A DNA stretch of 34,333 nucleotides from a virus: positions 1-34,333 of IMG/VR virus record IMGVR_UViG_3300030104_002411; one strand, 5' to 3'. A model generated the notes under the pieces. The model was not told the origin of the DNA, made no database searches, and saw only the letters and a list, made by a program, of their open reading frames with translations. A program made the position numbers and the translations under genes. Below are positions 1 to 34,333 of this stretch, in pieces. Positions within the stretch are counted from its first letter, which is position 1. Each line of letters opens with the position of its first letter.

Positions 1-99
1 TAACTCCAACTACAATGAAATGTGGTTCTTTTTCCCAACTGGCACTTCTTTAGTACCTAATAAATATGTTATTTGGAACTATGTTGATAATGTCTGGTC
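1..99. repeat. 99-bp terminal redundancy, left copy
   Basis: Bases 1-99 are identical to 34235-34333. A perfect end-to-end overlap of this length is what a k-mer assembler leaves when a circular or circularly permuted genome closes. It lies inside a coding sequence, so a biological long terminal repeat at this point is unlikely. Confidence 0.95.
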
Positions 100-535
100 C
101 ATTGGTTCAATGGATAGATCCTGTTGGATAGATCAAGGTGTCTTTGATTTACCGATTGCTTGTGATAGCAATGGTAATGTCTATGAACATGAAAGCGATG
201 TTGCTCTAGTTAACTCTGAGAATGTTGGTATTCAAGTACCTTTCTGTGAAACAGCTCCAATAGAAATTGGTATGGGTGATAACTATGTGCAGTGCAGTCA
301 AGTTTTACCTGATGAAGAAGCTACCACCTTACCAGGTGTTGCTATTAGTTTTAAAGGTAGGTTCACGCCACTTGGCCCTGAAACAAACTTTGGCACATTT
401 ACATTTGATACCGATGGTTATACCGATGCTAGATTTACCGCTAGACAAGTTAAAATGAAAGTTACAGGTGATGGTTCACAACCATTTCAAGTTGGTAAGA
501 TTAGATTAGATGTTAAGAAAAGAGGTAAGAGATAA
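1..535 (+). CDS. Tail-accessory / stabilization protein (P22 gp10-like), C-terminal part
   Basis: This is the 3' part of the gene that begins at 32997. The left 99 bases repeat the right end exactly, and the reading frame runs across the join without a shift, giving a protein of 590 residues. An ATG at position 20 is an internal methionine, not the start. The C-terminus is basic (ends in KKRGKR) and the segment has no catalytic motif. The stop codon overlaps the start of the next gene (TAATG). In P22-like phages this protein sits at the portal/tail junction and keeps packaged DNA from leaking. That role is inferred from the family and from its place beside tail and ejection genes. Confidence 0.75.
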   Translation, partial: NSNYNEMWFFFPTGTSLVPNKYVIWNYVDNVWSIGSMDRSCWIDQGVFDLPIACDSNGNVYEHESDVALVNSENVGIQVPFCETAPIEIGMGDNYVQCSQVLPDEEATTLPGVAISFKGRFTPLGPETNFGTFTFDTDGYTDARFTARQVKMKVTGDGSQPFQVGKIRLDVKKRGKR

Positions 536-762
536 TGGCTAGACGAGCACTTCGTAAACCTCTACTCAAGTTTAATTCTGATTACCAAAATTATTTAGTC
601 TCTGAAATAGAATACCGAGATGGTTTATCTTTTAAGAAAGGTGAGCGAATAGAAGTAGGTGGCGGAGATCAAACAGAATTAGTATTAGTAAGTCCAAATG
701 GAACAAAATATAAAGTTAGTGTCGCAGATGACGGAACTCTCTCAGCCGCAGCAACAGTCTAA
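535..762 (+). CDS. Small hypothetical protein, 75 aa
   Basis: It starts with the ATG that overlaps the preceding stop (TAATG), with an AGAGG motif about nine bases upstream. The N-terminus is basic (ARRALRKPLLK) and the remainder looks beta-rich, with VLVSPNGTKYKVSV near residues 49-62. There is no signal peptide or membrane segment. It sits between the tail-accessory gene and a GNAT-like gene, in the part of short-tailed phage genomes that holds neck and tail parts, so a virion role is possible. I do not recognise the family. Its end is overlapped by the next gene. Confidence 0.6.
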   Translation: MARRALRKPLLKFNSDYQNYLVSEIEYRDGLSFKKGERIEVGGGDQTELVLVSPNGTKYKVSVADDGTLSAAATV

Positions 763-1132
763 AATACTAGAGCCGTGGGAGATAGAGTGGCAAAGGTGTA
801 AACCTTGGATAGAAAAAGCGGTCAAACATCAAGATATGTATAGTATTGATGATGTAGAAGAACAAATCCGTAAGGGCATTTTTGCTTTATGGCCTGGCAA
901 AAATAGTGCTATAATAACGGAGATAGTTGTCTTTCCCCAGATTAAGACACTTAACATACTGTTCTGCGGGGGAGATTATTCAGAACTACAATCAATAGTT
1001 GACACTTCTATTGAACAGTTTGCCAAACAATTAGGAATTAAACGCCTCTACGGTGGGGGCAGAAAAGGATGGCTTAGAAAGCTAAAAGGCAAAGGCTGGA
1101 TAAGCGAAAATTTAATAAGTAAAGAATTATGA
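728..1132 (+). CDS. GNAT-fold-like small virion-region protein, 134 aa
   Basis: I place the start at the ATG at 728 (MTELSQPQQQ). An ATG at 698 would add ten residues but bury more of the gene in its neighbour, and neither has a good ribosome site. The C-terminal half holds FCGGD, then LGIKRLYGGGRKGWLRKLKGKGW. That ending resembles the short acetyltransferase-like proteins found in many podophages near tail genes (GRKGW..L...GW). Acetyl-CoA-binding residues cannot be confirmed by eye, so enzymatic activity is not claimed. It overlaps the next gene by four bases (ATGA). Confidence 0.6.
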   Translation: MTELSQPQQQSKILEPWEIEWQRCKPWIEKAVKHQDMYSIDDVEEQIRKGIFALWPGKNSAIITEIVVFPQIKTLNILFCGGDYSELQSIVDTSIEQFAKQLGIKRLYGGGRKGWLRKLKGKGWISENLISKEL

Positions 1133-2121
1133 GCAAAGGAAAAACAACACAAACTTCAGCCACTGATCCAGCAATATTAGCAATGCAACAAGACTTATAT
1201 AATAGGTCTAAAAATATTGCTGCTTTACCTTTTACACCCTATTCAGGGCCAAGGGTTGCAGGATTTAATCCAGACCAACTAGCAGGCTTTGATGCAACTA
1301 GAAATATGTTTGGTCAATCAATGGCTCTTGATCCTAGAGGTCAATTAGCTGGTATGGGCCAAGCACCATTAGACATAAATTCATTTCAAAACCCATATCA
1401 AGAACAAGTTATAGATAATGCTATGGCTGACTTGAACAGAGGTAGACAATTACAAATACAATCAGATCAAGATGCAGCTATCGGCAGAGGTGCTTTTGGT
1501 GGATCTCGTTCAGCAGTTTTAGAAGCAGAAACAAATAGAAACTTTGCAGACAGAGCAGGTAATCTTGCAGCGAATTTAAGACAGCAAGGTTTTGATAGTT
1601 CTGTTGCTAATGCTATGCAAGACAGAAATTTCCGTTCTGGCATTAACCAAGGTTTACTAAGCGACCAATATAGAAACTTAGGTTTACTATCTGGTATTGG
1701 TGCACAACAACAAGGCTTACAACAAGGAGCTATGGATGCAGGTTACAATGAGTTCTTGAGAGGTCTTAACTATCCTAAAGAACAACTTGGTTTACTTGCT
1801 CAAGGTTTAAGTGGTTTACCTGGAGATTCAAGTACAACTATGCAGAAAGAAACAGGAACAGGAGATGTTCTTGGAACAGCAGCACAACTTTATGGAATGT
1901 ATTTATTGTCTGACAAAAGACTAAAAGACAACATTACTCTTATTGGTCAATCTAAAAAAGGGCACAATGTTTACACTTGGACATGGAACAAGTTAGCTAA
2001 AAAATTAAATATTAACTCTCCAACAATAGGTGTTCTTGCTCAAGAAGTTATGGAAACAAACCCAGATGCTGTAACCAAAAATAATGATGGTTACTACATG
2101 GTTAATTATGGAGCTTTGTAA
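1129..2121 (+). CDS. Probable ejection/internal virion protein with short S74-type C-terminus, 330 aa
   Basis: The N-terminal ~60 residues (PFTPYSGPRVAGFNPDQ) match a pattern common in phage DNA-transfer proteins. The middle is Gln/Asn/Ala-rich and helical. The last ~70 residues begin SDKRLKDNI and contain GVLAQEV and GYYMVNYGAL, the outline of a compact peptidase-S74 (intramolecular chaperone) domain. The Ser and Lys five residues apart (S-D-K-R-L-K) match the self-cleavage dyad spacing of that family. The gene overlaps its upstream neighbour by ATGA and its downstream neighbour by TAATG. Placement with two other large internal-type proteins supports a virion role. Whether the short S74 domain is proteolytically active is unknown. 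Confidence 0.65.
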   Translation: MSKGKTTQTSATDPAILAMQQDLYNRSKNIAALPFTPYSGPRVAGFNPDQLAGFDATRNMFGQSMALDPRGQLAGMGQAPLDINSFQNPYQEQVIDNAMADLNRGRQLQIQSDQDAAIGRGAFGGSRSAVLEAETNRNFADRAGNLAANLRQQGFDSSVANAMQDRNFRSGINQGLLSDQYRNLGLLSGIGAQQQGLQQGAMDAGYNEFLRGLNYPKEQLGLLAQGLSGLPGDSSTTMQKETGTGDVLGTAAQLYGMYLLSDKRLKDNITLIGQSKKGHNVYTWTWNKLAKKLNINSPTIGVLAQEVMETNPDAVTKNNDGYYMVNYGAL

Positions 2122-3350
2122 TGACCCCATTAGAAAAATTTAATTTAATGTTACAGGGTGGTTATAACCCTATGGGTGGTGGTATTAACACCAATCAAAT
2201 GAATGACTTTATTGCTGCTGGTTATAGAAAACCTTTTGATAACAAACCAGTAATGCAAAATCTTTTTAATACTCAAAAATTCAGTCAAGATGTTGCAAAT
2301 AATAAAGCTCAACAGGATCTTTTGAAAAAACAAAATAGAGGAAATATGTTAATCGCTCTTGGTGATGCCTTAAGAGGCAAAGATATGACTCAAGGTTTTT
2401 TACAAAGACAACAATTATTTCAACAGAAAGAAGATAAAAGAAAAGCTGAAGAAAATTTTAATCAAATGTACGCAACTTTAAATGACGATCAAAAAAGAAT
2501 TGTTGACTTACAAAGAGCTGGAATTAAATTGCCAACACCAACAGATAGAACAACTATAAAAGGAGCTGACGGTTTTAATTATTTTGTAGATACAGGCGAG
2601 AGAGTTTTACCTGGTGTTGTTAAGAATGAAAAAGCAACTGATAGAAAATATGAAAAAGCTGCCGATGGTTTTTATCGTTATGTTGATGATGGGTCAAAAG
2701 TATTTGGTGATGTTGAAATAGTTGATCCAAACTTTATTCAACCTACTGAAGATAATCCAATGGGATTAAGTAATAAAGAAATTTTTGAAAGATCAGATAA
2801 ATTAAGTGACGATTTTAGAGCAGGATCTAAAGACTTTATTGTTTCAAGAGATTCTATGAAAAGAATACTTGATGCAGCAAATGACCCTTCACCCTTTGGT
2901 GACTTATCAATTATCTTTAGTGCTATGAAAGTTCTCGATCCCAACTCTGTTGTTAGAGAGAGTGAATTTCAAACAGTAGCAGATGCAGCACCATTATTAG
3001 AAAGACTTGGATTTAGTAAAGATAAAATTGAAGCAGTACAAGCTGGTAATAAATTAACAGATGCACAAAGAGCTGACGTTGTTGGAACTGTTTTAGATTT
3101 TTATAAATCTGCTGTTATTTCTCAAAAGTCATTAGAAGAATTTTATGCAAATAAAGCTATAACATCAGGTTTAAAACCTGAAGATGTTATATTTGATTAT
3201 GGAGCAACAGTTGTACCGAAAATACAAGATTTTGAATTTATTGTTTCATTACAAAATATGACAATAGATCAGTTAAAAAACATTGATAGAAGTAAATTTA
3301 CAGAAAAACAAAAAGAAATATTTTTAAAAGAACTTAAAAACCGTAATTAA
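2121..3350 (+). CDS. Probable internal virion / DNA-ejection protein, 409 aa
   Basis: It starts at the ATG overlapping the previous stop, with GGAG seven bases upstream. The protein is hydrophilic, helical and charged, with a Gln/Lys-rich region at residues 60-125. The segment around 260-300 (AMKVLDPNSVVRESEF) is a motif I associate with phage internal virion or injection proteins (M..LDP.SVVRE.EF). There are no membrane segments. It lies between two other probable ejection proteins, an arrangement like the three E-proteins of P22-type phages. The role is inferred from motif and position. Confidence 0.6.
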   Translation: MTPLEKFNLMLQGGYNPMGGGINTNQMNDFIAAGYRKPFDNKPVMQNLFNTQKFSQDVANNKAQQDLLKKQNRGNMLIALGDALRGKDMTQGFLQRQQLFQQKEDKRKAEENFNQMYATLNDDQKRIVDLQRAGIKLPTPTDRTTIKGADGFNYFVDTGERVLPGVVKNEKATDRKYEKAADGFYRYVDDGSKVFGDVEIVDPNFIQPTEDNPMGLSNKEIFERSDKLSDDFRAGSKDFIVSRDSMKRILDAANDPSPFGDLSIIFSAMKVLDPNSVVRESEFQTVADAAPLLERLGFSKDKIEAVQAGNKLTDAQRADVVGTVLDFYKSAVISQKSLEEFYANKAITSGLKPEDVIFDYGATVVPKIQDFEFIVSLQNMTIDQLKNIDRSKFTEKQKEIFLKELKNRN

Positions 3351-3352
3351 TA

Positions 3353-5491
3353 ATGTCTGAAATAGATAAAAAAATAGAACAAGAATTAGATAAAATTTCT
3401 CAAAATAATGTAATACCTCAAAAAGTTGACACATTTACTGGTGTAACAGATAGTGCTTTACAAGGTTTAAGTCTTGGCTTTTCTGATGAAATCGGAGCTG
3501 GTATTGGAGCAGGTTTTGATAGTTTATTTACTGATAAAAAATTTAGTGATGCTTTTGATGAAAGAGTTACAAACGAAAGAAACAGGTACAAGGCTTTTAG
3601 TGAAACAAATCCTGGCACTGCATTAACAGCAAACATTGTTGGCTCATTAGCTCCAGTTGCAGCATCGTTATTATTAACTCCATTTACAGGTGGCACAAGT
3701 TCTTCTGTAGCAGCAGCTCAAACTGCTAAAATTTTAAGCAATCCATTATTGGCAGGAAATATTGTAAAGCCAGGTGCAGGTTTATTATCTAAAACTTTTG
3801 AAGCTGGTAAATTAGGTGCAGTACAAGGTGGTGCTGCTGGTGTAGGTTATTCTGAGGGGGATGTAGCTGACAAAGCTATTGGCGGAGCTCTTGGTACTGC
3901 ATTAGGTGCAGGTATAGGAGCTGCATCACCAGCTCTATTAACTGGAGCGGGTAAGTTAATTGAAAAATTTATACCTAAAAAAAGTTCAAACTTTACAAAT
4001 GAAGAAGTGAAATCAATTAAATTAGCTTCGCAACAATTTGCAGAAGATGAAATACCGCTTGAACAAGTAATAATTAAAATAAAAGAAAATGTTTCAGCCG
4101 ATAAACTTGAAGGTAAAACTCCTGTAGAAATCCTTGCTGATTATGGTGGAGATGCAGTCCTAAGAAAACTAAGAGGTATTAATATAAGAGTTGGTGGCAT
4201 GGACATCAATAAAAAATTAGCAGAAAGAACAACAGGCACAGTAGAACAAAAAGCAGCAGATTTATCTGCTGGTGATTCTCCAAACATACAGTCAACTAGA
4301 ATTTCTGACACATTGCGAAGCAGTGCTGAAAAATCTATGAACAATAAACAAATAAATTTAGAAGCTGGTATTGATGATATAGTCTCTGCTGTAGATGATA
4401 AGTTAGATCCTTTATATAAATCTGCTTTTGCAAAAAACACAAACATAACAAATTTAGAAGTTTATAAGTTTTTAGATAAAGACCCAATATTGAAGAAAGC
4501 CTACAAACAAGCAATAGAACTATACAATCAAAAACTTGTCGCAAAAGGACAAAACCCAATCGAAATACCACAGTTAGACAAGTTGTTAATAAAAGAAAAT
4601 GGTAAAATTGTAAATGTAAGTCAAACACTACCTTTAGAATTTTTGGATCAAATTAAAAGAGTAGCAGATCAACAAACCTTTGAAAAAATTATTAAAGGCA
4701 GCATTAATAAACAAATGTCTGGCCCAAGAAAAAAAATAGCTAATGATTTTAGGGAATTATTAAAAAACTCTGTTCAAGGAGATGAATATGTTAGTGCACT
4801 TAATCAAGCTGCTGATAGTTTCTCATTACAAGATGCTTTCAATCTTGGTGCTAAATTTCACAAACCATCAACCACAGCAAAAGCATTTGAAAATCAATTT
4901 TCTAAACTTGGAACAGATGTAGAAAAAGATGCTTTTAGAATAGGTGTTTTTCAAGAAATTATGAAAGACATAAACAGGGTTGGAGATAGTCAAGACTTAG
5001 TTAAAAAAATATTTAACAGCCCAGATTTAAGACAAAAATTATCAATAATGTTTGGCGATGATGTCGCTGCTAGAGATCAATTTGTGAACAAACTAATTAG
5101 AGAAGCAAATATAACTAGGACAAGTAATGTTGTATCTGGTGGTTCAAATACAGCAGAAAAACTATTTGATGCAAATGAAGCCACACAAACAATATCTGAT
5201 ATAGCGGTTGCTGGATCTGGAAATCCTACTGATGCAGCAGCTTTAAGATCAATTTCATCATTATTTTCAAAAGCAAGAGATGTTATTGCTAATCCATTAG
5301 AGAGAGCATCAAGAAATGTAGGTAATGTATTGTTAGAACAAAACCCAACTAAACAGCTTGAAATGGTAGAGCTAATGAAACAGCTACAGAGAGAACAGCT
5401 AGTAAGAGATGCTTTATTAAACAGAACAGCAGGTGGTGGCATTAGAATAGGTGCTAACCAAATGAATGACTTCCTTAACACAATGAATTAA
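3353..5491 (+). CDS. Large internal virion protein with glycine-zipper membrane segments, 712 aa
   Basis: It starts two bases after the preceding stop. Residues ~80-115 and ~150-200 are hydrophobic and Gly/Ala-rich with repeated GxxxG spacing (GGALGTALGAGIGAA), typical of ejection proteins that insert into the inner membrane to form a DNA channel. The rest is long and helical, with many Lys, Asp and Asn and no enzymatic motif. It is the last and largest of three probable ejection proteins. Its stop overlaps the following nuclease-like gene (TAATG). The function is inferred from composition and context. Confidence 0.6.
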   Translation: MSEIDKKIEQELDKISQNNVIPQKVDTFTGVTDSALQGLSLGFSDEIGAGIGAGFDSLFTDKKFSDAFDERVTNERNRYKAFSETNPGTALTANIVGSLAPVAASLLLTPFTGGTSSSVAAAQTAKILSNPLLAGNIVKPGAGLLSKTFEAGKLGAVQGGAAGVGYSEGDVADKAIGGALGTALGAGIGAASPALLTGAGKLIEKFIPKKSSNFTNEEVKSIKLASQQFAEDEIPLEQVIIKIKENVSADKLEGKTPVEILADYGGDAVLRKLRGINIRVGGMDINKKLAERTTGTVEQKAADLSAGDSPNIQSTRISDTLRSSAEKSMNNKQINLEAGIDDIVSAVDDKLDPLYKSAFAKNTNITNLEVYKFLDKDPILKKAYKQAIELYNQKLVAKGQNPIEIPQLDKLLIKENGKIVNVSQTLPLEFLDQIKRVADQQTFEKIIKGSINKQMSGPRKKIANDFRELLKNSVQGDEYVSALNQAADSFSLQDAFNLGAKFHKPSTTAKAFENQFSKLGTDVEKDAFRIGVFQEIMKDINRVGDSQDLVKKIFNSPDLRQKLSIMFGDDVAARDQFVNKLIREANITRTSNVVSGGSNTAEKLFDANEATQTISDIAVAGSGNPTDAAALRSISSLFSKARDVIANPLERASRNVGNVLLEQNPTKQLEMVELMKQLQREQLVRDALLNRTAGGGIRIGANQMNDFLNTMN

Positions 5492-5913
5492 TGTCAACTT
5501 ATAAAGTAGGGCGGTCTGGCGAACACTTAGCTGCCTACTTCCTACTCCAATACTTTGACGAAATCTTTGAACCCAACCCAACAGCTAGATACGATTTCTT
5601 GGTTATGAAAGATGACATACCATACAAGATCCAAGTCAAAACATCTGAGTCAACCTACCACCATAGAAACAAAGAATTGGTTAGATGGGATATTAAGAAG
5701 AGAGTCAACAGAATCAAGAAAGACTACAACGAAAACGAAGTAGATATATTTGCTTTCTGTTATCTGCCCTATGACCAAATAGAGTTCCAACCCAACAGAA
5801 ACTTAACTGCTACCTGGCAGAAAGAATTAGACTACATCAAAGAAGTAAACCCTAGAAAATCCTTAGAAAGATCAATCACTATTATAAATGCGTTGAAAGA
5901 AAACGACATTTAG
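5491..5913 (+). CDS. PD-(D/E)XK nuclease-like protein, 140 aa
   Basis: The sequence has the layout of a small PD-(D/E)XK nuclease: GRSGEHLAAYFLL (Glu at about residue 11), then ARYDF (Asp at about 35) and IQVKTSE (Gln-x-Lys at about 48-50), followed by a basic linker and a VDIFAFCYLP strand. This is close to the PDDEXK_5 group, which includes I-Ssp6803I-like homing endonucleases and resolvase-like enzymes. It is translationally coupled to the ejection gene and is the last gene before attP. Possible jobs are junction resolution, host DNA attack or mobility. None can be chosen from sequence alone. Confidence 0.65.
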   Translation: MSTYKVGRSGEHLAAYFLLQYFDEIFEPNPTARYDFLVMKDDIPYKIQVKTSESTYHHRNKELVRWDIKKRVNRIKKDYNENEVDIFAFCYLPYDQIEFQPNRNLTATWQKELDYIKEVNPRKSLERSITIINALKENDI

Positions 5914-5998
5914 TTTATTGAACTACCTGATAACAACCAAAGAAAATGAGGTCTTTTTTTTGGCTGATTTCTGGGCTTAAAGGTACTGAATCATAGTG

Positions 5999-6043
5999 CT
6001 TTTAAGGAATGGGTCGCAGGTTCGAATCCTGCAGGGCTCACCA
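5999..6043 (+). other. attP core: 3' half of tRNA-Lys(UUU)
   Basis: The segment begins in a perfect anticodon loop (CTTTTAA, anticodon TTT). It continues with GGAAT for the anticodon stem, GGGTC for the variable loop, a T-arm GCAGG-TTCGAAT-CCTGC, acceptor AGGGCTC, discriminator A and CCA. The bases before 5999 do not complete an anticodon stem or D-arm, so this is a fragment, not a tRNA gene. Phages that integrate with tyrosine recombinases often carry such a 3' half so that the host tRNA is rebuilt on integration. The integrase gene starts 136 bases downstream. Confidence 0.85.
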
Positions 6044-6069
6044 TTATTTCCCAGTTTTCTCTCATAAAC

Positions 6070-6099
6070 TTGACCTGATTTTCAATATTTTGTTATCAT
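6070..6099 (+). promoter_or_regulatory. Sigma70-type promoter for integrase
   Basis: TTGACC (6070-6075) and TATCAT (6094-6099) are each one base off consensus, with an 18-base spacer. Transcription would start near 6106, about 70 bases before the integrase ATG. A copy of the 9-mer TATTTTGTT lies in the spacer. Confidence 0.5.
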
Positions 6100-6149
6100 A
6101 AATATACGCTAAGTTGCTATTTTGTTCACGGGTAAAACATAACAAAATA
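6086..6149. repeat. Three copies of TATTTTGTT (operator or integrase arm-type sites)
   Basis: TATTTTGTT occurs at 6086-6094 and 6118-6126, and its exact reverse complement at 6141-6149. The last two form an inverted pair with a 14-base loop in the integrase leader. The first lies between the -35 and -10 elements. Their position between attP and int fits integrase arm sites or operators for autoregulation. Confidence 0.55.
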
Positions 6150-6178
6150 CAACCACAGCACAACCAGAGAGAGAGAAA

Positions 6179-7240
6179 ATGAAATTTGAAAGAGATAAGA
6201 AAGACTCGAACATACTTATATATCCATCGTGTTATACCTTTGCCTACATCATCAATGGCAAAAGAAAACAAAACAAGTTAGCTGACATCAACACACCTAT
6301 TGAAGCTGTCAGAATTAAAGCAGCCAAACATCATGCCTTGGTATTAGAAGGTATAGATCCTTTTGGTAAATCAAATAATAAAATTATGACAGTGCAAACT
6401 TTCGCTGACTCATGGTTTAAATATTTAGAAAAAACTAAGGGCCTAAAAAGTAGAAAGTCTTTTGAAAATATATATGACAACTATTTAAAAAAAGTCTTTG
6501 GCTCAAGAGATATAAAAACTATTACCCACCAAGAAGTTAAAGATTGGTTCTATGATATTGATAAACAAAGCATGGCTAATAAATCTTTAATGGTGTTCAA
6601 AAAGGTGTTCAATGAAGCAAAGGCTTCTGAGTACACAGAGAAATATCCTTTCAACCTGGTTAAGAAATACACTGAAAGTATTAGAGAAAATTACCTAACA
6701 CAAGACCAGCTTGTAGAGGTTATAAAAGAATTGAACAGCCGATATGAAATACATCGTAAAAGATCATCAGTGGATTTTATTTGGGCTTGTATCTTAACAG
6801 GAGCAAGGTCTGCTTCTGAAATAGGTAATGCTAAATGGAGTGACTTCAAAGGAGATAGGATCGTTTTAAACGAACATAAAACCGCAAACAAAACAGGTGA
6901 TAAGCGTGTGATTTATCTCAATGCTCAATCACAAAAGATTATAGAACGACAACCTAGAACCAATGGCAAAAGACATGAATATATCTTTGCGATTAAAACA
7001 CCTTATCGTATGTGGAAAAACATTAGAGCAAAGTTTGGTTTAGATCACATTACACTACACGATCTAAGACATAGTTTTGCCAGTCATTGTATTTCGTTTG
7101 AGAAGATGACATTGAAGGAAGTGGGCGATTTGTTAGGACACAAATCAACCCAAACTACAAATAGGTATGCTCACCTATTAGAAGAAACCACCATTGATAA
7201 CATCAATAGGATGGGTAAGTTTCACTCTAAGTTTTTTTAG
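6179..7240 (+). CDS. int: Tyrosine site-specific integrase, 353 aa
   Basis: This is a phage-type tyrosine recombinase that would integrate the genome into the host chromosome at a tRNA gene. Catalytic residues are visible in order: Arg210 (LTGARSASEI), Lys234 (EHKTANKTG), His294 and Arg297 (TLHDLRHSFAS), His321 (LLGHKST) and Tyr330 (TTNRYAHL). The N-terminal ~60 residues match the arm-binding region and 70-165 the SAM-like core-binding domain. The length is normal for P4/lambda-type integrases. A purine-rich GAGAGAG site precedes the ATG. The gene lies right beside attP, so after integration it sits at one end of the prophage. Confidence 0.95.
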   Translation: MKFERDKKDSNILIYPSCYTFAYIINGKRKQNKLADINTPIEAVRIKAAKHHALVLEGIDPFGKSNNKIMTVQTFADSWFKYLEKTKGLKSRKSFENIYDNYLKKVFGSRDIKTITHQEVKDWFYDIDKQSMANKSLMVFKKVFNEAKASEYTEKYPFNLVKKYTESIRENYLTQDQLVEVIKELNSRYEIHRKRSSVDFIWACILTGARSASEIGNAKWSDFKGDRIVLNEHKTANKTGDKRVIYLNAQSQKIIERQPRTNGKRHEYIFAIKTPYRMWKNIRAKFGLDHITLHDLRHSFASHCISFEKMTLKEVGDLLGHKSTQTTNRYAHLLEETTIDNINRMGKFHSKFF

Positions 7241-7385
7241 CTTTAAACTTATTTATTAAAAAGTGCTTGTTTGCTCTAAAGTATTCAAGCACTGATCCGT
7301 ATGGTTTTTCGTTGTAATACTTAACTTTATTTCTGTTACAGTCATAAAATTTATTCGTAACATACTGTCTAAAAGTTTCCTTCAT
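7227..7385 (-). CDS. Small basic hypothetical protein, 52 aa
   Basis: The frame runs leftward from the ATG at 7385, preceded by GAGG seven bases upstream, and gives a Lys/Tyr-rich peptide (MKETFRQYVTNKF...). An ATG six bases earlier is possible but too close to the ribosome site. It overlaps the end of the DUF3310-like gene by 17 bases and the 3' end of the convergent integrase gene by 14. A terminator-like hairpin lies inside its 3' half, so it may be an untranslated tail instead. I do not recognise the product. Confidence 0.45.
   Translation of the reverse strand: MKETFRQYVTNKFYDCNRNKVKYYNEKPYGSVLEYFRANKHFLINKFKAKKT
7257..7293 (-). terminator. Probable leftward terminator
   Basis: Read on the minus strand, AGTGCTTG (7293-7286) pairs perfectly with CAAGCACT (7269-7262) across a 16-base loop and is followed by five T residues. 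It would stop leftward transcripts of the DUF3310 gene before they run far into the integrase antisense strand. Confidence 0.45.
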
Positions 7386-7824
7386 CTGCATACCTCTCTT
7401 TTAAATCGGCTTCATTTTCTTTTAGCCATTCATCGTAATCTAAAATTATCTCACCTACGTTTTGTTGGTAGTAAAAAAGATATTGCTTATCCAAAAAGAT
7501 TTCCCAATCTATTTTTTCACAATCAATATTTTTACTTGTTAAGGGGTTGCCGTTTGGATCTACATTATAAATATGCTGCAATTCTAGCTCTATATAATGA
7601 ATAGCTTTTTGCAGGTCTTTAATATGATCTTTTCTTTTACCCTTTTTACCAGACCTGGTAATGTATTTAATACTGTTCCCAAGACACCAATTAATGTTGT
7701 TCTTGATAATATATTCTATTGGTTGAGCTCTACCTTTATAGTGATTACCGCCAACCTGTCGCTCTGTTGCGAGTTTTCTATTGGCCCTGTTCCACTCTTC
7801 TGGTGTAACTTTATCAATACTCAT
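7369..7824 (-). CDS. DUF3310-like phage protein, 151 aa
   Basis: The N-terminal half carries the DUF3310 (SaV-like) pattern: VGGNHYKGRAQPIEYI, then CLGNSIKYITRSGKKG and DLQKAIHYIELEL. Members are small phage proteins sometimes labelled nucleotide kinases on weak grounds. No Walker motif is present here, so I make no enzymatic claim. The C-terminal ~60 residues are acidic and less conserved-looking. The gene points left, divergent from the early operon, with a good AGGAG site ahead of the ATG. It is one of few leftward genes next to int, a place where lysogeny genes are often kept. Confidence 0.7.
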   Translation of the reverse strand: MSIDKVTPEEWNRANRKLATERQVGGNHYKGRAQPIEYIIKNNINWCLGNSIKYITRSGKKGKRKDHIKDLQKAIHYIELELQHIYNVDPNGNPLTSKNIDCEKIDWEIFLDKQYLFYYQQNVGEIILDYDEWLKENEADLKERYADEGNF

Positions 7825-7951
7825 GTTGCTTTCTCCTATTAAAATTCATTATGAGTTTTTTCCTCTTACTACTTGATATTACTTCTTTTTTTTCATAAAG
7901 TGAACAAATAGAGAACATTTAAGTATTACTTAATACATATAAGGAAAAATA
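7825..7951. promoter_or_regulatory. Divergent control region for leftward DUF3310 gene and early operon
   Basis: This 127-base gap separates divergent genes. A rightward promoter is plausible at TTGATA (7873-7878) with TAAAGT 17 bases on. A perfect palindrome GTATTA-CT-TAATAC lies at 7923-7936, just before the HTH gene, and looks like an operator for a dimeric regulator. The promoter boxes are moderate matches only. Confidence 0.45.
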
Positions 7952-8146
7952 ATGAAAGACCGAAATTTCATAGATCAAGGACAATTAGCAGAGCGTTGGA
8001 AGCGAAGTGAACGCACATTAGAGAACTGGCGTTCAAGAGGTATTGGAATCCCATATTACAAAATTGGTGGCAAAGTGCTTTACGATTTTGATGATGTGAC
8101 AACTTACGAGAGCGAACAATTACAACAACCTATTAACAAGGAGTAG
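7952..8146 (+). CDS. Small HTH (HTH_17/excisionase-like) DNA-binding protein, 64 aa
   Basis: The protein is one MerR-like winged-helix unit: LAERWKRSERTLENWRSRG forms helix 2, turn and helix 3, and IPYYKIGGKVLYDFDDVTTYE forms the wing and last helix. This is the pattern of HTH_17/AlpA/Xis proteins. It is the first gene of the early operon, about 700 bases from int, so it could be the recombination directionality factor or a transcriptional regulator. The palindrome at 7923-7936 could be its site. Its stop codon sits inside the ribosome-site region of the next gene. Confidence 0.7.
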   Translation: MKDRNFIDQGQLAERWKRSERTLENWRSRGIGIPYYKIGGKVLYDFDDVTTYESEQLQQPINKE

Positions 8147-8148
8147 TT

Positions 8149-8886
8149 ATCTCGCACTCAATAGTGTCGCCTTCAGGGTTTGATAAACTTTGGAGCAAGT
8201 GTCCAGCTAGTGCAACACTGAGCAGTAAAGCTCCGTATGTTGCCAGCGAAGCGACTGTGAGTGGTAGTGCTTGTCACTGGATGGCTGAGAAAGTTTTGAA
8301 ACAAGAGTTGATAGACTTAGATCCAACAGAACACTTTGTTGGTCAGAAATATAAGGATGGAGATATTGAGATAACAATAGATGAAAAGTTAGTGAAGAAA
8401 GCACTAGCCTATTCAAACTATGTTTTCAAAAGACAAGAAGAGATGGAAGCTAAAATGTTGATTGAAGAAAAACTTTATGTGCATGAAGTGAACGATCATT
8501 TATTTGGTACAGCAGATATTATTCTCATTGGTAAAGACAAGATAAGCCTGATTGATTTGAAGTCAGGTAAGTGGCCAGTAGAGGTCATAGATAACGGACA
8601 GCTTAAGATATACACCCTAGGGGCGGTAGCAAGGTGGGGAGGAGATTACCAATATGAAAACGTAATCTTCCAGAACGGAAAAGCTAAAGAGACAACACTT
8701 GATCTGCATGAACTTGTAGATTGGGGTTTAGGATATTTGAAAGACTGCGTTGATGCAGCTCTGGAAAAAAATCCGAAAGAAGTAGTAGGGCAACAGTGTT
8801 TGCTCTGCAAGGGTAAGACTTATTGTAAGTCTTATAATAATTTCACAGAAAATGGAGGAAAGATTTTATGGAAACCAACCCGATAA
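8149..8886 (+). CDS. DUF2800 Cas4-like PD-(D/E)XK exonuclease, 245 aa, apparent AUC start
   Basis: The family signature is clear: HSIVSPSGFDKLWSKCPAS at the N-terminus, GSACHWMAEKVL, then the nuclease core LFGTADIIL...SLIDLKSGKW (Asp and Asp-x-Lys) with GQLKIYTLGA, and a C-terminal cluster CLLCKGKTYC that could bind an iron-sulfur centre as in Cas4/RecB-type nucleases. The only usual start is GTG at 8164, but it lies 20 bases from the AAGGAG site and cuts off the conserved HS..SPS segment. ATC at 8149 is five bases from AAGGAG and restores the family N-terminus. It likely supplies 3' tails for the annealing protein encoded downstream. Confidence 0.8.
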   Translation: MSHSIVSPSGFDKLWSKCPASATLSSKAPYVASEATVSGSACHWMAEKVLKQELIDLDPTEHFVGQKYKDGDIEITIDEKLVKKALAYSNYVFKRQEEMEAKMLIEEKLYVHEVNDHLFGTADIILIGKDKISLIDLKSGKWPVEVIDNGQLKIYTLGAVARWGGDYQYENVIFQNGKAKETTLDLHELVDWGLGYLKDCVDAALEKNPKEVVGQQCLLCKGKTYCKSYNNFTENGGKILWKPTR

Positions 8887-9146
8887 TTACGATGGATGGT
8901 CGTGACATACATGAGCATGACCTTACACACGAAAGCCGACCAGTCGTGCAAGACTTGGTAGGAGTATTGCAAGAGAAACAAAGCCTTATGGCTGAAGCTC
9001 AAGAAGCAGCTAAGAAAGTAGCTCACTTCAATTCATTACTGAAGAATGAAGCCTTGTTAGTTGAAAAACTAAAACCAATGCTTCCTGAAGTAAAAGAAGA
9101 TGAAGATGAAGTAGCTACTGGCATTATAGGAAAGGAGTCTAAGTAA
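8868..9146 (+). CDS. Small acidic coiled-coil protein, 92 aa
   Basis: It begins inside the end of the nuclease gene (19-base overlap) with a GGAGG site ten bases before the ATG, and its stop overlaps the next start (TAATG). Residues ~30-70 form a helical heptad-like stretch (VLQEKQSLMAEAQEAAKKVA), and the C-terminus is acidic (EVKEDEDEVATG). It is wedged between the exonuclease and the annealing ATPase, so it may be an accessory subunit of that recombination set. The family is not recognised. Confidence 0.6.
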   Translation: METNPIITMDGRDIHEHDLTHESRPVVQDLVGVLQEKQSLMAEAQEAAKKVAHFNSLLKNEALLVEKLKPMLPEVKEDEDEVATGIIGKESK

Positions 9147-9898
9147 TGGCTTTTTCATTAGCTGATATAAAAACTAAAGCTACTTTAAAACCACCAAGAA
9201 TATTGATTCATGGGAAACCTGGAGTTGGTAAAACAACTATCGCTTCAGAGTTTCCTGAACCATTATTTCTTATGACCGAAGATGGTCTAGGTGTGATTGA
9301 TGTAGCACATACTGATTTATTAAAAAATTATGATGACATAGTTGAGATACTAAAATCATTACTAGCAGAAGATCATAAATATAAAACTTTGGTTATTGAT
9401 TCATTGGATCATTTAGAACCAATTATTTTTGATAAGACTTGTAAGGTTGAAGGTTTCAAAGACATCAATGAACCTGGTTATGGTAAAGGCTTTAGTCTAA
9501 GCCTGAAATACACTAGGGAAATAATTGACTTACTAAATCAATTACGAGAACAGAAAGGCATGATTATCTGTATGTTAGCTCATTCAGTAATCAAGCGTTT
9601 TGAAGATCCTACCTCAGAAGCATACGATAGATATGAGATTAAATTAAATGCCAAGCATGGTTTTTTATATTTAGAAGTCTCAGATATTGTTGGCTTTGCT
9701 GATTTCAAAACTGGAACAGTTGTGGAAAAAAGCAGAGGTGGTGAAAGAACCAGAGCAGTTTCTACTGGTCAAAGGGTTCTACACGTTGAAGAGCGTCCAG
9801 CGTTCTTAGCGAAGAATAGATATAGCTTACCTGCTGAGTTACCGCTCAAATGGGATGCTATTAAAGATGCAATTAAAAAACCTGGGAAAAACCAATAA
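9146..9898 (+). CDS. Sak4-like RecA-fold annealing ATPase (AAA_24), 250 aa
   Basis: The protein has a P-loop at residues 23-30 (GKPGVGKT), a Walker B strand at 81-86 (TLVIDS, Asp85), and the later family strand KGMIICMLAHSVIK followed by YDRYEIKLN. This matches Pfam AAA_24, the family that includes the phage single-strand annealing protein Sak4, and its length is normal for it. Sak4 proteins anneal homologous ssDNA with help from a phage SSB. Here a DUF669 gene, a likely SSB, lies just downstream and a Cas4-like nuclease just upstream. AAGGAG precedes the ATG at good distance. Confidence 0.8.
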   Translation: MAFSLADIKTKATLKPPRILIHGKPGVGKTTIASEFPEPLFLMTEDGLGVIDVAHTDLLKNYDDIVEILKSLLAEDHKYKTLVIDSLDHLEPIIFDKTCKVEGFKDINEPGYGKGFSLSLKYTREIIDLLNQLREQKGMIICMLAHSVIKRFEDPTSEAYDRYEIKLNAKHGFLYLEVSDIVGFADFKTGTVVEKSRGGERTRAVSTGQRVLHVEERPAFLAKNRYSLPAELPLKWDAIKDAIKKPGKNQ

Positions 9899-9956
9899 TG
9901 TTTTTTCGTATGAAAATTCATTGGATTCTTAATGGTTAAATATTGTTAGATAAATA

Positions 9957-10160
9957 ATGGGTAAACCGAAACCAATCGACATTCCTAAGACTCTTATGAG
10001 AGTGCGAAGAACTTTGGAAAAAGTTTTAGACGATCCAAGAGCAACTTATGAATTAGATACGATTTATCCAGTCGGTGTTACTGAGAGCATTGAGGAGACT
10101 ATTGAAGGGTTAGATAATATTATCGAATACATCAATGATCCTCGCTCTTACACTGGTTAA
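9957..10160 (+). CDS. Small hypothetical protein, 67 aa
   Basis: The ORF encodes a helical, mildly acidic protein (MGKPKPIDIPKTLMRVRR...). It has no strong ribosome site, and a 58-base gap separates it from the ATPase gene. The ending DNIIEYINDPRSYTG has no known motif that I see. It lies within the recombination operon between the annealing ATPase and the DUF669 gene and in the same direction, so it may be an accessory early protein. Confidence 0.55.
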   Translation: MGKPKPIDIPKTLMRVRRTLEKVLDDPRATYELDTIYPVGVTESIEETIEGLDNIIEYINDPRSYTG

Positions 10161-10178
10161 TAAATAGGAGAAAAGCAA

Positions 10179-10640
10179 ATGGCAGATTTGTCAAAACATT
10201 TCGAGGGTGGTTTGAAAGAACCTACTGACGACAGACCTCAACTTGAAGAGGGTAGATATAATTTAGTGTATTCACATACAGAACATAAGCCATATAAAAA
10301 TGGTGGTTCTGGTCTTAAGTTACATTTCAAAGTGGAAGATACCAATATTTCAGTTGGAGCATTATTCACTGTGGAAGGTAGCGAGAAAGCAAAAGAAGTT
10401 GCTGAAAAGAGTTTGTATCTGTTAGCGAAAGCAGCAGGTATAGATAACTTTTCCGATACAGACCTCCTTGCAGGTAGAACTGTAAGCTGTGATCTCAAAA
10501 GAAACGATAATGGTTATTTAGAAATAGATGACAATTATGGTAGCAACTGGGAAGCAGCAATTCTTCCTGGTGTTGGAAAAGATACACCTAAAGTTGCAGA
10601 AACAAAAACTGCAACAGAAGGTGATAATGCTGCGTGGTAG
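10179..10640 (+). CDS. DUF669-like ssDNA-binding-type protein, 153 aa
   Basis: The sequence follows the DUF669 pattern: LEEGRYNLVYSHTEHKP, a strand SGLKLHFKVED, LLAKAAGI, DLLAGRTVSCDLKRNDNGY and a final aromatic/acidic tail ending AAW. Members sit in phage recombination operons and are thought to act as ssDNA-binding proteins. An AGGAG site precedes the ATG. Location after a Sak4-like ATPase supports the role, since Sak4 activity depends on a cognate SSB. The acidic tail would be the partner-docking tip. The function is inferred from family and neighbours. Confidence 0.7.
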   Translation: MADLSKHFEGGLKEPTDDRPQLEEGRYNLVYSHTEHKPYKNGGSGLKLHFKVEDTNISVGALFTVEGSEKAKEVAEKSLYLLAKAAGIDNFSDTDLLAGRTVSCDLKRNDNGYLEIDDNYGSNWEAAILPGVGKDTPKVAETKTATEGDNAAW

Positions 10641-11008
10641 AAGATAACTACCCCAGCTTATGTCAATGTGGTCGCCCAGCATTGCCATTCCTCGTTATAA
10701 AAGGCGAAGGGCGATTTGTTTATGGAGCGTGTTCAATGGAGCATCAAAAAGAAATTAATAAAGGTGAGCTTGTGAGAAATATCGCAAGAGTTTCTGATGC
10801 TGGTGTTGATTACGCTCTAACAAATTTAAAAGATACTTTTTACGAAATAATAAAGAGAGAGAAAACAGGACAAATGAATCAGTGGTCAAGAGAGAGTAAG
10901 TTAGCATTTGTGAAAGATGCGGTCAGACATTTTCTTAACCATCAAAATCATGTGGCGGAGACAGGAGAATTAAAACCCAAAGAGAATGAAATTAAATCAA
11001 TACTTTGA
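10634..11008 (+). CDS. Cys-containing early protein, GTG start, 124 aa
   Basis: It starts at a GTG overlapping the DUF669 gene by seven bases, with AAGGTGA upstream. Residues 10-35 contain CQCGRPALPF and YGACSMEHQKE, three Cys and a His that could form a small zinc knuckle. The remainder is helical and charged. It overlaps the primase-helicase gene by 23 bases. The position between SSB and primase suggests a replication accessory role, but I do not recognise the family. Confidence 0.65.
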   Translation: MVEDNYPSLCQCGRPALPFLVIKGEGRFVYGACSMEHQKEINKGELVRNIARVSDAGVDYALTNLKDTFYEIIKREKTGQMNQWSRESKLAFVKDAVRHFLNHQNHVAETGELKPKENEIKSIL

Positions 11009-12827
11009 TGGCGGAATAAAATTAGACAACTCAATAAAATTTGCACAAGACAGCAATAGCGTTGATGATCTTCTTAATGAAATGCGTAACTTTGGTTTGC
11101 GTGTTGATTTCTTAAAAGAAGGTTCACTGCAAAGAGTAGGTGTTAATGCTATTGGTGGCCAAAGACCTGACAAGTCAGGTGAGACTAGTGGGTGGTATAT
11201 CTATCACCAGATCAATGCAGACTATGCTTGTTGTGTCTATGGTAACTGGCGAACAGGTGAAGAAAAGAAATTCTTTACAGGCTCAACAGCAAGTCTATCT
11301 AAACAAGAACAAAAACAACTTTACGCTAAACTAGAAGAAGTTAAGGCAAAAGCTGCCGAAGATAAAGCAAGGAAGCAAGAAGAAACTGCTGAATATGTTA
11401 AAGATAAATTTAGTAAAGCAGATCAAGTAACAACACACCCATATCTAAAAGCAAAACAAATAGGATCTTATGGCATTAAAGAAGCCAATGGTAATTTATT
11501 AATACCAATGTATCGGCTACACCCAGAAACAAAAGAATTAGATTTACGTTCAGTGCAATACATAATGCCTGATGGTCAGAAAAGATTTGCGAGTGCAGGA
11601 GAGACTAAAGGTAGTTTCTTTTTAATTGGCACAGACCTTGCTTCAATTAGCCAGGTAGAAAAGATTGCAGTTTGTGAAGGCTATGCAACTGCGGTTAGTA
11701 TTTATGAAAGTTGCAACATTCCCGTCTTGGTTGTGTTCTCAGCAAATTTTTGTTTTGAAGCACTAACTAGATTTAGAAAAATTTATAATGGTCAATTTAT
11801 TTTGGCACTTGATAATGATGATTCAGGTGTTGGCCAAGACCGAGCAAAAGAGGTTCAGTCTGCAATATTTAACTGTATTACCAGAATACCCTCTGTAAAA
11901 GGCGATTATAATGACTTATTTTTGGAGTTTGGAGCTGAGAGGGTCAGAAATGAGCTGTATCAAACGGGATTCCAAATTCGAGGGTTTAGTATTCGTGACT
12001 TACAGGGAAAGCCCTTAGAGCGTGAATATGTAGTCAATGATTTGATCCCAAAAGAGGTAGCAGGAGTTTTTGCAGGTCTTGGAGGGATTGGCAAATCTGG
12101 TTTGCTGTTAGACTTGGCTCTGAAGGTAGCAAGTGGTCAAGGTCGGTGGCTCAATCAACCAATTATGTCAGGTGGTGATGTAATTTTCTTAACAGGAGAA
12201 GATTCACAAGATGAAATCCATCATAGGTTACATTCACTAGATCCAAATGAAAAAAGGTTTGGCTATCCGAATAATGTTTATATTTATTGTGTTCCCGATA
12301 ACCAACCAATAAATATTATTGCGGAAGATAATCAAGGTTTAAGAATTACAGATGCAGGGTGGTCACTGCAAGAGGAGTTGATGTCATTTCATTCTCTAAG
12401 TCTCCTCATCATTGACCCTTTGAGTAGTTTCTGCTCTGCATCTGTATCTTCTTCAAATGAAGTCGGTCAACTTTGGGGAACTTATGTTGCTGGTTTGGCC
12501 AAGAAAACAAATAGTGCGGTAATAACTTCTCACCACATGAGTAAGTCAGCGTTCAGTGCTAGTGATGCTTTTGGTTTTAGAGCAAGTATTAGAGGAGCTT
12601 CGGCTATCGTTGATTCGGCAAGGTGGGCGGCAGTTTTAACTCATGTGAAAGAAGATTTAGCTGAAGAGATATGTTTAGAAAATGATGTTGAGCCAGATAT
12701 AAATAGGGTAGCTCAATTTGCTATGGTTAAGTCTAATAGCAAAGCAGACTACACGCCTAAAACATTATTTAGAAAAGATGTTATTCTTGAACCCATAGAA
12801 CAGAGTAAAATAAAAGAGCAATGGTAA
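10986..12827 (+). CDS. Toprim primase-helicase (RepA-type ATPase fusion), 613 aa
   Basis: Domains in order are: an N-terminal region with WYIYHQ...VYGNWRTGE (residues ~70-92); a charged helical linker (~105-145); a Toprim fold with VCEGYATA (Glu231) and LALDNDDSG (Asp276/278); and a RecA-like hexameric helicase core with Walker A GLGGIGKS (364-371), FLTGEDS (401-407) and Walker B LLIIDPLSSF (Asp477). The combination matches phage primase-helicases with an AAA_25/RepA-type motor. It would prime and unwind DNA at the fork. No DNA polymerase gene is present, so host polymerase is presumably recruited. It ends one gene-overlap before a basic microprotein. Confidence 0.85.
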   Translation: MKLNQYFDGGIKLDNSIKFAQDSNSVDDLLNEMRNFGLRVDFLKEGSLQRVGVNAIGGQRPDKSGETSGWYIYHQINADYACCVYGNWRTGEEKKFFTGSTASLSKQEQKQLYAKLEEVKAKAAEDKARKQEETAEYVKDKFSKADQVTTHPYLKAKQIGSYGIKEANGNLLIPMYRLHPETKELDLRSVQYIMPDGQKRFASAGETKGSFFLIGTDLASISQVEKIAVCEGYATAVSIYESCNIPVLVVFSANFCFEALTRFRKIYNGQFILALDNDDSGVGQDRAKEVQSAIFNCITRIPSVKGDYNDLFLEFGAERVRNELYQTGFQIRGFSIRDLQGKPLEREYVVNDLIPKEVAGVFAGLGGIGKSGLLLDLALKVASGQGRWLNQPIMSGGDVIFLTGEDSQDEIHHRLHSLDPNEKRFGYPNNVYIYCVPDNQPINIIAEDNQGLRITDAGWSLQEELMSFHSLSLLIIDPLSSFCSASVSSSNEVGQLWGTYVAGLAKKTNSAVITSHHMSKSAFSASDAFGFRASIRGASAIVDSARWAAVLTHVKEDLAEEICLENDVEPDINRVAQFAMVKSNSKADYTPKTLFRKDVILEPIEQSKIKEQW

Positions 12828-12970
12828 GAAAAGCTAAAATAGTTAATACTTATAGATCAGCGACACCAGGAAGAGGTAAAAAAACTTCTCTGGGTAGAAA
12901 TAATGTTGGACATTCAACCATGAATAAAAACATGAAAAGAAGTTGGAAGAAATATCGAGGGCAAGGTTAG
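12821..12970 (+). CDS. Small basic microprotein, 49 aa
   Basis: The ATG lies within the last codons of the primase-helicase gene. The product is strongly basic (MVRKAKIVNTYR... ending NKNMKRSWKKYRGQG). Short proteins with this KRSWKKYRGQG ending recur in marine phages next to replication genes. A nucleic-acid-binding role is plausible from charge alone. Confidence 0.65.
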   Translation: MVRKAKIVNTYRSATPGRGKKTSLGRNNVGHSTMNKNMKRSWKKYRGQG

Positions 12971-12994
12971 TTTAGAATTAGTCTAATTATAATT

Positions 12995-13126
12995 ATGGCA
13001 GGTAAAGGATCTGATCAAAGAAAAAGACAAATCTCAGACGAAGAGTTTAAAGATCGTTGGGATTCAATATTTAAGTCTCCGCATAAGAAGCATTGGAAAA
13101 AAAATAAACCCACTAAAAATAAATAG
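12995..13126 (+). CDS. Small conserved phage microprotein, 43 aa
   Basis: The frame encodes MAGKGSDQRKRQISDEEFKD followed by RWDSIF and a Lys-rich tail. The start and the F..RWD.IF segment match a very common phage microprotein pattern (MAGKGD.PR......F..NWD.IF). It lies 24 bases after the previous microprotein in the same direction. The function of the family is unknown to me. Confidence 0.65.
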   Translation: MAGKGSDQRKRQISDEEFKDRWDSIFKSPHKKHWKKNKPTKNK

Positions 13127-13130
13127 GTTA

Positions 13131-13160
13131 TTACTGCAAAATATTTGTATGTAATATTAT
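13131..13160 (+). promoter_or_regulatory. Candidate promoter for winged-helix gene
   Basis: TATTAT at 13155-13160 is one base off the -10 consensus. A weak -35 (TTACTG, 13131-13136) lies 18 bases upstream. A very strong AGGGGG ribosome site follows just before the ATG at 13178. Confidence 0.3.
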
Positions 13161-13177
13161 AACAAACAGGGGGTAAG

Positions 13178-13537
13178 ATGGAGACTAGCGATTATCTCAG
13201 AATATTAGGTGATTGGGATAAAGATTATAAACAAGCAATATTAGACAAGATGTTCCGTTTTTATTTCGAGAACGCATTATCTTTTGTTGTCACTAATACC
13301 ATAGCCAAACAACAATTTATTAATGAACCCGTCTATTATGAAGAAATATGTCGGCTCACCAATCATAAGTTTGGCTCAAGATCCACCATTCAATTATTAC
13401 TCAATGATGGGGTAGCAATTAAGGTTTACCATAAGACAAATCACAACTCCGATAAACGCTTACGGGTCTATAATATTCATCAGAATTTCATGCCAAAACT
13501 TAAAACTTTCTTAAAATATATTGATAAACGAGGGTGA
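13178..13537 (+). CDS. Winged-helix DNA-binding protein, 119 aa
   Basis: The C-terminal half looks like a winged helix: YYEEICRLTN, then SRSTIQLLLNDGVAIK as the recognition-helix region, and VYHKTNHNSDKRLRVYNI as the wing, as in MarR-type regulators. The N-terminal half is helical. It has its own strong ribosome site and candidate promoter. It is followed by an array of direct repeats and a hairpin that could be its binding sites. Roles as a repressor, activator or replication-initiation factor are all open. Confidence 0.6.
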   Translation: METSDYLRILGDWDKDYKQAILDKMFRFYFENALSFVVTNTIAKQQFINEPVYYEEICRLTNHKFGSRSTIQLLLNDGVAIKVYHKTNHNSDKRLRVYNIHQNFMPKLKTFLKYIDKRG

Positions 13538-13550
13538 AAAGATGCACAGG

Positions 13551-13588
13551 ATTGATACAAACATGCCCAATATTGATACAAACATGCC
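13551..13588 (+). repeat. Two 17-bp direct repeats, 21 bp apart
   Basis: ATTGATACAAACATGCC occurs exactly at 13551-13567 and 13572-13588. The 21-bp period equals two helical turns, so bound proteins would sit on one face. A 32-aa ORF (13542-13640) with GAGG upstream also covers the block and would repeat IDTNMP, so the repeat could be coding instead. Confidence 0.75.
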
Positions 13589-13602
13589 AACACGGGTTGT
13601 CA

Positions 13603-13632
13603 TATATCCTATTTATATCCTATTATATCCTA
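13603..13632 (+). repeat. Three TATATCCTA repeats at one-turn spacing
   Basis: TATATCCTA occurs at 13603-13611, 13614-13622 and 13624-13632, with start-to-start distances of 11 and 10 bp. The segment is AT-rich. With the two 17-mers just upstream it resembles an iteron/AT-rich origin or an operator array. Confidence 0.75.
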
Positions 13633-13635
13633 AGA

Positions 13636-13666
13636 GATGATGGCGAGCTTTTTTGCTCGCCACATC
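13636..13666. terminator. Stable hairpin with T6 loop (terminator or RNA/DNA element)
   Basis: GATG-a-TGGCGAGC pairs with GCTCGCCA-CATC around a TTTTTT loop, giving 12 paired bases with one bulge. There is no T-run after the stem on either strand, so it is not a standard terminator. It sits between two winged-helix genes, right after the direct-repeat block. Confidence 0.55.
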
Positions 13667-13685
13667 ATAAAGTAGAGGGAAAATT

Positions 13686-14171
13686 ATGTGGTGGATTCAA
13701 TACGGATTAAAGAACGACAGGAAGCAAGGCGGATGCAGTAAGGAATTATATTTTGAGCTGACAAAGAAGAATTACAGGACAAAGTTATGGCGGTGGGGGA
13801 GGAAGCAGATCGGCAGGAAGGAATTAACTGTTAGCGAGAGATTGGCAGTTTGGTCATTGGTTGAGAGATTCAGATTAGAAACATTTAGCAGTCACGATGC
13901 GGTAAAGTATTATGCTCTTATGACGGGTATGAGCAGGAACAGTTTTAGTAAGGCCATTAATGGTTTGATTAGTAAAGGCATTATTAAGTTGGTTAAGGAA
14001 GCGGAAGAGGGCAAGGTATTTGAAAGCCTGGAGAGGGGCGGGAAGAGGCATTTTCTCTTTGTTGGTTTAGCGTATGAGTTCGGCAAGGCGGGGAGGGAGA
14101 GGGCAACCAACCAAGCTCTATATTTGGGAGAGCGAGCAAGGAAGGAAGCCCAAGAGATCGGGCGGGGTTAG
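13686..14171 (+). CDS. Winged-helix protein with atypical composition, 161 aa
   Basis: The middle of the protein (SHDAVKYYALMTGMSRNSFSKA with INGLISKGIIKLVKE) is a helix-turn-helix followed by a wing-like KVFESLERGGKRHFLF. The N-terminus is Trp/Arg/Lys-rich. The coding strand is strikingly rich in G and purines, and Arg is often AGG or CGG, unlike the AGA/CGT use elsewhere. GAGGGA precedes the ATG. Its stop overlaps the convergent leftward gene by four bases. It could be a replication initiator or regulator acting on the adjacent repeats. Recent transfer would explain the composition. Confidence 0.6.
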   Translation: MWWIQYGLKNDRKQGGCSKELYFELTKKNYRTKLWRWGRKQIGRKELTVSERLAVWSLVERFRLETFSSHDAVKYYALMTGMSRNSFSKAINGLISKGIIKLVKEAEEGKVFESLERGGKRHFLFVGLAYEFGKAGRERATNQALYLGERARKEAQEIGRG

Positions 14172-14443
14172 TCTTTCAGTTTAGACATATATTCATCTAC
14201 TGCTTCAGAAATAAAATCTTTAACAAGATTGTATTCTTTTCTATTCTTTATGCATGAACGATTATACAATTCTGCTTCTGGCTCATTTCTTAAACAATAA
14301 CCATATTCTGCATTTCTAAAGAGGTCACTTAGTCTAAGTAAAAGTTTACTTGTATATTCATCTTTTACTTTTTCCTTAACATCATTTGATTCAATTTCAG
14401 TTAAGACTTGTTGCATAACATTATTTAATTTTGCTTTATCCAT
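14168..14443 (-). CDS. Small hypothetical protein, 91 aa, end of leftward operon
   Basis: Two ATGs in a row are possible. The second (14443) is preferred because AAGGAGG lies five bases before it, against only two for the first. The product is acidic and helical, with LLLRLSDLFRNAEYGYCLRN in the middle. No motif is recognised. It is the last member of the chained leftward operon and is convergent with the winged-helix gene. Confidence 0.6.
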   Translation of the reverse strand: MDKAKLNNVMQQVLTEIESNDVKEKVKDEYTSKLLLRLSDLFRNAEYGYCLRNEPEAELYNRSCIKNRKEYNLVKDFISEAVDEYMSKLKD

Positions 14444-14453
14444 CATTACCTCC

Positions 14454-14549
14454 TTATGTTAGCCCTAAGATCCAACACCAAAAGAACATTAGACAGATAA
14501 GGATTGAGAACCAGATAAAGGCTTTCTCAAGATCGTATTTAGTTTTCAT
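14454..14549 (-). CDS. Single-TM microprotein, 31 aa
   Basis: The ATG overlaps the upstream stop (ATGA) and follows GAGGAGG at seven bases. Residues ~11-29 are a hydrophobic helix rich in Ile, Leu, Phe and Trp (FIWFSILICLMFFWCWIL), preceded by KTKYDLEK. It is thus a tiny N-in membrane peptide. Such peptides in phages can be holin-like, exclusion or inhibitor proteins, but nothing here decides between them. Its stop codon sits in the ribosome site of the next gene. Confidence 0.6.
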   Translation of the reverse strand: MKTKYDLEKAFIWFSILICLMFFWCWILGLT

Positions 14550-14710
14550 TGGTTTACCTCCTCATGGTGTTTATTTAAAAAATCAATACAATCATTCATA
14601 CATTCTCTAAAATGTCTTGTTCTATACTCGCTTGGAGTATCTTCATCTGCTTGACAAACCATCTCACCAAGAAGCTCTGTTGCTTTTTTTAATTTCTGTT
14701 CAACACTCAT
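14546..14710 (-). CDS. Small hypothetical protein, 54 aa
   Basis: ATGA overlap on both sides. The product is helical and charged with two Cys (MVCQADED, RECMNDCIDFLNKHHEE). The C-terminal EEVNQ is written by the GAGGAGGTAA ribosome site of the next gene. No family is recognised, but start, overlap and ribosome sites make it a convincing gene. Confidence 0.6.
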   Translation of the reverse strand: MSVEQKLKKATELLGEMVCQADEDTPSEYRTRHFRECMNDCIDFLNKHHEEVNQ

Positions 14711-14889
14711 GCTTTCACCTCCTCTAAATCTTCGTGATCTGTTCCTTCTGCTATAAAAGAAACATCATGCTCTCTTTTAAGATTAAATAGTTTTACACTA
14801 CCATCTTCGTTTAAAAGCTCGTTACCTTCTTCATCTTTCTTGCAGAATTGTATATCCCACACACATATATCTAAATCTTCGTAATTCAT
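14707..14889 (-). CDS. Small acidic hypothetical protein, 60 aa
   Basis: A short acidic protein (MNYEDLDICVWDIQFCKKDE...), overlapping both neighbours by ATGA. It contains a beta-like segment KLFNLKREHDVSFIAEG. Its end, EEVKA, is dictated by the GGAGGTGAAAGC ribosome site of the next gene. Acidic small early proteins can mimic DNA, but there is no direct evidence of that here. Confidence 0.6.
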   Translation of the reverse strand: MNYEDLDICVWDIQFCKKDEEGNELLNEDGSVKLFNLKREHDVSFIAEGTDHEDLEEVKA

Positions 14890-15107
14890 GCTTTCACCTC
14901 TAATTGTTTTAATACATCATTAGCCCAAGCAATTTGGTCTTTAGTAGAATTTGTATCAAGCAGAAAACCCTCTGCTTGTTTTTTTATTCTGGCTATTTTC
15001 TTTTCTTGCTTGAGCCTTTGTTTTTCTACATAGTCATAAAAACCTTTCTCAAAGTCTTTAACTTCTTTTTTGGTAACGCCTATACCTTCAAATGTAATTG
15101 GTTTCAT
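14886..15107 (-). CDS. Small helical basic protein, 73 aa
   Basis: The protein is a continuous charged helix in its first two-thirds (VEKQRLKQEKKIARIKKQ), probably coiled coil, followed by DTNSTKDQIAWANDVLKQL. The ATG follows AGGAGGTGAA. Both ends overlap neighbours by ATGA. It shares the C-terminal EVKA and a 15-base stop/start junction sequence with the following gene. The family is not recognised. Confidence 0.6.
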   Translation of the reverse strand: MKPITFEGIGVTKKEVKDFEKGFYDYVEKQRLKQEKKIARIKKQAEGFLLDTNSTKDQIAWANDVLKQLEVKA

Positions 15108-15301
15108 TTCACCTCCTTTTCTAAATCATCAACAGAATAACCCATATACCTTAATTGTCTTATTACTCGACTTTTACTCTCATGTGAAAGTTCATGCCAA
15201 AAGTCATTAGTAATCCATTGAATAACCTCTTCAAGTCTTTCAGTAGTGTCAAAGTTTTCAAACATAATTCTTTCTTTTGATTTTTTAATTAGTATCGCCA
15301 T
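15104..15301 (-). CDS. Small hypothetical protein, 65 aa
   Basis: The start at 15301 follows AGAGG at six bases and overlaps the upstream gene by 17 bases. A later Met (MFENFD) has a poorer site. The product has a Trp-rich helical middle (VIQWITNDFWHELSHESK) and ends EKEVK, written by the next gene's ribosome site. No motif is recognised. Confidence 0.55.
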   Translation of the reverse strand: MAILIKKSKERIMFENFDTTERLEEVIQWITNDFWHELSHESKSRVIRQLRYMGYSVDDLEKEVK

Positions 15302-15479
15302 TTTTTACCTCTTTTACTTCGTGGTTTTGCCAGTCTCCTTTATGAAGAAAATTAAATTTAGATCCGCCTGTCTTTTCTGCTTTCTGTATGGCCTCGAGTT
15401 TATCTTTAGCCATCACATCCAGGTAATAATAAACAGGCTGCATAGTTATAACTGTGTATTTCTTTTTTGGTTTAGTCAT
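15285..15479 (-). CDS. Small hypothetical protein, 64 aa
   Basis: A beta-alpha looking protein starting MTKPKKKYTVITMQPVYYYL, then a helix MAKDKLEAIQKAEKTGG. This beginning (strand then DKLEAI helix) resembles small phage proteins with a ferredoxin-like half fold, but I cannot name a family. The ATG overlaps the upstream stop (ATGA). Confidence 0.55.
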   Translation of the reverse strand: MTKPKKKYTVITMQPVYYYLDVMAKDKLEAIQKAEKTGGSKFNFLHKGDWQNHEVKEVKNGDTN

Positions 15480-15634
15480 CTCTTCACCCTCACAAAGTCC
15501 ATATAATCGGATTGTTCCCGTTTAGTCATTTCAACCCATAGGATTTTATTAAATGGTTTATCGTACTTCCTGGACATTCTACGAATGAATAGGTTGTGCA
15601 TGAATAGGTCTATATAGTTTTTTATATGCTTCAT
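15476..15634 (-). CDS. Small basic hypothetical protein, 52 aa
   Basis: The frame starts at an ATG overlapping the upstream stop by ATGA and ends overlapping the next start by ATGA. The product is basic (MKHIKNYIDLFMHNLFIRRM..., ending VRVKR), and its last codons contain the GAGGGTGAAGAG ribosome site of the next gene. GGGGGCAG lies just upstream of its own start. The family is not recognised. Confidence 0.55.
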   Translation of the reverse strand: MKHIKNYIDLFMHNLFIRRMSRKYDKPFNKILWVEMTKREQSDYMDFVRVKR

Positions 15635-16104
15635 GCTGCCCCCTGTGTTAAAAGAGCATTTATATCTTCTTTAATATAACCTGGTATTTCATTGGTAAGC
15701 CAAGCAGAGCCATACTTGTAAGGCTTTCCGTTCAAGTCATCATAAAGTAAATTAACTTTTTCTAACTGTTTACACTCCCAATTATAAAACTCAGCATTAG
15801 ATGGCCTTTTAATAGTATTTAAAAAAGCCATTTGTTTAGGTGTGCCTGGTGTGCAATCGTTTAAATGGTATTGTTTCCAGATAGAATATATTTTTAAAAA
15901 ATTACCATCATCTTTTAAATATTCATATAATTCGTCTAAATTTTGCCCACCGCTAATAATATCTGTTTGCAATCTGTTCCAAATATTGCCACTAGCAGAA
16001 AATTTAGTGCCATCAAAATTAACCTCTACTGTTACAAGATTATTTTTATTACCTGCTTTATTGCCATCATAAAAAATTTTCCCAAAGTTAAATATTCTTT
16101 TCAT
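15631..16104 (-). CDS. Conserved phage hypothetical protein, 157 aa
   Basis: This is the largest product of the leftward operon. The N-terminal half reads as beta-rich (FGKIFYDGNKA...LVTVEVNF). The middle holds IWKQYHLNDCTPGTPKQ, which resembles a segment (IW..WHLND...GTP.Q) seen in many hypothetical phage proteins. TAAGGAGAAAGGAGA gives a strong ribosome site. It lies directly after a terminator, so its expression depends on read-through from 16337 or an unseen promoter. The function is unknown. Confidence 0.7.
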   Translation of the reverse strand: MKRIFNFGKIFYDGNKAGNKNNLVTVEVNFDGTKFSASGNIWNRLQTDIISGGQNLDELYEYLKDDGNFLKIYSIWKQYHLNDCTPGTPKQMAFLNTIKRPSNAEFYNWECKQLEKVNLLYDDLNGKPYKYGSAWLTNEIPGYIKEDINALLTQGAA

Positions 16105-16122
16105 TCTCCTTTCTCCTTAAAT

Positions 16123-16148
16123 AAAAAAGGTAGCCGTTATTGGCTACC
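16123..16148 (-). terminator. Rho-independent terminator/attenuator inside leftward operon
   Basis: On the minus strand GGTAGCC-AATAAC-GGCTACC is followed by TTTTTT. The stem of seven perfect pairs and the T-run are textbook. The stop codon of the 66-aa gene lies in the loop. The downstream ribosome site begins within about 20 bases, leaving little room for a new promoter. Confidence 0.8.
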
Positions 16149-16337
16149 TAATACTTCGCCTGTTGCTTCTCTAAATCTTTTAACATCAAAATTTGCATTT
16201 TCTGATTTTAGAAAATCGCAAAGTTGATTTAAAAATATACCTCTCTCTATGACATGCATAGGATTATTTCTAACATTGGCTAGTCTTGAATTGTCTTTTA
16301 TTAATTCAGCTAGTTTTATGAAATGCTTTCTAGTCAT
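16137..16337 (-). CDS. Conserved small phage protein, 66 aa, first of leftward operon
   Basis: The sequence MTRKHFIKLAELIKDNSR... ending CDFLKSENANFDVKRFREATG matches a recurrent phage microprotein pattern (MTRKHF..LA..I; C.....N..FD..RF..A.G). Its function is unknown. It is the promoter-proximal gene of the leftward operon, and a terminator overlaps its stop, so it is likely expressed more than the nine genes that follow. AGAGAGA precedes the ATG. Confidence 0.7.
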   Translation of the reverse strand: MTRKHFIKLAELIKDNSRLANVRNNPMHVIERGIFLNQLCDFLKSENANFDVKRFREATGEVLGSQ

Positions 16338-16490
16338 TCTCTCTTTTCTCTGCCTACTTAATTGTAGGTATGTGTAAAATTGTGAATCATTGGGAAGTAT
16401 TATGCAATAGTTTAGAGTAAAAAAAGGTATGTTTTTTTTCTCTATGGTTTGTAAAGTGCTAAAATAAAGGCATTAAAAGCATTAAAAATT
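16338..16490. promoter_or_regulatory. Divergent early-left / late-right control region
   Basis: This 153-base gap separates the leftward operon from the late genes. An inverted repeat CCTAC-TTAATT-GTAGG lies at 16353-16368, placed to act as an operator for the leftward promoter. A -10-like TAAAAT (16460-16465) faces the terminase side, but no good -35 is visible. The late promoter may need an activator. Confidence 0.45.
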
Positions 16491-17000
16491 ATGCAAATGG
16501 TAGAGAAAAAACAAAAAAAACTGGGTAGAAAACTTATTTCTTTCGAAAATGAAGAGTTAGAAAAATTAAAACATTTTGCTGGTTTAGGATTAAATCAAGC
16601 AGAACTTGCTTCTGTAATGGGCATTTCAGAAAGCACTCTAAGACGCAGGAAAAAAGATTCTGAACTTTTTGAAAGGTATATGAGGGAGGGAAGAACAAAA
16701 GCTCTTACAGATGTTGCTAATGCTTTGTATGTGAACGCAACAGTTGAAAACAATGTACAAGCCCAGCAATTCTTCCTCCGCAACAGGAAACCAGAGGAAT
16801 GGAACAAAGACCAAAAGGTATCAGTTGAACATACAGTGGATCTAAAAAATGTAATAGATAACGCCAGAGAACGACTAGGCAACGACCAGGAACATATAAT
16901 AGAAGCTAAGACTGTTGATATAAAAGAGATACAAGCAGTAAAGGCTAAGTCTCAACAAGGAATTAACCCTCAAATTAAGGAGAACAAAGACAAGAAATAA
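16491..17000 (+). CDS. terS: Terminase small subunit, 169 aa
   Basis: The N-terminal domain has a helix-turn-helix (LNQAELASVMGISESTLRRR, about residues 34-53). It is followed by FERYMREGRTKALTDVANALY and FFLRNRKPEEWN, the usual core of small terminase subunits. The C-terminal ~60 residues are charged and helical. TerS recognises the packaging site and stimulates TerL. TerL lies about 800 bases downstream, separated by a two-TM gene and a methyltransferase. The start could also be the Met two codons in (16497). No good ribosome site precedes either. Confidence 0.75.
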   Translation: MQMVEKKQKKLGRKLISFENEELEKLKHFAGLGLNQAELASVMGISESTLRRRKKDSELFERYMREGRTKALTDVANALYVNATVENNVQAQQFFLRNRKPEEWNKDQKVSVEHTVDLKNVIDNARERLGNDQEHIIEAKTVDIKEIQAVKAKSQQGINPQIKENKDKK

Positions 17001-17003
17001 ATA

Positions 17004-17069
17004 GGGCGGGGTCGTTTATTCTCTCTCTTTTCAATTTTACCCGTTGAAAATCACCGAATGACCCCCCCC
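17004..17069. other. Nested GC-rich hairpin between terS and the two-TM gene
   Basis: GGGCGGGGTCGTT (17004-17016) can pair with AATGACCCCCCCC (17057-17069), with only a C:C mismatch and one G:T. Inside it, TTTTCAA (17028-17034) pairs perfectly with TTGAAAA (17044-17050). Such G and C runs are exceptional in this genome. It could be a transcription stop, a regulatory RNA or a packaging site. Confidence 0.6.
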
Positions 17070-17075
17070 TTTAAT

Positions 17076-17123
17076 TTATCGGCAGTAGTATCGTATATGT
17101 AAGTGTTGCGATAATTTTTTTTT
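17076..17123 (+). terminator. Weak hairpin plus T9 tract
   Basis: TTATCG (17076-17081) or TATCG (17089-17093) can pair with CGATA(A) at 17109-17114, immediately followed by nine T residues. The stems are short and the loops long, so termination is uncertain. The T-tract runs up to the start of the next gene. Confidence 0.3.
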
Positions 17124-17127
17124 AGTT

Positions 17128-17340
17128 ATGAAAATAGATAGGAAAGCCATGGAAGAATCAGTCACCGATACAATACTAGGTGCAGCGTTTAACTTCCCAA
17201 TCTCATGGGCCACACTCGCTGCTTGTTTGGCATTTACAACAGATCCACTAAAGATCGCTGTTATACAACTTATGGTTTTAACATTAGCTGCAATTATAAG
17301 ACGTTATTACACACGCTTATATTTCAAAAGTAAGGAATAA
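17128..17340 (+). CDS. Two-TM small membrane protein (DUF7220-like), 70 aa
   Basis: Two hydrophobic helices are visible (about residues 23-37 and 41-60), with the basic ending IIRRYYTRLYFKSKE inside. The layout and ending resemble a family of small phage membrane proteins placed near terminase genes. A holin-like role is possible, but a better holin candidate lies at 22603. The ATG is preceded by a T-tract and no Shine-Dalgarno sequence. Confidence 0.6.
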   Translation: MKIDRKAMEESVTDTILGAAFNFPISWATLAACLAFTTDPLKIAVIQLMVLTLAAIIRRYYTRLYFKSKE

Positions 17341-17354
17341 GAGAGGATAAAGAT

Positions 17355-17810
17355 ATTAGTAATAAAAAACCAAAAGATAATAAGTTTCACAAAGGCAACG
17401 GTGCTGATGGTAAACACTATTGGCTAACCCCCCCAGAAGTTTACACAGAACTTAACGAAGAATTTAATTTTAATTTTGACCCATGTCCTTATCCATTACC
17501 AGAAGGATTTGATGGCTTAACTTGTGAATGGGGAGAATCAAATTATTGTAATCCGCCATTTGGTTCAATCATGCACGAAGGCAAAAAGAAAGGACCAACA
17601 GCTTGGGCTAGAAAAGCAATAGAAGAACACAAAAAAGGCAAAGACGTTGTTATGGTTTACCCTATGGATAAATGGGTGTTAATGATGATTGAAGCTGGTG
17701 CAGAAATTAGAAACTTAGGCGATGTTAAATGGTTGGCCACTGAAGATAAATCGCAAGGAAAAGGTCTAGGAAGGCATATAGCTTGTTTTGTCTTAAAACA
17801 TAAAGAATGA
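17355..17810 (+). CDS. Dam-type DNA adenine-N6 methyltransferase, 151 aa, apparent AUU start
   Basis: The product matches the compact phage Dam family (PF05869): YWLTPPEVYTELNEEFNF, DPCPYPLPEGFDGL, the catalytic NPPF motif (SNYCNPPFGS), then WARKAIEEHKKGKDVVMVYP. No ATG, GTG, TTG or CTG lies in frame before NPPF. The first ATG (17571) falls after the catalytic motif. ATT at 17355 lies eight bases from GAGAGG, gives MSNKKPKDNK... and a normal family length. The stop overlaps the TerL start by ATGA. It would methylate adenine, perhaps guarding phage DNA. A C7 run lies near the N-terminus. Confidence 0.75.
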   Translation: MSNKKPKDNKFHKGNGADGKHYWLTPPEVYTELNEEFNFNFDPCPYPLPEGFDGLTCEWGESNYCNPPFGSIMHEGKKKGPTAWARKAIEEHKKGKDVVMVYPMDKWVLMMIEAGAEIRNLGDVKWLATEDKSQGKGLGRHIACFVLKHKE

Positions 17811-19339
17811 AATACTCAGCCAAACAAGAACAAGAACTAATGACCGACATCTGGTCGCCTGCTGTCAAAGACAGTCCACTAAACTTCGTTAAGTTCATCT
17901 TCCCCTGGGGTCAGAAAGACACCCCCCTCGAAGATTTCACTGGCCCAAGAGCATGGCAAGAAAAAATTTTATTAGAAATTGGCACACACATACAACGCAA
18001 CCATGGCAAAGTCACCCCAGAGATGTTCCGCCTTGCTGTAGCATCCGGTCGGGGTATCGGTAAATCAGCCTTAGTCGCTTGGCTCATACTCTGGATGCTC
18101 TCTACCCGCATGGGGTCAACCATCATTGTTACCGCCAACACCGAACAACAGCTGCGCTCAAGAACCTGGGCGGAACTCGGTAAGTGGCTCACCCTCGCTA
18201 TCAACTCGCACTGGTTTAATAAGACAGCCACCACGATCAAACCCGCAGGCTGGTATGAAGAAGCCCTCATTCGAGACTTACAAATCGACACTGGCTACTA
18301 CTACGCCCAAGCCCAACTTTGGAGTGAAGAAAACCCCGATGCTTTCGCTGGTGTCCACTCCAACTACGGTGTCTTATTAATAATGGATGAAGCCAGTGGT
18401 ATTCCATCACCCATCTACTCAGTCTCGGAAGGTTTCTTTTCCGAACCAACGCAAAACAGATTTTGGTGTGCTTTCTCCAACCCCAGAAGAAACACTGGTC
18501 CGTTCTACGACAGCTTCCACTCTAACAAGAAATACTGGCACACCGAACAAATTGATTCCCGTTCAGTCGAAAACACTGACACTCAACTATTCAATCGTAT
18601 GCTCGAACAATACGGAGAAGATTCAACTGTTGCTCGGGTCGAAGTGCTCGGAGAATTTCCAAGAGCCGATGATGATGCGGTCATCCCTATCGAACTAGCT
18701 AGAGCTGCCGTTGACCGAGACGTAAGCATTACCGCTTCCGATCCAATCGTTTGGGGTTTAGACGTAGCCAGGTTCGGTGGTGACAATACTGCCCTCTGCA
18801 AACGCCAAGGTAATACTGTTACCGAAATTAAAACTTTTAAATCTATGGATTTAATGCAACTATGTGGAGCGATTAATAACGAGTATGAAGAATGTACGGC
18901 CTTAGAAACACCGCAAGAAATCCTAATAGACTCCATCGGTCTGGGATCTGGGGTGGTCGATAGACTAGCTGAACTCAATCTACCCGCTAGAGGGGTGAAT
19001 GTGTCAGAGTCTCCTGCCAGCAAAAAGAAATTTATTAATTTGCGAGCTGAACTTTGGTTTCAAATTAAAGAGTGGTTGGCCCAACGTAACTGCCGACTAC
19101 CCAGCGATGATGAATTGATAGCTGAATTGGTTGCACCTAGCTATTCATATAATTCATCAGGTAAGATAAAAATAGAAAGTAAAGAACAAATGAAGAAACG
19201 TGGATTGAAGTCACCAGATAAAGCTGATGCTCTAGCGTTGACAATGGCAAGTTCTGCCGTAACTTTTTCGGGAAATTCATCATTTATGGGGTATAATTTC
19301 AAAAGACCACTCAAATCAAAAATTTTTCGAGTAGGATAA
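17807..19339 (+). CDS. terL: Terminase large subunit, 510 aa
   Basis: The packaging motor and nuclease. Walker A is SGRGIGKS (residues 80-87, Lys86) and Walker B is LLIMDEA (190-196, Asp194/Glu195). The nuclease domain has VWGLDVARFGGDNT (Asp319), ILIDSIGLGSG (Asp375) and SPDKADALAL (Asp474), the three acidic metal ligands. The length is typical. The first ~1.2 kb uses many C-ending codons, unlike the neighbouring genes, while the last ~300 bases return to A/T-ending codons, hinting at a mosaic origin. It overlaps the methyltransferase gene by ATGA and is followed by the portal gene. Confidence 0.95.
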   Translation: MKYSAKQEQELMTDIWSPAVKDSPLNFVKFIFPWGQKDTPLEDFTGPRAWQEKILLEIGTHIQRNHGKVTPEMFRLAVASGRGIGKSALVAWLILWMLSTRMGSTIIVTANTEQQLRSRTWAELGKWLTLAINSHWFNKTATTIKPAGWYEEALIRDLQIDTGYYYAQAQLWSEENPDAFAGVHSNYGVLLIMDEASGIPSPIYSVSEGFFSEPTQNRFWCAFSNPRRNTGPFYDSFHSNKKYWHTEQIDSRSVENTDTQLFNRMLEQYGEDSTVARVEVLGEFPRADDDAVIPIELARAAVDRDVSITASDPIVWGLDVARFGGDNTALCKRQGNTVTEIKTFKSMDLMQLCGAINNEYEECTALETPQEILIDSIGLGSGVVDRLAELNLPARGVNVSESPASKKKFINLRAELWFQIKEWLAQRNCRLPSDDELIAELVAPSYSYNSSGKIKIESKEQMKKRGLKSPDKADALALTMASSAVTFSGNSSFMGYNFKRPLKSKIFRVG

Positions 19340-19343
19340 TTTT

Positions 19344-21467
19344 ATGAAAGAATACAAAGATCAATTAGAAAATGCAAGCTATGATGACCTAGAAAGCTGC
19401 ATACAAGCCGAATACGATGATGCCAAAGATTATATTGACCAAGTAGGTGAAGATAGAGCCGAAGCCACAGAATATTATCTTGGTCACGAACCAGAAGGTT
19501 CAAGCGAAATGCAATCCGAATTTGTTTCAACCGATGTCAGAGACACAATCTTATTTATGCTACCTTCCATCATGCGAACTTTCTTTGGTACTAAGAAGTC
19601 CGTAGAGTTCGTACCAACCAATCCAGAAGATGTACCGATAGCAGAACAACAAACCAATTACATAAACTACATCATTCAAGAAAAGAACAATGGTTTTAAA
19701 ATATTCTACGATGCTTTCAAAGATGCTTTGATTAGAAAGACTGGTTATGTCAAAGCCTTTTGGGATGACAGCATATCAGTTAGCAACCACGAATACACAG
19801 GTTTAGATAAACAATCTAGAGATGCACTACTGCTCGATAAAGATGTAGAGATAGTAGAAGAAAAAGTTGAAACAGAAATGATGATGGTCATGGATGAAGC
19901 AACAGGCGAACAAGTTGAGCAAGAGTTTCCAGTCCGCTATGACCTTAAAATTAGAAGAGTCAAAAAGAAAAACCAAGTGGTTATTGAATCAATACCACCT
20001 GAAGAAGTTTTAATCTCTAGAGATGCTAGAGATTTAGAATCAGCAAGCTACGTTGCTCACCGTATGATTAAGACAGTGAGTGAATTAGTTGCTATGGGTT
20101 ACGACCAAGAAGATATGGAACAGTATGCAGGGTCAGGTAATATGCTTGATGCAGATTCTTACGATGAAGAAAATGCCAGAAACCCATACGCTGATAACGA
20201 GCTTGATAGCCCAGATCCAAAAAACAAAAACGTATTATACGTTGAACATTATTTAAATTATGATTTAGATGGCGATGGCATAGACGAACGAATTAGGGTT
20301 TGTACTGCTGGTAACGGTGTAAATGTGGTACACGTCTCCCCTTGGGATGATCTACCAATAGTTCTCTTTTCTCCTGATCCCGAACCACACACTTCGATTG
20401 GTAGTTGTCCAGCAGATTATCTAATGCCTATTCAAAGAGCAAAATCTCAGATTATGAGAGACACACTCGACAGTTTAGGTCACGCCATCTTCCCAAGAAT
20501 GGGTATAGTAGAAGGGCAAGTCAATGTTGATGATGTCCTTAACACCGATATTGGCCAACCAATTAGAATGAGAGCACCAGGTATGGTCCAACCATTCGCT
20601 GTGCCTTTTGTTGGTAAAGAAGCCTTCCCAGTTTTAGGTTACTTAGATGAATCAAAAGAAAACCGTAGTGGTGTTTCTAAAGCTAGTGCTGGTTTAAACG
20701 CTGATGCTCTACAAAGCTCAACTGCTCAAGCAGTCTCAGCCACAATGTCAGGAGCACAAGGCAGAATAGAACTAATCTGCCGTCATTTCGCTGAAAGCGG
20801 TATGAAAGCATTATTCAAATTGGTTTATCGTTTAATCATTAAACACCAAGAACAACAAGAAATGGTCAGACTTAATAATAGTTTTGTACCAATAGACCCA
20901 CGTTTTTGGGATGCTGATAAAGATGTGTCTATTAATATAGCTCTATCACCATCAAGCGATGCAGAGAAAATTAATTTCTTGTTACAGCTTTCCCAAAAGC
21001 AAGAACAAATCCTACAAACCCTAGGTCCAAGTAATCCATTGGTATCACTACAACAGTATGCCAATACTTTAGGCAAGGTGATTGAGATGTCAGGTTTCAA
21101 AGATGTTGATGCCTTTATCAATCCTCAAGTACCACCTATGCCACCACAACCTGAACAGCAAAAACCTGATCCTGCTGAACTGCTTGCACAAGCTGAACTA
21201 CAGAAAGCTCAAGTCCAAGCTCAGAAGGCTATGATAGATGCTGAAACAGATCGTATGAAAATCTTAATGGAAGATGATAGACAACGTGACGAAGCTGAAG
21301 CAGACATGATGATTAAGTCTGCTGAACTACAAGCTAAATTTGGTGCACAGATCAATCAGGCTGAAATTAAAGCTCTGATGGAACGTGATAGAGAAGTAAT
21401 TAGACAAGTTGCTAAAACACAAGCACAAGGATTATTTAACAATGGCGGACAGCAAGGCAACCAATAA
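19344..21467 (+). CDS. Portal protein (P22/SU10-like), 707 aa
   Basis: A long acidic portal protein that forms the dodecameric DNA gate at one capsid vertex. The N-terminus (DDAKDYIDQVGEDRAEATEYYLG) and SEFVSTDVRDTILFMLPSIM are hallmark segments of the P22-type head-tail connector family. The last ~110 residues are a continuous Ala/Gln/Lys-rich helix (AELLAQAELQKAQVQAQK...), likely the barrel that extends into the capsid. AGGAT precedes the ATG, and it follows TerL by four bases. The function is well supported by order: terminase, portal, scaffold, capsid. Confidence 0.9.
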   Translation: MKEYKDQLENASYDDLESCIQAEYDDAKDYIDQVGEDRAEATEYYLGHEPEGSSEMQSEFVSTDVRDTILFMLPSIMRTFFGTKKSVEFVPTNPEDVPIAEQQTNYINYIIQEKNNGFKIFYDAFKDALIRKTGYVKAFWDDSISVSNHEYTGLDKQSRDALLLDKDVEIVEEKVETEMMMVMDEATGEQVEQEFPVRYDLKIRRVKKKNQVVIESIPPEEVLISRDARDLESASYVAHRMIKTVSELVAMGYDQEDMEQYAGSGNMLDADSYDEENARNPYADNELDSPDPKNKNVLYVEHYLNYDLDGDGIDERIRVCTAGNGVNVVHVSPWDDLPIVLFSPDPEPHTSIGSCPADYLMPIQRAKSQIMRDTLDSLGHAIFPRMGIVEGQVNVDDVLNTDIGQPIRMRAPGMVQPFAVPFVGKEAFPVLGYLDESKENRSGVSKASAGLNADALQSSTAQAVSATMSGAQGRIELICRHFAESGMKALFKLVYRLIIKHQEQQEMVRLNNSFVPIDPRFWDADKDVSINIALSPSSDAEKINFLLQLSQKQEQILQTLGPSNPLVSLQQYANTLGKVIEMSGFKDVDAFINPQVPPMPPQPEQQKPDPAELLAQAELQKAQVQAQKAMIDAETDRMKILMEDDRQRDEAEADMMIKSAELQAKFGAQINQAEIKALMERDREVIRQVAKTQAQGLFNNGGQQGNQ

Positions 21468-21630
21468 AAGTTATTTTATTGAAATACAAGACGGTGATGA
21501 CATCTACACAGGCGAGAACATCACTGCTCAAAACAAAGAAGAAGCAGAACTAAAAGCTATGATCTTATTTGGCTTCTTGCTTTCTGATGATGCAGAAATA
21601 ATTACCTTTGAGGAGAACAAGATACACTAA
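21442..21630 (+). CDS. Small acidic protein, 62 aa
   Basis: I choose the ATG at 21442 (MADSKATNKSYF), with AAGGA upstream. A TTG at 21409 would extend it further into the portal gene. The product is an acidic strand-helix protein (FIEIQDGDDIYTGENITA, EEAELKAMILFGF). It overlaps the portal gene by 26 bases and the next gene by one. The family is not recognised. Confidence 0.55.
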   Translation: MADSKATNKSYFIEIQDGDDIYTGENITAQNKEEAELKAMILFGFLLSDDAEIITFEENKIH

Positions 21631-21887
21631 TGAAAGACTCAAGATTAAAAAGAGCAGGTGTATCTGGTTTCAACAAACCTAAACGTACACCAGGTCATAA
21701 AACAAAATCCCATGTAGTTGTTGCTAAAGAAGGCGATAAAATTAAAACTATTCGCTTTGGTCAGCAAGGCAAAACAGGCGATAAAACTATGACGAAAAGA
21801 GCTAAATCATTCAAAGCTCGTCATGGTAAAAATATTGCTAAAGGTAAAATGTCAGCAGCTTACTGGGCTAACAAAGTAAAATGGTAG
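21630..21887 (+). CDS. Conserved Lys-rich small protein, 85 aa
   Basis: A very basic protein: RLKRAGVSGFNKPKRTPGH, SHVVVAKEG, IRFGQQG, KSFKARHGKNIAKGKMSAAY and WANKVKW. This string of motifs recurs in many marine phages, cyanophages among them, close to structural genes. Its function is unknown, and the charge and strong conservation suggest binding of nucleic acid or packaging inside the capsid. It overlaps its upstream neighbour by one base. Confidence 0.75.
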   Translation: MKDSRLKRAGVSGFNKPKRTPGHKTKSHVVVAKEGDKIKTIRFGQQGKTGDKTMTKRAKSFKARHGKNIAKGKMSAAYWANKVKW

Positions 21888-21896
21888 GAGTATATT

Positions 21897-22040
21897 ATGG
21901 CTAAGAGTCCAAAACCAAAAAACCCAGCGTTATACGCTAGAGTAAAAGCGGCAGCAAAAAGAAAATTTAAAGTTTACCCAAGTGCCTATGCAAATGCTTG
22001 GCTAGTGCGTGAATACAAAAAGCGTGGTGGTAAATATTAA
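21897..22040 (+). CDS. Conserved basic microprotein, 47 aa
   Basis: The frame encodes MAKSPKPKNPALYARVKAAA followed by KRKFKVYPSAYANAWLVREY and KKRGGKY. ARVK..AKRKF.VYPSAYAN..LV..YK.RGG is a recurrent marine-phage pattern. GGAG lies seven bases upstream of the ATG. Its stop overlaps the next start (TAATG). Confidence 0.75.
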   Translation: MAKSPKPKNPALYARVKAAAKRKFKVYPSAYANAWLVREYKKRGGKY

Positions 22041-22297
22041 TGTCTTTAAAGAAATGGTTTGAAGAAAACTGGGTTGATATTGGTTCACCAAAAAAGAAAG
22101 GTAAGTATCAGTCTTGTGGCAGAAAGAAAGCTAAAGGATCTAAAAGAAAATATCCTAAGTGTGTACCTGCATCAAAGGCTGCCAGTATGACAGCAGCACA
22201 AAAAAGAAGTGCTGTTAAAAGAAAGAGGGCAAAACCTCAAGGCGTGGGTGGTAAACCAACCAACGTTAAGACTATAATAAAGAAAAGGAGTAAGTGA
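22040..22297 (+). CDS. Conserved Lys-rich small protein, 85 aa
   Basis: Contains SLKKWFEENWVDIGSPKKKG, then YQSCGRKKAKGSKRKYPKCV and PASKAASMTAAQKRSAVKRK. The two Cys flank the basic centre. This is a well-conserved small protein of marine phages with unknown function, and it shares the Lys-rich style of its neighbours. AAAGGAG near its end serves the next micro-ORF. Confidence 0.75.
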   Translation: MSLKKWFEENWVDIGSPKKKGKYQSCGRKKAKGSKRKYPKCVPASKAASMTAAQKRSAVKRKRAKPQGVGGKPTNVKTIIKKRSK

Positions 22298-22341
22298 TGT
22301 ACGGTTACGGAAAAAAGAAAAAGAAAAAGAAAGGAAAATAA
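22297..22341 (+). CDS. Candidate 14-aa Lys-rich peptide
   Basis: ATG overlaps the preceding stop (TGATG) and follows AAAGGAG at six bases. The peptide is MYGYGKKKKKKKGK. The ribosome site and tight packing favour translation, but the length makes it uncertain. It may be translated only to couple its neighbours. Confidence 0.35.
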   Translation: MYGYGKKKKKKKGK

Positions 22342-22342
22342 A

Positions 22343-22456
22343 ATGCCATATAGCAAATATTCAACTAAGCAGAAAAAACTAGCTGCGGTAGCTAAACCTC
22401 GTAAGAAAATTACAGGTGCAGATTTTAAAAAACTAAAAAAGAAGAAAAAGAAATGA
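22343..22456 (+). CDS. Conserved basic microprotein, 37 aa
   Basis: MPYSKYSTKQKKLAAVAKPR followed by KKITGADFKKLKKKKKK. This resembles short marine-phage proteins with KQKKLAAVA.PR.KITGADF. GGA-rich sequence from the preceding micro-ORF provides the ribosome site. It overlaps the next start by four bases (ATGA). Confidence 0.65.
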   Translation: MPYSKYSTKQKKLAAVAKPRKKITGADFKKLKKKKKK

Positions 22457-22596
22457 AAATAAAAGCACCAAAAGGTTATCACTTTATGAAACAAGGAAAG
22501 AATATTTCCTTAATGAAGCATGGTGAAAAATATGTTCCCCACAAAGGAGCAAGTTTAAACATGGACCTTAAAGTAATAAAACAACACAAAAAATAA
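22453..22596 (+). CDS. Conserved basic microprotein, 47 aa
   Basis: MKIKAPKGYHFMKQGKNISL followed by MKHGEKYVPHKGASLNMDLK. The pattern MKIKAPKGYHFMK.G....MKH...F.PHKGAS is familiar from marine phages. It is the last of six consecutive Lys-rich genes between the portal and lysis genes. The function is unknown. Confidence 0.65.
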   Translation: MKIKAPKGYHFMKQGKNISLMKHGEKYVPHKGASLNMDLKVIKQHKK

Positions 22597-22602
22597 TCTC
22601 CG

Positions 22603-22989
22603 ATGAGTGTCATCGAAAAATTAATAGACCCTGTATCAACGATCTTAGATAAGTTCGTTGCTGATAAAGATTTAAAACAAAAACTAGAACATGAACTTAA
22701 AACAGAACTCCATAAAGCTAATATGGCTCAGATTGAAGTTAATAAAATTGAAGCTGGCCATCGTAGTATATTCGTTGCAGGGTGGCGACCTTTTCTTGGA
22801 TGGTGTCTATCGTTCGCTATGGCATACCACTTCATTCTTCAACCGATCGCCATTTTTGCAATATCTATTGCAGGCTTATCATACGATTTACCAGAGTTTG
22901 ATATGAGTTCTTTAATGACCGTCTTACTTGGTATGCTCGGATTAGGAGGTATGCGTACTTATGAAAAATCTAAGGGCCTTACCAAATGA
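22603..22989 (+). CDS. Holin_3TMs-type holin, 128 aa
   Basis: The N-terminal ~55 residues are a charged amphipathic helix. Next come AGWRPFLGWCLSFAMAYHFI (first hydrophobic span ~62-90) and, after LPEFDMSSL, MTVLLGMLGLGGMRTYEKSKG (second span ~101-117). This matches the 3TM phage/GTA holin family (PF11351). Holins collect in the inner membrane and open it at a set time so the endolysin can act. The endolysin gene is two genes downstream. Confidence 0.8.
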   Translation: MSVIEKLIDPVSTILDKFVADKDLKQKLEHELKTELHKANMAQIEVNKIEAGHRSIFVAGWRPFLGWCLSFAMAYHFILQPIAIFAISIAGLSYDLPEFDMSSLMTVLLGMLGLGGMRTYEKSKGLTK

Positions 22990-23294
22990 CCAAGATTGGA
23001 AAGTTTGATGATAAATCTTCTTTAAACATATCCCTTTCTTACTTAGCTCAAATCATAGTTATTAGTTCTGTTGTTGTTTGGGGTTATGCCAGCATCAATG
23101 AAAGAATAGACACAAACCTGCAAGAAACAAAAAGACTTAGAGGTAATCAAAATAACTATTTGTTTCCAGACATCAGAACCCTAGAACAACAAGTGATACA
23201 ATTAGAAAAAGAAGTTTTAATCTTAAAAACTGAAATAGAATTTTACAAAAAAGAAATAGAAAATGAGGAGCTTAATTTAAAATGTCTTGGTTAA
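22986..23294 (+). CDS. Single-TM coiled-coil protein (spanin-like candidate), 102 aa
   Basis: One hydrophobic helix (about residues 16-36, IIVISSVVVWGYA) is followed by a long charged helix with heptads (TLEQQVIQLEKEVLILKTEI). That topology, membrane anchor plus periplasmic coiled coil, is like inner-membrane spanins, and the gene sits inside the lysis cassette. No lipoprotein partner with a lipobox is seen. It overlaps the holin gene by ATGA and the endolysin gene by 13 bases. Confidence 0.55.
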   Translation: MTKIGKFDDKSSLNISLSYLAQIIVISSVVVWGYASINERIDTNLQETKRLRGNQNNYLFPDIRTLEQQVIQLEKEVLILKTEIEFYKKEIENEELNLKCLG

Positions 23295-23659
23295 ACTTTA
23301 AAGAAGAAGAGTTTGCGTGTAAGCATACAGGCAAAAATAACATTTCACATGAATTAATAGATAAGTTACAATTATTGAGAAATAAAGTTGGATTCCCAAT
23401 AATAATCAATTCTGGTTATCGTTCTGAGGAGCACCCGATAGAAGCTGCCAAAGAAAAACCAGGTATTCATGCAGAAGGATTAGCAGTCGATATAAAGGTA
23501 GGTGGAGCAGAAGCCTACGAAGTTGTTGGCCATGCTCTTGAATGTGGTTTTAGTGGCATAGGCGTTAGTCAGAAAGGAGGTTATGGTTCACGCTTTATAC
23601 ATTTGGACATAGCATCAAACAGTTATGACAGACCAAGACCTCATATTTGGAGTTATTAA
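23282..23659 (+). CDS. Peptidase M15-type endolysin, 125 aa
   Basis: A small zinc peptidase of the M15A type. SGYRSEEHP (44-52) is the substrate-binding loop, HAEGLAVDI gives ligands His63 and Asp70, and RFIHLDI gives His107. It would cut the peptide part of peptidoglycan. There is no signal peptide, so it depends on the holin for export. AGGAG precedes the ATG. The length fits minimal M15 endolysins. Confidence 0.85.
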   Translation: MSWLNFKEEEFACKHTGKNNISHELIDKLQLLRNKVGFPIIINSGYRSEEHPIEAAKEKPGIHAEGLAVDIKVGGAEAYEVVGHALECGFSGIGVSQKGGYGSRFIHLDIASNSYDRPRPHIWSY

Positions 23660-23901
23660 TGGATGATTTAAGCCCTGTTATTTTTTGGAACATTATTTTG
23701 ACCTTGGTGTACGCACCATTGATTTACAGCATAAGACAAAACGCTAATGAATTAAAAAGAATTGATATATTGTTAAATAAAACCAGAGAAGAAATGGCTA
23801 AACACTATGTAACTAAAGATGATCTGGAAGAAGATTTAAAACGAATATTTGACTATCTAGGTAAGTTAGATGGTAAAATAGATAAACTGATACAAAGTTA
23901 A
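23659..23901 (+). CDS. Single-TM coiled-coil lysis-region protein, 80 aa
   Basis: The start is the ATG overlapping the endolysin stop (TAATG). An earlier frame start would run back into that gene. A hydrophobic helix (about 7-25, VIFWNIILTLVYAPLIYSI) is followed by RIDILLNKTREEMAKHYVTK and an acidic coiled coil. The segment ILLNKTREE.A..YVTK.D is common in small phage membrane proteins near endolysins. It may be a second holin-like or spanin-like part. Confidence 0.65.
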   Translation: MDDLSPVIFWNIILTLVYAPLIYSIRQNANELKRIDILLNKTREEMAKHYVTKDDLEEDLKRIFDYLGKLDGKIDKLIQS

Positions 23902-23902
23902 T

Positions 23903-24301
23903 ATGAATAATTTTTTAAACCAATTTGCATACAACCCTTTAATAAATTCAATGAAAGACATGAGCCAACTACAAGGTTTGTTTAGTCAGCCATCAAGTTA
24001 CGTTATGCCAAGTTCAGATCCTAATTATACTTCTGGTCATAACTTTGCTAAGTCTATTGCAGGCGGACAAAACATTGCTAACATGATTGCACCTGGTATT
24101 AGTTATTCACAAGCACAACCAATGGGCTTTTCAATGTTTGGGCCAGTCTTACCACCTAAAGAAGAACCTCCAGTTCAACCACCAATGCCAATGCCAGTAC
24201 CTAATCCTGGTATGCCAAACCCAATAGATTTTCTTAGCGGAGGAATGGGCGGTGGTGGCATGATTGATTTCGATTATGAAAGATTTAATCAACTTCGTTA
24301 A
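23903..24301 (+). CDS. Pro/Gly-rich hypothetical protein, 132 aa
   Basis: The N-terminal half has a mixed, Asn/Ser-rich sequence. The C-terminal half has a proline/methionine run (PPVQPPMPMPVPNPGMPNP), then a Gly-rich patch and FDYERFNQLR. Low-complexity tails like this are common in minor head proteins. It sits between lysis and scaffold genes, and its stop overlaps the next start (TAATG). The family is not recognised. Confidence 0.6.
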   Translation: MNNFLNQFAYNPLINSMKDMSQLQGLFSQPSSYVMPSSDPNYTSGHNFAKSIAGGQNIANMIAPGISYSQAQPMGFSMFGPVLPPKEEPPVQPPMPMPVPNPGMPNPIDFLSGGMGGGGMIDFDYERFNQLR

Positions 24302-24555
24302 TGTCAGATAAACAAACACAACTACAACAAGGTCACGAAGCAGAAACTATTTTAAATAGTGAAGTGTTCAAACTAGCGTTTGAAAATCTAAAATCTGAAT
24401 ACCTAAATATGTGGCAAGACTCTAAAGAATTAGATTCAAATTTAAGAGAAAAATTATACTTAGCGATTAAAAACTTAACTACTGTTGAGAAACATCTTCG
24501 CATATTAGTAGAAAAGGGTAAGATTACAAAAAGTCAGTTAGAAAAAATAAAGTAA
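24301..24555 (+). CDS. Small conserved head-region protein, 84 aa
   Basis: A helical protein with QQGHEAETILNSEVFKLAFE, then YLNMWQDSKE and REKLYLAIKNLTTVEKHLRI. The layout (G..AE.LL....F..AF..L...Y...W....RE.L......L..V...L) is a common one for small proteins encoded just before the scaffold in short-tailed phages and gene-transfer agents. The function is unknown. A 66-base gap with AT-only hairpin sequence follows. Confidence 0.65.
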   Translation: MSDKQTQLQQGHEAETILNSEVFKLAFENLKSEYLNMWQDSKELDSNLREKLYLAIKNLTTVEKHLRILVEKGKITKSQLEKIK

Positions 24556-24621
24556 TTTTATTTTTATTTCATCTTAAATTCTTTAAAATACATATAACTA
24601 TTAACTTTATAGGATTAAACT

Positions 24622-25620
24622 ATGAGTGAACCCAGCAACGTAGAATCGACTGGATTTAAAACCGAATTACAACAAACGGCTGATCAGTTTGAAAATCTTA
24701 TGACTCCCACTGAAGAAGTAGAGGAGCAACAAGAAGAGCAAGTTGAAGAAGTCGAAGAAGAAGCTGTAGAAGATGTTGTCGAAGATGATTATGACATTGA
24801 CGAAGATATTGAAGAAACAGAAGAAGAAGTAGAATTAGACGAACAAGAATCGTTTGAGGAAGAAGAACAACCAAACGTTTACTCCGTTAAAATAGACGGA
24901 CAAGAACAAGAGGTCACGTTACAAGAACTCCAACAAGGTTATTCACGTCAACAAGACTACACTCGTAAAACTCAAGAATTGTCGCAACAAAGAAAAGACT
25001 TTGAAGCACAACAAGCAGAGTTAGCGAAAAAGGATGCGATTTACAAAGAATTGCTACCTAGGATGGAACAGTCACTAGAAGGTGAACTTGCTAATGAACC
25101 AGACTGGAAGTCTCTTTATGAATCTGATCCCATTGCTTATGTAAGGGAAAAAGATTTATTTAATGAGAAGAAAGAAAAGTTCAAAGCTGTGCAAGCTGAA
25201 CAACAAAGACTTCAGCAAGAACAACTGACAGGCCAACAGGCAGAAATACAAAAAGCCGTTGAACTTGGTAATCAGAAACTTCTTGAAGCTGTACCTGAAT
25301 GGAAAGATGCAGACGTTGCTCTTAAAGAGAAACAAAGTATCGCAAAGTACGCCATGGATGTACTTGGTTATTCGCAAGATGAAATCAATCAAGTCTATGA
25401 CTACAGAGCTTTACTTGGTTTACGAGGAGCATGGTTACATCACCAAACAGGCAAGGCTATTAAAAAGAAGCCAGTTGAGAAAGCTCCAGCAAGAGTAGGT
25501 AAACCAGGCAGTGCTAACAAACCTAGAACAGCAACTCCTTTGAAAAAAGCAAAACAAAGATTAGCTAAGTCAGGCAAATTGCGTGATGCGGCAAGAGTCT
25601 TTGAAAATTTAATAGATTAA
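24622..25620 (+). CDS. Scaffolding protein, 332 aa
   Basis: Residues ~30-85 are extremely acidic (runs of Glu with Asp). Next come VKIDGQEQEVTLQELQQGYS, a Gln-rich coiled coil (~100-215), and a basic C-terminus (GKAIKKKPVEKAP, PLKKAKQRLAKSGKLRD). An acidic start, coiled-coil middle and basic tail, placed directly before the major capsid gene, is the usual makeup of a head scaffolding protein that is removed before or during packaging. The upstream gap has a TATAAC-like -10, but no convincing -35. Confidence 0.85.
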   Translation: MSEPSNVESTGFKTELQQTADQFENLMTPTEEVEEQQEEQVEEVEEEAVEDVVEDDYDIDEDIEETEEEVELDEQESFEEEEQPNVYSVKIDGQEQEVTLQELQQGYSRQQDYTRKTQELSQQRKDFEAQQAELAKKDAIYKELLPRMEQSLEGELANEPDWKSLYESDPIAYVREKDLFNEKKEKFKAVQAEQQRLQQEQLTGQQAEIQKAVELGNQKLLEAVPEWKDADVALKEKQSIAKYAMDVLGYSQDEINQVYDYRALLGLRGAWLHHQTGKAIKKKPVEKAPARVGKPGSANKPRTATPLKKAKQRLAKSGKLRDAARVFENLID

Positions 25621-25649
25621 CTTTAATTTAACTTTTAGGAGTTTATAAC

Positions 25650-26591
25650 ATGGCAAAAGTAACTAACGCTTTCGATACATATTCAGCACAAGCTGACAGA
25701 GAAGCATTATCCAATGTGATATATAACATCTCTCCACAGCAAACACCGTTTATGTCATCAATAGGCAAAAATAACGTAAAAAATGTAGTATTCGATTGGC
25801 AAACAGAATCGCTTCCAACACCAAGTGGAGCAGGCCAATTAGAAGGTTTTGAATTATCAAGAAGTGCAGCAACTGCAACTGTGAGAGTTTCAAACGTATG
25901 TCAAATCTCATCAAGAGATGCAACAGTAACAGGTTCACAAGAATCTTCAGATCCAGCAGGTAAAAAATCTGAAATGGCTCATCAGCTTTCTATAATGTCA
26001 AAAGCATTAAAGAGAGACATGGAAGTAGCACTATGTCAAAATAATGCGAAAACAACTGGTGCGGCTGGAACAGCTAGAAAAACTGGTGGTTTTGAATCTT
26101 GGATGGAATCTAATGTTTCAAGAGGAACAGGTGGTGCTAGTAATGCTGCTGGTGCTGCTCCAACAGATGCAAGTAATGCTAACAAAAGAGCATTAACAGA
26201 ACCTCTACTTAAAGCTGTTCTTCAATCATGTTTTGCAAATGGTGGTGAACCATCAATAGCAATCTGTGGTCCAGTTAACAAACAAGTTATTTCTGGTTTT
26301 ACAGGTAGATCACAAGCAAGACAATTTGTTGATGCAAACACAGTAGAAGCATCTGTTTCTATCTACTCTTCTGATTTTGGCGATCTAAAAATCGTACCAT
26401 CAAATCTAAGTAGAGAAAGATCATTACTATTAGTTGATCCTGAATACGCAAAAGTATCTTTCTTAAGAGACTTTAATGTTCAAGACATTGCTAAAATTGG
26501 TGATGCTGAAACTAAAATGATTGTCGCTGAGTACGGACTAGAAATGAGCAACGAAGCTGCTCATGGTGTAGTCGCTGACTTAACAGGATAG
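25650..26591 (+). CDS. Major capsid protein, SU10/DUF5309 type, 313 aa
   Basis: The N-terminus (NAFDTYSAQADREALSNVIY then NISPQQTPFMSSIGK) is the signature of the SU10 MCP family (PF17236), an HK97-fold capsid. Later pieces such as VSIYSSDFGDLKIVPSNLSR and MIVAEYGLEMSNEAAHG are also typical. AGGAG precedes the ATG at nine bases. It is followed by the strongest terminator in the window, which would raise capsid mRNA relative to the tail genes downstream. Confidence 0.9.
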   Translation: MAKVTNAFDTYSAQADREALSNVIYNISPQQTPFMSSIGKNNVKNVVFDWQTESLPTPSGAGQLEGFELSRSAATATVRVSNVCQISSRDATVTGSQESSDPAGKKSEMAHQLSIMSKALKRDMEVALCQNNAKTTGAAGTARKTGGFESWMESNVSRGTGGASNAAGAAPTDASNANKRALTEPLLKAVLQSCFANGGEPSIAICGPVNKQVISGFTGRSQARQFVDANTVEASVSIYSSDFGDLKIVPSNLSRERSLLLVDPEYAKVSFLRDFNVQDIAKIGDAETKMIVAEYGLEMSNEAAHGVVADLTG

Positions 26592-26602
26592 TTATTTAAC
26601 TA

Positions 26603-26631
26603 GGGAGAGCTTCGGCTCTCCCACTTTTTTT
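26603..26631 (+). terminator. Strong UUCG terminator after capsid gene
   Basis: GGGAGAGC-TTCG-GCTCTCCC forms an eight-pair stem with a stable UUCG loop, followed by AC and a T7 run. It is a textbook intrinsic terminator. The next gene begins at the base after the T-run. Confidence 0.95.
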
Positions 26632-26946
26632 ATGTCCACTAAAAAAACTACAATCGTAGATAGTAAAAAAGATTTTAAATCTGCTGTTGTTACTCAAGAA
26701 CTAGACAACAATAGTGATACGGCTTATCACGTTCACACTCAACAAAACATTCAACCAGTCTTAGAGCACGTTAAAATGCTCAGTCACAACAAACCTGGTA
26801 AAGATTTACGTCATGTCGCAGAAGTGCCAATAATAATTTATAATAAAGCTGTAAGAGAAGGTTGGGTGAATGACCGAGCAGCATGGAAGAAATGGCTAAA
26901 CGACCCAGACAACAAACTATTTAGAACATGGAAAGGTAAGGTATGA
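26632..26946 (+). CDS. Conserved head/neck-region protein, 104 aa
   Basis: The ATG directly follows the terminator T-tract and has no Shine-Dalgarno sequence. The C-terminal half (LRHVAEVPIIIYNKAVREGW, then WKKWLNDPDNKLFRTWKGKV) matches a small protein found between the capsid and tail-adaptor genes of SU10/P22-like phages (HVAEIP...; WLNDP.N..FRT..G.V). It is thought to be structural. It overlaps the adaptor gene by four bases, so transcription must read through the terminator. Confidence 0.75.
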   Translation: MSTKKTTIVDSKKDFKSAVVTQELDNNSDTAYHVHTQQNIQPVLEHVKMLSHNKPGKDLRHVAEVPIIIYNKAVREGWVNDRAAWKKWLNDPDNKLFRTWKGKV

Positions 26947-27587
26947 ACTACTCTGAACTAAAAACAAACATAGCAAACTACTTAAATAGGTCAGACCTAA
27001 CAGGTCAGATGGATATGTTTATTGATAGTGTCGAGGGTGAACTAAATAGAAGAATAAGAACAAAAGAAATGATCAAAAGAGCTACTGCCACAGCAGATGC
27101 TCAATACTTATCATTACCAACCGATTGGTTAGAAGGTATTAATGTTGAAATAGCATCAAATAACTTTAGCCCTTTGTTTCAACAATCAGTTGAAAGTTTA
27201 GATGTTTATAGAAAATCAATTAACAATTCGACAGGGCAACCAGTGTATTATGCGTTTGTTGATTCAACAATCGAACTTGCCCCTACACCTGACAGCAGTT
27301 ATACGTTACAATTAACCTACTACGCAAAAGTTGATGCTTTAAGCGATACCAACACAAGTAATTTTGTTTTGGCTAACCATCAAGATGTTTACTTGTATGG
27401 AGCATTAAAGCACGCATCTATCTATTTAATGGAAGATGACAGAGTAGCAATGTTTTCTGCTCTATTTGAAAAGGCCCTAGAGGAAATCAAAATGGAACAA
27501 GAGAAAGCTGAATTTGGCAAAGGATCTTTAATGCAAAGAAGAAAGACCTACGGCAAATCAAAAAGAAATGTTTACCACATGAAGTAA
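26943..27587 (+). CDS. Head-tail adaptor protein (SU10/P22 gp4-type), 214 aa
   Basis: MNYSELKTNIANYLNRSDLT, then FIDSVEGELNRRIRTKEMIK, LSLPTDWLEG and a C-terminal basic tail (LMQRRKTYGKSKRNVYHMK) are typical of the phage adaptor family that sits under the portal. The length is normal. Gene order (capsid, small protein, adaptor, tail) agrees. AAGG precedes the ATG, which overlaps the previous stop. Confidence 0.85.
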   Translation: MNYSELKTNIANYLNRSDLTGQMDMFIDSVEGELNRRIRTKEMIKRATATADAQYLSLPTDWLEGINVEIASNNFSPLFQQSVESLDVYRKSINNSTGQPVYYAFVDSTIELAPTPDSSYTLQLTYYAKVDALSDTNTSNFVLANHQDVYLYGALKHASIYLMEDDRVAMFSALFEKALEEIKMEQEKAEFGKGSLMQRRKTYGKSKRNVYHMK

Positions 27588-27597
27588 GGAATAAATT

Positions 27598-27990
27598 ATG
27601 GCAGGATTTTCAGATTATTTAGAAGATAAAGTTTTAAAACACGTTTTTGGTGGCAGTGCTTATACTGCTCCTGGAACATTATATGTAGCACTTTATACAG
27701 TTGCTCCTACCGATACAGGTGGCGGTACTGAAGTATCAGGGGGTGGTTACACCAGAAAAACTGCTGCTTTTACTGTGTCAGGTACAAACCCAACACAAGC
27801 AAGTAATACAGCAGCAATAGAGTATCCAACTGCAACAGCCAACTATGGCACAGTTGTAGCTGTTGGTATTTTTGATGCTTCTTCCAGTGGCAACTTAATG
27901 GCTTATGCAAATTTAACTTCATCTAAAGTTGTTAGCACAGGGGATGTATTCAGATTCAATGCTGGTGACTTAGATATAACCTTGGCATAA
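27598..27990 (+). CDS. Gp80-like tail protein, 130 aa
   Basis: The beta-rich sequence has LYVALYTVAPTDTGGGTEVS, GGYTRKTAAFTV, ATANYGTVVAVGIFDASSSG and FRFNAGDLDITLA, the repeated landmarks of the phage Gp80/tail-fiber-associated family. It begins with a helical MAGFSDYLEDKVLKHVFGG. It precedes the fiber genes and is probably a virion surface or tail component. AAGGA lies upstream of the ATG. Confidence 0.75.
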   Translation: MAGFSDYLEDKVLKHVFGGSAYTAPGTLYVALYTVAPTDTGGGTEVSGGGYTRKTAAFTVSGTNPTQASNTAAIEYPTATANYGTVVAVGIFDASSSGNLMAYANLTSSKVVSTGDVFRFNAGDLDITLA

Positions 27991-27993
27991 CGC

Positions 27994-28536
27994 ATGGCCA
28001 GCATAGGCTACAATAAGGGCTTTTACGGCAGGTCCAAATGGAATGAGCTTGCTATACAGGCAACTTCAACTATTGCAGCCACAACTTCTGGAGCTGGCAC
28101 ACTCACACAAATACACGTTGAAACAGCAGTCATCGCTGCTACTTCTGGTTTTAGTGCAGAAGGTACACAGATTGATAAAGCGACAGCAACCATACAAGCT
28201 GTTTCAGGTTTCAATGCTGAAGGCAGACAAATAGACCTTGCTCAAGCAACCATAGCCGCAAACTCAAACTTTATAAGTGTTGGTTTCATTACAGCCAAAG
28301 GTGAAGCGGTTGTAGCACAAAGTTCAGGCTTTGCTGCAAGTGGTGGTATAATATTCTCAGCAGCTTCAACCATTGCTGAAACAAGTTCACTTATAGCAAT
28401 AGGTGGGCTAAAATGGGAAGATATTGTAGTTCCATCGGACACTTGGACAGATCAAAATGTTGCCGCAGCAACTTGGACCGATCAAACAAACCCATCAACT
28501 ACTTGGACAGAATTAGATAAACAAAAGGCAGCATAG
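27994..28536 (+). CDS. Repeat-containing tail protein, 180 aa
   Basis: After a short head (MASIGYNKGFYGRSKW), residues ~25-135 hold five or six imperfect copies of a ~22-residue unit of the form A.ATI.A.SGF.AEG.QID. The C-terminus holds three copies of a short TWTD/TWTE unit (SDTWTDQNVA, ATWTDQTNPS, TTWTELDK). Short strands separated by Gly turns suggest a beta-rich, fibrous fold. It lies between the Gp80-like gene and the fiber genes, so a tail role is likely. The family is not recognised. Confidence 0.65.
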   Translation: MASIGYNKGFYGRSKWNELAIQATSTIAATTSGAGTLTQIHVETAVIAATSGFSAEGTQIDKATATIQAVSGFNAEGRQIDLAQATIAANSNFISVGFITAKGEAVVAQSSGFAASGGIIFSAASTIAETSSLIAIGGLKWEDIVVPSDTWTDQNVAAATWTDQTNPSTTWTELDKQKAA

Positions 28537-31323
28537 ATGGCAGATACATTTACAACAAACTTAAACCTAACTAAACCAGAACCAGGTGCATCCGAAGATA
28601 CCTGGGGTATTAAACTTAACGCAGACCTAGACACCATTGATGCCATCTTTGGTTCAGGTGGCACATCTGTTTCGCTTGGTAATGTTTCTGTCGATCAGTT
28701 GGATCTAGGCGACAACGAAAGAGTCAGACTAGGTGCTGGTCAAGATTTACAAATCTACCACGATGGTAGTAACAGTTATATACAAGATGCTGGAACTGGT
28801 TCTTTAATCTTAGAAGGCACAACATCTACACAAATTAAAGGTTCATCTTTTGTGATTCTTAGGTCAAATGCTGGTGAAAATATGTTAATTGCAAATGCAA
28901 ATGGCTCAGTTGACCTTTACAATGACGGTGTCAAAAAACTAACCACAACCTCATCAGGTATAGATGTTACTGGTGGTGCTTCTTTTACATCAGGCAATAG
29001 AGATTTAGACATTATATTAGCTGATAGCCCAGCTTCAGGTAATGCAGGAGTACAAATAACAGCAGGTGCTAGTGATTTCTTAGGTTTGTATGGTGGGTCA
29101 AGTAATGGTGAATTATTACTTGGTTCTAACAATACTGAACGTATGAGAATAAATAGTTCTGGCAACGTTGGTATAGGAACGAGTTCGCCAAGTCATAAGC
29201 TACATGTTGAAGCAACTGATGATTTAGCTTTCAGATTAACAAGAACAGGAGTTAGAAGTTTTAGTCAATACATAGGAAGTACAGGTAAATTTATAATTAG
29301 AGATTTATCAGGAACACCTGCTGACAGACTAACCATTGATACCACAGGCAACGTAGGCATAGGAACGAGTTCGCCAAGTAATAAATTACATGTCAATTCA
29401 GGCACAACAGATAAAGTAGCCGTTTTTGAAAGTAGTGACGCTGCATCTTATGTTGAACTCAAAGACTCAACAGCATCTTCATACCTTCTTAATTCACAGG
29501 GTAAATTATTATTACAAGCCGACCCAAATAATGCATCAGGTTCTACTAGAATTGCTTTTGAACTTGATGGTTCTGAAAAAGCCAGAATAGACAGTTCAGG
29601 CAGACTACTAATCGGTAAAACAGCAGTTGATAATGCTACAGTTGGTTTTAGATTTGATGGTGCTTCAGGTTTTGCTTCTATTGCTAGAGATGGTGGAGAA
29701 CCTTTATACCTAAACAGAAAAACATCTGATGGTACTATTTTAAAATTTGCCAAAAACGACACTCTTGTAGGTAGTATTGGTGTTGATAATAGTAATAATC
29801 TTTACATACAAGGAGATACTACTAACTCAGGATTACAATGCGGTACTAATGCAGTATTACCACACCAATCAGGTGCGGATGTTGATGCAACCATAGCACT
29901 TGGTGGTGCTACAAGAAGATTTACTTCATTACACCTTTCAGGTGGCTTAATTAATGATAATGCTAGTGGTGTCTTAACATTTAGAACAAACAGTTCTGAA
30001 CGCATGAGAATAGACAGTTCAGGCAACGTAGGCATAGGAACGAGTTCGCCAGCTAGAATATTAGATGTTAATGGTACAGCCAGACTTTCAGATGGTTCAA
30101 GTTTAGAGTGGGGTGGTACAAGTGCAAATATTGCAGGTTCTTCCTCAAGCAATACATTATTTTTTAACACAGCATCAACTGAACGTATGAGAATAAACAG
30201 TTCAGGCAACGTCGGTATCGGAACGAGTTCGCCAGGTTCTAAGTTGCATATACAAGGTTCTGCTCCTGAATTTAGAATTTACAGCGATACTACCACTGGT
30301 GGTAATATTAACTTTATTGACCAAGCATGGCAGTCTCAAATTCAAGGAACTGGTGGAAACTTGCTATTCAAGACTGGCGGTACTACCGAAAGAGTCAGAA
30401 TAGATACCTCAGGCAAGGTTGGTATAGGAACGAGTTCGCCTTCAGTTGCTTTACACGTTTCAAAATCTGGAACAGATGCAAAAATAAGAATACAAGATAC
30501 TGATGGTACAAATCAGTTTACAACAATTAGTCAAAATGGTGGACAACTACAAATATTTGCTAGAAATAATACTAGTAATGGTTCTATTCAATTTTTCGGT
30601 AATAACGGCAGTGGTTCAAGCGAATATGCTAGGTTTGATAATTCAGGAAATCTCGGCATAGGAACTACTTCGCCTTCTCACAAGCTAGATATTGTTGGTG
30701 GTGGACTAGAGATTACAGAAGAAGAAACTACTGATGCTATTGCTATCTTAGATGCTAATAATTCAAATACTAAATACTTTAGTATTCAAGGCGATAATGG
30801 TGAATGTAATATTAATAACCCAGCAGGAGACCTTGTTTTACAAAGAGGTGGTACAACTAGATTAACTTGTACTTCAAGTGGCGTTGCTGTTAATGGTGCT
30901 TTATCTAAATCATCAGGTTCATTTAAAATTGACCATCCACTAAAACCAGACACACATCATCTTGTTCACTCATTTGTTGAAGGCCCTCAAGCTGATAACC
31001 TTTATAGAGGTGTAATTGAACTAAACAATGGTAAAGCTACTATAGACCTTGATGAATGGTTTGGTATGACACCAGGCACATTCTTAGCCTTAAATAGAGA
31101 TATACAAGCCTTTGTTAATAATGCAGACACTTGGGATCTTGTTAGAGCTAAAGTTATGGGTTCACAACTTATTATTGATTGTCAAAACCCAAATTCAAAT
31201 GCTGAAGTATCTTGGTTGGTCATAGGTGAAAGACAAGATAAAGAAATACACGATTCAGTCTTAACTGACGATAACGGTAAGGTTATTGTCGAACCACTAA
31301 AAACAACAGAAAATAATGTATAA
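28537..31323 (+). CDS. Large tail fiber/spike with [10 protein letters not shown] repeats, 928 aa
   Basis: The N-terminal ~45 residues ([20 protein letters not shown] then [12 protein letters not shown]) form the virion-anchoring module shared with the next fiber. The shaft has at least six units containing [12 protein letters not shown], often led by ERMRI. The C-terminal domain (~790-928: [45 protein letters not shown]) is one I know from other marine-phage fibers and may hold the receptor-binding tip. Five shaft units share nearly identical 29-base DNA, which implies recent duplication or gene conversion. AAGG precedes the ATG. Confidence 0.85.
29161..30674 (+). repeat. Interspersed 29-bp repeats inside fiber gene
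   Basis: GGCAACGT-GG-AT-GGAACGAGTTCGCC (about 29 bp) occurs at 29161-29189, 29347-29375, 30022-30050, 30205-30233, 30412-30440, and in diverged form at 30646-30674. The spelled codons (ACG AGT TCG CC) are rare in this genome yet kept, so the likeness is at DNA level. All copies are in one frame. Confidence 0.85.
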
Positions 31324-31350
31324 TTTTATGAATAACAAAAGGAAATAAAT

Positions 31351-32646
31351 ATGCCATCATACTCAACAAATTTAAACCTAGCTAAACCAACAGTCGGTGG
31401 TGATACTAACCAATGGGGTGGCTATCTTAATACAAACACAGATACCCTGGATGGTATCTTTAACGCTGCTGGTACAGGAACATCTGTGGGCCTACAAGTT
31501 GGCTCTGGCAAAACTTTAAAAGTTGGTGGTACATTAACAGCGACAGGATCTTCTTCGTTCTCTGGCACAGTGTCTTTATCTAGCACTGTTCAATTAACTG
31601 GATCTCAAAACGAACTTAGATTTTTTGAAGCTATTGGTGGTGCTGATAACTATGTAGCACTGAAAGCACCAAACGATGCAGGCGGTGCTAATTATTCATT
31701 GGTATTACCCGCTGCTCAAGGTACAGCAGGACAATTCTTAAAACTAACAAGTTTATCTGGTACAGAAGGTTTATTACAATTCGCAAGTGTAACTACACCA
31801 GCCGATAATTATTTTGCTACTTCTGGTTTATCAAACAAAGACTTGGGAGTTGGACTTCATCTTAAAACAGGTGACAGTGGTGCTTCTAGCGTAAGTTCTA
31901 GTGCAAACCAATTAGTAATAGAAGGTAGTGGTGACTCTGGTTTATCAATTTTATCTTTTAATGATTCAGTTGGTATGATTGCTTTTGGCGATGGCCAAGA
32001 CAATGATGTTGCAAAAATTTCTTACACCCATGATGCTAATGATTTTACTTTTACCAGTGGTGGTGCAATTAATTTTGTTGCTGGCGGTTCTGGTTCAGAT
32101 TTATCTGTTTTAAGTAATGGTACTGTTTCGGTTGGTTCAGGTTCAAAGATTTCAAGCGAACTACTAAACATTACATCAGCAGGAGATTGTGCATTTTTTA
32201 AAACAACTTCTGGAGGAGAAGAAGCCTTAACTATTTGGAGATCATCAGCTAATGGTACTTTTATTAGTTTCTTAAAAACAGACGGCAATGCTTGTGGTTC
32301 AATTAATAACTCTAGTAATGGAAGCGTAACTACTTATGCCACTTCATCTGATTACAGATTAAAAGAAAATGAAGTATCCATATCAAATGGTATTGATAGA
32401 ATTAAACAATTAAATCCATATAGATTTAATTTTAAAGATAACCCAAATAATGATTTAGATGGGTTCTTTGCACACGAAGTACAAGACATTGTACCTGAAG
32501 CAGTAGTGGGAGAAAAAGATGGTGATGAAATGCAAGGCATTGACCAAGCTAAACTTGTGCCTTTAATTACCGCAGCACTACAAGAAGCAATAACAAAAAT
32601 CGAGTCACTAGAAAGTGAAATAGACCAACTAAAAGGAGTAAACTAA
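31351..32646 (+). CDS. Tail fiber with C-terminal S74 chaperone domain, 431 aa
   Basis: The N-terminal module (YSTNLNLAKPTVGGDTNQWG then GYLNTNTDTLDGIF) is paralogous to that of the upstream fiber. The middle is Gly/Ser-rich beta structure. The last ~115 residues are a full peptidase-S74 domain: SDYRLKENEVSISNGIDRIK, LNPYRFNFKD, GFFAHEVQDIVPEAVVGEKD, LVPLITAALQEAI. The Ser and Lys five residues apart are the self-cleavage dyad, and the terminal coiled coil completes the trimer chaperone. AAGGA lies eight bases before the ATG. Confidence 0.85.
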   Translation: MPSYSTNLNLAKPTVGGDTNQWGGYLNTNTDTLDGIFNAAGTGTSVGLQVGSGKTLKVGGTLTATGSSSFSGTVSLSSTVQLTGSQNELRFFEAIGGADNYVALKAPNDAGGANYSLVLPAAQGTAGQFLKLTSLSGTEGLLQFASVTTPADNYFATSGLSNKDLGVGLHLKTGDSGASSVSSSANQLVIEGSGDSGLSILSFNDSVGMIAFGDGQDNDVAKISYTHDANDFTFTSGGAINFVAGGSGSDLSVLSNGTVSVGSGSKISSELLNITSAGDCAFFKTTSGGEEALTIWRSSANGTFISFLKTDGNACGSINNSSNGSVTTYATSSDYRLKENEVSISNGIDRIKQLNPYRFNFKDNPNNDLDGFFAHEVQDIVPEAVVGEKDGDEMQGIDQAKLVPLITAALQEAITKIESLESEIDQLKGVN

Positions 32647-32647
32647 A

Positions 32648-32992
32648 ATGGCTATAGAATATAATTGGGATTGTCAAACAGTTGACTATTACCCAGAAAA
32701 AGACGACCACTCAGACGTGGTATTTAATGTGCATTGGAGAATCAATGCTGTCAGCGATCAGAAAGACAGTGAAGATAAATTCTATGCAGCAAGCGTATAT
32801 GGTACACAATCTTTAAATATAGATGATATTGAAAACTTTATCCCTTATCCAGACTTAAGCAATGAAATTGTTACTGGTTGGGTTGAAGGCGTCATGGGTG
32901 AAGAAGAAGTTAAGAACTTAAAAGACAACCTAGCAAAACAAATTGCTGACTTAATAGATCCAAAAGTCGTAACAGGCCATATCGGAAGTTAA
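32648..32992 (+). CDS. DUF7936-like small tail-region protein, 114 aa
   Basis: The sequence starts MAIEYNWDCQTVDYYPEKDD and has VVFNVHWRINAV, an acidic middle and VTGWVEGVMGEEEVKNLKDN. This resembles small proteins encoded beside fiber genes in marine phages (VV..VHWR....; W......E..V). The function is unknown. GGAG precedes the ATG at nine bases. Confidence 0.6.
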   Translation: MAIEYNWDCQTVDYYPEKDDHSDVVFNVHWRINAVSDQKDSEDKFYAASVYGTQSLNIDDIENFIPYPDLSNEIVTGWVEGVMGEEEVKNLKDNLAKQIADLIDPKVVTGHIGS

Positions 32993-32996
32993 GTGA

Positions 32997-34333
32997 ATGG
33001 CATTAATCCCCGTAACTCCACCAGCAGGTATCGTTAAGAACGGTACTGAGTATGCTAACAAAGGTCGTTGGGTTGATGGGGATTTAGTCCGTTTTGAGAA
33101 CGGCTATCTCACTCCAATCAAGGGGTGGAATAAACTCAGACAAAATCCAGTAGGCAGAATATTTAGTGGTACAGTTAGTACCACTGCTAGTAGTTTTGTT
33201 ATTACTATTACTACCACTACCGCACACGGAGCATTGGTCGGTGCTAGTGTTAATCTTAATGGTTTTGCTGCAACAGGCGGGATGCCAGCTAATCAAATAA
33301 ATCAAACTTACACGATTGCTTCCGTACCAAGCACCACAACTTTTACTATCAATACTTTCCAAGCAAATGTGCCAAGCACTGCTGCTACATTAACAAGAAC
33401 ATCAAGTGCTTCAGAAGTTGTCTTAACAGCTACACCAACAGGAATGTACGCTTACTACGATAACGATGGTAAAAAGGTTTTAGCAGTTGGTACAAGAAAC
33501 GGTGTTTTAATTTACTACGAAGAAGTCTGGTATGACATTACGCCAACAGGCTTTATAGGTGATGACACTTTATCACCACTTGGTTTTGGTGCTTATCATT
33601 TTGGTCAAGAAGATTTTGGTGATGCTCGTTCACAATCAGGCTTATCTTTTGATACTACCACTTTCTCTTTTGATAACTTTGGTGAAATACTTTTATTCTG
33701 TTCACCCTCTGACGGCAAAATATATCAATGGAATCCTAATGCTCCAGCTACCATAGGTAGTGTTGTTTCAGGAGCACCAACAAACTGTGATGGTGTGTTA
33801 GTTACGAATGAAAGACACGTTGTAGCTTTAGGAGCAGGTGGCGATCCTAGAAAGATTGCTTGGTCATCAAGAGAAACACTAAACACTTGGACAGCAGCAG
33901 CGACCAATACAGCAGGTGATTTACAAGTGCCAACAGGCGGTAGAATCTTATCAGCTTTAAAATGGCAAACAGATGTCATTATCTTTACTGACACTGGTGT
34001 TGCTAGAATGTATTACACTGGTTCTCCTTTCCTTTATGGTATTCAAGATGCTGGCACAAACTGTAAAGCGATAAGTCCTAGAACTATCGTAACGGCTGGT
34101 GCTTTCTTAGCTTGGATGGGTGAAAACTCTTTCTTTATCTTTGATGGTTCAGTCAAAGAAATACCATGTGAAGTACATGACTATATATATGACAATATAA
34201 ACTACACTTATAGACCAACATCTTCTGCTGGTCATAACTCCAACTACAATGAAATGTGGTTCTTTTTCCCAACTGGCACTTCTTTAGTACCTAATAAATA
34301 TGTTATTTGGAACTATGTTGATAATGTCTGGTC
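32997..34333 (+). CDS. Tail-accessory / stabilization protein (P22 gp10-like), N-terminal part
   Basis: The ATG four bases after the previous stop begins MALIPVTPPAGIVKNGTEYA, then NKGRWVDGDLVRFENGYLTP and IKGW. This is the standard opening of the phage stabilization protein family. The frame is open to the end of the window and joins the frame at the left end, which stops at 535, for 590 residues in all. Later segments such as KMYQWNPNAP-like strands and DTGVARMYYTGSP suit a beta-propeller. In P22 this protein closes the portal channel after packaging. Confidence 0.8.
   Translation, partial: MALIPVTPPAGIVKNGTEYANKGRWVDGDLVRFENGYLTPIKGWNKLRQNPVGRIFSGTVSTTASSFVITITTTTAHGALVGASVNLNGFAATGGMPANQINQTYTIASVPSTTTFTINTFQANVPSTAATLTRTSSASEVVLTATPTGMYAYYDNDGKKVLAVGTRNGVLIYYEEVWYDITPTGFIGDDTLSPLGFGAYHFGQEDFGDARSQSGLSFDTTTFSFDNFGEILLFCSPSDGKIYQWNPNAPATIGSVVSGAPTNCDGVLVTNERHVVALGAGGDPRKIAWSSRETLNTWTAAATNTAGDLQVPTGGRILSALKWQTDVIIFTDTGVARMYYTGSPFLYGIQDAGTNCKAISPRTIVTAGAFLAWMGENSFFIFDGSVKEIPCEVHDYIYDNINYTYRPTSSAGHNSNYNEMWFFFPTGTSLVPNKYVIWNYVDNVW
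34235..34333. repeat. 99-bp terminal redundancy, right copy
   Basis: Identical to bases 1-99. The join restores one open reading frame, which supports a circular or circularly permuted molecule of about 34,234 bp. Confidence 0.95.

Follow-up and report, generated by a model that had tools for sequence, protein, structure and literature searches.

Origins of replication are seldom identified in uncultured phages. The question raised here is whether a short block of repeats followed by a hairpin, lying between two small phage genes, is an origin or a set of operator sites. A sequence-only reading of this DNA had ended with the alternative 'iteron origin or operator array'. This has proved to be the right pair of hypotheses, the origin side having gained from a lambda-like layout, from O-like protein profiles and from the finding that the repeats are exchanged together with part of the downstream gene, g161.

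Setting and anatomy of the element

The window, i.e. the whole stretch of DNA analysed, is a full IMG/VR virus record of 34,333 bp, the ends of which share an exact repeat of 99 bp (Table 1), so that it represents either a circular assembly or a genome with direct terminal repeats. The phage is temperate and encodes, besides an integrase and an excisionase-like protein, a DUF2800 exonuclease, a Sak4-like annealing protein, an SSB-like protein and a Toprim and RepA-like (AAA_25) primase-helicase, some related phage helicases being annotated as RSF1010 RepA-like. The element is found at the end of the replication operon formed by the genes for the last four of these proteins, between two small genes past the helicase (g119 and g161), and it precedes a convergent block and the terminase genes. 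The large terminase is ~50% identical to podovirus records. Searches of phage records returned no DNA match to the element region and no protein match to g161, and no relative of g161 was found in the plasmids and bacterial genomes searched. Among relatives of the window, the cargo carried between the primase-helicase and g119 varies, with a cytosine DNA methyltransferase-like gene in two contigs (L041:6858-7850 and L043:6870-8081) and a different gene, of 169 aa, in a third (L002:3138-3647), both of which the window lacks. Far downstream, a strong hairpin (GGGAGAGC-TTCG-GCTCTCCC) with a T-run behind it, shortly past a gene ending at 26591, is likely an ordinary terminator.

Table 1. Coordinates of the features discussed, in window numbering
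Feature	Positions	Strand	Remarks
Terminal repeat	1-99 and 34235-34333		99 bp, exact
Integrase gene	6179-7240		
Primase-helicase gene	10986-12827	+	Toprim + RepA-like (AAA_25)
g119	13178-13537	+	small protein, probably winged-helix; two alleles
Allelic cassette	13530-14000		intergenic block and DNA-binding half of g161; delimited by identity between types
32-aa ORF	13542-13640	+	spans the repeats; rejected as a gene
17-bp direct repeats, ATTGATACAAACATGCC	13551-13567 and 13572-13588	+	two exact copies, period 21 bp; candidate iterons / g161 sites
Sigma-70-like promoter	13597-13626	+	TTGTCA-18-TATTAT, 10/12 match
AT-rich block	13601-13636		36 bp, 75% A+T; holds the three TATATCCTA units; candidate unwinding element
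TATATCCTA units	13603-13611, 13614-13622 and 13624-13632		steps of 11 and 10
Palindrome/hairpin	13636-13666	+	31 nt, 12 bp, one-base bulge, T6 loop
g161	13686-14171	+	encodes a winged-helix protein, a candidate O-like initiator; cassette includes codons 1-107
G-run cluster, GGGGAGGGAGAGGG	14090-14103		G3-N-G3-N-G3
Distal hairpin	26603-26622		

Every part of the repeat and hairpin block (13551-13666) described by the sequence-only reading was recovered where that reading had placed it. The repeats are not due to chance: first-order Markov simulations of the window yielded neither an exact 17-mer pair within 60 bp (0/200) nor a 9-mer triple at steps of 9-15 bp (0/200). Besides the 17-mers, the window has no close exact pair of that length, and its top tandem-repeat score belongs to the TATATCC array. 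Both repeats are confined to this one location in the genome, no further 17-mer copies within 3 mismatches being found genome-wide beyond chance. Matches to the 17-mer in three other viral contigs (L011, L013 and L015) fall inside unrelated coding genes and were dismissed as chance. Since relatives show part of a third unit (ATGCC...), the array amounts to ~2.5 units. The proposed helical phasing of the TATATCC units is not conserved, being disrupted in one relative (L001) and absent from the second cassette type described below. The least stable 40-bp window of the AT-rich block belongs to the lowest 0.45% of the genome, and the block is unexceptional at the 60-100 bp scale. Nothing in Rfam scored above threshold, and no tRNA was found. 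GC skew, a check suggested by the sequence-only reading, was uninformative as to an origin: third-position skew on the + strand is positive from ~8000 to ~14170 and mostly negative elsewhere, without a negative-to-positive switch at the element, and its sign changes track gene orientation and the division between early and late genes.

Two types of site, each with its own g161 DNA-binding half

Viral contigs provided eleven distinct genomes or fragments with both g119 and g161, window included, which divide into two types by their intergenic blocks. The direct 17-mers characterize type A (window, L001, L002 and L003), while type B (L004, L006, L008, L009, L025, L026 and L027) has at the same place an inverted pair of 17-bp sites, 22 bp apart (ATGTCGCTTATTGTTTC ... 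GATACAAATAGCGACAT), followed by CATATATCC, TATAATATCC and a hairpin, with AT-rich DNA between the inverted pair and the hairpin. The window and L004 are 92-98% identical through g119, mostly 40-63% identical over ~13530-14000 and 83-88% identical again thereafter (83-98% for the cassette flanks overall between types). As the drop in identity is confined to this interval, the swapping unit consists of the intergenic block and g161 codons 1-107, which make up the winged-helix part of the protein. Its recognition-helix region differs with type (MSRNSFSKAINGL / LHRSAVSRAIRGL) and changes together with the site, the C-terminal tail being common to A and B. In some relatives g161 stops early, at 149 aa (L001:5448-5450 and L026:3436-3438), and its last dozen residues seem dispensable. 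The primase-helicase, at 93-98% identity across cassette types, is a constant partner.

Which of the two flanking proteins goes with the site can be read from the way in which their alleles combine. The two alleles of g119, which share an identical GSRSTIQLLLND stretch, have a divergent N-terminal part and recombine independently of the cassette. All four combinations of g119 allele and cassette type are present, in independent contigs: 119A with A in the window, 119L1 with A in L001-L003, 119A with B in L004, L006, L008 and L009, and 119L1 with B in L025-L027. Since the g119 alleles combine freely with both types, the sites would belong to g161 rather than to g119, and the latter was rejected as a type-specific site binder because its alleles fail to track the site. 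The co-swapping of site and DNA-binding half across independent contigs suggests that g161 reads the site, and is the strongest evidence for this; a matched-pair cassette is well supported. According to the sequence-only reading, relatives that keep both winged-helix genes and lack the repeats would refute an origin or operator array. Type B relatives are literally of this kind, but since both the DNA-binding domain of their g161 and the repeat found at this place are of another kind, they point to a specificity switch, not to a refutation.

The hairpin is maintained in both types. In the window its folding energy is -21.3 kcal/mol (z -6.0). When sequences were aligned without regard to structure, the inner seven pairs were paired in 100% of cells, four of these seven being changed on both sides between sequences, and the covariation score was reached by 0/500 shuffles. 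In both types, then, compensatory changes preserve the arms, although, with seven distinct sequences from two clades, the covariation reflects few events, not many. No U-tract follows the stem in type A, while type B has a T-run there and its hairpin is scored as an intrinsic terminator; the conserved property is the palindrome, not termination.

g161 and the resemblance to known origins

The sequence-only reading had the element flanked by winged-helix genes. For downstream g161 the evidence consists of weak profile matches and a model that is confident in part; for g119 (structure model with a pLDDT of 36) the label is still a reading of the sequence. The model of g161 is a winged helix, partly confident in core residues 30-100 and of low confidence overall. 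A structure search returned MarR-type regulators as best PDB matches, and a mix of helix-turn-helix and initiator proteins among viral structures. In profile searches, the families matched by most g161 members are initiators, and 10/10 relatives match phrog_678 ('replication initiation O-like'), if weakly (best 0.0015). As controls, lambda O matches phrog_678, 345 and 5810, families that g161 also matches, and E. coli MarR matches no initiator family. However, direct profile comparison of g161 with lambda O found nothing, and membership of the O family is consequently not claimed.

The lambda record, processed with the same repeat finder and palindrome tool as the window, gave four 20-nt iterons at 20, 24 and 23 bp, a 41-bp gap of 78% AT and a 28-bp palindrome with 12-bp arms, the least stable 40-bp window of ori belonging to the lowest 0.85% of its genome. 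The phage element agrees with this in order and in size, its repeats being spaced by 21 bp, its AT-rich block 36 bp long and its palindrome 31 nt. It adjoins a gene for a winged-helix, initiator-like protein, and this protein and O have weak PHROG matches in common. In lambda, two iterons and the AT-rich region are reported to be the minimal unwinding fragment (PMC7466680). There are also clear differences: the lambda ori lies inside the initiator gene, whereas the phage element is intergenic, upstream of g161; there are four iterons in lambda and ~2.5 repeats here, which are not palindromic units; O has 299 aa and g161 161 aa, without direct similarity; and the window encodes a RepA-like primase-helicase, no P-like loader being found. 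A second possible likeness is to iteron plasmid origins such as the oriV of RSF1010 with RepC, which combine a separate initiator, a RepA-like helicase, repeats of ~20 bp, AT-rich DNA and hairpins, although no RepC-like protein was detected here and no plasmid relative of g161 was found.

A further peculiarity of g161 lies in its silent positions. G-ending codons make up 65% of its purine-ending codons (20% genome-wide, 41% in the next gene), lysine being encoded by AAG 16 times and by AAA once. Third-position G stands at 0.39 vs 0.10, third-position C being hardly altered, and 62 such G were observed when a synonymous null gives 21.8 +/- 3.5. The excess is strand-specific and present in both cassette types (L001-L009 and L025-L027), g161 has the highest GC skew in the genome, and it contains the only G3-N-G3-N-G3 cluster of the genome on either strand, kept in 5/6 relatives. 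No overlapping ORF common to types A and B could account for the bias, no specific motif stands out under synonymous shuffling, and lambda O is without such a bias, which rejects it as a lambda-ori feature. The strand-specific silent G excess and the triple G-run, kept in both types, raise the idea that an RNA-DNA hybrid may arise on the transcribed strand and aid the start of replication. The whole unit from promoter through g161 would then be an origin with R-loop-assisted initiation, in which the geometry of the initiator sites flips between direct and inverted from one allele to the other, an unlikely scenario.

Origin, operator or leader

The reading we favour, to which we would give an even chance, is that the element is a lambda-ori-like replication origin with g161 as its own O-like initiator, the origin lying upstream of the initiator gene. 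In this model, the 17-bp repeats would serve as binding sites of g161, the resulting complex would open the adjoining AT-rich block, the primase-helicase encoded upstream would be loaded at the opened block, and the palindrome would mark the far edge of the origin. The same g161 complex may also control transcription of g161. The origin reading is favoured by the single occurrence of the site in the genome and by its place behind the replication genes. It is weakened by the weak family matches, the negative direct comparison with lambda O, the low-confidence fold and the MarR-type PDB neighbours of g161, by type B having a single inverted pair, a more operator-like arrangement, and by the promoter-like sequence and the terminator-like hairpin of type B, which fit transcription control. 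The missing skew switch, the ordinary stability of the AT-rich block over 60-100 bp and the failure of g161 to turn up in the phage records, plasmids and bacterial genomes searched also count against it.

Some of these features also speak for an autoregulatory promoter-operator without origin function. Here g161 would be a transcription regulator of its own gene, bound to the paired 17-bp sites in front of the promoter, and the g161 mRNA would begin with the hairpin, serving as a stabiliser, an attenuator or a terminator. We consider this a less probable but serious contender. A promoter-like sequence overlaps the sites or lies immediately downstream of them. Its -10 continues into ATCC in the window, as it does in type B (TATAATATCC), TATWATATCC being common to A and B. 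The pairing of sites, whether direct with a 21-bp period or inverted 22 bp apart, is operator-like: autoregulated phage and plasmid operators likewise have 17-bp sites in pairs, spaced by two helical turns and next to a promoter-like sequence, with the difference that here site orientation (direct in A, inverted in B) is tied to the allele of the DNA-binding domain. However, promoter-like matches in the region do not exceed the number expected by chance, no good -35 was found in type B, the type A hairpin is without a U-tract, and g161 profiles favour initiators over regulators, even though its PDB fold neighbours are mainly MarR-like. Moreover, with no second site elsewhere in the genome, the operator would regulate only g161 itself, which counts against it. 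An origin is thus more likely than a pure autoregulatory operator, and both may hold. Control of late genes or antitermination, in which g161, encoded last in the early operon, would act like Q or ArpU and recognize the hairpin in RNA, would suit the location before the convergent block and terminase genes and the covarying hairpin near the RNA start, but no copy of the site or hairpin occurs near late genes and a profile search of g161 for Q, ArpU or RinA gave no match, which makes it very unlikely. The leader peptide considered by the sequence-only reading, in which translation of the 32-aa ORF would control g161 by attenuation, found no support and is the least probable of all: a GAGGG lies a few bases 5' of the ATG in g119A-type genomes, but this ribosome-binding sequence is missing with the 119L1 allele, and the frame is not conserved, type B having an unrelated peptide with in-frame stops in L026 and L027, L001 a changed, truncated C-terminus, and L002 and L003 N-to-K changes.

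Beyond this phage, the swap pattern offers a route to such elements from sequence only: where a site and the DNA-binding half of the protein encoded next to it vary in step among otherwise similar genomes, the two are a matched pair. If the origin reading is true, the two cassette types would be different replication specificities, and their direct and inverted arrangements would offer a natural experiment on origin recognition by a small winged-helix initiator.
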